NCBI RefSeq assembly: GCF_003258705.1 | Contig: NZ_CP029480.1 | Span: 2,046,001 to 2,110,000, forward strand | Length of the DNA stretch: 64,000 nt | Direction: 5' to 3' | Origin: Arcticibacterium luteifluviistationis | GTDB taxonomy: Bacteria; Bacteroidota; Bacteroidia; Cytophagales; Spirosomataceae | Shown: positions 1 to 64,000 of the stretch, one piece after another | Layout of the letters: each line of letters begins with the position of its first letter | Position numbering within the stretch: position 1 is the first letter of the stretch | Position numbers and translations under genes: made by a program | The notes under the pieces: generated by a model | The model's database searches: none | Seen by the model: only the letters and a program-made list of their open reading frames with translations | Told to the model about the DNA's origin: nothing

Positions 1-796
1 TAGTATAAAGTGCAAAGTTTGAAAGAACTCCCAAAACATCAACAGCAGGAGCAGGACTACAGCCCGTTTCACAAAATATTGGGATGGTGCAAATTCCAGG
101 AGGTGGACTAACTTTAGCATCAGCTCCAGAAACAATTGCTCCTTCTAAGGTAAACATCCTACCTTCAAGCTCGGCACCTGCACCTAAACCAACAGCTCCT
201 ATATGAGCAAATAAAGTTCCTTTTAGTTTAGCACCTGCCGCAACAGAAATAGCTCCTTCGGCAATCCAAAAAACATTACAAGATTGTGCATTATTAATTA
301 AGGTGACCGTCGCATTTGCTCCCACAGTCATTGCTCCGTTATATTTAATAATAAAGAAAGCATTAGGATCTCCTTCGCCATCAAGCGTGATATTTGTCCC
401 TAAAGAGCCAGCACCAGGAATGGAATAAACGCCAGGTAGTAGAGTTTCGCCACCTCCAAATGCCGCAGCATGCGTGCCTGGAAATGTAACAAAAAGATCG
501 TTAAGATGAATATACAATCTAAATAAATCTGCCCTGGCCTGAGCAGTTACAGCATCAGCATTGTATGTGTTATCGGTAAAAGATGGTGACTGAAACCCAC
601 TCATTATTCCAATATTAGTACCCGCGTCGCCCTTCCAAGAGAGCCCTGAATTTGTAACAGCCCCTGCCCCGCTATAGCCTTCGAAAGAGCTGAGTATTCC
701 TAAACTAACTGTCCCGTTAGGTGTTTGACTAAAGCTTACTTTAGAAAATAACACTAGAGCTACAGTAGTTAAAAATAATAGTATATTTTTTTTCAT
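1..796 (-). CDS. Ice-binding family (DUF3494) secreted protein, 3' end outside the window
   Basis: Minus-strand reading frame opening at the ATG at 796 and running off the left edge (about 265 residues seen). It begins with a Sec signal peptide (MKKNILLFLTTVALVLFS, cleaved near SFSQ) followed by one DUF3494-type beta-solenoid domain: the LGILSSFEGYSGAGAVTNSG entry, a FPGTHAAAFGGGETLLPGVY stretch, the FFIIKYNGAMTVGANA core and a GAKLKGTLFAHIGAVGLGAG ladder. Close to the edge, after a Cys-rich linker (CTIPIFCETGC), the sequence VDVLGVLSNFALYT looks like the opening of a second DUF3494 unit, so the whole protein is probably a tandem-domain adhesin. Family members bind ice or act as surface adhesins; which applies here cannot be told. 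The purine-rich array lies 85 bp upstream of the start. The family assignment is firm and the activity is inferred. Confidence 0.88.
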   Translation of the reverse strand, partial: MKKNILLFLTTVALVLFSKVSFSQTPNGTVSLGILSSFEGYSGAGAVTNSGLSWKGDAGTNIGIMSGFQSPSFTDNTYNADAVTAQARADLFRLYIHLNDLFVTFPGTHAAAFGGGETLLPGVYSIPGAGSLGTNITLDGEGDPNAFFIIKYNGAMTVGANATVTLINNAQSCNVFWIAEGAISVAAGAKLKGTLFAHIGAVGLGAGAELEGRMFTLEGAIVSGADAKVSPPPGICTIPIFCETGCSPAPAVDVLGVLSNFALYT

Positions 797-880
797 TTAA
801 ATGATATTTTTGATTTCTTTTTTTTCTGGCTATAAATTAAGTTCGCTTTTATATTCTTTATAATTAGGTTAATATTAATA

Positions 881-1385
881 AGGCCACGACAGGACCAGAC
901 AAAAGGACGATTAGACCACAATAAGGGCACGATCAGACCACGACAGGACCAGACAGGACCAGACAGGGGCACGATAAGGGGACGATTAGACCACGATAAG
1001 GGCACGATAAGACCACAACAGACAGGATCACGATAAGGGCACGTTCAGACCACGACAGGACCAGACAAGGGCACGTTCAGACCACGACAGGACCAGACAA
1101 GGGCACGATCAGACCACGACAGGACCAGACAAGGGCACGATCAGACCACGACAGGACCAGACAAGGGCACGAACAGACCACGACAGGACCAGACAGGGGC
1201 ACGATAAGGGGACGATTAGACCACGATAAGGGCAAGAACAGACCACAACAGGATCAGACAAGGGCACGATTAGACCACGATAAAGGGATGATTAGACCAC
1301 GATAAAGGGACGATTAGCCACGATAAGGGGATGATTAGACCACAATAAGGGTACAATTGGCACAATAAAGGCACGATTAGGATAA
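881..1385. repeat. Phased minisatellite of 10-12 bp modules
   Basis: About 48 contiguous modules of 10-12 bp follow the pattern G(G/A)NCACGAYWA, for example GGGCACGATAA, GACCACGATAA, GGGGACGATTA, GACCACGACA and GGACCAGACAA. Between about 1036 and 1195 three modules (11+10+11 bp) form a 32-bp higher-order unit repeated five times with little change. A longer run of four modules occurs at both about 966 and 1197, so the array grew by block duplication. It is G+C-rich and purine-biased in a strongly A+T-rich setting. 32 bp is not a multiple of three and stops occur in the repeats, so it is not coding. It lies upstream of the ice-binding gene; whether it regulates that gene is unknown. Confidence 0.93.
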
Positions 1386-1386
1386 G

Positions 1387-1875
1387 ATTTCAGAAAAACA
1401 GATTAGTTCTCACAAACCTTCTTTGATAAACCTCGAAGTTAAAAATATTCCCTATTTGAGAACTTGACATTTGGCTACCACTAAGTGCATTGATTTCAAT
1501 AACTTTGAAATGCGATCTTAGTTGTAATAGGATAAATCATTCCACGAAGTGATTTATATTATTTTAAATCATTTATACTTTGAAATAACGTCTTGCTTGA
1601 TTGCCTTGTGCTTTCTTGATATTTTTTTTTAATTTTCTTAAAATAAACCGTCACTCAGAATCCTACAATCTTAAGCAAGTCTACTTTTTGGTCGTGCTCA
1701 AAGGTGGTTCTTTTAAATGACATAAACCTATTAATAATCATTTCATTGTAAATCCCATTTAAATACTTTAGGCTAAATCAATTTCGTATTTTGTGATATT
1801 AGGGTTTGTAATCATTGGCATTGTGCATCATTAGATTATCAAAAAATCCGTCTTTATGAATTTAGCGATTAATTC
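1387..1875. other. A+T-rich gene-free stretch
   Basis: Between the repeat array and the IS5-type remnant I see no open frame with recognisable protein similarity, no RNA gene and no clear hairpin terminator. It may be decayed accessory DNA. Confidence 0.5.
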
Positions 1876-2480
1876 GAGACCGTTGCAAAAGGTCGACACT
1901 ATGATATTTTTTTTTGTAAGAGAGGTTTAGCCTTTAGTTTTCTCCTTTTCTGACCTCTTTTTAATGTTTTATTAGCTCCCTTTGAAGCCTATTTTTTCTT
2001 AATTCTTACAATTAGACATAATAATCCCTGGACTTCTCTATAAATTTTAATGGAGAGCCTCCATTAGATTCTGGGTATGCATCTTTTCAATTCCTCGATA
2101 TCTTGCTGTTCCTCTGTTATCTCACCAAAAGTACATTCTACCTTGAATCGTGTTTTACCAATTATCCTGTTGAAACTTTTCTCCCAATGAGTTAAGGGTT
2201 GGTTCTTTTTTGCTTTTTCTGAATGTATTACTTAAGCTTTCACTTTTCTAAAACCTTCCCATTATTCTTTGATTGGTAACCTTTGCCTACTTTTTGAAGA
2301 ATCCCTTCTAGTAAGTTCGCTGTGTCTAGCACACCTTCTAAGTTGACTATTCCGATCGTAACTTGTCTTCGTAGTAAGCAAACCGAGAACCAAGCCTTCT
2401 GGGTCGGTCACATGATGTTTCTTTTTTGTAGCCAAATCTAAATTTGCCCCCATTCTTAGCCATACAGCTTCACGGGTCAA
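1876..2480 (-). mobile_element. Decayed IS5-family element (3' part of transposase)
   Basis: Read on the minus strand in several frames, 2480 down to about 1999 carries the C-terminal half of an IS5-type DDE transposase: GGKFRFGYKK, HHVTDPEGLVLG, VGKGYQSKNNG, NPLTHWEKSFNRIIGKTRFK, TARYRGIEKMHTQNLMEA and finally a RSPGIIMSNCKN tail. Frameshifts and at least one internal deletion (after FGEI) separate these blocks. The N-terminal half is missing, ending where the ISAon1-type tip begins. A GAGACCGTTGCAAAA motif at 1876-1890 may be the element's outer terminal repeat, but no partner end was found. Family assignment rests on these conserved blocks; the outer boundary is uncertain. Confidence 0.75.
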
Positions 2481-2538
2481 GAACAAAATCTTGGGGATGA
2501 ATTCTGGACCAAGAGCAAAAGTGGGGGGGATGAATTCT
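2474..2538. repeat. Tandem duplication of the ISAon1 terminal tip
   Basis: Two adjacent copies of 32 and 33 bp: 2474-2505 (GGGTCAAGAACAAAATCTTG, then GGGATGAATTCT) and 2506-2538 (GGACCAAGAGCAAAAGTG, then GGGGGATGAATTCT). The inner copy is the left terminus of the ISAon1-type element; the outer, more diverged copy looks like an older tip from a second insertion or slippage at the same site. Confidence 0.75.
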
Positions 2539-3950
2539 TTAAGCATAAATTTGACAAAGTCTAAAAAGGAAGAAACCAATACTTCTGACACCTCTGAATC
2601 TGGCCCCAAAAGCTTTGATTTTCGCATTGAAAGATTCTAAAGATTCTGCTGAAGCATTGGAGCTTCTGTTGTCAAAATAATTGAGGATAGTCTTGTAATG
2701 ATATTCAAAAGTTCTAGCTATAGAGTTGAATGATTTAAAGCCTGCTTGCCTCACCTCTTCGTGCCATTTGGCTAGTCGAGCTAGGCCATATGTACGGTCA
2801 GTGGTTTTATCATAAATCTCTGCAAGTTTAAGACCTAAGCCAAACGCCTTTTCAATATCTGGATAGCGTTCAAAAAGTAAGACGGCTCTTTCAACTTGAG
2901 ATTTTGACCAATTTGCAGGTCGCTTATAAAGGACATATCTACTTCTGGCTAAAAGTTGTTTAAGTGTATCACCATTACTTAGTATCTCAGATTTGTTGGA
3001 TAATCCTTTTATCTTCGCTAGCTCTATGGCATTACTTTCTTGGTCTAAAGCCTCCCACCTATGCTTGATTCTAATTTCTTGCACGGCATCCCAGGCTAAC
3101 TTCTGCACATGAAAGCTATCGGGGACGCTTAGTCTGTAACTCGCTTTGCCCAAGGAAATAATTTCTTGAAAGCCAATTCCATGTTAGCAGCCATGTCAAG
3201 GGTTACTTCTTTGCCACTTACACTTAGGTTCTGGGATCTTGCGTAAAACTTTCATTATATCAGCAGCTTTAGTCCCTGCGATAATGGCAACGATACTTCC
3301 TCTTTTGCCTTTTGCGGCTTTGTTGGTGAGAATAGTGTAAAGTTCTCCATCTGAAAGACTAGTTTCGTCAATAGACAAATATTCTCCCATATTTTAGGGA
3401 TAAACCAACCATTCTTTAGGCCTTCGCTTTTTTCTACAACCCTTAAAGTTACTTAGATGCTTCTTATATTGTCGCTGTAGCCTCTTTCCATTTAAACCAA
3501 ATAGTTTGCCTACGGTTTCAACATCAATGGCCCGTGTATCTATTGAATTCTTTTAAAAAAGTAGCAAACTCTGTTGTCATACGAGTTCCCTTTACTACTA
3601 ATTCAATTCCTTGCCACATTTTTTCCAGTCTCTAAATCCTTCCATTTACGACGCTTAATATGAAGGACTACTTTGTAATGGCCAACAGGAAAGTCTCTAA
3701 TTGTTATTTTATCAAAAAAGCCTTTTGAATGAAGTTTTAGATGTGATAGCTCTTTGGGTGTATCTCCTTTTCCAGTTAGATATATCCGTAATACACTCGA
3801 TACTTCATTCTTCTCGATTTTTGTTAAATCAAAGTTGTCAACCAATATTTCAGGCTGCAATAGTTTTAAAAATTCCTACGATTTTTAACTTCCTCATTTT
3901 GCCCAAAATTCAGAATTATTCTATTATCCCCGAACTTTTGCACTTGGTCC
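2506..3950 (-). mobile_element. Decayed ISAon1-type (ISL3-like) insertion sequence with both terminal repeats
   Basis: About 1.45 kb bounded by imperfect inverted repeats: GGACCAAGAGCAAAAGT at 2506-2522 and, inverted, GGACCAAGTGCAAAAGT within 3927-3950. Between them lies one broken two-part transposase. The eight bases outside each end differ, so no target duplication survives. No intact transposase is present, so the copy is dead on its own. Confidence 0.85.
2539..3860 (-). pseudogene. Broken ISAon1-family DDE transposase
   Basis: The protein is spread over several frames. The N-terminal region (3860-3603) reads through LHIKRRKWKDLETGKNVAR, then a one-base indel leads to ELVVKGTRMTTEFATFLKEF. 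A further shift gives DVETVGKLFGLNGKRLQRQY and a stop before MGEYLSIDETSLSDGELYTI (3390-3196). The LDMAANMELAFKKLFPWAKR block carrying a catalytic Asp follows, then another shift into the C-terminal third (3153-2539), with FHVQKLAWDAVQEIRIKHRW, the SFNAKIKAF catalytic region and the usual FFLFRLCQIYA end. Bacteroidota members often have a separate N-terminal ORF joined by frameshifting, but the number of breaks and the in-frame stops here show decay. Confidence 0.88.
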
Positions 3951-4053
3951 ATAATAAAACCAAAACTGTGGTAAAATGATAAAAGTAAAGGGAGGAGTCG
4001 GTGGATTTGTATTGCAAGTTGTTCTGCAACCTCCACAAAAAGCAAAATGGCCT

Positions 4054-4095
4054 AAAAACAAAAAGACTCCATAATCTATTGATTATGAAGTCTTT
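4054..4095 (-). terminator. Intrinsic terminator downstream of tRNA-Thr
   Basis: On the minus strand AAAGACTTCATAATC pairs with GATTATGGAGTCTTT around a 4-nt loop (4062-4095, one G-U pair). A U-rich run (complement of 4054-4064) follows. It lies 8 nt beyond the tRNA 3' end. Confidence 0.82.
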
Positions 4096-4102
4096 AAAAC
4101 TG

Positions 4103-4175
<73 letters not shown>

Positions 4176-4231
4176 CTCTGTTTTTAAGGGAAGTTTAAAG
4201 AAAGAATCTTTGTGTTTCCGTTAAAGTGATG

Positions 4232-4239
4232 CAAAAGTA
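4232..4239 (-). promoter_or_regulatory. Candidate Bacteroidota -7 element for tRNA-Thr
   Basis: TACTTTTG on the minus strand fits TAnnTTTG. It sits 57 nt before the tRNA 5' end, leaving a leader of roughly 50 nt. No clear -33 TTTG is seen. Confidence 0.45.
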
Positions 4240-4307
4240 ATATTGACATTTTTAACTTGCAAGCTTTCCGCTAAAAAAAACATCTTTTTCTTTCACTTTT
4301 TTTTCTC

Positions 4308-6476
4308 TTAATAAGTCTCTCTTATCAACTTGAGCTTATCTTTTATTTTAACCGCTTCATTCTCAGCTTTTTCTATTTTTTTCTGGTATTCAGCCTTAAT
4401 TTTCTCCGCACCTCTTGACCTTCCAAAAAATTCAATGTTTGTTTTAAGTTGAGTCACCTCATCTTCAAAAGTTCTTAGCTTTCTTACCAAATCATTTTCT
4501 TGACGCTCTAATGCACGCGGATTGCCACCAGTTTTCATGGTAACCTCCACTTCGTTTTTAAGCATCAGCTTATCCTTCTCATCTTTGTCTATATCAGATG
4601 AACTAAGCACATAGGCGTTTATGGCCTCCACAAATCGCTTCTGAATGGCGTCCATGTTTTTTCTTGGTACAAAGCCCAAGTCACCATATTGCTTCTTATA
4701 TGCCGCCAATTTACTAAGGTCAGTCTTCTTGTCTTTTACCTCACCTTCTATCACTGTACATAGCTCCTCTTTCGCATTAAGGTTAGCCACATACTCTTTC
4801 TCTTTCTCACTTCCTTCAGCTCTTTTCAAATCGAAGAAACCATCACACGCTTTTTTGAAACGCTTATAGATAGAATCCTTAAACTTCTGAGGTACGTGAC
4901 CGTAATTCTTCCAGTCCTTCTGAAGGTTTATTACCAAGTTAGTATTATCAGCAGATACATCACCAGCTTCTACCAGTTCTTCCACTTGCTTACATAAACC
5001 TTCTTTAGCGTCTAAATTGACTTTACGTTCTGCCTCTAGTTTATTAAAGAAAGCAGACTTCGCTTTAAAGAAGTCTTTCAATAGTTTCCAGAAAAGCTTA
5101 CTCGTATCTCTGGCTTTATCTCTTGGCATTGGTCCTTTTAATTTGGTCCATTGCTCCTGAATCTCCTGAATTTCTTTCGTTTTAGCGTTCCAGTCGTTTA
5201 TTCTATCACTATCAAAATTAGCATAAGGCTTTAATTTTTCTACCAAAATAGTCTTGGCAGAGAAAACCTCACCCATTAGCTCTTCATTCTCCTTATTCTG
5301 CCCTCTTCTTTTATCATAAATGATATCAAAAGCTGCTTTCATTCGCTCCCAAAGTACCTCTTGCTCCTTTCTTGGCCCAGGCCCAGTTTGCTTATACTCG
5401 TTAAGGAACTCATTAGCCTTTTTAAGAAGACTGCTAGTAAGCTCTTGGTCTTTAAGACTTGCAGCTATTTCTTCTATCTTAATCACAAATTCCTCTCTTA
5501 TTTCAAGATTCTTTTTGCGGTCAAGCTCCTTAAGTTCATTTTGAATACTTCTAATGTCAAAATACCTATCAAGCAAAGCATTATATGCAGACCATAAACT
5601 ACCATTATGTGGTGAGTTTACATTACCAGCATCACGCCAAGAATTTTGAACAGCTTTAAACGCTTCCCAATTCTCTTTTGAACCACCTTTCTCCTCTGCT
5701 TCTACTACCTCTCTCAGTTTTTGAAGAAGGTTAGTTTTCCTTTCAAAATAGTCTTCTTTTAAGGCATCAAGATTTCTAAAAAAAGCATTTTTAGAATCTC
5801 TAATTTGAATCATCAGTGATTCAAATCTTATATCATAGTTATCATTCTTAAAAGCGAAACCTTCATCATTTCCATTAGTAGCTACATAAGCCGCTTTGGC
5901 TTCATCTACCTCTGAGCCATGAATCTCGTCATAAGCTGCTCTTATTTCTTTATAAACTGCGTCAACATTTCTTACATCATTTACATTGACAGAACTTTTA
6001 GAAACAGCATCCAACATTTTTTCAGCCAAATCAACGAAGTCCTTTTTGTCAAACTTGTCAACATCGATATCATCAGAGCTGAAATGTTCGGCTTCGTCGT
6101 CCTCAATCTCTTCAATATCTTCGTCAGAGGCTTTAGGAACTTCAGCTGGGCTTGTTTCTGTAACACTAGCGGCTTCTTCCACCTCAGCAGCTGGCTCTGT
6201 GGCCTCTACTACTACTTCAGCTTCAGCTTTCACTGGCTCAGCAGACGCTGCTACCACCTCTGCCTGAACTGGCTCAGCTACTACTTCCGTTTCTTCTACT
6301 GCCTCTGCCTCAACCTTGGTTGAAACATCTTCTACTACTTTCTCTTCAGGAGTAGCCTCTAATCCCTTTTCTTCCTCAGTGTTCTCTTCTTTCGTGTTCA
6401 TATCTTTTTTGTTTTCATCCGAAAAATTTTTCTCGGCACTTCCGTCATCTAAAGGAGTGTTGTTGTCAGACATCAT
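4308..6476 (-). CDS. DUF349 domain-containing protein
   Basis: 722 residues. The first roughly 135 are acidic low-complexity (Glu, Ala, Val, Thr) ending in EDIEEIEDDEAEHFSSDDID, probably disordered. From about 230 to 630 come repeated helical DUF349 units of about 70 residues, recognisable by recurring W.. L..G..P......FW/Y/ F pattern pieces such as LWERMKAAFDIIYDKRRGQN, WTKLKGPMPRDKARDTSKLF, WKNYGHVPQKFKDSIYKRFK and YGDLGFVPRKNMDAIQKRFV. The C-terminal 70 residues form a coiled coil. There is no signal peptide, so it is cytoplasmic. DUF349 proteins have no settled biochemical role. Two ATGs are adjacent at the start (6476 and 6473). It is divergent from pdxH with 68 bp between them. Confidence 0.93.
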   Translation of the reverse strand: MMSDNNTPLDDGSAEKNFSDENKKDMNTKEENTEEEKGLEATPEEKVVEDVSTKVEAEAVEETEVVAEPVQAEVVAASAEPVKAEAEVVVEATEPAAEVEEAASVTETSPAEVPKASDEDIEEIEDDEAEHFSSDDIDVDKFDKKDFVDLAEKMLDAVSKSSVNVNDVRNVDAVYKEIRAAYDEIHGSEVDEAKAAYVATNGNDEGFAFKNDNYDIRFESLMIQIRDSKNAFFRNLDALKEDYFERKTNLLQKLREVVEAEEKGGSKENWEAFKAVQNSWRDAGNVNSPHNGSLWSAYNALLDRYFDIRSIQNELKELDRKKNLEIREEFVIKIEEIAASLKDQELTSSLLKKANEFLNEYKQTGPGPRKEQEVLWERMKAAFDIIYDKRRGQNKENEELMGEVFSAKTILVEKLKPYANFDSDRINDWNAKTKEIQEIQEQWTKLKGPMPRDKARDTSKLFWKLLKDFFKAKSAFFNKLEAERKVNLDAKEGLCKQVEELVEAGDVSADNTNLVINLQKDWKNYGHVPQKFKDSIYKRFKKACDGFFDLKRAEGSEKEKEYVANLNAKEELCTVIEGEVKDKKTDLSKLAAYKKQYGDLGFVPRKNMDAIQKRFVEAINAYVLSSSDIDKDEKDKLMLKNEVEVTMKTGGNPRALERQENDLVRKLRTFEDEVTQLKTNIEFFGRSRGAEKIKAEYQKKIEKAENEAVKIKDKLKLIRETY

Positions 6477-6498
6477 GTTTTAAGGTAAAATGATTCTA

Positions 6499-6506
6499 TA
6501 TATTTG
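6499..6506 (+). promoter_or_regulatory. Candidate -7 element for pdxH
   Basis: TATATTTG matches TAnnTTTG, 38 nt before the pdxH ATG, in the divergent gap with the DUF349 gene. Confidence 0.55.
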
Positions 6507-6544
6507 CGACTGCAATTTATTAATAATACACCAATAAGAAGAAA

Positions 6545-7204
6545 ATGGTTGGAAAGTCGACTAAAGAGAATAATCTATCGGGCTTACGAGTAAATTACGA
6601 CAGAGGGGAGCTTTTGGAGCAAAACATTGGCTCAGAGCCTATTTCGCTCTTCTCTGAATGGATGGAAGCCGCTAAATCAGGTGAAATTAAGGAACCCAAT
6701 GCCATGGTTCTGTCGACCATTCGTGATGAAAAACCTACTGCAAGGGTCGTTTTACTCAAAGGTTTTGATGAAAAAGGCTTTATTTTTTTCACAAACTATC
6801 AAAGTCACAAGGGAATTCAGCTAGAAAAGAACCCCAATGGAGCTATAACTTTTTTCTGGGATGCTCTACAACGTCAGGTCAGAATTGAAGGTATTATTGA
6901 AAAAGTTTCTGAAGAAGAATCTGATGAATATTATCACTCTAGACCTAAAGCTAGTCAAATAGGTGCATGGGTGAGTAAACAAAGTACTGTTATTGAAAAT
7001 CGAGATATTTTAGAAGAAAAGAATACACACTTTGAAGAGAAATATAAAGATGTTACCCCTATCCCAAGACCTCCTCACTGGGGTGGATACATTCTTAAAC
7101 CTACCTCTATCGAATTTTGGCAAGGCCGTCAAAGTAGATTGCATGACAGAATATTATTCAGCAAACAGGAAAACAGTTGGCAAAGCGAACGACTAAGCCC
7201 TTGA
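6545..7204 (+). CDS. pdxH: Pyridoxamine 5'-phosphate oxidase
   Basis: 219 residues, normal length for PdxH. It oxidises pyridoxamine or pyridoxine 5'-phosphate to pyridoxal 5'-phosphate using FMN and O2, the last step of B6 supply and salvage. Seen: the N-terminal LRVNYDRGELLE, FMN-site segments ARVVLLKGFDEKGFIFFTNY and SHKG (residues about 62-90), QVRIEGIIEKVS, the SRPKASQIGAWVSKQS substrate loop and the C-terminal signature EFWQGRQSRLHDRI ending RLSP. Cytoplasmic. It is convergent with the methyltransferase gene, one base apart. A second, more distant PNPOx-family gene lies near 53 kb under a MocR regulator. Confidence 0.96.
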   Translation: MVGKSTKENNLSGLRVNYDRGELLEQNIGSEPISLFSEWMEAAKSGEIKEPNAMVLSTIRDEKPTARVVLLKGFDEKGFIFFTNYQSHKGIQLEKNPNGAITFFWDALQRQVRIEGIIEKVSEEESDEYYHSRPKASQIGAWVSKQSTVIENRDILEEKNTHFEEKYKDVTPIPRPPHWGGYILKPTSIEFWQGRQSRLHDRILFSKQENSWQSERLSP

Positions 7205-7205
7205 T

Positions 7206-7934
7206 TTAAGGTCGTCTGATATTATCCAAAATAACAGCCGTTGCTATACCAGCGTTTAATGATTCGGCATGTCCAAATGCAGGAATAGTGATTTTATTAC
7301 TAACTATGTGCTCCAATTCAGCTGAAATACCGTGTGATTCAGATCCCATCAATAGTACACCGCTTTCAGGAAAGCTCAACTGATGAATATTTTGACCGTT
7401 TAGGTACGCTCCATAAACTGGTAAATCAAGCTCTGGCAAATACTCCTTAAGATTGGTATAAAAGCAATTCACTCTACTAAATGAGCCCATGGTAGAGCTA
7501 ATTACCTTTGGATTATAAAGTTCAACAGTATTTTCAGAGCAAATTATCTTATTAATTCCGTACCAATCAGCTATTCTGATAATCGTACCCAAATTACCTG
7601 GATCGCGTATTTCATCTAGAGCCAGCACCCATTCATTCTTAATTATAGGCTTTTCATTTGGCTTACAAGCCACTATTGCAATCCCATAATTATTGCTTCT
7701 AAAAGAAGAAACCTTCTCTATATCCTTCTCAGAACAGAAACTAATTTCGGCATTGGTTATACGTAGGTCACTTCCTCGCTCTGTAAGATAGACTTCCTTT
7801 ACATCAAAATCAGATTTGGCCAACTCTTCCAAAGACTTCTGCCCTTCCACTATAAAAAAACCGAATTGCTGTCGGTATTTTTTAATATGTAGCGATTGAA
7901 TGTATTTTTGCTTTTGTTTACTTAGTCCATTCAC
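7206..7934 (-). CDS. TrmH/SpoU-family RNA 2'-O-methyltransferase
   Basis: 242 residues. The N-terminal 80 form the substrate-binding domain (FFIVEGQKSLEELAKSDFDV). The rest is a SPOUT methyltransferase with the three family motifs: LDEIRDPGNLGTIIRIADW (about 105-125), VLLMGSESHGIS (about 192) and IPAFGHAESLNAGIATAVIL (217-236), which form the knotted S-adenosylmethionine site. It probably methylates a ribose in rRNA or tRNA; the target cannot be told. It is divergent from tamL with 79 bp between starts. Confidence 0.93.
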   Translation of the reverse strand: MNGLSKQKQKYIQSLHIKKYRQQFGFFIVEGQKSLEELAKSDFDVKEVYLTERGSDLRITNAEISFCSEKDIEKVSSFRSNNYGIAIVACKPNEKPIIKNEWVLALDEIRDPGNLGTIIRIADWYGINKIICSENTVELYNPKVISSTMGSFSRVNCFYTNLKEYLPELDLPVYGAYLNGQNIHQLSFPESGVLLMGSESHGISAELEHIVSNKITIPAFGHAESLNAGIATAVILDNIRRP

Positions 7935-8013
7935 TTTTTTGAGCAGTAGTTCGTTCTAAACCTAAATTAATAAATCCTCCCCGACTTTTAAAAGAGTCGG
8001 TATTCGAAAGGTA

Positions 8014-10539
8014 TTGAAAACATTTTTGAAATACATATTGCTCGCACTCTTTTCTAGCTTTTTGCTGTCTTGTAGTCACAAAGTCCAGCTCAAAGAAAAT
8101 GAGGTATTACTGGGAGAACAAGACTTTAAAGGCAACACTAAAATTCATAGCGAAGAACTTGCTACGCTTATCCCACTGAATCAAAGACCCAATAATAAGC
8201 CACTTAACGTACCTTGGATTCAATTTACGCCTAGAGTTTGGTTTTATAATTTTGGCTTAAATCAGTTTAACGCCAGCAAGCAAAACCAAAAGCTTGCCAA
8301 GTTTCAAAGTCAATTAAAAAGCTACCCAGAAGAATTTACCGCTAACTCTAAAACCGAACGTCTCAAACAACGATTTAGAAGAAAAGTTAGAAAAGCTGAA
8401 GAGAACCTCGCCTCTGAAAATTCATGGTTATGGCGAAACATAGGCGAACCACAAGCTATTACCAGTAGTGCAAAAGCCGAAAGTACGTCTCAAATTTTAG
8501 AAAAATACCTAAAAGACCGTGGATATAAAGATGCAAAAGTGTCTTACACTATGGATAAGCCTTTAGGAACTGATATGACAAAACTAACCTACAAGGTTAA
8601 AGAAGGTATTGGTTATGTGGTTGATACTGTATTTTATGAGGTTCTTGACCCTAAACTTGACAGCCTCATTTTTGCCCATGAAAATGAACAACTGATTAAA
8701 GCAGGAGATTTATTTGACATTCAAAAAGTAGAAGCTGAAAAAACAAGAATAGAACTATTGGCAAAGCAAAAAGGCTACTATAATTTCTTAAACCAATTTA
8801 TAGTGCATGAAGCTATAAATGCAAACTACTCCGAAGAAGAATTTTATGCTAAAAAACATGGCAACCTGAGGTTCACCATCTTAAACCCTCCAAACGCTGA
8901 TTCGCATAAGAGTTATTCTATAAAAGAAGTTGTATTCAAGGGATTTGACCCATACGCCGTCAATATTTTAAACAAAGCCGACACCATTTCGGTAAATGAA
9001 GTTAAGTACATAACACTCAACAGCGGAATTCCAGAAAAGATATTAGACAAAAAGGTAATTTCAAGACCGGGTACTATTTATAACATTGATGAAGTATCAG
9101 AAACTCAAAGGCAAATTGGTCTTCTTAACCAATTCTCGTTTGCTAGTTCTCAAATAAACCCGCTTAACAGCGAAGAAGTAAGCTTAGAATACTTTGCTCC
9201 GCAATTACAAAAATACTCCATTAGTACAGGTCCAGGGTTAAATCACGTTTATAACGGAAGCTCAGGCTTCTTAGGTTTTGGTGTACCCGTTACCCTGACT
9301 GCACGTAATCTCATCAAGAAATTAGAAATATTTGAAGCCTCTGGAAGAGTTTTTAGAGAAGGACAACCATCGCCTCTTGGCACTACAGATGTACGTGGTA
9401 GCTGGGAAATAGGTACCAATGTGAGTATGACCTTCCCTAACATTACTATTTTCGGACAGGATATCGAACGCCTAAGATTAAAAAACCCAAGAACGCAGCT
9501 GGGAGCAGGATTTAACTATTCCGAACCTTTTTGGGGAAATAGATTAAACTTTAAGCTAAACAGTAATTACCGCTGGCAGCCAACTAAGTTCACAACCGTT
9601 TTCTTGTCGCTTTTGGATGCGAACCTTATTAATACCAATTATAACCTGAATGACGAAGCTGGTCTAAGCTTTTACAATAGTCTGTTAGAACAGCAAGCCT
9701 TAGGGAACAACCTTAAAACCACCTTTGACCCGCAGTTTGTAAGTAGCTTTAATGCCACCCATGTTTATAATGACCAAAACTTACAAGAGCCATATGCTAG
9801 TTCTAAATTTCTTAGAGTTTTTGTGGAATCTGGTGGCACTTTGCTTAACCTCTCTAAGAATAAAGACCAAATCAATTTTATAGAAAAACTATTGCCCCTG
9901 CGTCAAGATTTCAATTCTCCCGACACTGTCAGAAAATATTTTAGATTTGTTAAAATCAATGTGGACTATAGGAGGTATATCAATTTAGCTCCATCTGCCA
10001 GCTTAGCATATCGAATCAATGTAGGTGTGGCAAACCCTTATGGAAACAAATCTTTACCCTATGAGAAAAACTTTTTTATAGGAGGGAGTAACTCTGTAAG
10101 AGCATGGTCTCCACGTGCTTTGGGCGTTGGTTCTGCCCTGCCCGATACTGCTAGCGGAAATATTATCCCACAAACTGGTGATATACTTTTGGAAGGTAGC
10201 ATTGAGGTCAGGAAAAAAGTGGCTCGCTTCTTTGGCGACATTCAGCTGGCTGCCTTTGTTGATTTTGGAAATATTTGGAAATGGTATCAAATAGAAACCG
10301 AAGCCAAGAAAGACAAAGCAAACTTTGACTTCAATCGATTTTATAAGGAGTTTGCAGTAGGTACTGGCTTTGGTTTGCGGTACGACCTCTCCTATTTCCA
10401 ATTTAGGTTTGACTGGGGCATAAAAGTCATGGACCCCTCCAGAGACGAAGGAGAGCGATTTGTACTTGATGAATTTACGCTCAAAAGAAATAGCAGTTAT
10501 GGACTCAACTTCAATTTGGGTATAGGTTACCCGTTCTAA
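8014..10539 (+). CDS. tamL: TamL-type BamA/TamA-family outer membrane lipoprotein
   Basis: 841 residues from a TTG start at 8014; no better upstream ATG exists and the signal peptide begins right there. MKTFLKYILLALFSSFLLSC gives a lipoprotein signal with Cys20 as lipid anchor. Residues about 30-400 hold POTRA-type domains (YKDAKVSYTMDKPLG, YSIKEVVFKGFDPYAVNILN, PGTIYNIDEVSETQRQIGLL). The C-terminal half is an Omp85 beta-barrel (FFIGGSNSVRAWSPRALGVG, GTGFGLRYDLSYFQFRFDWG) ending in the outer membrane signature LGIGYPF. In Bacteroidota a lipidated TamA relative, TamL, replaces TamA and works with TamB in outer membrane biogenesis; no tamB is nearby. A shadow frame of 202 codons on the other strand is not a gene. 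Confidence 0.9.
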   Translation: MKTFLKYILLALFSSFLLSCSHKVQLKENEVLLGEQDFKGNTKIHSEELATLIPLNQRPNNKPLNVPWIQFTPRVWFYNFGLNQFNASKQNQKLAKFQSQLKSYPEEFTANSKTERLKQRFRRKVRKAEENLASENSWLWRNIGEPQAITSSAKAESTSQILEKYLKDRGYKDAKVSYTMDKPLGTDMTKLTYKVKEGIGYVVDTVFYEVLDPKLDSLIFAHENEQLIKAGDLFDIQKVEAEKTRIELLAKQKGYYNFLNQFIVHEAINANYSEEEFYAKKHGNLRFTILNPPNADSHKSYSIKEVVFKGFDPYAVNILNKADTISVNEVKYITLNSGIPEKILDKKVISRPGTIYNIDEVSETQRQIGLLNQFSFASSQINPLNSEEVSLEYFAPQLQKYSISTGPGLNHVYNGSSGFLGFGVPVTLTARNLIKKLEIFEASGRVFREGQPSPLGTTDVRGSWEIGTNVSMTFPNITIFGQDIERLRLKNPRTQLGAGFNYSEPFWGNRLNFKLNSNYRWQPTKFTTVFLSLLDANLINTNYNLNDEAGLSFYNSLLEQQALGNNLKTTFDPQFVSSFNATHVYNDQNLQEPYASSKFLRVFVESGGTLLNLSKNKDQINFIEKLLPLRQDFNSPDTVRKYFRFVKINVDYRRYINLAPSASLAYRINVGVANPYGNKSLPYEKNFFIGGSNSVRAWSPRALGVGSALPDTASGNIIPQTGDILLEGSIEVRKKVARFFGDIQLAAFVDFGNIWKWYQIETEAKKDKANFDFNRFYKEFAVGTGFGLRYDLSYFQFRFDWGIKVMDPSRDEGERFVLDEFTLKRNSSYGLNFNLGIGYPF

Positions 10540-10697
10540 AGAGTAAATCCATTTATTATTTCGACTTACAATAAAATGGCAATATTTTAAAGATACTCTT
10601 TGCCAATTTAGGTTATATAATTGCACAAAATATTGATTATTCGAATCAAGTAGACAAAGCATTTTTTATATAGCCATTCATTCGCTACTTTTTGCGT

Positions 10698-11951
10698 ATG
10701 AAATCAAACAGAAGAATTTTCTTAGGTCAATTAGGCCTAGGATTAGCCGCCCTAGAAGCCACAGGTCAAACATTAAACCCATCGAAACCTATTTCGGAAG
10801 AAGCTTTCTGGGATAATGTGAGAAAAGGTTTTCCATTAACAGACAATCGTGTTTACCTTAATAATGGAACATTTGGACCCTCTCCAAAAGTTGTGCTCGA
10901 TGCCATTAAAACATCTTTAGATAAGACAAACACCTCTGGTGAATATGGTCATACCGACGAATACAGAAAGGTCTTAGCTAAATTTGTGGGTGTTAGCGAA
11001 GAAGAAATCAGTTTGACACATAATACTACAGAAGGCATTAATATTATTTGCTGGGGACTTGACCTAAAAGAAGGGGATGAAGTAATCATCAGCTTGCATG
11101 AGCACGTAGGAAACGCATTACCTTGGCTAAATAGAGCAAAACTTCATGGAATAAAGCTTAAAACTTTTGAACCTGGAACGACGGCAGAAGAAACACTGGA
11201 CAGAATAAAAAACTTAGTGACTCCAAAAACAAAAGTTATCACGGTGCCGCACATTAGCTGTACGCTAGGCCAAGTTTATCCTGTCAAAGAAATAGCAGAT
11301 TTCGCACGTCCAAAAGGAATTTTCACGGCTATTGATGGAGCACACGGTACAGGAACTTTTGACATAAACTATAAAGAATTAGGCTGTGATAGTTACGCTA
11401 CCAGCTGCCATAAGTGGATGCTAGGGCCAAACGGCTCTGGTTTTCTATACCTAAAGAAAGAACACTTAGACCGTATTCAGGCTTACCAAGTAGGAGCTTA
11501 TTCGGATGCAGGATGGGATTTATATACCACACCTCCCTCCTTCCCTGCCTATAACCCTACAGCCCATCGATATGATTACGGTTCGCAAAGTACTCCGCTA
11601 TATGCAGGTGCTGCGGCTTCCGCCGAATATCACATGGCTTTAGGAAAAGACAAAATAGAAAAGCGAGTTAGAGAATTATCTCAACATCTATATACTGGAT
11701 TAGAAGAGCTAAATGGTTACCTAGATATTTTGACTCCAAAAGAGGTTCAGTCAAGTATATGCATGGTAACATTTAAACCAAAAAACTTAGAATATAGAGA
11801 ATTCTCCAAAAAAGCATCCAAAGCAGGATTTAGAATAAGAGTAGTACCTGAGAGTCAATTAAATGCCATCAGAATATCTACTCATATCTATAACTCAAAA
11901 GCTCAGTTAGATGATTTCCTGAAATTCACTAAAGAGGCCTTGACCACTTAG
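10698..11951 (+). CDS. Tat-exported class V aminotransferase-fold PLP enzyme
   Basis: 417 residues from the ATG at 10698; a TTG two codons earlier is possible but less likely. The N-terminus SNRRIFLGQLGLGLAA is a twin-arginine signal, so it is exported folded with its cofactor. PLP-fold motifs: NNGTFGPSPKVV, LTHNTTEGINII, the cofactor Asp in IDGAHGTG (about 212-219) and the Schiff-base Lys in SCHKWMLGPNGSG (about 239). It resembles the isopenicillin N epimerase-like and cysteine desulfurase-like branches of the fold; the substrate is unknown. Its 3' end overlaps the convergent SdpR-like gene by 4 bp. Confidence 0.87.
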   Translation: MKSNRRIFLGQLGLGLAALEATGQTLNPSKPISEEAFWDNVRKGFPLTDNRVYLNNGTFGPSPKVVLDAIKTSLDKTNTSGEYGHTDEYRKVLAKFVGVSEEEISLTHNTTEGINIICWGLDLKEGDEVIISLHEHVGNALPWLNRAKLHGIKLKTFEPGTTAEETLDRIKNLVTPKTKVITVPHISCTLGQVYPVKEIADFARPKGIFTAIDGAHGTGTFDINYKELGCDSYATSCHKWMLGPNGSGFLYLKKEHLDRIQAYQVGAYSDAGWDLYTTPPSFPAYNPTAHRYDYGSQSTPLYAGAAASAEYHMALGKDKIEKRVRELSQHLYTGLEELNGYLDILTPKEVQSSICMVTFKPKNLEYREFSKKASKAGFRIRVVPESQLNAIRISTHIYNSKAQLDDFLKFTKEALTT

Positions 11952-12253
11952 GCCACGCCTAAGCGGATTTTCGGCTTATTCAAATGTCTTGCTTGGTCAG
12001 GTTTAAACTGAACAAACCATTTAAACACTTCTTCTAAAGACCTCGTTTGAAGCGAGTAATAGATAAACTGACCTTTTTTCTTGGCTTTAATAAGGCTTGC
12101 TTGCTTTAGTAAATCCAAGTGATGAGATATACTTGGCTTTGAAATATTGAATTCGTTTGAAATTTGACCTGCGGACTTTTCTCCATCTTTTAAGATTTCA
12201 AGAATAGACCTACGGGTCTCGTCATTCAAGGCTTTGAATGTAGTGGTTATCAT
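11948..12253 (-). CDS. ArsR/SdpR-family autorepressor-like regulator
   Basis: 101 residues, almost entirely one winged helix: FKALNDETRRSILEILKDGE, then AGQISNEFNISKPSISHHLD as the recognition helix (residues about 27-47) and a wing KAKKKGQFIYYSL. No metal-binding Cys pair of the ArsR type is present; the pattern fits the SdpR autorepressor branch. A dyad-symmetric sequence lies 26 bp upstream of the start and may be its own operator. The usual SdpI-type membrane partner is not next to it. Confidence 0.88.
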   Translation of the reverse strand: MITTTFKALNDETRRSILEILKDGEKSAGQISNEFNISKPSISHHLDLLKQASLIKAKKKGQFIYYSLQTRSLEEVFKWFVQFKPDQARHLNKPKIRLGVA

Positions 12254-12278
12254 TTTTTATTTTAGGAAAGCGTTAGAA

Positions 12279-12294
12279 ATATTTAGCCAAATAT
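12279..12294. promoter_or_regulatory. Candidate operator of the SdpR-like gene
   Basis: Perfect inverted repeat ATATTT-AGCC-AAATAT, 26-41 bp upstream of the regulator's start codon. Position and symmetry fit an autorepression site; its A+T richness means chance occurrence is possible. Confidence 0.35.
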
Positions 12295-12392
12295 CGAATT
12301 AATTCATTAAAAAACAAAAAAGCTTTAAAGAGAAGCTTCCTCAAAATAGAAAAAGGCAACACAAACCATAGCTCCAAAGAAAGCATTATCAT

Positions 12393-12400
12393 TATATTTG
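12393..12400 (+). promoter_or_regulatory. Candidate -7 element of the thrA operon
   Basis: TATATTTG fits TAnnTTTG and would give a leader of about 70 nt before thrA. I saw no attenuator-like leader peptide rich in Thr or Ile codons. Confidence 0.45.
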
Positions 12401-12475
12401 CAGCCGTTTAGCTTTCCTTTATATAAATAAAGAAAAACTGAAAAATCAGTTTCAAACATTTCGAATTAAGGTAGA

Positions 12476-14935
12476 ATGAAGGTTTTAAAATTTGGCGGAA
12501 CATCTGTAGGTACTGTAGAAAGTATAAATAAGGTTCTAGCAATTATTGAGAAAAATGTATCAGAGGGTAATAAAATAGCCGTGGTTTTTTCAGCCATGGG
12601 TGGTGTTACCAATCGTTTCATAGAAATAGGCAAAATGGCTGCCGAGGAAGAAACGGAATACATGGAGCACCTTCATTCTGTAGAAGAAAGACATTTCAAT
12701 GCCATTAGAAGGCTAATTGATGTCAAACAACAAAGTGAATTGATAGCCAAGGTCAAAGTAATTTTCAATGAAATTGAAGACCTACTGCGTGGAATATCTC
12801 TAATTCAAGATATTTCTCCGCGTACCATGGACTTGCTTTTAAGTTTTGGTGAAAGACTTTCTACTACTATAATTTCTGCCACGCTTAACAAAAAAGGCAT
12901 TGATGCCACTTTTGTTGATGCAAGAAAATTGATAAAAACAGATAGTAATTTCAATAATGCTTCTGTTCAAATAGAACTTACTAACAAAAACATTCAAGAG
13001 TTTGCTGCAGAAAACAAAGGTGTGTTATGCATTACTGGTTTTGTGTCTTCAAACGACAAAGGAGTAACCACTACTTTAGGTAGAGGTGGCTCTGACTATA
13101 CGGCTTCTATTTTTGGAGCAGCTTTAAATGCAGAAATCATAGAAATATGGACTGACGTAAACGGAATGATGACTGCTGACCCAAGAAAGGTGAAAAACGC
13201 ATTCACAATTCCTGATATTTCTTATGCTGAAGCTATGGAGCTATCGCACTTTGGTGCAAAGGTGATTTATCCGCCTAGCTTAACGCCTGCGTTCTTAAAG
13301 CAAATTCCAGTTAAAGTTTTAAATACTTTTAATGCCGAACATCCAGGCACTACGGTTTCTAAAGTAAGCAGAAGCACTCCTTACTCTATTACCGGAATTT
13401 CATCTATTGATGACATTGCCTTGGTTAATTTAGAAGGAAACGGCATGATTGGCGTAGCCGGTACCTCAGCTAAGGTTTTTGGTATACTGGCTGACCATAA
13501 CATTTCAGTTATCTTTATTTCTCAGGCTTCTTCAGAGCATTCTATTTGTTTTGCGGTTAATCCTTCCGATTCTAACCAAGTAGAAACCTTATTAAATGAA
13601 GGTTTTCAGTCTGAAATAGAAAGTGGCGACATTGACAAAATCAACGTGCAGCCTCATCTATCAATCCTTGCCGTGGTAGGTGAAGGTATGAAGTCAAGCT
13701 CTGGAACATCAGGAAAGTTATTTTCTGTATTGGGACAAAACGGTATCAATGTGGTGGGAATAGCACAGGGTTCATCTGAGCTTAATATTTCGATTGTGAT
13801 AAACAGAAAAGACATAAGTAAGGCATTAAACGCCATTCATGAGCGATTCTTTGAGATTGACGGTTTTACCTTAAATGTTTTCTTGGTTGGCCCTACAGGA
13901 CTAATCGGTAAAACACTTTTAAGTCAAATTGAAAATCAAGCAGCCTACTTAAAGAAGCATAAAAACACCAATATCAAGATTGTTGGCTTAATAAATAGCC
14001 GTAAAATGATGATTGATGCCGAGGGGCTATCCTTGGAAGACTGGGAAGAAAACTTGAATGAGAATGGCGAAAAAGCTAATCTCAGTGAGTTTATTTCTGA
14101 TGTTAAGGATTTGAATTTACCAAATACCGTTTTTGTAGATTCTACAGCCAATAAGGATATTGTTCAGCATTACGCTGGAATTTTAGAAAACAATATTTCT
14201 ATTATCACACCTAATAAAGTGGCCAACTCTGGTTCTCAATTTGATTATGATAGGCTTCAAAAAATAGCCAACACCAGAAATGTCCAGTTTCTTTATGAAA
14301 CTAACGTAGGTGCTGGTTTACCAATCATTAATACGCTTCAAGGCTTGATTAATAGTGGTGATGAAATTCATCAAATTGAAGCGGTGTTATCTGGAACTTT
14401 GGCTTACATTTTCAACAACTTTGACGTAGGTAAGAAGTTTGTAGACGTGGTAAAAGAAGCGAAGGAAATGGGTTATACCGAGCCAGACCCACGAGAAGAT
14501 TTAAGTGGGATGGATGTGGCTAGAAAAATATTAATTCTGGCACGTGAGTCAGGTTTACAATTAGAGCCTAGCGATGTAGAACTAACACCTCTTTTGAGCG
14601 AAAACTGCATGGCAGCCGCTTCTGTAGAAGATTTTTACGTAGAACTTGAAAAAGAAAACGCCACTTTTGAAAAGCTTATAAACGATGCTAAAAGCAAAGG
14701 GCAGGTTTTAAGATATATAGCCAAACTTAATAAAGGTAAAGCGTCTATTGCTTTAGAAACAGTAGATAAGAATCACCCTTTTTATGCTTTAGCTGGCTCA
14801 GAAAACATTATTAGTTTTACCACCAGTAGATATAAAACAAACCCACTAGTAGTAAAAGGCCCAGGTGCAGGTGCTGAAGTAACCGCCATGGGTGTTTTTG
14901 CTGATATCATCAGTTTAAGTTCTTCATTAAATTAA
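12476..14935 (+). CDS. thrA: Bifunctional aspartokinase / homoserine dehydrogenase I
   Basis: 819 residues, the normal length for the fused enzyme. It catalyses the first and third steps from aspartate to homoserine. The aspartokinase domain (1 to about 290) opens with VLKFGGTSVG and contains TTLGRGGSDYTASIFG and EIWTDVNGMMTADPR. Two ACT regulatory domains follow (about 310-460; VNLEGNGMIGVAGTSAKVFG, LAVVGEGMKSSSGTSGKLFS). Homoserine dehydrogenase starts near 465 (VFLVGPTGLIGKTLL) with the catalytic block TNVGAGLPIINTLQGLINSG and YTEPDPREDLSGMDVARKIL. The ACT domains imply threonine feedback, as in the E. coli enzyme. First gene of an operon with thrB 12 bp downstream. Confidence 0.97.
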   Translation: MKVLKFGGTSVGTVESINKVLAIIEKNVSEGNKIAVVFSAMGGVTNRFIEIGKMAAEEETEYMEHLHSVEERHFNAIRRLIDVKQQSELIAKVKVIFNEIEDLLRGISLIQDISPRTMDLLLSFGERLSTTIISATLNKKGIDATFVDARKLIKTDSNFNNASVQIELTNKNIQEFAAENKGVLCITGFVSSNDKGVTTTLGRGGSDYTASIFGAALNAEIIEIWTDVNGMMTADPRKVKNAFTIPDISYAEAMELSHFGAKVIYPPSLTPAFLKQIPVKVLNTFNAEHPGTTVSKVSRSTPYSITGISSIDDIALVNLEGNGMIGVAGTSAKVFGILADHNISVIFISQASSEHSICFAVNPSDSNQVETLLNEGFQSEIESGDIDKINVQPHLSILAVVGEGMKSSSGTSGKLFSVLGQNGINVVGIAQGSSELNISIVINRKDISKALNAIHERFFEIDGFTLNVFLVGPTGLIGKTLLSQIENQAAYLKKHKNTNIKIVGLINSRKMMIDAEGLSLEDWEENLNENGEKANLSEFISDVKDLNLPNTVFVDSTANKDIVQHYAGILENNISIITPNKVANSGSQFDYDRLQKIANTRNVQFLYETNVGAGLPIINTLQGLINSGDEIHQIEAVLSGTLAYIFNNFDVGKKFVDVVKEAKEMGYTEPDPREDLSGMDVARKILILARESGLQLEPSDVELTPLLSENCMAAASVEDFYVELEKENATFEKLINDAKSKGQVLRYIAKLNKGKASIALETVDKNHPFYALAGSENIISFTTSRYKTNPLVVKGPGAGAEVTAMGVFADIISLSSSLN

Positions 14936-14947
14936 GTCAAAAATATC

Positions 14948-15880
14948 TTGTCAGAAAGTATCAAAATATTTGCTCCAGCCACTGTGGCAAACGTATCGTG
15001 CGGCTTCGACATTTTCGGTTTGGCTGTTGATAATCCTGGTGACGAAGTCATTCTAACCAAAAGAAATGACAACAAAATAGTCATTAAGGAAATTACGGGT
15101 GACGAAGGAAAACTTACCTACGACCCAGAGAAGAACACCGTTTCTGTACCAATACTTAGATATTTAGATAAGATTCAAAATAAGACAGGTTTTGACATTA
15201 TTTTGAACAAGAAAATGCCTCTGGGCAGCGGTCTTGGCAGTAGCTCTGCCAGCTCTGTTGCCGGTGTTTTTGCAGCGAATGAATTACTAAACAATCCACT
15301 AGAAATAAGCGACTTACTTCCATTTAGTATGGAAGGAGAACGCATAGCTTGTGGAGCGGCACATGCCGACAATGTAGCCCCTGCCCTATTGGGTGGTTTT
15401 GTAATTATCAGAAGTTACGAACCATTAGATTTTATCAAAATCAATACCCCAGACGAACTTTACGTCAGCATTGTTCATCCAGATTTGGAGGTCAATACAA
15501 AAGATGCACGTATCATTCTTAGGCAAGAAGCTATCTTAAAAAAGATTATAGCCCAAACAGGAAATGTAGCAGGAATGGTGGCTGGACTTATGAGTTCTAA
15601 TTATGGACTAATAGGGCGTTCTATGACCGACTATTTAGTGGAACCAAACAGAGCCATACTTATACCTTACTTTAATGAGGTTAAACAAGCTGCTTTAGAA
15701 ACAGGTGCTTTAGGTGCTAGTATTTCTGGAGCGGGTCCTTCTATTTTTGCTTTTAGCCAAGGCAAAGAAATGGCTGATAAAGTGGGACAAGCTATGAAAG
15801 CCGTATTTACAGCTGCCAATATAAACACTAACCTGTTTGTTTCAGGTGTCAACCAAAATGGTCCTAGAATATTGGACTAA
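14948..15880 (+). CDS. thrB: Homoserine kinase
   Basis: 310 residues from a TTG start (SESIKIFAPATVANVSCGFD). A GHMP-family kinase that phosphorylates homoserine with ATP on the way to threonine. The ATP-binding loop PLGSGLGSSSASS is at residues 91-103, ERIACGAAHADNVAPALLGG follows, and the C-terminal GHMP motif is ALGASISGAGPSIFAF. Cytoplasmic, co-transcribed with thrA. thrC, often third in this operon, is absent; a GNAT gene follows instead. Confidence 0.96.
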   Translation: MSESIKIFAPATVANVSCGFDIFGLAVDNPGDEVILTKRNDNKIVIKEITGDEGKLTYDPEKNTVSVPILRYLDKIQNKTGFDIILNKKMPLGSGLGSSSASSVAGVFAANELLNNPLEISDLLPFSMEGERIACGAAHADNVAPALLGGFVIIRSYEPLDFIKINTPDELYVSIVHPDLEVNTKDARIILRQEAILKKIIAQTGNVAGMVAGLMSSNYGLIGRSMTDYLVEPNRAILIPYFNEVKQAALETGALGASISGAGPSIFAFSQGKEMADKVGQAMKAVFTAANINTNLFVSGVNQNGPRILD

Positions 15881-15889
15881 CACAGTTCA

Positions 15890-16408
15890 ATGATTACATA
15901 TCGCGAAGCCTTACCGTCTGATTACAAAGAAATAGCTCTAATACATGCTGCCAGCTGGAAAAAGCACTACAAAGGTATATTACCAGACAGTTGCCTAGAC
16001 GATAAGTTAGAGAGTGACAGATTAGAAATCTGGAAAAGCAGATTTGCTGAAAATAATCCGAATCAAAACGTAATATTGGCAGAAGATGAAGGCCAAATTA
16101 TAGGATTTGCGTGCACTTACCTACATCATAAATCTGGACATGGTTCTTTGCTTGATAATCTACACGTTCTTGCTACGCATCAAGGAAAGAGTATTGGTTT
16201 AACCTTAATGCAAAAGGCCTTTGATTGGGCAAAGAACTACGCACCTACTGAAAACCTTTTCTTAACGGTACTCTCTGAAAATGAATTGGCCAAAGGCTTT
16301 TACTATAAAATAGGTGGTACTTTGGAAGAAGAATACATGGAGGAGTTCCCAAAAGGAAATAGTATTTTAGTACAACGAATCTCTTGGAATAAAAGACCTA
16401 CCCTATGA
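15890..16408 (+). CDS. GNAT-family N-acetyltransferase
   Basis: 172 residues. N-terminal YREALPSDYKEIALIHAASW, central VILAEDEGQIIGFACTYLHH strand and the acetyl-CoA loop LHVLATHQGKSIGLTLMQKA (a Q-x-x-G-x-S variant of the usual pattern, residues about 100-120), then the EN.LAKGFYYKIGG helix typical of the fold. The acceptor is unknown. It is 9 bp after thrB and overlaps the next gene by 4 bp (ATGA), so it is part of the thr operon, but nothing ties its substrate to threonine. Confidence 0.88.
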   Translation: MITYREALPSDYKEIALIHAASWKKHYKGILPDSCLDDKLESDRLEIWKSRFAENNPNQNVILAEDEGQIIGFACTYLHHKSGHGSLLDNLHVLATHQGKSIGLTLMQKAFDWAKNYAPTENLFLTVLSENELAKGFYYKIGGTLEEEYMEEFPKGNSILVQRISWNKRPTL

Positions 16409-17508
16409 TAAAGAAAATAATAGCCCTCCTACTCCTTTGTGTATATTTCAAGACTGCAGTGGCACAAAAAGAACCTATGAAAATAGCGGTGGCAGGTTTG
16501 ACGCATACGCATGTTCATTGGGTATTACAAAGAGCTAGTGACGGCGACTTCGACTTAGTTGGCGTAGCCGAACCAAACAAAGAACTCGCTGAAAGGTTTT
16601 TCAAACAGTATAATCTACCGCTAGATATACTTTTTGAGGACATTGACTCGATGCTGGAAAATACAAATCCAGAAGCTATTTGTGCTTTCAATACCATCAG
16701 AGGGCATTTGGAAGTGGTAGAAAAAGCCGCTCCAAAAGGAATACACGTTATGGTGGAAAAGCCTTTGGCAGTAAATTTAGACCATGCCAGAAAAATGGAA
16801 GCTTTGGCTAAAAAGCATCAAATTCAGCTTTTGACCAATTATGAAACCACCTGGTATCCTACCAACCATAAAATCAAAGAAATTTTAGCTGAAGAAAAAG
16901 AAACCTTTGGTCAAATAAGGAAAATGGTAATTCATGACGGGCACCCTGGCCCTCAGGAAATAGGTTGTAATATAGAATTTTTAACATGGCTTACAGACCC
17001 TTATTATAATGGTGCAGGAGCATTGACAGACTTTGGCTGCTACGGTGCAAACCTTTCTACTTGGTTACACCCAAATGAAAAGCCAATAAGTGTGACTGCT
17101 GTAACACATCAATTTAAACCACACATTTATCCTTTAGTAGATGATGAAGCCACCATCATAGTTACTTATCCTAATTCGCAGAGTATTATTCAGGCAAGTT
17201 GGAACTGGAATTACAACAGAAAAGACATGGAGGTTTATACCGAAAAAGGCTTTCTAAAAGCGAATACGAGGCATGAACTAGAAATTATGAAAAACGAAAA
17301 GGATGGTTCTAAGGAATATATGCTAGAAGAAAGAGCAGCTCCTTTTAATGACCCTTTTTCATATATGATGGCTGTCATTAGGAATGAAGCGAAAATGTCA
17401 AAGTCGGATTTATCTAGTTTAGAAAATAATATGACTGTGATGGAAATATTGCAAGCCGCTATGATTTCAGCTAAAGAAGGGAGGACGGTAAACTTGACAG
17501 AACTTTAG
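16405..17508 (+). CDS. Exported Gfo/Idh/MocA-family oxidoreductase
   Basis: 367 residues. A Sec signal peptide (MIKKIIALLLLCVYFKTAVA, cut before QKEP) precedes a Rossmann domain whose usual GxGxxG loop reads AVAGLTHTHV. The family's EKP motif is at 118-120 (VMVEKPLAVNLDHARKME), followed by the C-terminal alpha/beta domain with GGALTDFGCYG-like YNGAGALTDFGCYG. Relatives use NAD(P) to oxidise sugars or related polyols. A Sec-exported member without a Tat signal is odd because the nucleotide cofactor would have to be acquired outside the cytoplasm. Last gene of the thrA operon; converges on the PAP2 gene with a 4-bp overlap. Confidence 0.85.
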   Translation: MIKKIIALLLLCVYFKTAVAQKEPMKIAVAGLTHTHVHWVLQRASDGDFDLVGVAEPNKELAERFFKQYNLPLDILFEDIDSMLENTNPEAICAFNTIRGHLEVVEKAAPKGIHVMVEKPLAVNLDHARKMEALAKKHQIQLLTNYETTWYPTNHKIKEILAEEKETFGQIRKMVIHDGHPGPQEIGCNIEFLTWLTDPYYNGAGALTDFGCYGANLSTWLHPNEKPISVTAVTHQFKPHIYPLVDDEATIIVTYPNSQSIIQASWNWNYNRKDMEVYTEKGFLKANTRHELEIMKNEKDGSKEYMLEERAAPFNDPFSYMMAVIRNEAKMSKSDLSSLENNMTVMEILQAAMISAKEGRTVNLTEL

Positions 17509-18086
17509 TTTTTATTGATAAGCTTCATAAGCTTACCGGAAACCCAAACAGAACCTGCTCCTATAACGGCACCCAATAACACGTCAGAAGGATAATGCTC
17601 TCCTGAACGAATTCTGGCATAACCAACGGCTCCAGCATAGCCAAAAGCAGGAACAGCAACATACCATTTAGGAAACGTAGAAGTAAGCGAAGTAGCCGAT
17701 GCGAAAGCGACGGCAGTACTACCCGATGGCATAGAAAAGCCATCTTTGTATTGAATAGGATTTATTCCTTCTAATTGATTAAAAGGGCGTTCTCTTTTGA
17801 TTGATTTCTTTAAAATATAGCCAATGCCATAAGTGCCAAGAATAGCCACACCCGACTGTAAACCCTTCTGTTTCAAATAAGGGTCTTTTTTGATAAGCCC
17901 TGCGGTCAATAAAGTTATTGGCGTAGCAATAGCTACATAATCGGCAGATTGGGATAAGCCTAAGAAAAAATCATCATTGCTTATATTTCGTTCTTGATTC
18001 CATTCCAAAACCCACTTTTCGTCAATATTTTGACCAAAAGCATTCAAATTAAAAAGAAGAAAAAACGAAAAAGCAATCCACTTCAT
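17505..18086 (-). CDS. PAP2-family phosphatase, membrane-associated
   Basis: 193 residues with a signal peptide or N-terminal membrane segment (MKWIAFSFFLLFNLNAFGQ) and further hydrophobic helices. Motif 1 is KKSIKRERPF (K-x6-RP) and motif 3 is RIRSGEHYPSDVLLG (R-x5-H-x3-D, catalytic His). Motif 2 reads PSGS in MPSGSTAVAFA where PSGH is usual, so the second catalytic His is replaced. Substrates of the family include undecaprenyl-PP, phosphatidic acid and lipid A; which applies here is unknown. It sits one base after dapA and is probably co-transcribed with it. Confidence 0.87.
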   Translation of the reverse strand: MKWIAFSFFLLFNLNAFGQNIDEKWVLEWNQERNISNDDFFLGLSQSADYVAIATPITLLTAGLIKKDPYLKQKGLQSGVAILGTYGIGYILKKSIKRERPFNQLEGINPIQYKDGFSMPSGSTAVAFASATSLTSTFPKWYVAVPAFGYAGAVGYARIRSGEHYPSDVLLGAVIGAGSVWVSGKLMKLINKN

Positions 18087-18087
18087 C

Positions 18088-18972
18088 TTAAAGGAATCCT
18101 TCAGCCTTCATAGCCTCTTCTAAAAGTACCCCTAAACCCTCGCTAGCTTCTATTAATGGAAGTCTAACACGAGCGTGTGAAATACCTCTTATCTCACATA
18201 CTTTCTTAATTCCTACAGGATTTGACTCTCTGTAAAGTAAGTCGTCGAAAATATGAAAGCGTCTTTGTAAAGTAGCAGATGCTTTAAAATCACCATTTAA
18301 AGCGGCCCAAGTCATTTCATGAAACTCCTTTGGAAAACCATTCGCTATTACAGAAATAACACCTTGGTAGCCCAAAGAAACTTGAGGTGTAACCAAATTA
18401 TCATCTCCCGATAACAAAAGAAAATCAGCTGGTACTCTTTTGCTTAAATCAATGGCTTGGTCCATAGATGTAGACGCATCTTTAAGAGCAATCACATTTG
18501 GGTGAGCAGACAAGGCAATTGTGGTATCAACACTTATAGCCGTTACAGTTCTTCCTGGAACGTTATATAAAATAACCGGAACAGGACATGCATCAGCAAT
18601 GGCAGTAAAGTGAGCTATAATACCAGCTTGAGAAGGTTTATTATAATATGGGCAAACAGACAAAATAGCGTCAACACCATCAAAGTTTGTCTTTGAAATG
18701 TTTTCTAAAATTTGAGCTGTATTATTACCTCCCAAACCATACACTATCGGTAAGTTTTTAGGATTATTTGCTTTAGAAAAGGCTAATAGTTCTGCTTTTT
18801 CAGAAAGAGTAGTAGTTGCCGACTCACCCGTAGTACCATTTACCACTAAGTAATCACAACCTTCCTCCGAAACGTAGGTTATCAGTTTTTTCAAAGATTC
18901 AAAATCAATGCTTAAATCTTCTTTAAATGGAGTGATTAGGGCAGCTCCAACACCTCTTAAATTCTTGCTCAT
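18088..18972 (-). CDS. dapA: 4-hydroxy-tetrahydrodipicolinate synthase
   Basis: 294 residues from the ATG at 18972 (MSKNLRGVGAALITPF); a longer frame begins at 19017, but its first 15 residues are not typical of the family. It condenses pyruvate with aspartate semialdehyde, committing it to lysine and diaminopimelate. Seen: the NGTTGESATTTL loop, the catalytic Tyr in PVILYNVPGRT, the Schiff-base Lys in NVIALKDAST and SGDDNLVTPQ. The product of aspartokinase upstream in this window feeds it. The PAP2 gene follows immediately. Confidence 0.95.
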   Translation of the reverse strand: MSKNLRGVGAALITPFKEDLSIDFESLKKLITYVSEEGCDYLVVNGTTGESATTTLSEKAELLAFSKANNPKNLPIVYGLGGNNTAQILENISKTNFDGVDAILSVCPYYNKPSQAGIIAHFTAIADACPVPVILYNVPGRTVTAISVDTTIALSAHPNVIALKDASTSMDQAIDLSKRVPADFLLLSGDDNLVTPQVSLGYQGVISVIANGFPKEFHEMTWAALNGDFKASATLQRRFHIFDDLLYRESNPVGIKKVCEIRGISHARVRLPLIEASEGLGVLLEEAMKAEGFL

Positions 18973-19081
18973 AAAATTGCGGCTTCCAATGATATTAGAA
19001 GCCGCAAAATACGTCAATTAATTGCACTTAATAAAGGAGAAAACGCTTTTAATGAAGGTACCTTTTGACTGAAGACTGATA

Positions 19082-20842
19082 CTATTCGTTATCGCAAGCT
19101 TTAATTTCTGCGGTAAAAACAGCACCCTCACTCACTTCAAAACCTGGGTTTAAAACTACATTATCGGCACCATGAAGAATGGTATGTCCGCCAGAAATTA
19201 AAATTCCTGCCACTATGCTGTTTAAACTTTCTATCAGGTTTAAACCAGAACCAACATCATTTAGCGGTTCGGTTAAAATCACATTAGAAAGACAAGGATT
19301 AGGGCGTGCTGCCGATACTTTTATCTTTATGCCATAATCTTCAGATTGGCCCGAACCATAGGAAGAGTGACCTGGCAAACTGCATGCATTTAAATAATAA
19401 GAAGGGTCACAAACAACTCGCATCCTTAACTCTTGATTTGTCAAAACACCTGATGAAGGTACTGTATAGTTGAAAGTAAATGTTTTACTAGGCGAAGTGT
19501 TGCTACCTACCTCTTCACCATGATCCTCAAAGTCCCCATCATTATTATAGTCGATGTAGACCTTTACGTAATTAGAGCTTTTGGTTTTAACAATAACAGG
19601 ATAGGTACTATCTGGACTTACCTCCACCTGCCTATAACAGCTATTATCTATACTGAAATAGCCATCTTGTGCCACAGTGCCACTTTCCGAAATCAACTCA
19701 TCATCAAAATTAAAAAGCGTGATACCATAATAAATTGACGATTGGCTTCCTATGTTTGGAGCACACATGGGAGCCATAGCAACCGCTGGAACATCATCTA
19801 ATGCTTTTGATTCAAGCAAAGAACTACGAGCTTTTATTAAAGTAGCACGCATTCTATCTTTTTGACCCTGTGTAAAAATGACCGCACATTCATCAGGAAC
19901 ATAGTTCATTATATTTCTAAACAAATCTCCATATGCTTTACCAGTGCAAGGATTTACTTTATTGTATCCCGTTTCACAATTAAAGATCCCATTACTCACA
20001 TAGGTACCTCCAAAATGCATTGGGTCGGTATCGGCACATCTATCCCCTTGGGTAGTTGGACTGACGTTTGAGGTACAAGAATAACCGCTTTCTTCTGAAC
20101 CTTTATACCCTTGAAAAGTATGATAAACACCTAAAGCATGGCCAAGCTCATGAACCAACAGCGTACTGTTTTCTTTTTTTAACTGGTCCGCAATCATGAG
20201 GGCTCCATCTACATCTGCCCCTGCTCCAGGGAAATAAGCATATCCTATCACACCATCTCCTTTCTTTCCATCTATTTCATTCACTATCCAGAGATTGTAA
20301 TAATTTGTGTTACCCCAGTTTGAACTCGATTTTGCATCCAAATCAGAAATACCCTCATCCTTTTGAGACTTCACACCATAATCAACATAGCTAGTATTTG
20401 AACTCATATCAACTCTTACTATGCCTGTGGTAGCACCACAATCTGGACTTCTTTTAGCCAAAACAAATTCTATATTAATATTCTGACTTTCCGTATATCC
20501 AGCCCCTGCTTTTAACTGATTATTTAGCCTAGAAATCATTTGATTAATTTCCACATCAGTCACAATAGAACTAGCACTGTCAGGCTCTAGCACATGTACT
20601 ACTAATGGAATTCTATAAAAAATATCAGAGGTAGAAGCTACGCGGAATTGCGTTTGATTATTTATAAAATTGTCAATTTGAGTCTGATTGGTTTCAAAGT
20701 TAGCTCTGTAAGTATCAGAGTTCTTTAATAATTCAGCATGCTTAAAATCAGCAGCACATGGTTGAGATTGAGAATAGCAATCAAAAAATGAGGTCATTAG
20801 TGCTATAAACGCACCAATCCAATACATTTTCATTGTAGACAA
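19082..20842 (-). CDS. Secreted M43 (pappalysin-like) zinc metalloprotease with GEVED and C-terminal stack domain
   Basis: 586 residues. N-terminal signal peptide (the ATG at 20833, MKMYWIGAF, is an alternative start). The M43 catalytic domain runs to about 350: HELGHALGVYH at 231-241 is the HExxHxxGxxH zinc site and RNIMNYVPDECAVIFT supplies the Met-turn. A GEVED domain follows at about 395-510 (VKVYIDYNNDGDFEDHGEE, GQSEDYGIKIKV). The last 75 residues (ILISGGHTILHGADNVVLNP, GFEVSEGAVFTAEIKACDNE) match the short C-terminal beta-stack seen on secreted Cytophagales proteins, ending in ACDNE instead of the GGCE of its neighbours. It is extracellular or surface bound; protein substrate unknown. 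Confidence 0.88.
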   Translation of the reverse strand: MSTMKMYWIGAFIALMTSFFDCYSQSQPCAADFKHAELLKNSDTYRANFETNQTQIDNFINNQTQFRVASTSDIFYRIPLVVHVLEPDSASSIVTDVEINQMISRLNNQLKAGAGYTESQNINIEFVLAKRSPDCGATTGIVRVDMSSNTSYVDYGVKSQKDEGISDLDAKSSSNWGNTNYYNLWIVNEIDGKKGDGVIGYAYFPGAGADVDGALMIADQLKKENSTLLVHELGHALGVYHTFQGYKGSEESGYSCTSNVSPTTQGDRCADTDPMHFGGTYVSNGIFNCETGYNKVNPCTGKAYGDLFRNIMNYVPDECAVIFTQGQKDRMRATLIKARSSLLESKALDDVPAVAMAPMCAPNIGSQSSIYYGITLFNFDDELISESGTVAQDGYFSIDNSCYRQVEVSPDSTYPVIVKTKSSNYVKVYIDYNNDGDFEDHGEEVGSNTSPSKTFTFNYTVPSSGVLTNQELRMRVVCDPSYYLNACSLPGHSSYGSGQSEDYGIKIKVSAARPNPCLSNVILTEPLNDVGSGLNLIESLNSIVAGILISGGHTILHGADNVVLNPGFEVSEGAVFTAEIKACDNE

Positions 20843-20870
20843 GGGTTAGCTAAATTCAATCAGTTTAGTA

Positions 20871-20878
20871 CAAAAATA
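20871..20878 (-). promoter_or_regulatory. Candidate -7 element of the M43 protease gene
   Basis: TATTTTTG on the minus strand, 28 nt before the first start codon, fits TAnnTTTG. Confidence 0.45.
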
Positions 20879-20935
20879 AGCGAAATAGATAATAAATAGC
20901 TCTATTTCAACTCATTATTGATAAACATTACCTAG

Positions 20936-21004
20936 AGCCTCTCTCTAAAAAACATTTCTTTGAATTATCTATTCACAACCGCCAATTTTCGCCAAGAAAA
21001 CGGC
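20936..21004 (-). repeat. Copy A of a duplicated protease 3' end
   Basis: 20954-21004 is identical over 51 bp to 24089-24139, and the adjoining AGCCTCTCTCTAA (20936-20948) also matches. It covers the last codons of the 986-residue protease (FLAKIGGCE) and downstream non-coding DNA. Identity extending past the stop codon points to recent duplication or gene conversion. Confidence 0.92.
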
Positions 21005-23929
21005 TGGGTTTCCTGGGATTGAAATGGCACTAAACCCAGGTTTTAATTCTACTCGCTTACCCGCATCATAGGTTATATTCCCTCCTGTAATATCATTTGT
21101 GGCAGATATAAGCCCTGTTCCAGTGGTATTACTGGTTTGAAAAGTTTGCGTACCGCTGCTAAAATCATTGGTGGTGGAAACGTGCGTTAGGTTTGGTGGG
21201 CAGGGGCCAACAATTGTCACGGGTTTATTGTTGGTACTCAGCTTTCCACAAAGTTTTGAATTTGATATGGCTGCCTGAACAGCGGCTAAAGATTGTCCTA
21301 TATACGGACTTAAATCTAATCCCCCTCCATAAGAAATGCCATAAACTGCATAGGTGCCCGCATTATATAAACTTAAATCTGCGGTAGTGCTAAAACCTAC
21401 TACCATGCTAGTGCCCGTATTATAAATCATAAAGGTGTAATCATATCGGGAACCAGAACTTGGAACTTGAGAATAGATTGTTCCTCCAGAAACCGTTACA
21501 CCATAACCTGCAGGAAGAGTAGGCAAAGTACTGGAGAAGCTAGAAGCAACTAAATAATAAGTTCCAGGACTTAAATCTTTCGACATACTACTATTTAAAG
21601 AAACCCAATTGTTTGCATTATCATAAACACCAGTTGAGGCCAACCAATTAGTACAAACATTTGAAGAATTATAAGCTGCACTATACAAGTTTAAAAGATT
21701 CCCACCTGTTCCCGAAAGGTTAAAAGTAAATGTACCAGCGGTGGTTACAGAAAAAGAATAATCGTCAAAACGGTTACTATTACTAGGTCCAGAGCAAGCA
21801 CCTGCCTTTTCAAAAGATAAATTAGATGTTGGATCAGTTGTTTCGATTGAACCAGAAAAACCAGGGATACTACTTCCTACCGCAAGTAAATTGAGATTCA
21901 AATTAGAAGATCCAACAGCTGCTGAAACTGCAGATGCATCAGCTAATTGAGAAGTCTCTGGTGTACAAGTACCATTTGAAATAGTAATACTTCCATTATT
22001 AATATCAAAAAAGATATTCCCAACGGCTTCTATTTTTATTCTAACATTTGCTGATGGCGTATTAGGTACAGTAATAGTTTCAGTACCGTCATTGGCCGTA
22101 TTGGCTACCAATGAAGAAAAGGAAGTCCCACCATCTGTAGAGATAAGAATATTAACATTAGTACAGCTTACTGGAGCTACATTTGTACCATTTACGTCCC
22201 ACGTAATTGTCTTACTCTCACTTTGAAACCAAAGAGTTGGGCCATTTTGAGAACTTACTTGAAAAGGACCAGAATTATCAACTGTTATGGTTCTAACATC
22301 AGAATCTACTCCACCACCGCCCAGTACATTATCTCTAACAGTAAGTCTGAAATTCATTATTCTGGCAACTTGTGGCAAATCTTCTCCTTCATTATCTGAT
22401 GGATTATTGGCATTATTAAGAATAAAGCTTAAATCTGGGAATGTTCTACTTGGTGAAGATGATATCCTACTTCTAAATAATGGAGCAGTAGTGCTATTGA
22501 CAGCATTATAACCACCAATTCCATTAATAGAGCCAAGAGCTCCCGCATCATTTGTGGCTGCAACGTCAATTTGACTCCAATTGTAAGTTAAAAGATTTGA
22601 AGCCGTATTGGCATCTGTAGCAGAGCCAGTAAGGATAAATGGGGTTCCTTTTGGAATTGTGGCGGCAGCACCTGCACTAACTATTGGTGTATTGTTATTA
22701 GTAGCTGTATTTGTAAAACAATTACTAACACTTGCCATTTTAGTAAACATTTGGTCTAAACTCTTGGCATGAAAATACGACTCATTATTCGGACTAGTCA
22801 ATACATAACTCTGAAGTGAGCCATTCGTATTATTAGAGCAATTTCCGCCATATCCCATAATCGTGGTACCACTACCAGGCTCTACAGAAGCTGAGCTGCT
22901 CCATCCTCCCGTACAAAAAGTAGCCCCTATATCAGAACCACCAGTTGCATTATAGGTATGCCCCATTCCAAACTGATGACCTACCTCATGTGCAAATAAT
23001 CCTACAATGGAACCTAAAGAGGTAGTTTTACCAAATTCAGTCCATCCTACAGATTTAGTTGCGTTTACACAAGGAGAACCTCCTCCTGATCCTCCTCCTC
23101 CTCCGGAGGAATATACGTGAAAAGTATGCCCCATATCATAGTCACCATATATAAGCGATGAATTCCCATTCAAGATATCAAAACCATCTTGTGAGTCGTA
23201 AGCACTTCCGAAGTTTGTGTCAACATTAAATGGGTCTGTAGCTCCATCGGTAAAAATTAAATTTAGATTAGTTGTTTTCTCCACTACCTGAAATGAAACA
23301 GCTGCTTCCAATTCATATATTAAATTAGCAGCATTCATAATGGCCACAATTTTATCCCTCGCGGCAGTTTGGGTACCCAATGAATCCGTCATTTCGCCCG
23401 TGGCGGCACCTGCAAATCTATATTTTCTTAATTGAGTCCCAATCGGAAACAAACCGGTACTTAATACTTTACCATTCCGTTTTACAAGCTTACTTTCGTC
23501 AAATTCTGCCGTTCCACAGTTACCCAATCCACTATCATTCATATTATAAATAGTGTATCGTCCTTCTTTCTGGTCAATTGCTTCAATTAGGTAATACCCA
23601 TTTTCATATTGCATAATCCCAGTTAATGCACTTGGGGTAATAGCTAATCTTATTTTTGCTAAGCCATCAAGTGAAACACCTTCAATAGTTTGAATATTTG
23701 AAGGCTGATTATCCATAATATTTGAAGTTTTCAGATTAAAAACCTGAAATTCTCCATCTGGCATAGGAAGATTTAAAATAAAATCAGCAGACCCTTTTTC
23801 ATCATTTATTGTATTCTTAATGCTATTAAGATTTAATTTTATTTCTACACCTAAATTAGGGATTTGAGCATGGATCTGAGAAGAAATTAGAATACAGAAT
23901 CCAAAAACTAAACGTTTGGAATTATTCAT
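20969..23929 (-). CDS. Secreted M12B/reprolysin-type zinc metalloprotease with GGCE C-terminus
   Basis: 986 residues. Signal peptide MNNSKRLVFGFCILISSQIHAQ. Residues about 25-170 are a propeptide-like domain. The catalytic domain has HEVGHQFGMGH at 314-324 (HExxHxxGxxH) and Met-turn GTTIMGYGGNC. A run of glycines (SSGGGGGSGGGSP) at about 275 is unusual. Downstream are Ig/PKD-like modules (VSAGAAATIPKGTPFILTGS, SESKTITWDVNGTNVAPVSC, RIKIEAVGNIFFDIN), two jelly-roll-like repeats (FDDYSFSVTTAGTFTFNLSG) and a C-terminal stack domain (NITYDAGKRVELKPGF) ending FLAKIGGCE. It is exported, and the Gly-Cys tail suggests a dedicated sorting or anchoring step. Paralogue of the next protease. Confidence 0.9.
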   Translation of the reverse strand: MNNSKRLVFGFCILISSQIHAQIPNLGVEIKLNLNSIKNTINDEKGSADFILNLPMPDGEFQVFNLKTSNIMDNQPSNIQTIEGVSLDGLAKIRLAITPSALTGIMQYENGYYLIEAIDQKEGRYTIYNMNDSGLGNCGTAEFDESKLVKRNGKVLSTGLFPIGTQLRKYRFAGAATGEMTDSLGTQTAARDKIVAIMNAANLIYELEAAVSFQVVEKTTNLNLIFTDGATDPFNVDTNFGSAYDSQDGFDILNGNSSLIYGDYDMGHTFHVYSSGGGGGSGGGSPCVNATKSVGWTEFGKTTSLGSIVGLFAHEVGHQFGMGHTYNATGGSDIGATFCTGGWSSSASVEPGSGTTIMGYGGNCSNNTNGSLQSYVLTSPNNESYFHAKSLDQMFTKMASVSNCFTNTATNNNTPIVSAGAAATIPKGTPFILTGSATDANTASNLLTYNWSQIDVAATNDAGALGSINGIGGYNAVNSTTAPLFRSRISSSPSRTFPDLSFILNNANNPSDNEGEDLPQVARIMNFRLTVRDNVLGGGGVDSDVRTITVDNSGPFQVSSQNGPTLWFQSESKTITWDVNGTNVAPVSCTNVNILISTDGGTSFSSLVANTANDGTETITVPNTPSANVRIKIEAVGNIFFDINNGSITISNGTCTPETSQLADASAVSAAVGSSNLNLNLLAVGSSIPGFSGSIETTDPTSNLSFEKAGACSGPSNSNRFDDYSFSVTTAGTFTFNLSGTGGNLLNLYSAAYNSSNVCTNWLASTGVYDNANNWVSLNSSMSKDLSPGTYYLVASSFSSTLPTLPAGYGVTVSGGTIYSQVPSSGSRYDYTFMIYNTGTSMVVGFSTTADLSLYNAGTYAVYGISYGGGLDLSPYIGQSLAAVQAAISNSKLCGKLSTNNKPVTIVGPCPPNLTHVSTTNDFSSGTQTFQTSNTTGTGLISATNDITGGNITYDAGKRVELKPGFSAISIPGNPAVFLAKIGGCE

Positions 23930-23959
23930 ATTGGCTAATATTCAGAAAGGGTTTATAGA

Positions 23960-23967
23960 CAAATCTA
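23960..23967 (-). promoter_or_regulatory. Candidate -7 element of the 986-residue protease gene
   Basis: TAGATTTG on the minus strand, 30 nt before the start codon, fits TAnnTTTG. Confidence 0.45.
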
Positions 23968-24070
23968 CCTATAAATAGTAAACCTTTTTCCTATCGTTAA
24001 AACATAACCACAAACTCATCTTCTGAAAACATAGTAGCACCCAATTCCTCTACCTCAACTCATTACCTAA

Positions 24071-24139
24071 AGCCTCTCTCTAATAAATATTTCTTTGAAT
24101 TATCTATTCACAACCGCCAATTTTCGCCAAGAAAACGGC
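24071..24139 (-). repeat. Copy B of the duplicated protease 3' end
   Basis: 24089-24139 is the 51-bp identical partner of 20954-21004, spanning the FLAKIGGCE codons and the following non-coding DNA of the larger protease; AGCCTCTCTCTAA at 24071-24083 is also shared. Confidence 0.92.
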
Positions 24140-27100
24140 ATCATTTTCGGCACTTGGATTTACCACAAAACCAGGTAAAAGAACAATAGATTTGCCTGCA
24201 TCATAAGTAATATTACCACCTGAGATGTGATTAATTCCTGAAATGCTATCTGATGCTTGAATAGCCGCGGTTTCTGAAGAAAAATCATTACTAGGACTAG
24301 TTAAAGTAACATTTGACTCACATGGGTTTAAAGGTGCTACTATACTAAAGATATAATCCTCTACTTCACCATATGGATTTGTTGTTTCACTGTGACAGGC
24401 AGTTAATTTATTTGGATTATCTTCTAATCGTATTCGCATTCTCACTTCACCTAAATTAGCCAATTCTGGCACTGTAAACTCTTTTGATTGCGTTTCTATA
24501 TAATTTTCGGCCTCTTCCCAAATCATTTCAAAAGACTCAAATACACCATTTCCATTAAAATCAACCCACACAGATAATGCATCGGAATATGTAGTTCCTT
24601 TAGATACAGACAAAATATAAGTTTGCCCTCTTTCTAAACTTATTTCAGAAATGTCAATTAAAGTGAAACCTCCTGAGCTACACCCAGATGAGTGGTTGAA
24701 TAATTCATTTGACAGTAAATTTAAACTCACATAAGTGATAGCATCATCATATCCACAGTTTAAACCCGAAGCATCACAATATGAAGAAGGATTAAGATTG
24801 ATAGTAGCATTAGCTCTGGTGGTACTCTCACACGTTTCAGTGCAACTAGCATAGTAAGTTTTTGATTCCGTTAAGGCTGGGCTTGTAAAGCTATTGCCTG
24901 TCGATATTGACGTTCCACCTGTTTCTACATTAAACCAACTAACTATACCCGAGCAGCCAGTAGCCGTCAATGTACCCATTTCTCCATAGTCAATAGTAGT
25001 ATCTGCCACCACAGGCGGATTAGGAAAACCTGGACATCCCGTTACTTCTAAATCTTTAAAATTTGAACTCAACTTACCACAAAAAATATCATTACTAATA
25101 TCACTTTCCAAAGTGCTAAAAGCATTATCTACATAACTTGACAAATCTGCTCCGCCACCAAAAGAAAGTCCATAAACTCTATAATTCCCTAGAGATAAAG
25201 TTCTAAAATCTGAATTAGAATCAATAGCTTCTATCAGCCCTGAAGAGGTATTAGTAGCCAAATACGTATAGTCATATGGAGATTCTAAAGCTGGCAACGG
25301 TGGATAAACCGTTCCCTGAGTAATATTTATGGTGTAGCTTGCTGGTAAGGTAGGATAGTTACTATAATAATTACCAAAATTTGACATAACAATCTGATAG
25401 ACGCCAATAGGTAAATTGACAGAAACCTTATCCGACATATAAATGTAGCCGTCGGCGGGATTCATTTCTGCCGAGGATCCTAACCAATTAGAGCAAACAC
25501 TAGAAGCATCAAACTCATTACTATATAAATTCATTACAAATCCAGCGTCTCCCGTATAGGTAAATTCATAATCTCCTGCTTGTGCTACATAAAAATTATA
25601 AACATCAAAGTAATTTTCGTTAGATGGCCCTCCACAACCTCCGCCCGTGTCTTTAAAAACTAAATTTGATGAAGAGTCCGTGCTATCCAAAGTACCAGAA
25701 AAAGAGGTAAATGCCTCGCCAATAGCAGCCAAACTGAGATTTGTAGAACCTACCACACCTTCAGTAGCCGTATCTGGCGTTATGCTACTTATTGCAGCCA
25801 TGCAAGAACCGTCTGTAATGCTTATGTTAACATCGTTGATATCAAAAAAGATATTATTAACTGCTCCTATTTTAATCCTAACTTCGGAAGAAACAGTGTT
25901 AGGGACTATAATATTTTCAGAGCCATCGTTTGGCGTATTAGCAACTAAACTGGCAAACGTAGCACCTCCATCATAAGAAATAAGCAAATTAACTGTAGAA
26001 CAGTTTACAGGCGATTGGTCTGTATTGTTTACATCCCAAGTAATAGTTTTTGATTCGCCTTCAAACCACAGTGTTGGCACATTCCCTGTACTTAAACTAA
26101 ATGGACCAGAATCTGCTACCGTAATGGCCACATCAGCAGAAGTAGTTCCGCCTGAAGTTAAATTATTATCTCTTGCTGTTAGCCGCATATTTATAGCTCT
26201 TGCCACAGTCGGAAGAGCTTCGTCATTTGACGGAGAGCTACCTTTCAAAATAACACTGAGCCTAGGAAATGTCCTTACAAAGCCGTTTTCTGTTGGTGAT
26301 AAACTCCTAAAAATAGGAGAATCTGTAGTAGCTGCCACATCATCCGCAGCCCCTCGTAAATCTCCTAAGTCATACTGCTCCCAAGTATATGTTAAAGCCT
26401 CAGTATCTGACCCCGAACCAGTAAGTGTAAAAGGTGTTCCTTTGGGTATGACTATTGGATTACCTGATGGATTTGCATTTACAGATGGGGCTGTATTCCC
26501 TGATGCAGAAGATGTATAACAAGTAGCTATATTACTGCTAAAACTAATTATAGATTCAAGACTATTGGTATGAAAGTAAGACCTCGAAAAACCGTTTCCG
26601 CCAGAGAGATTATCAGGCGAACAACTGCCAAAATATGACATGATGGTAGAGCCACTTCCTGGCTCGAAAGCTGAGCCTGTCATTATATTACCATTACAGC
26701 CATTCTGAATGCTATTAAACGTATGACCTGCATTAAACTGATGAGCCACCTCGTGAAAAAATGTACCTCGATATGTAGAAGACACGCCACTCCATCCTCT
26801 TGACTTAAAATGAGTTGACGAACAAACATTCCCAAGATTAGCTATTCCGCCACCTCCTCCAGAATAATGAAGCGTGTGTCCTATATCATACGTTTGAGTT
26901 CCAAAATTTGCTGGCTCTGTACCAGCAAGGGCTGTAAAAGCATCTTGAGTTTCATCAAGCCTATTTTGACCTGATGGGTCAAATGGATCTGATGCGGCAT
27001 CTTCATAGATTTTTGCGGCAACCAAAGTGAAACTTATGCCAACCTCGGTTTCGTACAAAGTAGATAAGGCACCAACGGTACTTGTCAATTCTGCCATGGC

Positions 27101-27730
27101 AGAAGGCTGCGTAGAACCATTATTTGTAAAAAACTCCGCCGTAGTGACAATGGCAATCCTATATGTTTTCAGGATACTCCCATTACTAAAACCACTTATG
27201 CCAAAAGATTCCCTAAAACTTTTTTTTATATGCTCTATTCCTTCAATTTCACAGTTTTCCATCACACCGTCACTCTGTTCAAAAAATGACTCATAATTAC
27301 CTTCACTTGATGTTTTAGGCTTAATAATTACATTCCCATAATCGGTAACAAAAAAACCATCAATTTCTGACTTAAAAATAGTTATACGTCCTACACTTTC
27401 CCCGTTCGCTTCAAAGGCCTTATAAGTCTTAATATAAGTATGTTCTTTAGCCAGTTCCTTTGAAAAAACTGATGCTTCTAAAAGGTAAAAAGTAAGATAC
27501 TTACCACTGGGCAAGGGGATTTGAACATTAATCCCATTTTTAATGGCCTGACTTCTGCCATCACCATCTGTAAGTAAAACGGGAGCACCTGCTAATTGAT
27601 TGCTAATGCTATTTACATCTAAATTAAACTTAAAGCCTCCAGGTTCTTGAGACTTAGTTTGCCCAAATGAAGCTTGGGAAAGAAAAAATATAAAAAAAAC
27701 TACTAATAAACTCTTATAGAATCGGTTCAT
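24104..27730 (-). CDS. Secreted M12B/reprolysin-type zinc metalloprotease with GEVED and GGCE C-terminus
   Basis: 1208 residues from the ATG at 27730 (MNRFYKSLLVVFFIFFLSQA, a good signal peptide); a frame seven codons longer opens at 27751. The catalytic site is HEVAHQFNAGH (about 326 from this start), with Asn where Gly is usual in HExxHxxGxxH; the Met-turn is GSTIMSYFGSC. The order then follows the 986-residue paralogue: Ig/PKD-like modules (VIPKGTPFTLTGSGSDTEAL, GESKTITWDVNNTDQSPVNC), two jelly-roll-like repeats, plus an Ig-like TATGCSGIVSWFNVETGGTS module and a GEVED domain (LSVWVDFNGNGVFESFEM, NPYGEVEDYIFSI) that the shorter one lacks. It ends NITYDAGKSIVLLPGF and FLAKIGGCE. Activity with the Asn variant is uncertain. 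Confidence 0.89.
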   Translation of the reverse strand: MNRFYKSLLVVFFIFFLSQASFGQTKSQEPGGFKFNLDVNSISNQLAGAPVLLTDGDGRSQAIKNGINVQIPLPSGKYLTFYLLEASVFSKELAKEHTYIKTYKAFEANGESVGRITIFKSEIDGFFVTDYGNVIIKPKTSSEGNYESFFEQSDGVMENCEIEGIEHIKKSFRESFGISGFSNGSILKTYRIAIVTTAEFFTNNGSTQPSAMAELTSTVGALSTLYETEVGISFTLVAAKIYEDAASDPFDPSGQNRLDETQDAFTALAGTEPANFGTQTYDIGHTLHYSGGGGGIANLGNVCSSTHFKSRGWSGVSSTYRGTFFHEVAHQFNAGHTFNSIQNGCNGNIMTGSAFEPGSGSTIMSYFGSCSPDNLSGGNGFSRSYFHTNSLESIISFSSNIATCYTSSASGNTAPSVNANPSGNPIVIPKGTPFTLTGSGSDTEALTYTWEQYDLGDLRGAADDVAATTDSPIFRSLSPTENGFVRTFPRLSVILKGSSPSNDEALPTVARAINMRLTARDNNLTSGGTTSADVAITVADSGPFSLSTGNVPTLWFEGESKTITWDVNNTDQSPVNCSTVNLLISYDGGATFASLVANTPNDGSENIIVPNTVSSEVRIKIGAVNNIFFDINDVNISITDGSCMAAISSITPDTATEGVVGSTNLSLAAIGEAFTSFSGTLDSTDSSSNLVFKDTGGGCGGPSNENYFDVYNFYVAQAGDYEFTYTGDAGFVMNLYSNEFDASSVCSNWLGSSAEMNPADGYIYMSDKVSVNLPIGVYQIVMSNFGNYYSNYPTLPASYTINITQGTVYPPLPALESPYDYTYLATNTSSGLIEAIDSNSDFRTLSLGNYRVYGLSFGGGADLSSYVDNAFSTLESDISNDIFCGKLSSNFKDLEVTGCPGFPNPPVVADTTIDYGEMGTLTATGCSGIVSWFNVETGGTSISTGNSFTSPALTESKTYYASCTETCESTTRANATINLNPSSYCDASGLNCGYDDAITYVSLNLLSNELFNHSSGCSSGGFTLIDISEISLERGQTYILSVSKGTTYSDALSVWVDFNGNGVFESFEMIWEEAENYIETQSKEFTVPELANLGEVRMRIRLEDNPNKLTACHSETTNPYGEVEDYIFSIVAPLNPCESNVTLTSPSNDFSSETAAIQASDSISGINHISGGNITYDAGKSIVLLPGFVVNPSAENDAVFLAKIGGCE

Positions 27731-27883
27731 AACAAGGGGCACAGCAAACAACTTTGTCGTTTAATTTCCAGGTTTTAACACCCAAATCTTTTATCAACAA
27801 AAACAATGCCCCTGAATTCAGTTAAGTACAAACAGCCTTATTATGCATACATCTACCAAAGAAATAAGATTATAAAGCTTATT

Positions 27884-29974
<2,091 letters not shown>

Positions 29975-30033
29975 TCAAATTCAAAACATTTAGAGCCTTG
30001 AATTCAGATTATACGAAGACATTTACCGAATAC

Positions 30034-30378
30034 TTATATAAAGGAGCGTAAGATTTGCTCGCGTCTTCTTCGGCTTACTCTAAACTTTTCTCCGGAACTT
30101 AAAACTACATATACTTCTTGCTCTTGATTAAGTACAGACTTCACATGTCTTTTATTTACCAGAACCCCTTTTCTTGGGATAATGAAACCGGTGGTATCAG
30201 TTAACTTCTCTGAATAGTGCTTTAAAGTAAAAGCAGTTAGAAAGTTTTTCTTCTCTTTTAAAAACACCTTAGTATAGTTTCCAAACTCACTTTTGAAATG
30301 CGTAATACTCTCAAAAGGAACAGTTTTTTTACCGTAGTCAAAAATAATTGAGGTACTGGTTAATGTTGAAGTTTTCAT
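30034..30378 (-). CDS. Stand-alone LytTR-type DNA-binding regulator (copy 1)
   Basis: 114 residues, essentially one LytTR domain with no receiver or membrane part: FESITHFKSEFGNYTKVFLK, LTAFTLKHYSEKL, GFIIPRKGVLVNKRHVKSV and EKFRVSRRRREQILRSF. LytTR domains bind direct repeats spaced about two helical turns apart. A second homologous gene lies upstream, and both have the same 71-bp element with a 21-bp-spaced half-site pair in their upstream regions, which suggests auto- or cross-regulation. No histidine kinase is nearby. Confidence 0.9.
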   Translation of the reverse strand: MKTSTLTSTSIIFDYGKKTVPFESITHFKSEFGNYTKVFLKEKKNFLTAFTLKHYSEKLTDTTGFIIPRKGVLVNKRHVKSVLNQEQEVYVVLSSGEKFRVSRRRREQILRSFI

Positions 30379-30529
30379 GGCAAAATCAATTGTTTATAAA
30401 AGTTTCCTATACAAAATTTAGCTTCCTGACAGATTTCAGCCTAACGATTCAAGGCTATAAAAGACAACTCACTTCGTAAAACCTTCAAGCGAGCTTCTAT
30501 ACTTCAAACTTATAAACCAGATAAACAGC

Positions 30530-30600
30530 AAATGGCTTTTATGTGTAGATGGTAGGTTTTTCTAAATAACTGGCATATTCTATTACGTGCCCGCTTAATA
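30530..30600 (-). promoter_or_regulatory. Candidate LytTR-binding element, copy 1
   Basis: A 71-bp sequence 61/71 identical to 31195-31265. It contains TAGATGG (30546-30552) and TAACTGG (30567-30573), whose starts are 21 bp apart. It lies about 150-220 bp before the first LytTR gene. The half-site match to published LytTR consensus is only partial; spacing is the main support. The rest of the gap 30379-30714 shows no gene. Confidence 0.6.
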
Positions 30601-30714
30601 ACCTCACATGACTTCCATCAAAGCTGATACATAAACTATTTTTTTTACGTATATATCTTAATAATTGACTAAATACAAAAGCTTCATTCTTCTAAACATC
30701 GTCCATAAAGCCCC

Positions 30715-31098
30715 TTATGCTACTTCTCTGATCTGAATTTTTAGCTTATTATCACTTATGTATTCTATTAATGACTTTCCCTTCCGCCTAGATAATGGAA
30801 GCACTTCTCCTGTTCTAAGTCTAGCATAAAGCGTCCCAGACTTTAACTGAATCTCTTCCAGAAAATTAAGGTTTAACAGCAGACCCTTTCTTGGTGAAAA
30901 AAAGTTTGTATTCGTACTTAGTCCATCAGAAAACAACCTTAGCGTAAATGAAGAAATAAGACTCTCTCCTCCTTCTACCTTTATGTTACTGTAGTTTCCA
31001 TCACCTTCTATGTATTTAATTCTTGGTGCCAGAATCACGCGTTTTCCGTGATTAAGTAAAATACAAGGAACTCCAGATTGTGTTGTAAATGTTTTCAT
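30715..31098 (-). CDS. Stand-alone LytTR-type DNA-binding regulator (copy 2)
   Basis: 127 residues from the ATG at 31098 (MKTFTTQSGVPCILL), chosen because it lines up with the MKTSTLTS start of its neighbour; in-frame ATGs at 31104 and 31140 would lengthen it by 2 or 14 residues. It is a single LytTR domain: APRIKYIEGDGNYSNIKVEG, LISSFTLRLFSDGL, FFSPRKGLLLNLNFLEEI, GEVLPLSRRKGKSLIEYI. Same layout as the downstream gene, so a tandem paralogue pair. No kinase or receiver gene is adjacent. Confidence 0.9.
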   Translation of the reverse strand: MKTFTTQSGVPCILLNHGKRVILAPRIKYIEGDGNYSNIKVEGGESLISSFTLRLFSDGLSTNTNFFSPRKGLLLNLNFLEEIQLKSGTLYARLRTGEVLPLSRRKGKSLIEYISDNKLKIQIREVA

Positions 31099-31169
31099 GG
31101 TCATTCGTTCTAATTGTGAGGGTGCAAATAATAGTGGCATTAGAAACTCATTTTCCTTATACCACTATT

Positions 31170-31177
31170 CAAACTTA
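31170..31177 (-). promoter_or_regulatory. Candidate -7 element of LytTR copy 2
   Basis: TAAGTTTG on the minus strand fits TAnnTTTG. TTTG at 31197-31194 lies 16 nt upstream and could be a -33 element. The LytTR-type element ends right at that TTTG, a position that suits activation. Confidence 0.5.
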
Positions 31178-31194
31178 GATTTCAAACCAAAACC

Positions 31195-31265
31195 AAATGC
31201 CTTTAATGTGTAGTTGGTAGGTTTTTCTAAATAGTTGGCACATTCCATTATGTACCCGTTTAATA
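31195..31265 (-). promoter_or_regulatory. Candidate LytTR-binding element, copy 2
   Basis: Partner of 30530-30600. Here the half-sites are a perfect direct repeat, TAGTTGG at 31211-31217 and again at 31232-31238, 21 bp start to start, which is the geometry of LytTR dimer sites. It abuts the candidate promoter of LytTR copy 2. Confidence 0.65.
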
Positions 31266-31365
31266 GTTTAGCTTAAACTTTACTGTAGCATATTTATACG
31301 AAGTTAAAACCAACTAGGCTTGCTCCATTTCATGGCTTCTACGAGAACCTAACTCTCTCAAGGAA

Positions 31366-32442
31366 CTAATCCATATAAACTAGTAGAATTGTAAAGTAAT
31401 CGTGCGTTAAAGCTGAGCCAGCATCCTTAATATAACAGTTAGTGGCATCACAATATGTTCTATATTGATAAGTGGATGAACCGACCCCATTTCCAGAAGC
31501 GGGATAATAGTTTCCTGAGCCATCTTTCACTACAGCTTGAATTGACAAGATATTCTCAGCATTAACGCCGTGTGCTACTATGCCTGCACTTCCTGATGAA
31601 TTTAGTAACTGTCCCCAAAGCCTTTTCGTTTTTATAGCGGGTGCTCCAACCCCTCCTAGTCTAGCACCATTTTCCACAATCAAATCTCCATTGCCATAAT
31701 TATTTCCTACATATACATCTCCCCCCGAAATACCATTTAAAGATAAATATGAAGCATTGCTTCCATAAAAAGCATTTATCTGGTATGTTCCTATATTCAT
31801 GTGCCTACTACCATTGCTTCCAATAGAGACCGATCCCGTAGAACTATTAGATGTTGATGAGCCAGCTTTTATATGTAATGGGTATTCAGGATTATCCACT
31901 CCTACGCCCACATTCCCTTCACCAGTAAACGTCATTAAATTAGCACCAGCTTGCGAACTAAAAATATTAAACCTTGAGAGAGAACTTGTGGCATTTATAG
32001 AACCTGACAATGTCCATCTTCCATTAGCAGGAACATTACTTTCAAAGTTAATTCTTCCGTAGCTATCATTTGTCTGGTGTATTAATAACTGAGGCTCCTC
32101 GGCCAAACTATTAGCCTTTATATGAATTCCACCACGAGGCTCAAATGTATTAACACCTAATCGTTTCAGAGTATTCTGCCAAAACACACCCGGATTGTTG
32201 GCATCATTAGTAAAACCTATTCCGTCATAGAATCCGTTATAAAATATTCCTGTTTTAAAGGTGGCATCATCAAAGAACTTTATCCCTGCAAATGGAACAA
32301 ACCCCGTGGAGTATAAATTAAGTTCAGGTAGGTTTCTGGTCGCATTAATTACCTGATTTTGGGAGGGATCTAATAAAATAGACTGTGCGTAGGTCCATGT
32401 TGAGAAACCTAGCAGACAAACAATAGTAAAAACTCTTTTCAT
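31366..32442 (-). CDS. Secreted tail-fibre-like protein of unknown function
   Basis: 358 residues with a clear Sec signal peptide (MKRVFTIVCLLGFSTWTYAQ). The body is rich in Gly, Asn and Ser with short beta repeats. It carries the GNVGVGVDNPEYPLHIKAGS motif, a form of the NVGIGTxNP pattern found in Bacteroidota secreted proteins that resemble phage tail fibres. A Cys pair lies near the C-terminus (YCDATNCYIKDAG). No enzyme motif is seen and there is no type IX sorting domain. The two LytTR genes lie directly downstream on the same strand, 225 bp away or more. Function unknown; surface location inferred. Confidence 0.72.
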   Translation of the reverse strand: MKRVFTIVCLLGFSTWTYAQSILLDPSQNQVINATRNLPELNLYSTGFVPFAGIKFFDDATFKTGIFYNGFYDGIGFTNDANNPGVFWQNTLKRLGVNTFEPRGGIHIKANSLAEEPQLLIHQTNDSYGRINFESNVPANGRWTLSGSINATSSLSRFNIFSSQAGANLMTFTGEGNVGVGVDNPEYPLHIKAGSSTSNSSTGSVSIGSNGSRHMNIGTYQINAFYGSNASYLSLNGISGGDVYVGNNYGNGDLIVENGARLGGVGAPAIKTKRLWGQLLNSSGSAGIVAHGVNAENILSIQAVVKDGSGNYYPASGNGVGSSTYQYRTYCDATNCYIKDAGSALTHDYFTILLVYMD

Positions 32443-32670
32443 AACAATTTACTCTTAAAAGATTGAACCTGAACCAATAAATAACAGGTCATAAATTAAA
32501 GGTAAAAGCTTAATTAGCTTAAAACTTGGATTTTGTGTCAGCTACATAAGATACTGTAAGACTGGTAGAAAATTGGATGTCAATGACAATTTAGAGCTTA
32601 CTAAAAAAGTAGGCAATACTGTATAATTCAGAAATCAAGACAGTATTTCTTTATCCTCCATTGCAATTCT

Positions 32671-32678
32671 TACTTTTG
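32671..32678 (+). promoter_or_regulatory. Candidate -7 element of rpe
   Basis: TACTTTTG fits TAnnTTTG, 20 nt before the rpe ATG. The preceding 32443-32660 shows nothing else I recognise. Confidence 0.5.
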
Positions 32679-32697
32679 CAAAAAAAAACACCTAGTC

Positions 32698-33345
32698 ATG
32701 CCTATCATAGCACCTTCTTTATTAGCATCAGATTTTGCAAACCTTCAACGCGACATTGAAATGGTCAATGCGTCTGAGGCAGATTGGTTTCACATTGATG
32801 TAATGGATGGTGTTTTTGTGCCAAATATTTCTTTTGGTATGCCCGTAATTCAAGCCATAAAAAAGCATGCAAAAAAGACGATGGACGTCCATTTGATGAT
32901 TGTGCAGCCGGAGCGATACATTGAGACTTTTGCTAAAATAGGAGCTGATATCATAACAGTACATCATGAAGCATGTACACACCTTCACAGAACTTTGGCT
33001 CAAATAAAAGAGGCAGGCTGCAAAGCAGGCGTTGTTTTAAATCCTGCTACGCCGGTTTCAGTTTTGGAAGATGTATTGGTAGACTGCGACATGGTATTAT
33101 TGATGTCGGTTAACCCAGGTTATGGCGGACAGAAGTTTATTTATAAGACCATTCACAAAGTCAAAAAGCTTAAAGCTATGATTAAAGAGCAAGGTTTAGA
33201 CACCATGATAGAAATAGATGGTGGTGTTAATCTTGAGACAGGACAGTTGCTTGTTGACGCAGGAGCAGACGCTTTAGTGGCTGGCAGTTTTGTTTTTGGA
33301 AATGAAGATCCTTTAGCCACCATAGCAAAACTTAAGAAGCTTTAA
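32698..33345 (+). CDS. rpe: Ribulose-phosphate 3-epimerase
   Basis: 215 residues, typical length. It interconverts ribulose 5-phosphate and xylulose 5-phosphate in the pentose phosphate pathway, using a metal in a TIM barrel. Seen: APSLLASDFANLQRDIEMVN, the metal/catalytic Asp and His in WFHIDVMDGVFVPNISFG and MDVHLMI, the phosphate loop LMSVNPGYGGQKFI, and IEIDGGVN with the catalytic Asp followed by DALVAGSFVFG. Convergent with ruvC, 6 bp apart. Confidence 0.97.
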   Translation: MPIIAPSLLASDFANLQRDIEMVNASEADWFHIDVMDGVFVPNISFGMPVIQAIKKHAKKTMDVHLMIVQPERYIETFAKIGADIITVHHEACTHLHRTLAQIKEAGCKAGVVLNPATPVSVLEDVLVDCDMVLLMSVNPGYGGQKFIYKTIHKVKKLKAMIKEQGLDTMIEIDGGVNLETGQLLVDAGADALVAGSFVFGNEDPLATIAKLKKL

Positions 33346-33351
33346 AAGGAT

Positions 33352-33921
33352 TTAACCTCCGCTTACTCTTCCTTTATTTTCGCTTATAAAAGCTCCCCAA
33401 CCCTTTTTACCGGAGGAGTTACCTGTTAATGCTTTAGTTTTAGCATTCATGTGATGGCATACCGCCACGGCTAAAGCATCGGTTGCGTCTAAGAATTGAG
33501 TTTCTAGCTTTTGATTAAATAAGTTTTCTAACATGTAGGCTACCTGCTCTTTGCTAGCATTTCCATTTCCAGTAACGCTCTTTTTGACAACTTTAGGCAG
33601 GTATTCCACCAGACTAACATCTTTCGCTAATGCAGCCGCCATGGCCACGCCCTGGGCACGTCCCAGTTTAAGCATAGACTGTACGTTTTTTGCATAAAAA
33701 GGAGCCTCAATAGCCATTTCGTCTGGCAAATACTCTTCAATAACAGCCGTCATTCGCTCAAAAATTTTCTTTAACTTCAGCTCATGAGACCCTAACTTTT
33801 CTAGACGAAACACCCCATACTGAATAATGCGAAGTTTGTTTCCTTTTACCTCTATTACTCCATAACCCATTACATTGGTACCTGGGTCTACGCCTAAAAT
33901 TATTTTCTCTGCTTTAACCAT
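33352..33921 (-). CDS. ruvC: Crossover junction endodeoxyribonuclease RuvC
   Basis: 189 residues. It resolves Holliday junctions by paired nicks. RNase H-like fold with acidic catalytic residues: Asp in ILGVDPGTNVMGYGVIE (about 11), Glu in MAIEAPFYAKNVQSMLKLG, and Asp in LDATDALAVAVCH (about 142-145), followed by the usual HH region. The C-terminal 25 residues are basic and variable. ruvA and ruvB are not in the window. Divergent from the GT2 gene. Confidence 0.96.
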   Translation of the reverse strand: MVKAEKIILGVDPGTNVMGYGVIEVKGNKLRIIQYGVFRLEKLGSHELKLKKIFERMTAVIEEYLPDEMAIEAPFYAKNVQSMLKLGRAQGVAMAAALAKDVSLVEYLPKVVKKSVTGNGNASKEQVAYMLENLFNQKLETQFLDATDALAVAVCHHMNAKTKALTGNSSGKKGWGAFISENKGRVSGG

Positions 33922-33989
33922 CAGGCATAAAGGTAAGTCTTTTTGATACTCCTTTACTTGCTTATCTTTGAGAAATTATAATTGATTTA

Positions 33990-35114
33990 TTGAGTACAAT
34001 AGCCACTATTTTGGTTTTCACTTATGGCATATTTTGCCTGTTGCTTCTTGCTATTTGGCTCACTTGGAAAAACTATTACCCCACAGGATTCAGTAAGACT
34101 AATCATAAAATCAGCTTGATTATTCCAGTAAGAAACGAGTCCAAAAATATCATCAGACTCTTAACAGACTTACAGAATCAAACCTTAGCACAGAGTGATT
34201 TTGAAGTAATAGTAGCAAACGACGACAGCACAGATAATACAGCTGAATTAGTAGCACACTTTCAAAACCAAAACTCACTAGATTTAAAACTGATTAATTT
34301 GCCGCCAAAAGCGGTCAATACCTCTCCTAAAAAAAGAGCTATAACGCATTGTATAAAAAAAGCTACGGGCTCTGTAATAGTCTGTACAGATGGCGACTGT
34401 ACGGTTTCCGCTAAATGGTTAAGCACAATAAAGTCGTATTTTGAAGAGAATGAAGTAGTTTTCTTGAGTGCTCCTGTCTTTTTCTTAGATAGTACTTCCA
34501 GTAATACCGTACAAAGGCTTTGGACCAAAATCCAACAAATAGAGTTTGCTAGCTTGATAGTATCTGGAGCCGTGTCTATAAAAATGAATTTCCCTAACAT
34601 GTGTAGCGGGGCAAATATTGCTTACATCAAGGAGGCCTTTTTTGAGGTTAATGGATTTGAAGGTAATGAAGATTTAGCCAGTGGAGACGATGAGTTTTTG
34701 ATGCATAAAATCACCAAGGCTTTTCCAAAAAAAGTGCATTATTTAAAGTCAAAAGATGCCATTGTCAAAACTGAAGCCTTACATGACCTTCAAAGTTTTT
34801 ATAACCAAAGAAAACGCTGGGCAGGAAAATGGAGTAAATACACGCTTTTAAGCCCAAAGGTTATGGCCATCTTTATTTTTAGTGCAAATGCCGCTTTTGT
34901 TTACGCGTTACTAAGTTTTGACGTTCAAAACATTGGCTTCAAAATGTTGCCAGAGTTCCTTTTTCTTGGAAGCCTGTTTTTCTTTTTCAAGAAACCATCC
35001 TTACTGCTTTACATCCCAATTGTTCAAATCATTTATCCATTCTATGTTTTACTCTTTGGTTTGGTATCGCTTAATAAAAAATCTTACACTTGGAAAGATA
35101 GAAAACTTAGCTAA
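33990..35114 (+). CDS. Membrane family 2 glycosyltransferase
   Basis: 374 residues from a TTG start (MSTIATILVFTYGIFCLLLL), an N-terminal membrane helix. A GT-A domain follows with ISLIIPVRNESKNIIRLLTD, the nucleotide-sugar Asp pair VIVANDDSTDNTA, DGDCTVSAKW and the processive-type QRKRW motif in FYNQRKRWAGKWSKYT. Two or three membrane helices close the protein. It probably adds sugar to a lipid- or cell-surface glycan; donor and acceptor unknown. It overlaps the deacetylase gene by one base (TAATG), suggesting translational coupling. Confidence 0.92.
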   Translation: MSTIATILVFTYGIFCLLLLAIWLTWKNYYPTGFSKTNHKISLIIPVRNESKNIIRLLTDLQNQTLAQSDFEVIVANDDSTDNTAELVAHFQNQNSLDLKLINLPPKAVNTSPKKRAITHCIKKATGSVIVCTDGDCTVSAKWLSTIKSYFEENEVVFLSAPVFFLDSTSSNTVQRLWTKIQQIEFASLIVSGAVSIKMNFPNMCSGANIAYIKEAFFEVNGFEGNEDLASGDDEFLMHKITKAFPKKVHYLKSKDAIVKTEALHDLQSFYNQRKRWAGKWSKYTLLSPKVMAIFIFSANAAFVYALLSFDVQNIGFKMLPEFLFLGSLFFFFKKPSLLLYIPIVQIIYPFYVLLFGLVSLNKKSYTWKDRKLS

Positions 35115-35734
35115 TGCTTTACCGAACGCCAAAATTACTTCAAGCTCTATACCCAACATTGACGTGGCAACGTGACACTTCAAAAAAAGAGCTGTATCTC
35201 ACTTTTGATGATGGCCCAATTCCAAACGTAACGGAGTTTGTTTTAGAAACATTAGAAAAGTACAATGCAAAAGCTACTTTCTTTTGCATTGGTGATAACA
35301 TCAGAAAACACCCTGAAATATTTCAAAAGGTTGTAGCCAATGGTCATGCTATTGGAAACCATACCATGCATCACCTAAAAGGTTGGCAAACGGAAACGAG
35401 CACTTACATAGAAAACACATCTCAATGCCAAGAGCAAATAGAAATGTATAGCTTGCCAAGCGAGAAGAAGCTCTTTCGTCCTCCTTATGGAAGAATAAAA
35501 CGACAACAAATAGGCGAATTAAGTAATGATTATGAGATAGTAATGTGGACTACTTTAAGTCAAGATTATAGAGCCGATTTATCTCCAGAGACTATTCTCA
35601 AAAACACTATAAAAGTGACCAAACCGGGTTCTATCATCCTGCTTCACGATAGCTTAAAGGCCGAAAAAAACATGCGATATGTACTTCCAAGGTTACTAGA
35701 AACCTTTTCCGATTATGAGTTCAAAGCTCTTTAG
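35114..35734 (+). CDS. Polysaccharide deacetylase (NodB homology)
   Basis: 206 residues. All NodB motifs are present: motif 1 LTFDDGPIPNV with the catalytic and metal Asp (about 31-34), motif 2 HAIGNHTMHHL (metal His pair), motif 3 FRPPYGRIKRQQI, motif 4 MWTTLSQDYRAD and motif 5 ILLHDSL. It removes N- or O-acetyl groups from a polysaccharide. There is no signal peptide, so cytoplasmic or membrane-edge action in partnership with the coupled GT2 is likely. Its stop overlaps the convergent DUF922-like gene. Confidence 0.93.
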   Translation: MLYRTPKLLQALYPTLTWQRDTSKKELYLTFDDGPIPNVTEFVLETLEKYNAKATFFCIGDNIRKHPEIFQKVVANGHAIGNHTMHHLKGWQTETSTYIENTSQCQEQIEMYSLPSEKKLFRPPYGRIKRQQIGELSNDYEIVMWTTLSQDYRADLSPETILKNTIKVTKPGSIILLHDSLKAEKNMRYVLPRLLETFSDYEFKAL

Positions 35735-36804
35735 AAGTTACCCTCTGCCAGCCAATCCTTCACCTTTTTAGCCCATTCTGCCTGTTTTACTTTATTTAGG
35801 TTATGATTTGACTCGCTGTCATACGCATCTTGGAGTTTGTTCATTTCTCTAAAAGCTTGTAAATACTCATACTGAATATAGCTACTGAGGTCATCCATGG
35901 TATTGGCATTGATTTCACGAAGCTTAACTATTAGCCTATCCATCACCACTTTTGTGATGTCAAAGTGAATTTGCTCATGTTCTAAAGACTCCTTATTTCT
36001 TGCCACAGATTTAGCCCAAGATTGACTTTGAATCATAAAGACTTGTGGACTTAAAATAGCGGTAAGCCTCCCATTTCTAACAGTGAGTTTACTTCCTAAA
36101 GCAATGGTAGGAAAAATAGCCGCTGCATACCTTGATTGCCTTCTTGGCTCCGCTTTAAAATCATCCCAGGTCACTTTTCGTGAATTATAATGCACGGTAT
36201 CTCTAGTATTCCGAGCTTCATAAGGTAAAATAATAATTTCAACACCTTCATTAAAAGCCTCTATCCTACTTTTATTTAGTTTAACATAATTGTCAACAAA
36301 CTCTAGGCATGAAAACCACATTTGATTCAGAATGGGTTCAAAAGACTCTTCCTTAAGATTGTTCAAAGAACGCTCATATAAAGACGAACTGTAAGGTTTG
36401 CAAATCAAAGAAGTATCGCCTTCATGTACCGTATAAATACTAAGCCTAATAGTAGCTTTTCCGCTAATTAGGCCATCTCGCCTTCTAGTTTCCTTGAAGT
36501 TTAAATCTGTTATCTCAGCTATCAAAGCAGTGCTATTTGACCGCCTTATAAAGTTACTTTCAGTCTGATTTAGAAAAGCCTTTTCCGTACCTCCTCTAAT
36601 TTCAAGGTCATCAGTTACCCCATTCCTGTTATACAATTTGCCCAAGAAATATTTAGAGGGTCTTGTATCTATGACTTCGCCATAATAATAGCCGTTCTCT
36701 CCAAAGTTATAATTCTTTGACGAAAGACTAAGGGTTATTTGTGCTTCCAGCCCAAGGCATGTGAGCATCAAAAAGTAAAATAAATAGTGGCTTTTACTTA
36801 ACAT
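35731..36804 (-). CDS. Exported DUF922-like putative zinc protease
   Basis: 357 residues with a signal peptide (MLSKSHYLFYFLMLTCLGLEA). The C-terminal half has the DUF922 pattern: RKVTWDDFKAEPRRQSRYAA at about 210 and the likely zinc site SLEHEQIHFDITKVV (HExxH) at about 280, then AFREMNKLQDAYDSESNH with a possible third ligand. The N-terminal 190 residues match nothing I know. Periplasmic or surface. Family role as a peptidase is predicted from the motif only. Confidence 0.75.
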   Translation of the reverse strand: MLSKSHYLFYFLMLTCLGLEAQITLSLSSKNYNFGENGYYYGEVIDTRPSKYFLGKLYNRNGVTDDLEIRGGTEKAFLNQTESNFIRRSNSTALIAEITDLNFKETRRRDGLISGKATIRLSIYTVHEGDTSLICKPYSSSLYERSLNNLKEESFEPILNQMWFSCLEFVDNYVKLNKSRIEAFNEGVEIIILPYEARNTRDTVHYNSRKVTWDDFKAEPRRQSRYAAAIFPTIALGSKLTVRNGRLTAILSPQVFMIQSQSWAKSVARNKESLEHEQIHFDITKVVMDRLIVKLREINANTMDDLSSYIQYEYLQAFREMNKLQDAYDSESNHNLNKVKQAEWAKKVKDWLAEGNF

Positions 36805-36940
36805 CGAAATTTTAACGAAACTCTTCTCATAAACTGATATTTGAACCTAGAAATGATATTAACTGGCCATTAACAGCAAATGATTCCTTTATTGTTTATA
36901 CTCAAACATTAAAACCTCTATAAATGTAGAGTATACCGTT

Positions 36941-36967
36941 CAATTTTATTGGAAACCAATAAAATTG
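36941..36967. promoter_or_regulatory. Perfect 12-bp inverted repeat upstream of the OmpA/PD40 gene
   Basis: CAATTTTATTGG-AAA-CCAATAAAATTG, 41-67 bp before the start codon at 37008, directly before a weak -7-like TAATTTCG (36971-36978). It lacks a following T-run on either strand, so an operator is a better reading than a terminator. Confidence 0.5.
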
Positions 36968-37007
36968 CGGTAATTTCGTTCAAATTCAGTACTCGCTAAG
37001 CAGGATA

Positions 37008-39068
37008 ATGTTCTTAAGGATTTTTATACTTTTCTTTTTTATTCTCCCCTTTCAAAAAACTCTAGGCCAGGATGTATTATGGGCTTCAGAGGTGCTTAGC
37101 TATTCCTCAGAAAAATCAGATTTATACAATTCTCCAAAATTCAGGTCGGTACAAATATTGGGTACACCCAGCATATATCCCCAAATGACGGAAACACCCT
37201 GTGCATGGGAACCAAACGGCTCACAGTATGGCGAAGATTACGTTAAGGTAGGATTCATCAATGCGATATATATTCGTCAAATAGCGATAATTGAGAATCT
37301 TAACCCAGGAGCTATATCCCGTATCTTTGGTTACGACGAAGAAGGTACGGAGTATTTATTATATCAAAATACAGGACAGAAAACCACAGTTAAAAGCAGG
37401 TTTTGGCGAGTGTTCTTTGAGCCAATGAAAAAGCCATTGAATGCGGTTAAAATTGTAGTAAACCACAGAATAGCGAAAGGCCGAAAGCAATACGACGCTA
37501 TTGCTATTTCTGACAGTCAAGATTTCATTGAGTTTAATATCAATGTGGCTAAAGACATCCCTCAGGACCTGCAAAAGGAGAATTTAGGGCCTACTGTAAA
37601 CTCTCCTTATGGTGAAGTAGCACCAATTATTACGCCTGACGGCAACACACTTTATTTCACTAGATTAAATCACCCTGATAATATTAGAGATGAAGACGAC
37701 AAAGACGCTGAGATAAAACAAGACATCTGGTTTTCTAAAAGGAATATTGCGGGTGTTTGGATGCCTCCGGAAAACTTAGGTCCTCCGGTCAATGATGCCA
37801 ATTTGAATGCAGCTGCCACTGCTTCTGCATCCGGCTCCGGTTTGTTTGTTTTAAACCTCTATAAACCTGGCGGTAAACAGGAAATTGGTTTGTCCAGAAC
37901 TTCTTTTAGTAACGGAAAATGGAGTTATCCTGAAGAAGTGAAAATTACAGATTTTCAGGCAAAAAAAACGGAAAAAGATAAAGCTGCCAATACAGAATAT
38001 GCTATTAGTCATGACGAAAACATTCTAGTTATGGCTCTAAACCGTTTACCTAGTTTTGGAAATAATGATCTTTACGTTTCTTTTAAAGAATCAGATGGTT
38101 CTTATTCCAGACCTAAAAACATGGGTTCTATCTTAAATACTGCCGATAACGAAGGTTCCCCTTTTCTGTCTGCTGACAATAAAACACTTTATTTCAACTC
38201 TAAGGGACATCCTGGCTATGGCGACTCCGATATTTTCATGACTAAGCGTTTAGATGAAACGTGGACCAACTGGTCAGAACCTGTGAATCTGGGTCCTAAA
38301 ATAAACTCTGAAAGATGGGATGCCTTTTTCACTATTCCAGCCTCTGGCGAATTTGCCTATTTGAGCTCCGATAATAATTCATTGGGAGGAGAAGACATTT
38401 TCAGAATCAACCTGTTCGAATCTATCAAACCTGATGCGGTAGCTATTTTGGATGGAAAAATAATGGAAAAGGATGTTAACACGGTTTTGGATATTCCATT
38501 GGGTATTAAATCAAACAGTGACAGTTTAAATGAAAAAGGTTTCAATATTGAAATAAATCCTGACACCAAAGAGTACAAATTGATACTTCCTGTAGGTTTT
38601 AAATACTATTTTGATATTGATGCTACAGGTTACTTAAGTTTGGAAGACTCTTTAGATTTGACCAGAGAAGGGGATTATAGAGAAATCACGAAGAACTTTT
38701 ACCTCTCTCCAATTAGAGAAGGCTCTAAAATGGTTTTGGAGAATTTGATATTTGCCCAAGGTAAATATGAGATTGAAGCCTCTTCTCATGATGAACTTGA
38801 AAAGCTTATCAAAATACTCAAAGAATACCCGAAAATGAGAATTCTTTTAGAAGGTCATACGGATAATCAAGGGGACTTTACGCTGAACGTAAAACTTGCT
38901 AAAAACAGGGTAGACGAAGTGAAAACATATCTCATAAAAAAAGGTAAAATATCGAGTTCTAGAATTGAAACAAAATCATGGGGGCCTATAAAACCAATAT
39001 CAAGTAATTCTACCCCAGAAACCCGGAAGAAAAACCGTCGTGTGGAGTTTACAATCCTTAAAATGTGA
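37008..39068 (+). CDS. OmpA-family protein with PD40 beta-propeller repeats
   Basis: 686 residues. Signal peptide MFLRIFILFFFILPFQKTLG. Residues about 30-170 form a beta-sandwich-like N-terminal domain. From about 195 to 465 there are WD40/PD40 repeats (GEVAPIITPDGNTLYFTRLN, NEGSPFLSADNKTLYFNSKG, FFTIPASGEFAYLSSDNNSL). The C-terminal 110 residues are an OmpA domain (ILLEGHTDNQGDFTLNVKLA, SWGPIKPISSN, RKKNRRVEFTIL) with the Asp and Arg that hold peptidoglycan. It resembles PorE of the type IX secretion system but has no N-terminal TPR, so PorE is not claimed. Likely links outer membrane to wall. Confidence 0.87.
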   Translation: MFLRIFILFFFILPFQKTLGQDVLWASEVLSYSSEKSDLYNSPKFRSVQILGTPSIYPQMTETPCAWEPNGSQYGEDYVKVGFINAIYIRQIAIIENLNPGAISRIFGYDEEGTEYLLYQNTGQKTTVKSRFWRVFFEPMKKPLNAVKIVVNHRIAKGRKQYDAIAISDSQDFIEFNINVAKDIPQDLQKENLGPTVNSPYGEVAPIITPDGNTLYFTRLNHPDNIRDEDDKDAEIKQDIWFSKRNIAGVWMPPENLGPPVNDANLNAAATASASGSGLFVLNLYKPGGKQEIGLSRTSFSNGKWSYPEEVKITDFQAKKTEKDKAANTEYAISHDENILVMALNRLPSFGNNDLYVSFKESDGSYSRPKNMGSILNTADNEGSPFLSADNKTLYFNSKGHPGYGDSDIFMTKRLDETWTNWSEPVNLGPKINSERWDAFFTIPASGEFAYLSSDNNSLGGEDIFRINLFESIKPDAVAILDGKIMEKDVNTVLDIPLGIKSNSDSLNEKGFNIEINPDTKEYKLILPVGFKYYFDIDATGYLSLEDSLDLTREGDYREITKNFYLSPIREGSKMVLENLIFAQGKYEIEASSHDELEKLIKILKEYPKMRILLEGHTDNQGDFTLNVKLAKNRVDEVKTYLIKKGKISSSRIETKSWGPIKPISSNSTPETRKKNRRVEFTILKM

Positions 39069-39069
39069 T

Positions 39070-39077
39070 TACTTTTG
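39070..39077 (+). promoter_or_regulatory. Candidate -7 element of the envelope glycan operon
   Basis: TACTTTTG, just past the OmpA stop codon and 38 nt before the GT39 start, fits TAnnTTTG. Confidence 0.45.
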
Positions 39078-39114
39078 TTTCTTTGTGAAAGACTACCAAA
39101 CAAGATAATTTTTC

Positions 39115-40836
39115 ATGCCATCTCGTATTCTGGTTCTCATCATTTTAGGTTTCGCTGGACTATTAAGGTTCTACCATATTGGTGCTTACAGTCCGTATAC
39201 TGACGAAAAATTCACCTTACTTAATGTTCATGGAATTTGTGTAGGTGGTTATAATCAGCCAGAACTTACCGATAACGATACCTTTACTCCAAAAGAATTC
39301 TGGAAAGACCGTGACTTAGACGATCACTATCAGGCTATTGCCCGTTCTGATTTTGGCACGCATTTTACCTATAACGTATTATTAAAGTATTGGATTAAAG
39401 CCTTCGGTCTTAACGATGGCATGGTGAGAACATTAAGCGTTCTGTTTAATCTACTGACCTTGGTACTGGTATTTTGGCTTTGCAAAGCCTTTTTGAAATC
39501 TACAAATATTGGGCTAACTGCAATGTCAATAATAGCTCTTGACCCACTTTTTATATCGCAGAGTCATTACGCACGAAGCTATACCTTATCATTTCTTTTG
39601 GTGGTTTTAGGCACCATAGTCTTCTATAAAATACTAAAATCGGAGAATAAGAAAGAGACTATCAAGCTAGGTGCATTTTATGGTTTAATAGCCGCCATGG
39701 CTTTATTAAACCACTACCTAAACTTCATCATCTTTTTAGCACACGTAATTACGGCAGCCATTTATTTAAGAAACCAACGAAAGTGGTTAATACTACTGGG
39801 TGCTGGTGCTTTTACGCTTTTGGTTATGGGCTATTGGATGACCGCAGGTGGCGGCCAATGGTCTATGGAGTTCTTAAAAGACAAAAATTCCCTTCACTTA
39901 AAGATGGCAAATTTACCCGCAGACCAAAATCCAATGAGCGGAAATGTGGACCCAAGTAGCTTAAAAAACATAAGTCAAAAAGGCTTAAATGTTTTCTTTG
40001 ATAGTAACCTTGTAAGTTTTGATTTATATCACTCTTTACATGGCGTGCTTAACCTTGGGCTTTTCATTATTGCTTCCATTCTTCTTGGTTTAACTCTAAA
40101 GTTTACCAAAATCAAAAAAGAGAACCTTTTACTCGGCTTTTTCGCAATACTGTTAGTTCTTGGTTTAGTTTTACTTCCCTCTTATTATAAGTTAGCATTT
40201 ATCTCGGCAGCTTTCATGCTAGTGGTTTTATACCACTGGTTTATGCACCCTGTAGAAAAGGAACTTAGATTAATGCTACTGCTATCAGCTTTGCTTCCTC
40301 TATTTTATGTCATATTTGATGCCTTTAAAACTGGGCATACCACTTCACTAGCTCACAGGTATATTGGTGTTTGTGTACCTTTTCTTGGTATAATTTACGC
40401 CGTTGGCCTCTACAGACTCTTTCATCAAAAGGGTAATTTAAAGTACCTAGCTATTATTCCGATTGCTTATCAGCTATTCTTTGTAGGTGAGGAAATAAAA
40501 CAGGTTCTAAATGACACCTCCGCCCGTTACTCTTTCAGAAATGAGGCTAGAGAAAAAAACCCATACCGTGAAGCTAGCCTACTGGTCATAGAAAACTACA
40601 GCAAAGGTGACACGCTTCTGATACCTTCTTATGGCAATAACATTTATTCTGACTTAAGAGATAATCACGGTCAAAAAAACATCCTAGATGCCCAGTATCT
40701 TAACCTCTATTTGCCAAAGGATGCGGAATATATTGAGCACATTGATGTTTCGGAACCAAACTTGTTAGTTTTGAAAAAAGCTAATGGTACCAGAAAGGTA
40801 CTGTTTGACTTTCAAGGTAAAAAACTTAGGTACTGA
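39115..40836 (+). CDS. Family 39-type (ArnT/PMT-like) membrane glycosyltransferase
   Basis: 573 residues, about 12 membrane helices. The first periplasmic loop has the catalytic acidic motif in GAYSPYTDEKFTLLNVHG, and a later SQSHYARSYTLSFLLVVLGT follows the GT39 pattern. Such enzymes take sugar from a polyprenyl phosphate carrier and transfer it on the periplasmic face to lipid A, protein or other glycans. A soluble C-terminal tail of about 90 residues lies at the end. Its stop overlaps the next start by one base, so it is coupled to the second membrane protein. Confidence 0.86.
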   Translation: MPSRILVLIILGFAGLLRFYHIGAYSPYTDEKFTLLNVHGICVGGYNQPELTDNDTFTPKEFWKDRDLDDHYQAIARSDFGTHFTYNVLLKYWIKAFGLNDGMVRTLSVLFNLLTLVLVFWLCKAFLKSTNIGLTAMSIIALDPLFISQSHYARSYTLSFLLVVLGTIVFYKILKSENKKETIKLGAFYGLIAAMALLNHYLNFIIFLAHVITAAIYLRNQRKWLILLGAGAFTLLVMGYWMTAGGGQWSMEFLKDKNSLHLKMANLPADQNPMSGNVDPSSLKNISQKGLNVFFDSNLVSFDLYHSLHGVLNLGLFIIASILLGLTLKFTKIKKENLLLGFFAILLVLGLVLLPSYYKLAFISAAFMLVVLYHWFMHPVEKELRLMLLLSALLPLFYVIFDAFKTGHTTSLAHRYIGVCVPFLGIIYAVGLYRLFHQKGNLKYLAIIPIAYQLFFVGEEIKQVLNDTSARYSFRNEAREKNPYREASLLVIENYSKGDTLLIPSYGNNIYSDLRDNHGQKNILDAQYLNLYLPKDAEYIEHIDVSEPNLLVLKKANGTRKVLFDFQGKKLRY

Positions 40837-42386
40837 TGAATGAAACTGCAAAAAATAGAGCTGTTTATGCTATCATAACCCTTTTGATTTTAGGCTCGGT
40901 TTGGATGGTGCTTAAGTTTGGAGTAAACGTTCCTCACTGGGACGACCACGCCATTCGTGTGCTAATTGATGAATTTTCATGGTCTAAAATAGGTGGACTG
41001 TTTAAGTTTCATAATGAACACCGTATCTGGCTTACCAGAACTGTTACCTTAATTTATGAAAGCATAAGTGGCGACACCAACTTTAAGTTCATGATGTATT
41101 TCGGTCAATTTGGTTTGGTCGCATTAATGCTCTTATACATTCTTCTAGCTCGTCATTTTAAACTAAATAGTCTTTCACTTTTATTTCTAGCCTTATTTAT
41201 ATTCAATTTTTCTACGGTAGAAAATAGTTTATGGGGCATGGCTGCTATTCAAAACCATTGTATCCTTTTCTTTGCTATAGGTTCGCTTTGCTTCTTATCT
41301 ACCTCGTATTTTAATGAGAAAACCTCTTTTATAGCAGCTATTATCTTTTCCATTTTAGCTTTGCTAACCTCAGGAAATGCAGTCTTAATAGCTCCTATTG
41401 GTTTAGCCATTTTGTTTTTCTTGGGCAGGAAAAAGCAAATGTTAATTTGGTTAGGAGTTCATACGTTAGTTTTTGCCATTTACTTTATTGGTTTTGAAAA
41501 AAGCGTTTCTGAGAGACCGCATATAGAAGATTTCTTCCTAAACTTTCTAGCACTTAATGGCTCCCATTTTTATCCAATTTTAGATACTATTTTCAACACA
41601 AAACTTGCCTACATTTTTGGGCTTTTAAATATCCTATTTGGCTTATGGGTAATTTTCAGATTGTTTTTCTCTAAAGATACCAATGAGAAAACGCTCAATT
41701 TTTTAGCCATTCAAGCCTTCTTTTTAGGTACACTCGCCTTGGTGGCCATTGGCCGAAACGACTATCAGGTGGAGACTCTTTTAAGCAGCAAATACAAGAT
41801 TTACTCCTTCTTAATTTTTGGTACAAACATTCTTTTTGGATGGCAGTTTTATAAAAGCCAGAAATGGAAATATGCCTTAGCAGCCATTGCTGTTTTTCTT
41901 TTTTTAAATGCACAGGTTTCTTATTTGGGATTGTTAAGGAGCACACATATGGAACGTGTGGCATATACCATAAATCTAAAACACGAACAAAGACACTTAA
42001 AGAAAACGGCCTACCACCTACCCACATTTAACTTCGAAAAAAGTCTAAGTATTGACATGGCTGAAATAGACCCGAGTAAAATAGACAGTATCGCATTCGA
42101 AGGAAACCATTTATTGTTTTTTGAAAACAACCTTCAAAAATTCCACGACAACTACATTTGGCTCAAAAGTAAAGATTCGGAGTATTTATTACCTTTAAGA
42201 CTAGTAAAAGGCTCACTTTTCGGAACTGTAGAGGGTATTGCCTATTTAGAAAGAAGAAATTTCAAAACGGATGTTTATCAAACATACCTGCTAGAGGTTT
42301 CTGATAATAAGGCAGAACTCTTTGATGCTGTAAAAACACTAAAAATAGAAGGTATTCCGTATACTGAAGCACCTAAAAACTGGTAA
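40836..42386 (+). CDS. Polytopic membrane protein, GT-C-like
   Basis: 516 residues with about 11 membrane helices and a C-terminal periplasmic segment of about 140 residues. The first external loop reads GVNVPHWDDHAIRVLIDEF, with an acidic pair placed as in GT-C transferases, and NEHRIWLTRTVTLIYESISG. I do not recognise a named family, so the function (glycan transfer is a guess from position and topology) is not settled. It sits between the GT39 gene (one-base overlap) and the acyltransferase. Confidence 0.78.
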   Translation: MNETAKNRAVYAIITLLILGSVWMVLKFGVNVPHWDDHAIRVLIDEFSWSKIGGLFKFHNEHRIWLTRTVTLIYESISGDTNFKFMMYFGQFGLVALMLLYILLARHFKLNSLSLLFLALFIFNFSTVENSLWGMAAIQNHCILFFAIGSLCFLSTSYFNEKTSFIAAIIFSILALLTSGNAVLIAPIGLAILFFLGRKKQMLIWLGVHTLVFAIYFIGFEKSVSERPHIEDFFLNFLALNGSHFYPILDTIFNTKLAYIFGLLNILFGLWVIFRLFFSKDTNEKTLNFLAIQAFFLGTLALVAIGRNDYQVETLLSSKYKIYSFLIFGTNILFGWQFYKSQKWKYALAAIAVFLFLNAQVSYLGLLRSTHMERVAYTINLKHEQRHLKKTAYHLPTFNFEKSLSIDMAEIDPSKIDSIAFEGNHLLFFENNLQKFHDNYIWLKSKDSEYLLPLRLVKGSLFGTVEGIAYLERRNFKTDVYQTYLLEVSDNKAELFDAVKTLKIEGIPYTEAPKNW

Positions 42387-42389
42387 GAT

Positions 42390-43496
42390 TTGAAAACTAA
42401 TTATATAAAATCACTGGATGGAATTCGCTTTTTAGCGGTTAGTATGGTGCTTTTTGACCACTGGTCTGGAGACCGACTAGGCTTTCCTGCTTCTTATTTG
42501 GGTGTTTGCATGTTTTTTGTTTTGAGTGGATTCTTAATCACTCGAATTCTGCTTTCTGCCAAAGAGAAAGATGCTGATTTAAAAAGAGGACATGGTTTCT
42601 CTTTAAAGCGTTTTTACATCAGAAGAACCATCCGAATTTTCCCTATATATTATTTGACGCTTGCTATTCTCTTCCTTTTAAATGTAGAGCCTGTAAGAAG
42701 TAAAATTGGCTGGTTAGTTACCTACATGAGTAATAACTATATAGCCATATCGGATAATTGGCTCGGCTCCGTAGACCACCTTTGGTCTTTAGCTGTAGAA
42801 GAACAATTCTACCTTTTCTTCCCTTTTCTTATATTATTATTGCCCTTAAAAAACATTCAGAAGTCGCTAGCTTTCTTAATTCTACTTTCTGTTTTGCTTC
42901 GCGTTTACTTCTATGTTTCGGGTGCTTCTTGGATTAGGCCTTATGTTCTTATGCCCACTTGTTTAGATGCTTTTGGATTAGGTGGACTTTTAGGCTATGG
43001 TGTCTATTATCAAAAAGAAAAACTCATCAACTTCTTTTCAAAAACATCAACCTTGTTAATTGGTACGGCCGTTTATGTATTGACCGTAATCTGGCTGCAA
43101 GCTGTTTCTGAAGGACATAATTACGTTTCTATTATTTTCCTGAGGCTCGCAGAATCAATCATTTCTGTAGCCGTACTTGGGTATTTGGTATGTAGAAGTA
43201 ACACTTCAAGAGGTGTGCTACACAGCATCTTTGAATGGGAGCCTTTGGTCTACATTGGTAGAATTAGTTATGGTATATACATCTACCATAATTTCATTTA
43301 TAATGCTTACCACAGCTCTCCAAACAATCCTTTTGTCAAAGTATCGAATAAAATCACCGCTGCTTTAAGTGACGGTTTTGCTGGAACTTCTGTTAAGATT
43401 CTATTTCTGTATATCTCCGTAATTTTGATAGCAACCGTCTCTTGGTTTCTAATAGAGAAACCCATCAATAAACTAAAATCTAGATATGGCTACTGA
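42390..43496 (+). CDS. Acyltransferase family 3 (OafA-like)
   Basis: 368 residues from a TTG start (KTNYIKSLDGIRFLAVSMVL), about 10 membrane helices. Family landmarks: SLDGIRFLAVSMVLFDHW with the catalytic-type His, FFVLSGFLITRILLSA, and VDHLWSLAVEEQFYLFFPF. It O-acylates sugars on surface or exported glycans. The last membrane helix ends EKPINKLKSRYGY. It overlaps the 66-residue gene by 11 bp, so the four genes form one unit with the two upstream transferases. Confidence 0.93.
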   Translation: MKTNYIKSLDGIRFLAVSMVLFDHWSGDRLGFPASYLGVCMFFVLSGFLITRILLSAKEKDADLKRGHGFSLKRFYIRRTIRIFPIYYLTLAILFLLNVEPVRSKIGWLVTYMSNNYIAISDNWLGSVDHLWSLAVEEQFYLFFPFLILLLPLKNIQKSLAFLILLSVLLRVYFYVSGASWIRPYVLMPTCLDAFGLGGLLGYGVYYQKEKLINFFSKTSTLLIGTAVYVLTVIWLQAVSEGHNYVSIIFLRLAESIISVAVLGYLVCRSNTSRGVLHSIFEWEPLVYIGRISYGIYIYHNFIYNAYHSSPNNPFVKVSNKITAALSDGFAGTSVKILFLYISVILIATVSWFLIEKPINKLKSRYGY

Positions 43497-43686
43497 TATA
43501 ACATTGACATTTGAAGACTACCTAAAATCTAAAAAGATTGATATAGAACTCTTCCAAAAGGAAGAACCAGCCATGTTTGCAGAATGGGAAGCCATGTTTA
43601 AGAAAGTGCATCCTGATAGCTTCACTGCTCAAAAGAAGTTTTTGCTTAATCCTATACGTAGGAAATATTTACTTAAGGCCGATTAG
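43486..43686 (+). CDS. Small conserved-type protein of unknown function
   Basis: 66 residues, soluble, charged: FEDYLKSKKIDIELFQ, PAMFAEWEAMFKKVHPDSFT and the basic C-terminus NPIRRKYLLKAD. It is read in a different frame from the acyltransferase tail it overlaps, has sensible codon use and an ATG, and looks like a small protein seen in other Cytophagales. No motif gives a function; a helical protein is likely. Confidence 0.72.
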   Translation: MATDITLTFEDYLKSKKIDIELFQKEEPAMFAEWEAMFKKVHPDSFTAQKKFLLNPIRRKYLLKAD

Positions 43687-43836
43687 TCGCCGCCTAAAGC
43701 AAAGAACTTCACATACCTTTAAGTAGTATCATTTCAGAATCGTTTGTCACAATTTTGACTTGATGTGCGAAAATTCCACCAAACAAATTGATTATCCTTA
43801 CTTCTGCAAGGGCATTCACTCCTAGACACCAACATG

Positions 43837-43852
43837 TCGCTCCTCTGGAGCT
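43837..43852. repeat. Dispersed palindromic repeat, copy 1
   Basis: TCGCTCCTCTGGAGCT, with the hairpin GCTCC-TCT-GGAGC, identical to 53778-53793. It is the only distinct feature in the gap 43687-43875. Similar short palindromes with this CTCC..GGAG core recur between genes in Bacteroidota. Confidence 0.65.
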
Positions 43853-43875
43853 GTAAACATTAATTGTATAGGGCC

Positions 43876-45207
43876 TTATCCCCAAATCATGTGGGCTATG
43901 TAGATTAATATAAAACATGAAACACCTACAATACCAGTAGCTACCGTATGGATTCTGTAACCCATACTAATGGTCATACCCGTCATTTGCGTTACCAACC
44001 AGAAAAAACTATCACTCACATGCGAAACCACTGCTGAACCAGCTCCAATAGCTAAAACAGCCAAAGCTTTTGACACTTCTGTGTCTAAGCCCAATTGAGG
44101 AATTAATGGTGTAATTATAGAAGCCGTGGTAATCATGGCCACAGTAGATGAACCCTGAGCTGTTTTTAATGCCGCAGAAATCAGGAAAGGTAAAAAGATA
44201 CCCATTGGATAATCGGCCAATAAAGGGGCTATCATATCTCCTAGACCTGCGTTTTGAAGCACCTTCCCAAAGACACCACCGGCACCTGTAATCATCACTA
44301 TGGAAGCCGAATCTAAAAGAGCTTTTCCTACCCAGCCTTGCGTGGAAAGCATATCTCTTTCTAATTTTTTAGGCAAAGTAAAAGCAATTAACAAACCTAT
44401 TATAAGAGCAATAATCGGTGTTCCTACAAAGTCTAAACCGCTTTTTAAACCTCCCTCCCCTATTATGGAGTACAAATCATTGAAAGATTTTAAGACTATC
44501 AGTAACAATGGTATAAGCACTGGAATTATTGAATGAAGAAAGCCAGGAGCTACGGCTAATTTCTTATCGAAATCACCTTCTCCTAAGTCTGGAGCTGGGT
44601 CAAGCCAAGTTTTAGATGCGTACTTTTTTGCGAAGATTATTGGCGGAATTAAAGCTATCAAACTAATTACAGAACCAAAAGCTATAACTAAGCCCAAGTC
44701 TGCTCCAATAATAGCTGCAGTGGCTATTGGTCCTGGTGTAGGTGGCACCATGGTATGTGTAGCCATTAAGCCTGTAGCCAAACAAACCGTGGTCACAGTT
44801 AAAGACAAGCCAGCTTTCTTAGTTAAAGCTTTATTTAGCGAATTCAAAATCACAAATCCGCTATCGCCAAAAACAGGAATAGAAATAAGCCAACCGACTA
44901 GAGACATGGCTTCTGGTACTCTTTTTTTACCTATTAGCTTTAAAACACCATTAGCCAGTCTTACAGCACCGCCCGTATTTTCTAAAAATGCACCTATCAT
45001 TACACCAATAATAATGACCAAACCTATGCTTCCTAGTGTTTTACCAAAGCCTTCGTTAATGGATTCAATAAGTTTTGGCAGCGGCACGCCAGCAGTCAGC
45101 CCAAATAAAAGAGCCACAAAAAGTAGAGCTAGAAAAGGATGTAATTTAAACTTGGTAGTACTTATGACAATTAATGCCACAGCAAGGATAAGGAGAATGA
45201 TTAGCAT
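43876..45207 (-). CDS. GntP-family gluconate:H+ symporter-type permease
   Basis: 443 residues from the ATG at 45207 (MLIILLILAVALIVISTTKF); the longer frame from 45252 adds 15 residues not typical of the family. About 12 membrane helices. Landmarks: GFGKTLGSIGLVIIIGVMIG, RVPEAMSLVGWLISIPVFGD, MVPPTPGPIATAAIIGADLG and GSSTVAMITTASIITPLIPQ. It takes up gluconate or a related sugar acid with protons. No kinase or regulator of gluconate use is adjacent, so the substrate is inferred from the family. Confidence 0.92.
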   Translation of the reverse strand: MLIILLILAVALIVISTTKFKLHPFLALLFVALLFGLTAGVPLPKLIESINEGFGKTLGSIGLVIIIGVMIGAFLENTGGAVRLANGVLKLIGKKRVPEAMSLVGWLISIPVFGDSGFVILNSLNKALTKKAGLSLTVTTVCLATGLMATHTMVPPTPGPIATAAIIGADLGLVIAFGSVISLIALIPPIIFAKKYASKTWLDPAPDLGEGDFDKKLAVAPGFLHSIIPVLIPLLLIVLKSFNDLYSIIGEGGLKSGLDFVGTPIIALIIGLLIAFTLPKKLERDMLSTQGWVGKALLDSASIVMITGAGGVFGKVLQNAGLGDMIAPLLADYPMGIFLPFLISAALKTAQGSSTVAMITTASIITPLIPQLGLDTEVSKALAVLAIGAGSAVVSHVSDSFFWLVTQMTGMTISMGYRIHTVATGIVGVSCFILIYIAHMIWG

Positions 45208-45338
45208 GTATTTTATATAGGGTTGATACCGTGAAAATAAACAAATAATCACGCCAAAATAAAATCACTCCCATTTAATCTGCAAAACATCCTATTCTAA
45301 CTTCCAAATTCTGATATTAAGAAGTTTTAGAAATGCTA

Positions 45339-46388
45339 CTATAAGGTTTCGTAAAAGTTACTCAAAACAGCTTCAGCCTCTTTATGTTGCGGACAAAACT
45401 TATCTCTTGAAGCTTTACTTGGGTCTTTAAAAGGAAACCATTTCCAGGCAAAGCCACCAGCAAACCAAGGCTGTCCCCAAACTTCTTCAAAAAGCGATTG
45501 ATAAGCTCTTGCTTGCAGGCCTTCATTATCTGGCAAAGAGTAATCTGTTTCCCAAGGTTTATCCGTTGAGAAATCACAACTTCGGTAGCCGTACTCCGTA
45601 AATAAAATAGGTTTAGCGTATTTGCCAGAAACCTTCTTCATCTTTTTGAGGTGCTTTCCCCAGCCTGATTTCAGCGTAGCCAAATCAGGACTTTTCTCTT
45701 TAGCTAAAGGGAAATAGCCATCTACGCCTATGTAATCTAGCTTATCCCAAAAAGGAACGGCATCATAACAATCCCAATTCTCCGCATAGGTAAGTTCGCC
45801 TTTATAAACTTCTCTAATATCTGCAATTAGTTTTAACCAAAAGGCTGGTCTTTCTGCCACCATCGTCTCCATTTCGGTAGCTATGCAGAAAAGTTCTACG
45901 TCATTTTCTTCCGCTATTTTTGCATATTGAAGAATATATCCGCCAAAACTACTTTCAAACTCCTGCCACTCCTCTTCAGATGATAAATTAAAATCACCTG
46001 TATACTTCCCTCTTCCTTGCCACATATGAGGCTTAAGCATTACCTTTTGACCATTTTGATGAGCTAAAAGAATGCATTCAACCACTCCCGAAGGTTGCTC
46101 TCCCCACCACTGATGTCCCTCTTTAGGCAAATCAATAACTTTAGCATATCTGAGATTAGCCTCACCCTCTTTCACAAAACCATAAGGCATTAGAGCGGCC
46201 CATTCGGCATGCACCCTTTCTGTAGATTCGAAGTGAGAAGAATCAATAGCTTTATTAGGAGCTACAAAAGAAAGCCCTTTCATTTTCTCGCCTTTATAGA
46301 CGTAAGGCGTCTTTTCTGTTTCTGAGAACATAAAATATGCTGCCGCTAACAGCACTAAAAAGCCAGAAGTTAATAGTTTTGTTTTCAT
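45339..46388 (-). CDS. GH113-like glycoside hydrolase
   Basis: 349 residues with an N-terminal membrane anchor or signal (KLLTSGFLVLLAAAYFMFSE). The TIM-barrel part shows MKGLSFVAPNKAI, VMLKPHMWQGRGKYTGDFNL, the acid Glu in FCIATEMETMVAERP, YIGVDGYFPLA and the nucleophile-type Glu in ILFTEYGYRSCDFST, then GFAWKWFPF. This pattern fits family GH113, which includes beta-mannanases. Expected in the periplasm or on the surface. Substrate not proven. It diverges from the NUDIX gene with 35 bp between starts. Confidence 0.84.
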   Translation of the reverse strand: MKTKLLTSGFLVLLAAAYFMFSETEKTPYVYKGEKMKGLSFVAPNKAIDSSHFESTERVHAEWAALMPYGFVKEGEANLRYAKVIDLPKEGHQWWGEQPSGVVECILLAHQNGQKVMLKPHMWQGRGKYTGDFNLSSEEEWQEFESSFGGYILQYAKIAEENDVELFCIATEMETMVAERPAFWLKLIADIREVYKGELTYAENWDCYDAVPFWDKLDYIGVDGYFPLAKEKSPDLATLKSGWGKHLKKMKKVSGKYAKPILFTEYGYRSCDFSTDKPWETDYSLPDNEGLQARAYQSLFEEVWGQPWFAGGFAWKWFPFKDPSKASRDKFCPQHKEAEAVLSNFYETL

Positions 46389-46423
46389 ATCTATTTCAAA
46401 GGGTCACAAGTTAAGAAAATAAG

Positions 46424-47101
46424 ATGCAAGAAGAGAAGTTAAAAGATGCTCACAAGTTTAAACTATGGAAAAGTCACTTAGAAAAAAGCGGACTTATCAT
46501 AAATAATGTAGAGGAAGTTTATACTAGAAGACGTTATAATGGCGAAGTCCTTTTCTCTACTTTAATGTTAGATGCCACTACACCAGAAGGTGACAAAATT
46601 CCACCTATCTGTTTTTTAAAAGGCGAAGTAGTTTGTGTTTTGATTTGTCTTATTGATGATGCTAACGATGAGAAATACCTCATTTTGGTAAAGCAAAGAC
46701 GCATTGCTGAAGGTGGATATACGTACGAGCATCCTGCGGGAATGGTAGACGGAACGCAAACCCCTGAAGCTATTTCTATACAAGAAGTAAGGGAAGAAAC
46801 AGGCATTGAAATTACGCAAGAGCAGTTAATTAACCTTTCTCCTGATAAACGCTTATTTCCTAGCACAGGAACTAGCGACGAGTCTATGTATCTTTTTGCC
46901 GCCGAATTAAGAATGAGTAAAGCAAAGATTGACTCCTATGAAAACAAAGAAATGGGAACAGATTATGAGTTTGAACGAATTACAACGCACATATTCCCAT
47001 TTAAAGAAGGACACTCCCTGATAAGTAATACCAACGGAATGCTCCTTAACTTTTTGTATTTAAAGCATGTCCAAGACTTTGAATTGCTGAAAAGCCTTTA
47101 A
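46424..47101 (+). CDS. NUDIX hydrolase, ADP-ribose pyrophosphatase-like
   Basis: 225 residues. NUDIX box GMVDGTQTPEAISIQEVREE-TGIEI (about 102-126) gives the RE..EE metal site; the hydrophobic lead-in GGYTYEHPAGM and the LFPSTGTSDESMYLFAAEL block after it resemble ADP-sugar hydrolases such as NudF. It would hydrolyse a nucleoside diphosphate linked to another group. Cytoplasmic. Its 3' end overlaps the convergent PQQ dehydrogenase gene by 4 bp. Confidence 0.9.
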   Translation: MQEEKLKDAHKFKLWKSHLEKSGLIINNVEEVYTRRRYNGEVLFSTLMLDATTPEGDKIPPICFLKGEVVCVLICLIDDANDEKYLILVKQRRIAEGGYTYEHPAGMVDGTQTPEAISIQEVREETGIEITQEQLINLSPDKRLFPSTGTSDESMYLFAAELRMSKAKIDSYENKEMGTDYEFERITTHIFPFKEGHSLISNTNGMLLNFLYLKHVQDFELLKSL

Positions 47102-49347
47102 TTTTTAACAAACCTGAAAGATTGGCTTTTACCATCAATATTTACTCTTAAAATGTAAATTCCTGGTGAGTATTTAGCCACTTCTTTATTTAGGTTTCTT
47201 TTAAGACTTTTCCATTTCCCTGCGTCAGTTCTTAACAGCTGCCCATGATTATTGAAAACATGGTAGTTTAAATCTATCTCATCCAGACCGTCTATTCCTG
47301 TCAAATTAATCTTAAAATCAACAGGATTCGGACTTAATTCTAAACCAAGAACCACCTCATCTCCAGGACAAAGAGGCTTTATGAACTTTGAGATGGTAGG
47401 TCCTAAGCCTGTGTTGTCATGAACAAAAAACTTCACTTCATAGCTGTATTCCTGCTCATCACATGGTATTGGAGTCAAAGAAGTAGTAGCTTCTAAGGTT
47501 TTATAAGAGGTAATTAAATGCGAATGCTCTTCATGGTGTAAGATAACCGACCACTCATAGTATATCTCTTCATTCGGATTATGATTCTGTACTACGGCAT
47601 TCAAATTAAGTGTTAATCCTTCTTCATTCTTAAAACTCTCAATATCTTGAATGGAAGTAGAAATTACTTCTGGTGGGAAATTATTGACATGCACTTTAAA
47701 CTGCTTCACCGTTGATTTCCCTGCTTCATCAGTAATAGTTAGTGTTACTCTGTGTAGTTTCTCGTCGCTGTCTGTATATCTAAAATCGGCAACTTGATTG
47801 GTGGAAGAAAAACCATTACCAAAGTCCCATAGGTAACTTAGGTTTCCTCCTTCTGGGTCATAAGAACTACTTGCGTCAAAACGAACATTGAGCGGAGCTG
47901 CACCATAAATTGGGTCAATAAACGCTTCTGTAACTGGAGGAAAATTGGGATTAGGTTCATTATAAATTCTTCTTATTTCGTGCGTGTTTGGAAAGAAGAA
48001 ATTCATATAATAAATGCTTCCGTCGGTAGGGTCTTCTGCAAAACAAACCGGGTGTACATTCTCCGTTATACTAACCGCTTCAAAAGGATTCCCTCTAAAG
48101 TCAAACTTGAAAATCTTTACCCAACCTTCATAATCGCCATGAATATATGTGCCTTTATAGCCTTCAAAATGGTCTGTAGTAAGCCAAAGACCACCAATAG
48201 ATGAGTTACCCGTAAATGGCTCACCTAAAAATTCGGGCGAACCTACCGTATAAGCTTCATCATCTACAAAAGCCTGAGCAAAACTACCTCGCCACTCTAA
48301 TACTGGAGCTATCGGATTTTCAGGAAAATACTCTGGGTCATTAAAAAGCTTGGTTCTATAACTAATTCCTTCAAAGTATGGCCAACCAAAATTCATTCCA
48401 CCAGTTTCAATCACATCAACCTCCTCTCTATTTTCCCAACCTACATCACCTACATAGAAAGTTCCTGGGTCTCCTAAAGTCACATCTGTACTTCCGGTTT
48501 CAGGTTTTAAACTAAATCTAAAAGGATTTCTAAGGCCATAAGCCCAAATTCTAGATTCGGCAGAACGTGCCTCAGCTGCTTGATAAAAGGGATTTGAAGG
48601 ATAACCATCTCCATTTTCAGGATTTATCCTCAGCATTTTACCATTCAATGAATTTAGATTTTGTGCCCTATACGGGCCAATATTCTGGTCTTCAGTAATG
48701 ATACCTTCTTGCAGGGGTAAAGTGACCAACTCGTAGTAAAACGCATCACCATTCTGAAAAGGTGGGTCTCTGGCTATGGCGGCATCACCTGAAGTTACCA
48801 TTAAGCTAGTATCTGCACCAAAAACTAAGGAGCCCATGCCGTGATTATCCATCAAAACAGGAATACCAGTGGTGTGCGTTTCGCCAATAAGTACTTTTCT
48901 AGAAGCTAAATCTACCGTACCCTGATTGACCGTGTCTTGATTGACAGTATAGCGGGTTACTCGGCCAATAGATGCTGAAAACACATCATCATTAGCTCTG
49001 CTATAAAAAGTAGAATCTTTAAAATAAAGGTAATTCCTATCCACAGCGTACAGTAAATAAAAATAACCGTTTTCTAAAAAGTTTGGGTGTAAAACCAGCC
49101 CGTTCAAACCATGGTCTAAGTAATCATAAACCTCCGCAGAAATATCTAAAAGCAGTGTTTTAGCACCTGTGCTTTTATTAACTTTAAACACGCTTCCTCC
49201 CTTTTCCCATGCATACATTTGACCGCTTTTATCAAAGGTCAAACCTGTGGGCGAAACATAGTCTTCCGAAACTAATTCATCAACAAAACCAGGTGGCTGA
49301 GCCGATAAAGAAAAGCTACAAAGAAGAAGGAGTAAGAGTTTTTTCAT
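47098..49347 (-). CDS. Secreted PQQ-dependent sugar dehydrogenase-like protein with PKD and T9SS domains
   Basis: 749 residues. Signal peptide MKKLLLLLLCSFSLSA. Residues about 20-460 form a six-bladed soluble-glucose-dehydrogenase propeller: LDHGLNGLVLHPNFLENGYF with the catalytic-type His, GKMLRINPENGDGYPSNPF, WAYGLRNPFRFSLKP and GDVGWENREEVDVIETGGMN. A PKD domain follows (APLNVRFDASSSYDPEGG, YLWDFGNGF). The C-terminal 85 residues (LELSPNPVDFKINLTG to YILRVNIDGKSQSFRFVKN) are a type A T9SS sorting domain, so it should be secreted through the type IX system. It probably oxidises an aldose; PQQ genes are not here. Confidence 0.89.
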   Translation of the reverse strand: MKKLLLLLLCSFSLSAQPPGFVDELVSEDYVSPTGLTFDKSGQMYAWEKGGSVFKVNKSTGAKTLLLDISAEVYDYLDHGLNGLVLHPNFLENGYFYLLYAVDRNYLYFKDSTFYSRANDDVFSASIGRVTRYTVNQDTVNQGTVDLASRKVLIGETHTTGIPVLMDNHGMGSLVFGADTSLMVTSGDAAIARDPPFQNGDAFYYELVTLPLQEGIITEDQNIGPYRAQNLNSLNGKMLRINPENGDGYPSNPFYQAAEARSAESRIWAYGLRNPFRFSLKPETGSTDVTLGDPGTFYVGDVGWENREEVDVIETGGMNFGWPYFEGISYRTKLFNDPEYFPENPIAPVLEWRGSFAQAFVDDEAYTVGSPEFLGEPFTGNSSIGGLWLTTDHFEGYKGTYIHGDYEGWVKIFKFDFRGNPFEAVSITENVHPVCFAEDPTDGSIYYMNFFFPNTHEIRRIYNEPNPNFPPVTEAFIDPIYGAAPLNVRFDASSSYDPEGGNLSYLWDFGNGFSSTNQVADFRYTDSDEKLHRVTLTITDEAGKSTVKQFKVHVNNFPPEVISTSIQDIESFKNEEGLTLNLNAVVQNHNPNEEIYYEWSVILHHEEHSHLITSYKTLEATTSLTPIPCDEQEYSYEVKFFVHDNTGLGPTISKFIKPLCPGDEVVLGLELSPNPVDFKINLTGIDGLDEIDLNYHVFNNHGQLLRTDAGKWKSLKRNLNKEVAKYSPGIYILRVNIDGKSQSFRFVKN

Positions 49348-49441
49348 TGTGTATGATTTGAATACTTAATTAGGAACGTAAGTCTTTTCTTGGTGTTTGG
49401 TTTTCGGGCAGAAAATTTCAAAAACATCCTGCCCGAAATAA

Positions 49442-50605
49442 TTATTCTGCTATACTCATTTTCAGAATATCGCTGGCCGCTTTAGCATCTATATCGCCAT
49501 GCTCACCAAAGGCACTACCTCTTTCTTCAAAGCGTTTGACTATTTCATTGATAGTGGCATCGCCAATACCATACGCCTTTCCGCTGGTAGGAATACCCAA
49601 TGATTCATAAAAGTCAATCGTCCTCTGAATGGCTCCTTCTACTAGTTCTTCGTCAGTTCCAGAAAGCTCCCATACGCGTAGAGCATATTGAATCATTTTC
49701 TCTTTTTTATCCTCAAGTTTATAACGCATTAAATGAGGCAATATAATAGCCAAACTTCTTGCGTGATCTATCCCATGAAGGGCTGTTAACTCATGACCTA
49801 TTTGGTGTGTAGCCCAATCTTGTGGTACTCCTACACTTATCCAACCATTAAGAGCAACAGTGGCTGCCCAAAACAAATTAGCTCTTGCTTCATAATCTTC
49901 AGGGTTTGCAATGGTTTTTTGCCCCACCGAAATCAAAGTTTGAAGAATACCCTCTGCAAATCTATCCTGAATTTCGGCACCTACAGGATAGGTTAAATAC
50001 TGCTCCATTACATGTGTAAAAGCATCTGCTACACCATTCGCCACCTGTCTTTTAGGTAAAGAATACGTGGTTTCAGGGTCTAAAATAGAAAACTGTGGGT
50101 ACAAGAGAGGATGCCCCATTCCAAATTTCTCATCCGTTTCTTTCTTGCTAATTACCGCTATGGAGTTCATTTCTGAGCCTGTAGCAGGCAAAGTCATCAC
50201 GGCTCCAATTGGCAATGCCTCACCATACTTTGCTTTTCTTTTTACTATGTTATTCCACTCATCGCCACCTTCAAAAGGAATAGCCACCGACATAAACTTA
50301 GTTCCGTCTAAAACCGAACCTCCTCCTACAGCTAAAAGAAAAGTGACATGTTCTTTTCTTGCCACTTCTACCGCTGCCATAAGCGTTTCAAATGTAGGAT
50401 TAGCTTCAATTCCCCCAAACTCAATCACATCATAACCTGTAAGAGCATTTATCACTTGCTCATGAACGCCGTTTGAAAAAATACTACCTCCTCCATACGT
50501 CAACATAACTTTGGCATTTGCTGGAATATTTTTGGGCAACTGAGCTATACTTCCCTTGCCAAATATGACTTTTACGGGGTTTTGAAGCGTGAAATTATTG
50601 AACAT
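49442..50605 (-). CDS. Iron-containing (YqhD/BdhA-type) alcohol dehydrogenase
   Basis: 387 residues, normal size. NAD(P)-binding N-terminal half: VIFGKGSIAQLPKNIPANAK, LLAVGGGSVLDGTKFMS. The metal-binding helical half has DAFTHVMEQYLTYP, GHELTALHGIDHARSLAIIL with the metal His residues, and MRYKLEDKKEKM. It reduces aldehydes or oxidises alcohols in the cytoplasm, likely with NADPH as in YqhD. Single gene with its own candidate promoter. Confidence 0.93.
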   Translation of the reverse strand: MFNNFTLQNPVKVIFGKGSIAQLPKNIPANAKVMLTYGGGSIFSNGVHEQVINALTGYDVIEFGGIEANPTFETLMAAVEVARKEHVTFLLAVGGGSVLDGTKFMSVAIPFEGGDEWNNIVKRKAKYGEALPIGAVMTLPATGSEMNSIAVISKKETDEKFGMGHPLLYPQFSILDPETTYSLPKRQVANGVADAFTHVMEQYLTYPVGAEIQDRFAEGILQTLISVGQKTIANPEDYEARANLFWAATVALNGWISVGVPQDWATHQIGHELTALHGIDHARSLAIILPHLMRYKLEDKKEKMIQYALRVWELSGTDEELVEGAIQRTIDFYESLGIPTSGKAYGIGDATINEIVKRFEERGSAFGEHGDIDAKAASDILKMSIAE

Positions 50606-50648
50606 ACTCTTTATTTTTTATTGATGAATAACTGTCTTTCCTGTACAT

Positions 50649-50656
50649 CAAACCTA
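50649..50656 (-). promoter_or_regulatory. Candidate -7 element of the alcohol dehydrogenase gene
   Basis: TAGGTTTG on the minus strand, 43 nt before the start codon, fits TAnnTTTG. Confidence 0.45.
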
Positions 50657-50797
50657 ACAGATTAAGACCTTTTAAAGTTTGCTCAAAACAAAAATATAGC
50701 GTTCATTTCACTAACTGACTAGTAAGGCTTTAAAGCACCCTACCAATATTTGATTAATCTAATCTTTATTTTAACTTCAAGTATTAAATTCAACCCA

Positions 50798-51541
50798 ATG
50801 AAAAAAATAATCCTCCTACTTTTAATCCCATTTCTGGGAATAGCTCAAAACTACAATGCGGCTAGAGAAATGGCTCAAAATCCATCTTATATTTTAGAAG
50901 AGTACTATGAAATAATAAAAAGTGATTCGGCAAAACCAGAAATTCTACATTTCACCAAATATCTTTTCCAAGGAAGTACTATAGAAAAAAAAGAATATGC
51001 TCTTGGCACTCCTTATCTCTATGACCAAGAATGGCATAAAGGGAGCTTAAAGTTACCTGGTCAAGATGTAGTAAAGGGTTATTTAAGTTATAATATGGTG
51101 TATCAGCGGGTACACTTTAAATCTAATTCATTTAGTAATCAAAGAATTTTGGTGGAACCTGAATTCTTCATCATTAATGATGTAACCTACACAAGTTTCC
51201 CTGACGTTAGCCCTATGGCTTTTGCATATTTCACGAACGAAAAAACAGGACAATTCAACCTACTTTGTGATAATAGAAAAGTTCAATCCAATGACATTAA
51301 TAAAGACATTTTAGACCCCTATAATATCACATCAAAAGAATATACAGCCGAGTATATTGAGAAACCTGAATACTTTATATTCAAAGATGGTGAGGCCTTT
51401 AAAATAGAAGATAAAAATTATTTCTATAAGCAATTTGGGCTATCTAAAAAGGAGCTAAAACAATTTAAAGAGGATAGAAACATCAACTTCCAAGAGCAAG
51501 AAAGTGTAGCAGTTTTACTTGCTCATTTGTCAAAGCAATGA
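50798..51541 (+). CDS. Exported protein of unknown function
   Basis: 247 residues from the ATG at 50798 (MKKIILLLLIPFLGIAQ, a signal peptide); a frame from 50750 adds 16 untypical residues. The mature part is mainly beta with aromatic-rich segments (YLSYNMVYQRVHFKSNSFSN, EPEFFIINDVTYTSF, FKDGEAFKIEDKNYFYKQFG) and ends in a Lys-rich helix. I do not recognise a family; similar exported proteins of Bacteroidota are annotated as hypothetical. It converges on the MocR gene with a 12-bp overlap. Confidence 0.75.
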   Translation: MKKIILLLLIPFLGIAQNYNAAREMAQNPSYILEEYYEIIKSDSAKPEILHFTKYLFQGSTIEKKEYALGTPYLYDQEWHKGSLKLPGQDVVKGYLSYNMVYQRVHFKSNSFSNQRILVEPEFFIINDVTYTSFPDVSPMAFAYFTNEKTGQFNLLCDNRKVQSNDINKDILDPYNITSKEYTAEYIEKPEYFIFKDGEAFKIEDKNYFYKQFGLSKKELKQFKEDRNINFQEQESVAVLLAHLSKQ

Positions 51542-52972
51542 TTTAAGAATCTTAACCGCGGTTTCTAACTCCTCTTCTGTGGAAGAGGCAAAACCCAAGC
51601 GTGTACTGTTTAAACCTGGATAGCTTCCGCAATGCTGATTTCCATCAGAGAAATACAAGTCTTTTTTTAACGCTCTTTCGGCTAGTTTTATCAAATTGAT
51701 ATCATCGTTAAACTTAGTCCAGATTGACATGCCCCCCATAGGCTTTTCAAAGTTTAGATAACTATCTAATTGCTCTGTTAAGAGTTCTGAAAAATAGTCA
51801 CGTCGCTGCTCGTATATCTTCTTATTTTTTCGAAGGTATCGCTGTACCGTACCCAATTTCAAAAGTTCGGCTACCGCCAATTCTAAAAGGCTATCTCCCT
51901 GACGGTCAATCAACCTTCTTATTCTGGCCATCAGGTCTATTTGGTCTTTATGAGCGACCAAATAACCAAGTCTAAAAACAGGTGAAATGGATTTGGTAAA
52001 AGAACCCGTATACAGGACAAAATCGCCATGCCGGGTAGATGCTAATGGCATTATAGGATGACTGGTATAATGGAAATCGTAATCATAATCATCCTCAAAA
52101 ATGTAAAAACCATATTTCCTAGCCAGCTGCACTAGCTTTACTCGCCTGTAAGCAGGCATAATGACCGTGGTAGGATACTGATGATGTGGCGTCACATATA
52201 GCATTTTAAATTTATGCTCTTGACAAAGATCTTCCAAATGCTCCACATCTAAACCTTCTTTATCTACTCGCACATTTACCACATTGGCTCCATGGTATTT
52301 AAAATTAATTTCTGCCGAAGACCAGTTCAATTCAGGCATGGCCACCGTATCGCCTTTTGACACAAATGTCTGTATAGCTAGATAAACCGCCTGTGTAACG
52401 CCTCTAGTAATCATTATCTGTTCGGGACTCACGTCCAAAGCTCTAGTTTTTAATAAATAGTCGGCTAAAACCTCTCGTAAATAGAGATGCCCTTTGGTGT
52501 CGGCATAGGTATATTTTGGATATAGATTACCAGCGGTCAAAGCCGTTTTGTAAGCTCTGCTTAATTCTGAAACTGGTGCCAAACGAGGGTCTGGAAGTCC
52601 ATCGTCTAAGTGATATTTTTCTTTAGTTAAATGTAAGTCTCTTTTCAAAATCTGAGGCACCTCTACCTTAGCGGCCTTCCCTTTATTTTCTTCCGAAACT
52701 TGTAACTCCGTAATACTCTCCGCCTCTATTTTCATAGCAATGAAAGTGCCGCTACCTGGTTTGGTTTCTAACCAACCTTGGTTAATCAACTCGTCCATAG
52801 CGGCCAGTACCGTTTTTCTGTGAACACCCCAAAGCTCCGCCAATTTTCTGCTTCCCGGTAGCTTTGCCCCTGCCCTAATAGTACCTGCTTGTATGTTTTC
52901 TATTAATTGGTCGGCTATCTGTCTGAAAACTGGCTTTTCGTTTTCCTTGTCAATATTTATGAGTTCTACCAT
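51530..52972 (-). CDS. MocR-family transcription factor (GntR HTH fused to aminotransferase fold)
   Basis: 480 residues from the ATG at 52972 (MVELINIDKENEKPVFRQIA); a start at 52987 would put coding sequence over the operator repeat. The GntR winged helix (1 to about 75; AGAKLPGSRKLAELWGVHRK, GWLETKPGSGTF) is followed by a class I aminotransferase fold that binds PLP: GVTQAVYLAIQTFVSKGDTV, YVTPHHQYPTTVIM, FEDDYDYDFHY and the Schiff-base Lys in YTGSFTKSISPVFRLGYLV. Such PdxR-like regulators sense PLP and control B6 genes. Divergent from a PNPOx-family gene with direct repeats between them. Confidence 0.93.
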   Translation of the reverse strand: MVELINIDKENEKPVFRQIADQLIENIQAGTIRAGAKLPGSRKLAELWGVHRKTVLAAMDELINQGWLETKPGSGTFIAMKIEAESITELQVSEENKGKAAKVEVPQILKRDLHLTKEKYHLDDGLPDPRLAPVSELSRAYKTALTAGNLYPKYTYADTKGHLYLREVLADYLLKTRALDVSPEQIMITRGVTQAVYLAIQTFVSKGDTVAMPELNWSSAEINFKYHGANVVNVRVDKEGLDVEHLEDLCQEHKFKMLYVTPHHQYPTTVIMPAYRRVKLVQLARKYGFYIFEDDYDYDFHYTSHPIMPLASTRHGDFVLYTGSFTKSISPVFRLGYLVAHKDQIDLMARIRRLIDRQGDSLLELAVAELLKLGTVQRYLRKNKKIYEQRRDYFSELLTEQLDSYLNFEKPMGGMSIWTKFNDDINLIKLAERALKKDLYFSDGNQHCGSYPGLNSTRLGFASSTEEELETAVKILKSLL

Positions 52973-52974
52973 TA

Positions 52975-53006
52975 CCGGACTATACACTTTATCACTTCTG
53001 GACTAT
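52975..53006. promoter_or_regulatory. Direct-repeat operator for the MocR regulator
   Basis: CCGGACTAT at 52975-52983 and CTGGACTAT at 52998-53006, 23 bp start to start, each followed by A/T then ACAC. MocR regulators typically bind direct repeats. The pair ends 21 bp before the -7 element of the PNPOx gene, where an activator would sit, and it also lies just before the MocR start codon, so it can serve both genes. Confidence 0.72.
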
Positions 53007-53027
53007 TTACACCACCCAGTAAAACTC

Positions 53028-53035
53028 TAATTTTG
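53028..53035 (+). promoter_or_regulatory. Candidate -7 element of the PNPOx-family gene
   Basis: TAATTTTG fits TAnnTTTG, 21 nt before the ATG at 53056, and is correctly placed downstream of the MocR repeats. Confidence 0.55.
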
Positions 53036-53055
53036 TTTCATCAATAACAAGAATT

Positions 53056-53688
53056 ATGGAAAGAAAAACCAAAAGAACCACGCCAAGCAGAATGGCAAAT
53101 CAGAGAGCTCACTATGACGACCAGCAGATTTATGACATTCTGGATGAGGCACTTTTTTGCACCATTAGCTATGCTGAAAACAATGAACCTTTTAGTATTC
53201 CTCAATCTTTTGTGCGAGTAGGAAACTATGTTTATTTGCATGGTTCAGTTGGCAGTCATTTGATGCGAATGCTGTCTGACGGTAGGTCGGTGTGTATTAC
53301 CGTGATGCTGGCTGATGAATTGGTCATAGCCAAAACAGCTTTTCATCACTCCGTAAATTATAGGTCGGTAGTGATTTTTGCCAAGGGCGAACTTCTAGAA
53401 AGTCAAGAGGAAAAATATGAAGCCTTTAAAGCACTCACAGAAAAGATGGTACCAAATAGCTGGGATTATCTAAAACCTATGAGTAAAAAGGAAGTAGACA
53501 AAACCACTGGAATAAGATTCTCATTAGAAGAAGCTTCTGCCAAAATACGCCAAGGCGACCCAGGGCATGAAGAAGACGAAATGGATTTGCCCATTTGGAC
53601 GGGTTTGATTCCTATAAAACCACTTCGTCAAAAGCCAGTGCCTGATAGCCATGGTGCCAAAATTGATTTGCCAGAACATTTGAAATAG
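53056..53688 (+). CDS. Pyridoxamine 5'-phosphate oxidase-family flavoprotein
   Basis: 210 residues with the split-barrel flavin fold: ILDEALFCTISYAENNEPFS, VYLHGSVGSHLMRMLSDGRS, CITVMLADELVIAKTAFHHS and VVIFAKGELLESQEEKYEAF. It is closer to the general PNPOx-like (nitroimidazole-resistance type) flavoproteins than to true PdxH, which is already present near 6.5 kb. Its place opposite a MocR gene is a common arrangement and suggests a B6-linked or PLP-dependent control. Exact reaction unknown. The C-terminus is Pro- and Lys-rich. Confidence 0.88.
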   Translation: MERKTKRTTPSRMANQRAHYDDQQIYDILDEALFCTISYAENNEPFSIPQSFVRVGNYVYLHGSVGSHLMRMLSDGRSVCITVMLADELVIAKTAFHHSVNYRSVVIFAKGELLESQEEKYEAFKALTEKMVPNSWDYLKPMSKKEVDKTTGIRFSLEEASAKIRQGDPGHEEDEMDLPIWTGLIPIKPLRQKPVPDSHGAKIDLPEHLK

Positions 53689-54095
53689 TTTTAGAAGAGA
53701 GTGTTAGTCATGATTTTTACCAAAAAATCACGCCAAACGAATAGCTATTAAGATTAATAGAGGGTTCTATTAATATATCGCTCCTCTGGAGCTTTAATCC
53801 TGTCATCTGATAAAAAATAAACAAAGCGAATTCCTTATAACGGCCTGTACTGTTTGAGAACGGTCAAAATTCAGCTGGATAGCCATAATCATGTTTAGAC
53901 GCTAATAAGGATTTTGAGTGTACGAGTTTACAGGCTGCTGTTTTTTTTCGTCTATTTTTTTTCGAAACGGTGCGACGTTTCGCAAAATGGACTCCCGACT
54001 GGAAAGCCAGCGAAATAAAAAGAGGGTTAGAAAAAGGTTTCATGACGTATAGCCACCTTTTAAGTCAATTCAATATTTATACTAAAATTAAAAAC
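53689..54095. other. Gene-free stretch with hairpins
   Basis: Contains a candidate weak terminator hairpin TGATTTTT-ACCA-AAAAATCA (53711-53730), the dispersed palindrome at 53778-53793, T-runs at about 53941-53961, and a CGAAAC..GTTTCG hairpin at about 53962-53981. An open frame that spans part of it (from 53970) is an upstream extension of the GNAT frame without family-like sequence. Confidence 0.55.
53778..53793. repeat. Dispersed palindromic repeat, copy 2
   Basis: TCGCTCCTCTGGAGCT, the same 16 bases as 43837-43852, again between genes, here after the PNPOx-family gene. Confidence 0.65.
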
Positions 54096-54491
54096 ATGAT
54101 CACATATAAAACAGGCGTGACGCCAAAAACAGAAGACATTATAGCAGTATACGATAGCTCTGGAATAAACAGACCTACCAATGATTTTGACAGAATTACC
54201 TCCATGTATGCCAACTCCAACCTGATTACCTCTGCATGGGATGGTGATAAATTAGTGGGCGTAGCTCGTTCTTTGTCAGATGGCTGCTACTGCTGTTATT
54301 TGGCAGACTTGGCGATTAGCAAAGACTATCAACACCAAGGGATTGGCAAAAAATTGATAGAAGTGACGCAAGAAGAATTAGGAGAAAAGGTTACTTTGAT
54401 ACTTATTGCAGCACCTAATGCGGTAGACTATTATCCAAAAATTGGTTTTGAGAAAATTGACGCAGGCTATCTCATCAAAAGGAAATCATAA
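54096..54491 (+). CDS. GNAT-family N-acetyltransferase
   Basis: 131 residues from the ATG at 54096 (MITYKTGVTPKTEDIIAVYD); the open frame begins at 53970, but its first 42 residues do not look like the family. The acetyl-CoA motif is SKDYQHQGIGKKLIEVTQEE (Q-x-x-G-I-G, about 70-85), with LADLAI before it and the C-terminal IAAPNAVDYYPKIGFEKIDA. Substrate unknown. First of four small genes read in the same direction (OsmC, DUF1272 and DUF1801 follow), 7 bp before the OsmC gene. Confidence 0.9.
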   Translation: MITYKTGVTPKTEDIIAVYDSSGINRPTNDFDRITSMYANSNLITSAWDGDKLVGVARSLSDGCYCCYLADLAISKDYQHQGIGKKLIEVTQEELGEKVTLILIAAPNAVDYYPKIGFEKIDAGYLIKRKS

Positions 54492-54498
54492 ATAAAAC

Positions 54499-54972
54499 AT
54501 GGCAAAAGAGCATCATTACAGCGTAAAACTAACATGGAACGGCAACACGGGTTCTGGAACAAAAGACTACAGAACTTATGAGCGAAGCCATGTGATAAAA
54601 ATAAAAAACAAGGCAGACATTCACTGTTCGTCTGACCCCGCATTTAGAGGAGATGTTACCAAGCATAACCCTGAAGAAATGCTGTTGGCTTCTGTGTCTT
54701 CTTGCCACATGCTGTGGTATTTGCATTTATGCAGCACTGCTTCAATAAATGTGCTGGCCTACAGTGATGAGCCTACTGGTGTCATGATTGAAAACAAGGA
54801 TGGCTCTGGCAGATTTACAGAAATAAGCTTAAACCCAAGTATCACACTGGCAGATGCTAGTATGAAAGCCAAAGCTGATGCTCTTCATGAAAAAGCGAAC
54901 AAACTCTGCTTTATAGCCAACTCCCTTAATTTCCCTGTTCACCATAAAGCTAAATACGATGTTGGAACTTAG
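54499..54972 (+). CDS. OsmC-family peroxide-detoxifying protein
   Basis: 157 residues. HHYSVKLTWNGNTGSGTKDY at the start, KHNPEEMLLASVSSCHMLWY with the first redox Cys (69) and LHLCSTAS with the second (78), then the C-terminal ADALHEKANKLCFIANSLNF. Family members reduce organic hydroperoxides using the two cysteines. Cytoplasmic. Co-directional with the GNAT gene, and overlapping the DUF1272 gene by 14 bp. Confidence 0.92.
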   Translation: MAKEHHYSVKLTWNGNTGSGTKDYRTYERSHVIKIKNKADIHCSSDPAFRGDVTKHNPEEMLLASVSSCHMLWYLHLCSTASINVLAYSDEPTGVMIENKDGSGRFTEISLNPSITLADASMKAKADALHEKANKLCFIANSLNFPVHHKAKYDVGT

Positions 54973-55189
54973 ACCAAGCTGCGAAAACTGCGATAAACTA
55001 CTTCCGCCAGAAAGTATGGATACCATGATATGCACCTATGAATGTACTTTCTGTATAGACTGTGTAAATCTGTTAGAAAACGTATGTCCAAACTGTGGCG
55101 GTGGTTTTGAGAAAAGACCTGTCAGACCTGAGAATATGCTCCTCATACATCCCGCAAGCACTAAAGTGGTGTATAAACCTGTCAAATAA
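54959..55189 (+). CDS. DUF1272 small zinc-ribbon-like protein
   Basis: 76 residues. Four Cys pairs as in DUF1272: RPSCENCDKLLPPES, ICTYECTFCIDCVN and NVCPNCGGGF, followed by the family's KRPVRP. The Cys spacing suggests bound zinc; the biological role of the family is not known. It starts 14 bp inside the end of the OsmC gene, so the two are translated together. Confidence 0.9.
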   Translation: MLELRPSCENCDKLLPPESMDTMICTYECTFCIDCVNLLENVCPNCGGGFEKRPVRPENMLLIHPASTKVVYKPVK

Positions 55190-55243
55190 ACTAGTTGCGA
55201 TTCCAGATAAATATGTAATTTCAGGTGTTTTAAACACCAAAAA

Positions 55244-55600
55244 ATGAAAGGACATAAATATCACAGTACCGACGAATATATTGACATGCAGGAAGAACCG
55301 CTGCAGCCTATTCTAAAACAAATTCGTGCTATTTTGGCTAAAACTATTTCCAAAGCCCAAGAGGTGATTAGTTATAATATGCCAGCCATAAAGTTCAAAA
55401 AGGTGCTGGTTTATTATGCTGTCACTCAAAAACATTTAGGCTTCTATCCTACCTCAAGTGGTACTGCGGCTTTTGCAGAAGAGCTTGCTCCTTATAATCC
55501 TTCCAAAGGAACGATTCGTTTTCCTTTAGACAAGCCACTTCCTGTTGATTTGATTATTGCCATCACTAAGTTTAGGTATGAGGAAGTTTTGGCTTCTTAG
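55244..55600 (+). CDS. DUF1801 (YdhG-like) protein
   Basis: 118 residues: EYIDMQEEPLQPILKQIRAI, QEVISYNMPAIKFKKVLVYY, LGFYPTSSGTAAFAEELAPY and the helix end KGTIRFPLDKPLPVDLIIAI. These match DUF1801, whose best-known relative is an iron chaperone in Bacillus; the role here is not known. 54 bp after the DUF1272 gene. Confidence 0.9.
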   Translation: MKGHKYHSTDEYIDMQEEPLQPILKQIRAILAKTISKAQEVISYNMPAIKFKKVLVYYAVTQKHLGFYPTSSGTAAFAEELAPYNPSKGTIRFPLDKPLPVDLIIAITKFRYEEVLAS

Positions 55601-55626
55601 GTTTTTAAGGCGGTACTATTTAAACC

Positions 55627-55782
55627 TTAATGAATGGTAAAAAGCTGTACTTTGTAATCAGCTACGTAAAGTCTTCTTGTCTGCCGACAGGCAGGCCTGA
55701 CTTTGCGTAAAATGTCTTTCGGTCTTCAAACTGATGGTTAAAATTTAATTACATTAAATTAGCTAAAATAAAAACCGCAGCA
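55627..55782 (+). repeat. Upstream flanking repeat of the RAYT unit
   Basis: Begins TTAATGAATGG, the same bases that encode the last residues (NEW) and stop of the transposase downstream, and continues as a diverged copy of 56369-56510. It holds the decayed hairpins TACGTAAAGTC..GACTTTGCGTA and TCGGTC-TTCA-AACTGA. A further palindrome CTGCC-GACA-GGCAG (55681-55694) is inserted in the loop of the first. Confidence 0.8.
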
Positions 55783-56382
55783 ATGAAAGAGGGATATATT
55801 ATTAGAGACCAAGGAGCCATTTACTTCCTGACATTTACGGTGGTTGAATGGGTTGACGTTTTTACACGAAAAGATTATAAGGATATTATTATAAACAGTC
55901 TCCAATTTTGTCAAAAGGAAAAGGGAATGAATATTTACGCTTTCGTAATAATGAGCAACCATCTTCATATAATGATGCAATCTGAAAAGAAAGAGTTATC
56001 AAACTTGGTCAGAGACTTCAAAAAATACACCGCTCAAATGATTCTAAAGCGAATTATGGAGGGCCCAGAATCTAGGTCAGATTGGATGCTTAAAAGATTT
56101 GAATTTGCAGCCAATAGCCATCAAAGAAATACCAAATATCAATTCTGGCAACTAAACAATCATGCTGAAGAAGTCTTTTCTGAACCTTTTATGTGGTCAA
56201 AAATTAATTATATCCATATGAATCCTGTTAGGGCAGGAATTGTAAATAAGGCCTCCCATTATTTACATAGCAGTACATCAAATTATGTAGGTAAGACAGG
56301 CTTGATTGAAATTGAATTACCTTCAAACCCAATTATTGACCCTCTTAAAAAAGGATACCATTTAGACGTTAATGAATGGTAA
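55783..56382 (+). CDS. REP-associated tyrosine transposase (RAYT, Y1/IS200-like)
   Basis: 199 residues. The HUH motif is MSNHLHIMMQ (His60, His62) and the catalytic Tyr is in VRDFKKYTAQMI (Tyr82). The downstream RAYT block FMWSKINYIHMNPVRAGIVN is present, and the N-terminus YFLTFTVVEWVDVFTRKDYK is typical. Such single-strand nucleases move REP palindromes. The gene is intact and is bracketed by REP-like repeats on both sides (55627-55782 and 56369-56510), and the last codons are part of the repeat. It can be considered potentially active. Confidence 0.94.
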   Translation: MKEGYIIRDQGAIYFLTFTVVEWVDVFTRKDYKDIIINSLQFCQKEKGMNIYAFVIMSNHLHIMMQSEKKELSNLVRDFKKYTAQMILKRIMEGPESRSDWMLKRFEFAANSHQRNTKYQFWQLNNHAEEVFSEPFMWSKINYIHMNPVRAGIVNKASHYLHSSTSNYVGKTGLIEIELPSNPIIDPLKKGYHLDVNEW

Positions 56383-56510
56383 AAGCTATTCTTTGTAATT
56401 AGCTACGCAAAGTCTTCTTGACTTTGCGTAAAATATCTTTCGGTCTTCAGACCGATGGTTAAAATTCAATTGCTCTAATTAATATAATCTAAGCGAAAAC
56501 CACAAAAGTG
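56369..56510 (+). repeat. Downstream flanking repeat of the RAYT unit with two REP hairpins
   Basis: Starts in the last codons of the transposase. Hairpin 1, TACGCAAAGTC-TTCTT-GACTTTGCGTA (56404-56430), is a perfect 11-bp stem. Hairpin 2, TCGGTC-TTCA-GACCGA (56440-56455), is a perfect 6-bp stem. The upstream copy carries the same pair in decayed form. Confidence 0.88.
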
Positions 56511-56582
56511 ATATCCTCAAAACATTACTAGATGATTATAAAGGTTATTCATGTCACAAACATTTTCAATAAAACTTTAGAG

Positions 56583-56627
56583 CGGTCTGAAGACCGAATA
56601 ACAGTTCCACGAGGTCAAAAAGACCTC
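56583..56627. repeat. Two further REP-like hairpins
   Basis: CGGTC-TGAA-GACCG (56583-56596), related to hairpin 2 of the RAYT repeat, and GAGGTC-AAAAA-GACCTC (56611-56627). They lie between the RAYT unit and the unknown gene pair, where the second could also end transcription. Confidence 0.65.
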
Positions 56628-56648
56628 ACGGAGCGGAGCGGAGCACAG

Positions 56649-57008
56649 TTATTTATTTTTAGATAATTCCCAGTCGTAAACTTGTACAAGTACAATTCCA
56701 TATTTCTCATCAGTAAATATTGGTTCGTCAAGGCCCCAATAAATCCAATATGTTGTTGTTCCGTCTGGATTTTCTTTTGAATTATCGGTACCGCTTTTAG
56801 AGTAAACAACTATTTTATCTCCAGCCTTTACTATTTTTGGTGCAAACCAATAAGCAGATTTTGCTCTGTTATAAAAACCACCAGCCTTTCTGAAACTTGT
56901 TCTGAAAAGTTGATAAAATTTAAGTTCACAATCCTTAATTACTTTAAATCCGATTCGTTCATCTTCCAAAACTCCACGGTCGCTTATTCCTGATATTTTT
57001 AGCTCCAT
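56649..57008 (-). CDS. Unrecognised soluble beta-rich protein (cassette gene B)
   Basis: 119 residues from the ATG at 57008 (MELKISGISDRGVLEDERIG); an open frame runs upstream to 57074 but inside the preceding gene. No signal or membrane segment. Alternating beta-type sequence with many aromatics: CELKFYQLFRTSFRKAGGFY, SAYWFAPKIVKAGDKIVVYS, TTTYWIYWGLDEPIFTDEK and YGIVLVQVYDW. I cannot assign a family. It overlaps gene A by 10 bp (stop of A at 56999), so both are made from one message. A+T-rich, next to a mobile RAYT unit. Real gene status is supported by coupling; function is unknown. Confidence 0.7.
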   Translation of the reverse strand: MELKISGISDRGVLEDERIGFKVIKDCELKFYQLFRTSFRKAGGFYNRAKSAYWFAPKIVKAGDKIVVYSKSGTDNSKENPDGTTTYWIYWGLDEPIFTDEKYGIVLVQVYDWELSKNK

Positions 57009-57421
57009 TTTTTTACAAGTTTTGATAAAATTCCACCAACGATTAATATCCCTCCACAAACTAAGAAAATCCAACCTTTTTTTTCAATTTCAAAAAGAGA
57101 GGCTAGTCCAAGTAGCCCAGAACCAATAGCTAAACAAAAACTATAAAGAACCTCCAAGGAATTATGAGTTTTTAATTTTTCCTCAAGAACTGCTTTTTCT
57201 TTATCTGTTTTGTGAAAATCAGTTTCTATTAATTCTAGTTCGGCAACTTGAATTTCCAATTTGTCTATCTCACTTATGAGCAGTTTTTGTACAGCAGGAT
57301 TGGATAAATCATCATCAGCTAATTCCCTCCTTAACTTGGAATAGGGTCTGCCTGGGACATAGCTTGAAGATTCCTCTTCTGCTCCTTTCCCAGTATCCTT
57401 TTCTATTTCTGGTTCTTTCAT
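56999..57421 (-). CDS. Unrecognised small membrane protein with coiled coil (cassette gene A)
   Basis: 140 residues. An acidic N-terminus is followed by PGRPYSKLRRELADDDLSNP, a helix VQKLLISEIDKLEIQVAELE with heptad character, and AVLEEKLKTHNSLEVLY. Two membrane helices lie at about 91-110 and 116-134, joined by a short charged turn (EIEKKG), giving a hairpin with the coiled coil in the cytoplasm. I do not recognise a characterised family; it resembles small membrane proteins often left as hypothetical. Gene B overlaps its end. No promoter is clear upstream. Confidence 0.75.
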   Translation of the reverse strand: MKEPEIEKDTGKGAEEESSSYVPGRPYSKLRRELADDDLSNPAVQKLLISEIDKLEIQVAELELIETDFHKTDKEKAVLEEKLKTHNSLEVLYSFCLAIGSGLLGLASLFEIEKKGWIFLVCGGILIVGGILSKLVKKWS

Positions 57422-57823
57422 TTTATTTCTGACTAAAGATTAAATTTAGTGTTATTTTCGGGGGCAAGATTTGGTTAACTATCTTAAAATTAGTTACTTA
57501 AATTTAGGTAATTGTATCCAAAGATTGGGCGTCTGCATCTTTAATTCAGGTACTCATTCTATAATAACACTAATCTAACAGCTTTTTTATTGCAGTCAAA
57601 TATTTTGCTAACAATGGCACTTTAATACATTAAACATATCAACAATTAATCAAGATTAGCTAGGCTGAACTACAAGCTTCTAAGGACAAACTAGGTCATT
57701 CTAGACCTTATAATTTCATTCTTTTGACCAAAGCTTTATATTTAAGCATCTCAATTGTTGGTTTACCGCAATCCGTTTTAAGCTCAACCCTATCGCCAGT
57801 TTGAGCTGGCCTAGAAACCTAAT
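57422..57823. other. Gene-free divergent region before the rhamnosidase gene
   Basis: No open frame of note. Just before the start at 57824 are overlapping inverted repeats: AGCTCAA (57781-57787) with TTGAGCT (57801-57807), and GCCAG-TTTGAG-CTGGC (57795-57810). The two cannot form fully at the same time, so an operator or a small switch is possible. No TAnnTTTG element is evident. Confidence 0.5.
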
Positions 57824-60229
57824 ATGACTCAGCATCTAAAAACCAGTACTTTAGCTATACTTTTAAGCGTTTTTGGCCTTTCGTCTTCCATTGCCCAATA
57901 CGCCAACCATACACTTCCTGAATATCCTGATGATTGGAATGCTAAATGGATAAGCCATCCTGATATTGACAAAACTGCTTACGGACTCCTGCATTTTAGA
58001 AATACTTTTACCCTCGATGATGCTCCTGCTTCTTGCATTATTCATGTTACGGGAGATAATAGGTACAGACTTTATGTAAACGGAACCGAAGTAGGTTATG
58101 GCCCACAGCTAGCCGACCCAAGACACTGGCGTTATGAAACCATTGACATTGCTCCTTTTCTTAAAAGTGGTAAAAATATTATTGCTGCCGAAGTCATGAA
58201 TTGGGGTGCAGACCGCAGCCATGGGATTATTTCTTTTCAAACTGGTTTTTTGATTCAAGGAAATTCCGACAAAGAAACTTTTCTTAATACCACAGACAAA
58301 GGCAACTGGAAAGTTTTAAAAAATGAATCTATCAAAGAAATCACCGTCCACTGGCGTGGTGGCGAAAAAGCTATAGTAGGAGGTTTTTATGCTGCCAACC
58401 CTACAGATTATATAGATGCTAGCACATACCCTTGGGGTTGGCAAAAATCAGCTTACGATGACAGCAAATGGGTAAAACCTGCCATGATATTCTCGGAACC
58501 TAAAACCACCACAGGTTATGGTCATGGCTGGATTTTACAACCAAGAACCACCGAAATTCAGACAAACAGAGACGAGAAATTTACTAAAATAGCTAGAACT
58601 GATTTAAAGAAACTTCCTAAAGCTGATAGACCTTTCGGTCAAAAAGCTATTACTGTTCCGGCTAATTCAACGCACAGTATTTTGGTAGATGTAGGGTATG
58701 AAACCATAGGTTACCCTAAGCTTGACCTTTCAAAAGGTAAAAACAGTGAGATACTGGTCACCTACTCTGAAGCACTTTATGGCGAGGGTAATTTAAAAGG
58801 AAACAGAAACGAATTAGAGGGTAAAGTGATTAAGGGAATTCACGACCATTATACCATGGATGGAGGTGAACATAGGGTATTTCAACCTATATGGTTTAGG
58901 GCTTACCGATTTGTTCAACTTGACATCACCACGAAAGACGAACCGCTTGTCATTAATGATTTCTATAATGTTTATTCTGCATCAGAATTTCCGCTGAAGG
59001 CTAGTTTCCAGACTGAAAATAGCGACTATGACGACATCTGGGACTTGTGCTGGAAAACCATGAAACTGTGTGCTCAAGATAATTTGATAAGTGATGCCTA
59101 TTATGAGCAAATGCAGTATGTGGGAGATTTACGTCCGCACCTAAAAGCCTGGACAGCCCTAACCGGCGACCTCACTTACTTCCACAGTGCCATGGAACAG
59201 TTTAATAATTCTAGATTACCCGATGGAAATATCACTAGCTGCTATCCATTAAAGGCCACTTTTGTGCTACCTACTTATTCCCTTATCTGGATTGATATGC
59301 TGCATGACCTCATGATGCAAGAGGGTGATAAAAAACGTATAGAATCTTACCTAGGCGAGATTCAAGAAGTTTTTGATTATTACGAAACTTTGATAGACGA
59401 AAACGGTTTGGTAGGCGAATCTGAATATCAAATGTTTATTGATTGGTATGCCCCAAAAGAAGGCGTAAAATCACTGAGTAATAAAAGTGACAAATCGGCT
59501 ATTTTGACCTTAAACTACGCCTATACTTTACATAATGCTGCCGATATTCTGGAATGGTTAGGCTATAGAGAAAAAGCGAAATACTACAGAAGTGAAGGTA
59601 CAAAGTATTCAACAGTCACTCGGAACTTATGTTTTGATGCGGTTAAAGGCATTTATAAGGATAATCCTGAAGCAGACTTCTATGACCAAAGAGCCAGTAT
59701 TCTTGCCGTTTTGACCAATGCTCACAGCCCAGCAGACTCTAAAAAACTAATGCAAAAAATACTGAATAGCGAAACCCACTTTGATAGCTACGCTAATCTT
59801 TTCTACCATTTCTATATGTTTGAGGCTATGGAAAAGACCAATGAGGGTAATTTCACCACAGCTCTAGCTCCATGGAAAGAAATGATAGCCATGGGCATGT
59901 CTGGCACGCCAGAAAAAAGACTGGAACAAAATCCGCGTTCTGAAGTACATCCATGGACCGCCCATCCGCTACACTTTTACTTTAGTTTGGTAGCAGGAAT
60001 CAAATCAACAAGCCCTGGCTTTAAAACTGTTGAAGTTTCGCCTAATCCTGGAGATTTAAAAAAGATTAAACTTACCTACCCTACCATTAATGGAAATATA
60101 GAAACAGAATTCCATTTTGACAATAAAGAGAACCTGACAGGCTCTATCACCCTTCCTGAAGGTGTAAATGGTGTTTTGAAATGGAAAGAGAAAGAAGTTG
60201 CTTTGCATGCAGGGCTAAATAAACTATAG
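57824..60229 (+). CDS. Exported alpha-L-rhamnosidase-related glycoside hydrolase
   Basis: 801 residues. Signal peptide (LKTSTLAILLSVFGLSSSIA). An N-terminal beta-sandwich (DWNAKWISHPDIDKTAYGLL, DNRYRLYVNGTEVGYGPQLA) and a middle domain (ILVDVGYETIGYPKLDLSKG, WFRAYRFVQLDI) lead to an (alpha/alpha)6 barrel with SDAYYEQMQYVGDLRPHLKA, the place of the catalytic acid in GH78 (usually CPxREQ.GW.GD), and YQMFIDWYAPKEG. A C-terminal beta domain ends with GFKTVEVSPNPGDL. The catalytic loop differs from the GH78 norm, so the exact bond cleaved is uncertain. Periplasm or surface. No SusCD pair is next to it. Confidence 0.84.
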   Translation: MTQHLKTSTLAILLSVFGLSSSIAQYANHTLPEYPDDWNAKWISHPDIDKTAYGLLHFRNTFTLDDAPASCIIHVTGDNRYRLYVNGTEVGYGPQLADPRHWRYETIDIAPFLKSGKNIIAAEVMNWGADRSHGIISFQTGFLIQGNSDKETFLNTTDKGNWKVLKNESIKEITVHWRGGEKAIVGGFYAANPTDYIDASTYPWGWQKSAYDDSKWVKPAMIFSEPKTTTGYGHGWILQPRTTEIQTNRDEKFTKIARTDLKKLPKADRPFGQKAITVPANSTHSILVDVGYETIGYPKLDLSKGKNSEILVTYSEALYGEGNLKGNRNELEGKVIKGIHDHYTMDGGEHRVFQPIWFRAYRFVQLDITTKDEPLVINDFYNVYSASEFPLKASFQTENSDYDDIWDLCWKTMKLCAQDNLISDAYYEQMQYVGDLRPHLKAWTALTGDLTYFHSAMEQFNNSRLPDGNITSCYPLKATFVLPTYSLIWIDMLHDLMMQEGDKKRIESYLGEIQEVFDYYETLIDENGLVGESEYQMFIDWYAPKEGVKSLSNKSDKSAILTLNYAYTLHNAADILEWLGYREKAKYYRSEGTKYSTVTRNLCFDAVKGIYKDNPEADFYDQRASILAVLTNAHSPADSKKLMQKILNSETHFDSYANLFYHFYMFEAMEKTNEGNFTTALAPWKEMIAMGMSGTPEKRLEQNPRSEVHPWTAHPLHFYFSLVAGIKSTSPGFKTVEVSPNPGDLKKIKLTYPTINGNIETEFHFDNKENLTGSITLPEGVNGVLKWKEKEVALHAGLNKL

Positions 60230-60264
60230 CTCAAAAACTGTCCAACAAGTATCCACACAAAAAA

Positions 60265-60867
60265 ATGAAATCACGATTAAAGAAAGTACTAATTCCCCTG
60301 TTCTTAGGGTTTATAGGACTATGTTATTTCCTTTTTAACAATCAATTTTGGACACATCTTAACACTGATAATTTTGAAACCCTTGCAGAATATGAAGGAG
60401 AGAACATTTCTGGCTTATGGGGGAGGCAAATATTGGTTCATAAAAAATTCGTCCCCTACCTTAACAAGATAGAAGACTTGGCAGTAAAAAACAATATTGA
60501 ACTCACTATAAATCAAGGCTATAGAAGCAATAAACATCCATTATTAGGAGCTATTGTGAAACCTTCTAAAGTCTCAAATCACCTAGCTGGATTTGCCATA
60601 GATTTTAACATAAAACATGAAGGCACTACGTATTCCTCAAAAAAATTAAAACGTGCTCAGTTAGTTAATTTACCTAAGGATTTACAGAATTTCATAAAAG
60701 ACATACGCCAAGAAAAGGGCCTAAGATGGGGTGGAGATTTCAACACCCAAGACCCCGTCCATATTGATTTCCCAATAAACATAAGGAATAAAAAAACTTG
60801 GTCAAACTATGCTAGGTTAAGTGCTATCGATTATGAAAATGCCAGCTTTAAATATCAATTTTGGTAA
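60265..60867 (+). CDS. Membrane-anchored M15-family peptidase
   Basis: 200 residues. One N-terminal membrane segment (VLIPLFLGFIGLCYFLF) anchors it facing the periplasm. The M15 zinc site is SNHLAGFAIDFN (His106, Asp113) and DPVHIDFP (His about 166), with GYRSNKHPLLG before it and the ARG-like GLRWGGDF loop. Relatives cut peptidoglycan peptides: D-Ala-D-Ala carboxypeptidase or L-Ala-D-Glu endopeptidase. It is 35 bp after the rhamnosidase-like gene and 3 bp before the next, so all three look co-transcribed. Confidence 0.88.
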   Translation: MKSRLKKVLIPLFLGFIGLCYFLFNNQFWTHLNTDNFETLAEYEGENISGLWGRQILVHKKFVPYLNKIEDLAVKNNIELTINQGYRSNKHPLLGAIVKPSKVSNHLAGFAIDFNIKHEGTTYSSKKLKRAQLVNLPKDLQNFIKDIRQEKGLRWGGDFNTQDPVHIDFPINIRNKKTWSNYARLSAIDYENASFKYQFW

Positions 60868-60870
60868 ACC

Positions 60871-61422
60871 ATGAACATCAAAAAAAAATGGTTTATTTCA
60901 TTGCTTGCTCTTGCGGTAATCTGTATCTTTTTTAAAGGTCCTCTTTTCAGGGCTTGTGTAACGTATAAGTCTATTGGACTCCGTCCAAATTATACTGCAA
61001 AAGACAAAAAGCTTGTTGATTATATCGATTCATTTTCTGTAGACGCTGATATCCATAATGTAATTAAGCAGGGGCTTGTCGCTACTTCGGAACTGTTGCA
61101 CTTTACTGTTTCCAATAATCCAAGCGACCCAAACAAACTCATTAACGCTAAGGCTGCACACTGTGTAGGTTATGCGGCCTTTTTTGCCGCAGCATGCAAT
61201 CGTATGCTTAAGAAAAATGGACTTTCTAAAACCTGGACTGCCAAACCACAGGTGGGTTACCTCTATGTATTTGGAGTCAATATTAATAATTACATGAAAA
61301 CGCCTTTTACAAAAGACCATGATTTTGTAACAATTGAAAACAAAGTTACAGGTGAAATATTAGCTGTGGATCCATCTATTCATGACTACCTTTTCATTGA
61401 CTTCATCAATTATCAATATTAA
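60871..61422 (+). CDS. Membrane-anchored transglutaminase-like protein, unrecognised
   Basis: 183 residues with one N-terminal membrane helix (WFISLLALAVICIFFKG). The rest has a possible Cys-His-Asp triad in transglutaminase-like order: Cys98 in AAHCVGYAAFFAAACNRML, His150 in TKDHDFVTIE and Asp167 in AVDPSIHDYLF. That order and the flanking sequence suggest a transglutaminase-like or NlpC-like cysteine hydrolase. I know no named family for it, so the assignment is an inference. It follows the M15 peptidase by 3 bp, which hints at a joint role at the cell wall. Confidence 0.68.
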   Translation: MNIKKKWFISLLALAVICIFFKGPLFRACVTYKSIGLRPNYTAKDKKLVDYIDSFSVDADIHNVIKQGLVATSELLHFTVSNNPSDPNKLINAKAAHCVGYAAFFAAACNRMLKKNGLSKTWTAKPQVGYLYVFGVNINNYMKTPFTKDHDFVTIENKVTGEILAVDPSIHDYLFIDFINYQY

Positions 61423-61496
61423 ATCCTTCCAAACCTGTTTAAGAATCTGGCCTTAAGCCTTTTTTATCAAGGTCTTAAATTCATCTAAAATTAATT

Positions 61497-61504
61497 TAAT
61501 TTTG
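61497..61504 (+). promoter_or_regulatory. Candidate -7 element of the ars operon
   Basis: TAATTTTG fits TAnnTTTG, 48 nt before the arsR start, with the operator palindrome directly downstream. Confidence 0.55.
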
Positions 61505-61516
61505 ACTTTCAAATCA

Positions 61517-61538
61517 TTAATCGTAACATTGCGATTAA
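61517..61538. promoter_or_regulatory. ArsR operator of the ars operon
   Basis: TTAATCG-TAACATTG-CGATTAA, perfect 7-bp arms around 8 bp, about 15-35 bp before arsR and just past the predicted -7 element. ATCG..CGAT dyads of this form are common ArsR-family boxes, and bound repressor here would block transcription at the start point. Confidence 0.72.
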
Positions 61539-61552
61539 GTAATTAACTTTAT

Positions 61553-61882
61553 ATGGGCCTAGCCAAAACAGAGATATTTTCAGACCAGCAAAATACGATT
61601 TCCTTGTACGCCAAAGTATTTGGACACCCTGCGAGAGTAGCCATACTACAGCACTTGTTCAACATTAAAAGCTGCGTATGTGGTGATTTGGTTAACGAAA
61701 TAGGATTGGCACAACCAACCATTTCTCAACACCTAAAAGAGCTCAAGCATTTGGGATTAATCAAAGGCAGCGTGGAAGGCACAAGTGTATGTTACTGCAT
61801 AGACACAGATAACTGGGTTAAAATGAAATCAATCATGATTGATTTTTTAGACCAAGATATCCCTCAAGGAGATTGCTGTTAA
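61553..61882 (+). CDS. arsR: ArsR-family arsenic-responsive repressor
   Basis: 109 residues. Winged helix: YAKVFGHPARVAILQHLFN, LVNEIGLAQPTISQHLKELK as the recognition helix, GLIKGSVEGTSVCYCID as the wing. The metal-sensor Cys pair is at KSCVCGDL (Cys41, Cys43) in the place where ArsR binds As(III); further cysteines lie at CYC and the terminal DCC. It should leave the palindrome upstream when arsenite is present. First gene of the ars operon. Confidence 0.93.
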   Translation: MGLAKTEIFSDQQNTISLYAKVFGHPARVAILQHLFNIKSCVCGDLVNEIGLAQPTISQHLKELKHLGLIKGSVEGTSVCYCIDTDNWVKMKSIMIDFLDQDIPQGDCC

Positions 61883-61930
61883 AATAATGGCTTCCAATAA
61901 ATCACATATTCCAAAACATTAATTGAAACA

Positions 61931-62548
61931 ATGGCAGTTTACCTTCCAATTCAAGAAACCATTTCAAATCTGAAACCAGACCAAATTTCAGGCGAAAGAA
62001 AAAATATACTAGCTCCTTTAGTGAGTTTCATACAGGAAAAAGTTAATGGCAATCAAGAGATTCGCCTTAACTTCATTTGTACTCATAACTCACGGAGAAG
62101 TCATCTTTCTCAGGTTTGGGCACAGGCCATAGCTCATCATTTAAATATTAAAAACGTTTTTTGTTATTCTGGTGGAACGGAAAGTACGGCTCTTTTCCCT
62201 ATGGCTGCCGAAACACTTAAAAACCTTGGTTTTGATGTAAGAAAAATTGCAGAAACCGATAATCCAATTTACAGCATCAAATACGGAGAAAACCAACATC
62301 CAGTTATAGGATTTTCTAAAAAACTAGACAGTGATTTTAATCCTAAATCTGGCTTTGCTGCTATCATGACTTGTTCACAAGCTGATGGCGACTGCCCATT
62401 TATTGCTGGTGCAGAAAAACGAATTCCTGTAAATTATGACGACCCTAAAGCATTTGATAACACGCCTCAGCAGGCTGAAAAATATCAGGAACGCAGCCTT
62501 CAAATAGCCACCGAATTACTTTACGTTTTCTCTCAAATAAAAGCATAA
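61931..62548 (+). CDS. arsC: Arsenate reductase, low-molecular-weight phosphatase fold
   Basis: 205 residues. The P-loop CTHNSRRS starts at Cys50 (C-x5-R), with DP-type residues in [12 protein letters not shown] near the C-terminus. A further Cys at [20 protein letters not shown] supplies the redox pair of thioredoxin-linked ArsC. An N-terminal extension of about 45 residues precedes the fold, as in Bacteroidota homologues. It reduces arsenate to arsenite for export by the next gene's product, which starts one base after its stop. Confidence 0.9.
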
Positions 62549-62549
62549 C

Positions 62550-63593
62550 ATGAAAAAACTTAGTTTTCTAGACAGAAACCTCACCTTATGGATTTTCGTA
62601 GCCATGGCTGTGGGTGTAGGCATTGGGTATTTTGTTCCTACATTCCCTGATGTGATAAACTCTTTTAGCAGCGGCACTACTAATATTCCGATTGCTATCG
62701 GTTTGATATTGATGATGTATCCACCCTTGGCCAAAGTTAATTATGCCTTACTCCCTAAGGTTTTCAAAAACACCAAAATCCTTTCTATTTCCCTCATTTT
62801 AAATTGGATAATTGGTCCAGTCTTAATGTTTGTTTTGGCCATTACTTTTTTAAGAGACTACCCAGAATACATGGTTGGTCTTATTTTGATAGGTTTAGCT
62901 CGCTGTATTGCCATGGTTTTGGTGTGGAATGACCTAGCCGAAGGAAGTGCTGAGTATGGAGCAGGTTTAGTAGCTTTAAACAGCATTTTCCAAGTTTTTG
63001 CGTATAGCTTTTATGCCTGGCTTTTCATCACAGTTCTTCCTCCCTATTTCGGTTTTGAAGGGGCTATTGTGGATATTTCCATTGCCACCATTGCCGAAAG
63101 TGTTGCTATTTACTTAGGCATCCCGTTTCTTCTAGGAATCTTAAGCCGCGTGATTTTAGTGAAACTAAAAGGTGAGGAATGGTACACCCAAGTGTTTATT
63201 CCTACCATTTCACCCATAACTTTGATAGCCCTATTATTCACCATTCTGGTCATGTTTTCGCTTAAAGGCGAATTGATTGTCCAAATCCCGATGGATGTTT
63301 TAATTATTGCTGTTCCCCTACTCATTTACTTCACACTTATGTTCATCATTGGCTTTTTCTTTACCAAAGCCATGGGAGCCGAATATGACAAAACAGCTTC
63401 CGTGGCCTTTACAGCAGCAGGAAACAACTTTGAACTCGCCATTGCAGTTGCCATTGCCGTTTTTGGCTTAAATTCTGGTCAAGCATTCGCTGGAGTTATC
63501 GGTCCATTAGTAGAGGTCCCCGCTTTAATTTTACTTGTTAGGGTTTCTTTTTGGCTAAAGAAGAAATACTACGATACCCCTAAAACTGCATAA
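62550..63593 (+). CDS. acr3: ACR3-family arsenite efflux transporter
   Basis: 347 residues, about 10 membrane helices. Family landmarks: [20 protein letters not shown], the conserved Cys119 in [18 protein letters not shown], and [20 protein letters not shown] with the motif [15 protein letters not shown]. It exports arsenite using the proton gradient and works with ArsC and ArsR in the same operon. The C-terminus is short and basic. Confidence 0.95.
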
Positions 63594-63594
63594 A

Positions 63595-64000
63595 ATGAAA
63601 ATAGCTTTCTTCTCAGATATACACGCCAATTTACCTGCTCTTGAAGCATTTTTTAAAGATGTGGAATCAGAAAATGTAGATGCCATTTATTGCTTGGGTG
63701 ACTTGGTAGGCTATAATGTTTGGCCAAACGAGGTGGTTAATGAAATAAGAAAAAGGCACATACCAACCATCATGGGAAATCATGATGAGGCTTTGCTAAA
63801 ACCTATTTCTGACGATGGTAAACCTTCCAACAAAGGATTAACCAGCACAATGGTCAGCGATGAGAATAGAGATTATCTCATTAACCTGCCTAGGAATTTA
63901 ACACTAAATTTTGTCACCAATGATGAGCCTTTTAACCTGCTTATGGTACATGGCAGCGTGAAAGCCATTAACGATTATATGGTAGTGGACTACCCAGAAG
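63595..64000 (+). CDS. Metallophosphoesterase, 3' end outside the window
   Basis: 135 residues are visible from the ATG at 63595, one base after the acr3 stop. Calcineurin-like metal-site motifs are complete so far: FSDIHANLPALE (Asp8, His10), YCLGDLVGYNVWPNE and MGNHDEALL; LLMVHGSV is the next His motif. It looks like the YfcE/MJ0936 type. Its position as the fourth gene of the ars operon suggests a role linked to arsenic stress, but the substrate is unknown. Confidence 0.9.
   Translation, partial: MKIAFFSDIHANLPALEAFFKDVESENVDAIYCLGDLVGYNVWPNEVVNEIRKRHIPTIMGNHDEALLKPISDDGKPSNKGLTSTMVSDENRDYLINLPRNLTLNFVTNDEPFNLLMVHGSVKAINDYMVVDYPE

Follow-up and report, generated by a model that had tools for sequence, protein, structure and literature searches.

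A single-copy minisatellite of 10-11 bp modules upstream of an ice-binding protein gene in Arcticibacterium luteifluviistationis

The window, by which we mean the whole stretch of 64,000 nucleotides of Arcticibacterium luteifluviistationis DNA that was analysed (contig NZ_CP029480.1, positions 2,046,001 to 2,110,000), begins with the 5' part of a minus-strand gene of 1085 amino acids, which occupies positions 1..796 with its start codon at 796 and continues beyond the window (L002:5539-8796). Its product contains two Ice_binding domains (DUF3494, PF11999) and three DUF7507 stretches. On the upstream side of this gene there is an AT-rich gap of 84 bp (797..880, minus strand, 17% GC), followed by a tandem array of 505 bp at 881-1385, built from modules of 10-11 bp, about 46 in number, and given no strand of its own. 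The array is thus found 84-589 bp before the start codon, in agreement with the position given in the original prediction, a description of this DNA made from the sequence alone. Further along, at 2539..3153 on the minus strand, an ISL3-type transposase (PF01610) has left a remnant, which is separated from the array by about 1.2 kb. The array occupies a non-coding location, with the gene start at 796 on one side and this insertion-sequence remnant on the other. ISL3-type transposase sequence is present in pieces across 2539-3390, and this region to the right of the array has diverged partial copies elsewhere in the genome, with 72-83% identity in the four longest.

The repeat is real, as two approaches show. 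Tandem Repeats Finder reported seven rows in the entire 64-kb window, all of them inside 884-1380, with periods of 10, 11, 21, 22, 32, 43 and 64, while the array has autocorrelations of 0.52, 0.48, 0.56 and 0.54 at lags 11, 22, 32 and 64, respectively, values that none of 2000 first-order Markov sequences reached (maximum 0.38). The array also differs from its surroundings in composition, its GC content of 52.5% being higher than that of the window (37.6%), the right flank (30%) and the left flank (17%). Its plus strand consists of 39% A, 28% G, 24% C and only 8.5% T, giving 67% A+G. The richness in G+C and purines that had been claimed for it is therefore borne out by the figures, although the strand is better described as T-poor and A-rich than as polypurine.

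Segmentation against six prototypes yielded 48 modules, two of which are ragged ends, leaving 46. The length is 11 bp in 34 modules and 10 bp in 10; the remaining four deviate from both, and the ragged ends account for two of them. Their order, in prototype letters, is FABEDCAABFEDFAFCABCABCABCABCABFEDCABEDEDEDEDEFFE. The earlier count of about 48 modules is reproduced here if the ragged ends are included, but the CACGA-like core assigned to them is less regular than it was made out to be: exact CACGA occurs 22 times in the array, more than half of the modules lack it, and runs of exact cores at 10-12 bp spacing comprise two in succession at most. All 46 modules (46 of 46) have A in column 3, and columns 2, 4, 5, 6 and 10 are well kept. 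Such conservation could reflect constraint, but a recent common origin of the modules, together with a segmentation that was fitted to prototypes, also explains it.

Above the level of single modules there are several larger units. The centre of the array (1039..1198, no strand assigned) is made of five tandem 32-bp trimers of the type CAB (11+11+10), the third module of which is either CCAGACAAGG or CCAGACAGGG. Trimers 1 and 2 are identical, as are trimers 3 and 4, whereas the fifth departs from these by two to three bases. The variants are thus common to neighbours (GTT,GTT / GAT,GAT / GAA), which is the pattern expected of local tandem duplication. The right side consists mostly of 22-bp dimers (ED, of the GGACGATTAGA + CCACGATAAGG types; 1264..1350, no strand assigned), which are more variable and lower in GC than the centre, the GC fraction being 0.60 in the trimer zone versus 0.43 at the right edge of the array. 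In addition, a block of 53 bp is present in two identical copies 230 bp apart, at 952..1004 and 1182..1234 (neither assigned to a strand). Both the trimeric units and a longer duplicated block had been anticipated, and both are confirmed. In general, neighbouring units are more alike than distant ones, as seen in the table of trimer identities and in the 53-bp duplicate.

A coding repeat can be ruled out, since all six frames are closed, with 4-9 stops in each and no open frame through the array. A mechanically called ORF of 70 amino acids on the minus strand (793-1005) runs out of the left end of the array. Folding was no better than in shuffled sequences, either for the gene-strand RNA (z +1.5) or for the plus-strand DNA (z +0.9), which rules out both a structured leader RNA and an array of DNA hairpins.

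We then asked how widely the array is distributed. Within the 5.38-Mb genome of the same organism, BLAST returned one match, the array itself, and no second copy; of 19 two-core matches with up to one mismatch, 16 are inside the array and three are isolated. Scattering of the array over the genome, which the original prediction had named as counting against its reading, is thus not what is observed, the array being single-copy. Among 390 sampled genomes of the order the only one to match was its own, in a collection where the genus is represented by that genome alone. At the level of the class, four of 395 genomes matched at E 0.01, its own included, and the other three matches are 29-35 bp long and have no 10-12 bp array at them. 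The two-module pattern was found in three of 395 genomes (again including its own) versus four for a backwards control. The class thus shows no enrichment of the motif, and a class-wide element is ruled out. An origin from a phage or a plasmid is also rejected, as plasmid and phage records contained no match to the array; a looser scan of viral sequences gave 39 stretches, three of them in arrays of at least 44 bp. When 0.8 Mb of its own genome (40 stretches) and 0.4 Mb from nine relatives (20 stretches) were searched at score 50, no further array with a period of 9-12 was reported, which, over the 1.2 Mb sampled, indicates that the array is rare in its lineage.

Tandem repeats of other kinds were encountered. 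The same genome contains, at L189:14684-15201 (G000:C1:2124684-2125201), an unrelated non-coding array of 518 bp with 55-bp units, which has stops in all six frames and whose units contain GTCCCTAACGGGAC-like palindromes. Locus L108 has three tandem repeats, at 11865-14007 (237 bp x 9), 15463-16958 (300 bp x 5) and 18193-18981 (357 bp x 2.2), with units that are all multiples of three. Judging by coordinates, the 357-bp repeat is inside the ice-binding gene considered here, and the 300- and 237-bp repeats are in the two reading frames next to it. Taken together, the L189 array and the L108 repeats indicate that tandem growth is not peculiar to the site of the array.

We also examined whether such arrays accompany ice-binding genes elsewhere. 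An Ice_binding domain was matched in 53 genomes (its own included) when 291 from the order were sampled. We used the 30 best-scoring loci of relatives from this one sampled search, which is not a random draw and in which only L095, L096 and L099 belong to the family of the organism studied here. The start, taken as the first ATG of the frame, was found in all 30, the strand of each was checked, and the DNA available before it amounted to at least 600 bp in 26 loci and to 414-429 bp in the other four. None of the 30 has such an array before its ice-binding gene. The largest repeat of 9-12 bp before these starts, at score 30, has 3.1 copies, and when the whole 2.4-3.6 kb of each locus was searched for periods 10-12 at score 50, the sole row was a 12-bp repeat of 2.7 copies in L097, which is on the far side of the upstream region of the start or within the gene frame and is no long array. 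In the loci examined, then, the array is no companion of the ice-binding gene family.

Similar arrays were also sought irrespective of the gene beside them. A 24-base two-module pattern matched 55 stretches from several phyla in a species collection; the organism's own genome is not among the matches, and may have been left out of that collection. Of these, 20 are in arrays of at least 44 bp, seven in arrays of at least 60 bp and one in an array of at least 100 bp, figures that lean towards period 11, since the pattern fixes two 11-bp steps. Some of the 14 stretches that were viewed fall inside reading frames. The 30 loci served to build a profile that finds the window's own gene at E 1e-74; it detected no ice-binding domain in the DNA available for the 55 stretches (4953 translated segments). 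A link between the array and DUF3494 genes in other genomes is thus seen neither in the 30 loci of relatives nor in the 55 motif-bearing stretches.

The nearest in kind is L056:1548-1889, from a Tannerellaceae bin, an array of 342 bp with 11-bp units that is T-poor too (A 55%, T 10%) and lies about 540 bp before a gene resembling, by eye, a NAD-dependent DNA ligase. Six Bacteroidales bins, mostly Paludibacteraceae, each have between one and four sites that match the two-core pattern, in units such as CACGATGAGGT, although these bins were chosen for having matches and the counts are no measure of frequency. Bacteroidales bins, mostly of gut Paludibacteraceae (L047, L060, L067 and L069, as well as L020, L035, L061 and L064), also contain extra short arrays of 10-11 bp, whose units (GCGCAAAGGTA, CTGCTTCTTAT, GTTGTGTAGCG and GTTATTCGTAG) are unrelated and occur beside the TGAGGTCACGA unit for which the scan selected them. 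The 11-bp arrays of unrelated bacteria would be independent minisatellites.

All in all, the array is most probably a private, non-coding intergenic minisatellite that grew by local duplication, and its position in front of the ice-binding gene is most likely a coincidence. The original unit, some 11 bp long (roughly gCACGAtaaGa), would have multiplied in place, by replication slippage, unequal exchange or both. Growth would have proceeded through units of 11 bp and 22 bp and through trimers of 32 bp, and a block of at least 53 bp would have been duplicated once or more. The uniform centre and more varied edges fit continuing turnover in the middle. The order of these steps, the slippage or recombination behind them and the lack of a function are what we infer. 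The array lengthens the intergenic region by a spacer of about 0.5 kb. Of the three roles that the original prediction had suggested, simple slippage DNA is the one best supported.

An unlikely alternative is that the array acts as a length-variable switch, in which copy number shifts either the distance between a control site and the promoter or the length of the leader, thereby tuning expression of the ice-binding gene. The array does lie on the upstream side of that gene, 84 bp from its start codon, and a leader may cross it. On the gene strand, the motif TAnnTTTG, which we take to be the Bacteroidota -7 consensus, does not occur with up to one mismatch between array and start (797..880). 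With the same tolerance there are eight occurrences in 797-1900, and the sole one that has a TTG upstream, at roughly the appropriate spacing, is at about 1683, beyond the array. A leader starting there could cross the array, and the gene strand of the array has no ATG, as would suit an untranslated leader. These hints are weak and within chance. Exact TAnnTTTG occurs eight times in the 3.5 kb of L001 versus 4.0 expected, and on the gene strand not at all between 797 and 2125 of the window; a sigma-70 scan of 700-2300 gave three promoter-like sites versus 4.4 expected, with none between array and gene, and no terminator signals were found in that same interval. Imperfect repeats usually have lower slippage rates, and those of the array are imperfect; the lack of any such array at the 30 ice-binding loci of relatives also argues against a switch. 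In other bacteria, repeats in promoters do alter expression, according to two reports (PMC3899988, PMC12817950).

Even less probable is a combined scheme, in which an oligomeric protein would bind the modules cooperatively, one in-phase block of about ten modules at a time, with ice-binding expression set between strains by 32-bp trimers being gained or lost. Binding by itself we consider very improbable. Here an oligomeric regulator or a nucleoid protein would bind successive 11-bp modules on one face of the helix; the original prediction had listed a phased protein-binding platform among the possible roles and held that all cores would face one side. Module starts have a mean spacing of 10.79 bp and a best-fit period of 10.85, and when overlapping blocks of ten modules are considered, coherence is 0.82-0.95 in six of seven; the seventh, which spans an irregular step near 1012-1028, has 0.27. 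Over the whole array, in contrast, coherence is 0.42 at 10.5 bp per turn and the cumulative drift reaches 14.5 bp, more than one turn. With a mean spacing of 10.8 bp, phase is kept only inside blocks of about ten modules, and the cores face one side locally but not across the array. A regulator of this general type is known, as CarH binds tandem 11-bp direct repeats on one face (PMC9304148), yet its TnnACA element is absent from the array. Phased curvature is not expected either, since a wedge model predicts unusually straight DNA: the predicted end-to-end ratio of the array is 0.96, whereas 300 Markov sequences average 0.76 and all of them, like all window tiles tested, stay below the value of the array, and even the most bent 125-bp piece would be straighter than 96% of Markov sequences. 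The idea of a phased binding platform is thus weakened by the loss of phase over the array, by the absence of the exact core from more than half of the modules and by the lack of a second copy or of a sampled relative that carries it. Position and local phase make up all the positive evidence for these two possible roles, switch and platform.

That the array is part of a mobile element, either a MITE carrying a minisatellite or the end of an insertion sequence, is barely credible: an ISL3 transposase remnant does lie in the vicinity and a minisatellite-bearing MITE, BrickBuilt, is known from Porphyromonas gingivalis (PMC4596501), but there are no inverted repeat pairs in 700-1700, the longest exact inverted match between the flanks is an AT-rich one of 8 bp, and the array is single-copy whereas diverged partial copies of the DNA on its right occur elsewhere in the genome.

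If the array is an ordinary minisatellite, as we favour, it mainly warns against reading helical phasing or function from an 11-bp period alone. Should strains differ in its length, it would make a handy strain marker. It would have a wider importance only if expression depended on array length, in which case an ice-binding protein would be under a fast-mutating control.

We found no description of this array in the open-licence literature. The original prediction stated that it knew of no described element with this layout, which is too strong as regards the kind of element, since BrickBuilt (PMC4596501) and the CarH operators (PMC9304148) are published, although neither matches the array. 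In general terms, bacterial minisatellites, or VNTRs, are tandem repeats whose unit exceeds about ten bases (PMC3899988). Like intergenic minisatellites, the array is head-to-tail and non-coding, with higher-order units, a uniform centre and more varied edges; it differs in being the sole array of its period found in the genome sample. A more specific comparison is offered by Porphyromonas gingivalis, which also belongs to the Bacteroidota. BrickBuilt is a multi-copy 23-nt minisatellite within a MITE that carries a leader, a tail and small inverted-repeat ends (PMC4596501). The array resembles it in being intergenic and without spacers, and the 23-nt unit is about the size of two array modules; on the other hand, the array is single-copy and has none of the leader, tail or inverted-repeat ends reported there. 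The operators of CarH are tandem 11-bp direct repeats of the form nnnnTnnACAn, bound on one face of the DNA, and the sites have three to five repeats and overlap promoter elements (PMC9304148). The array shares with them an 11-bp unit upstream of a gene, but it has about 46 modules, and TnnACA occurs zero times on both strands. Finally, the array has in common with the promoter repeats of Mycobacterium tuberculosis that it is a tandem repeat upstream of a gene, but the units of the latter are 54-58 bp long, are themselves promoter elements and vary between strains (PMC12817950).
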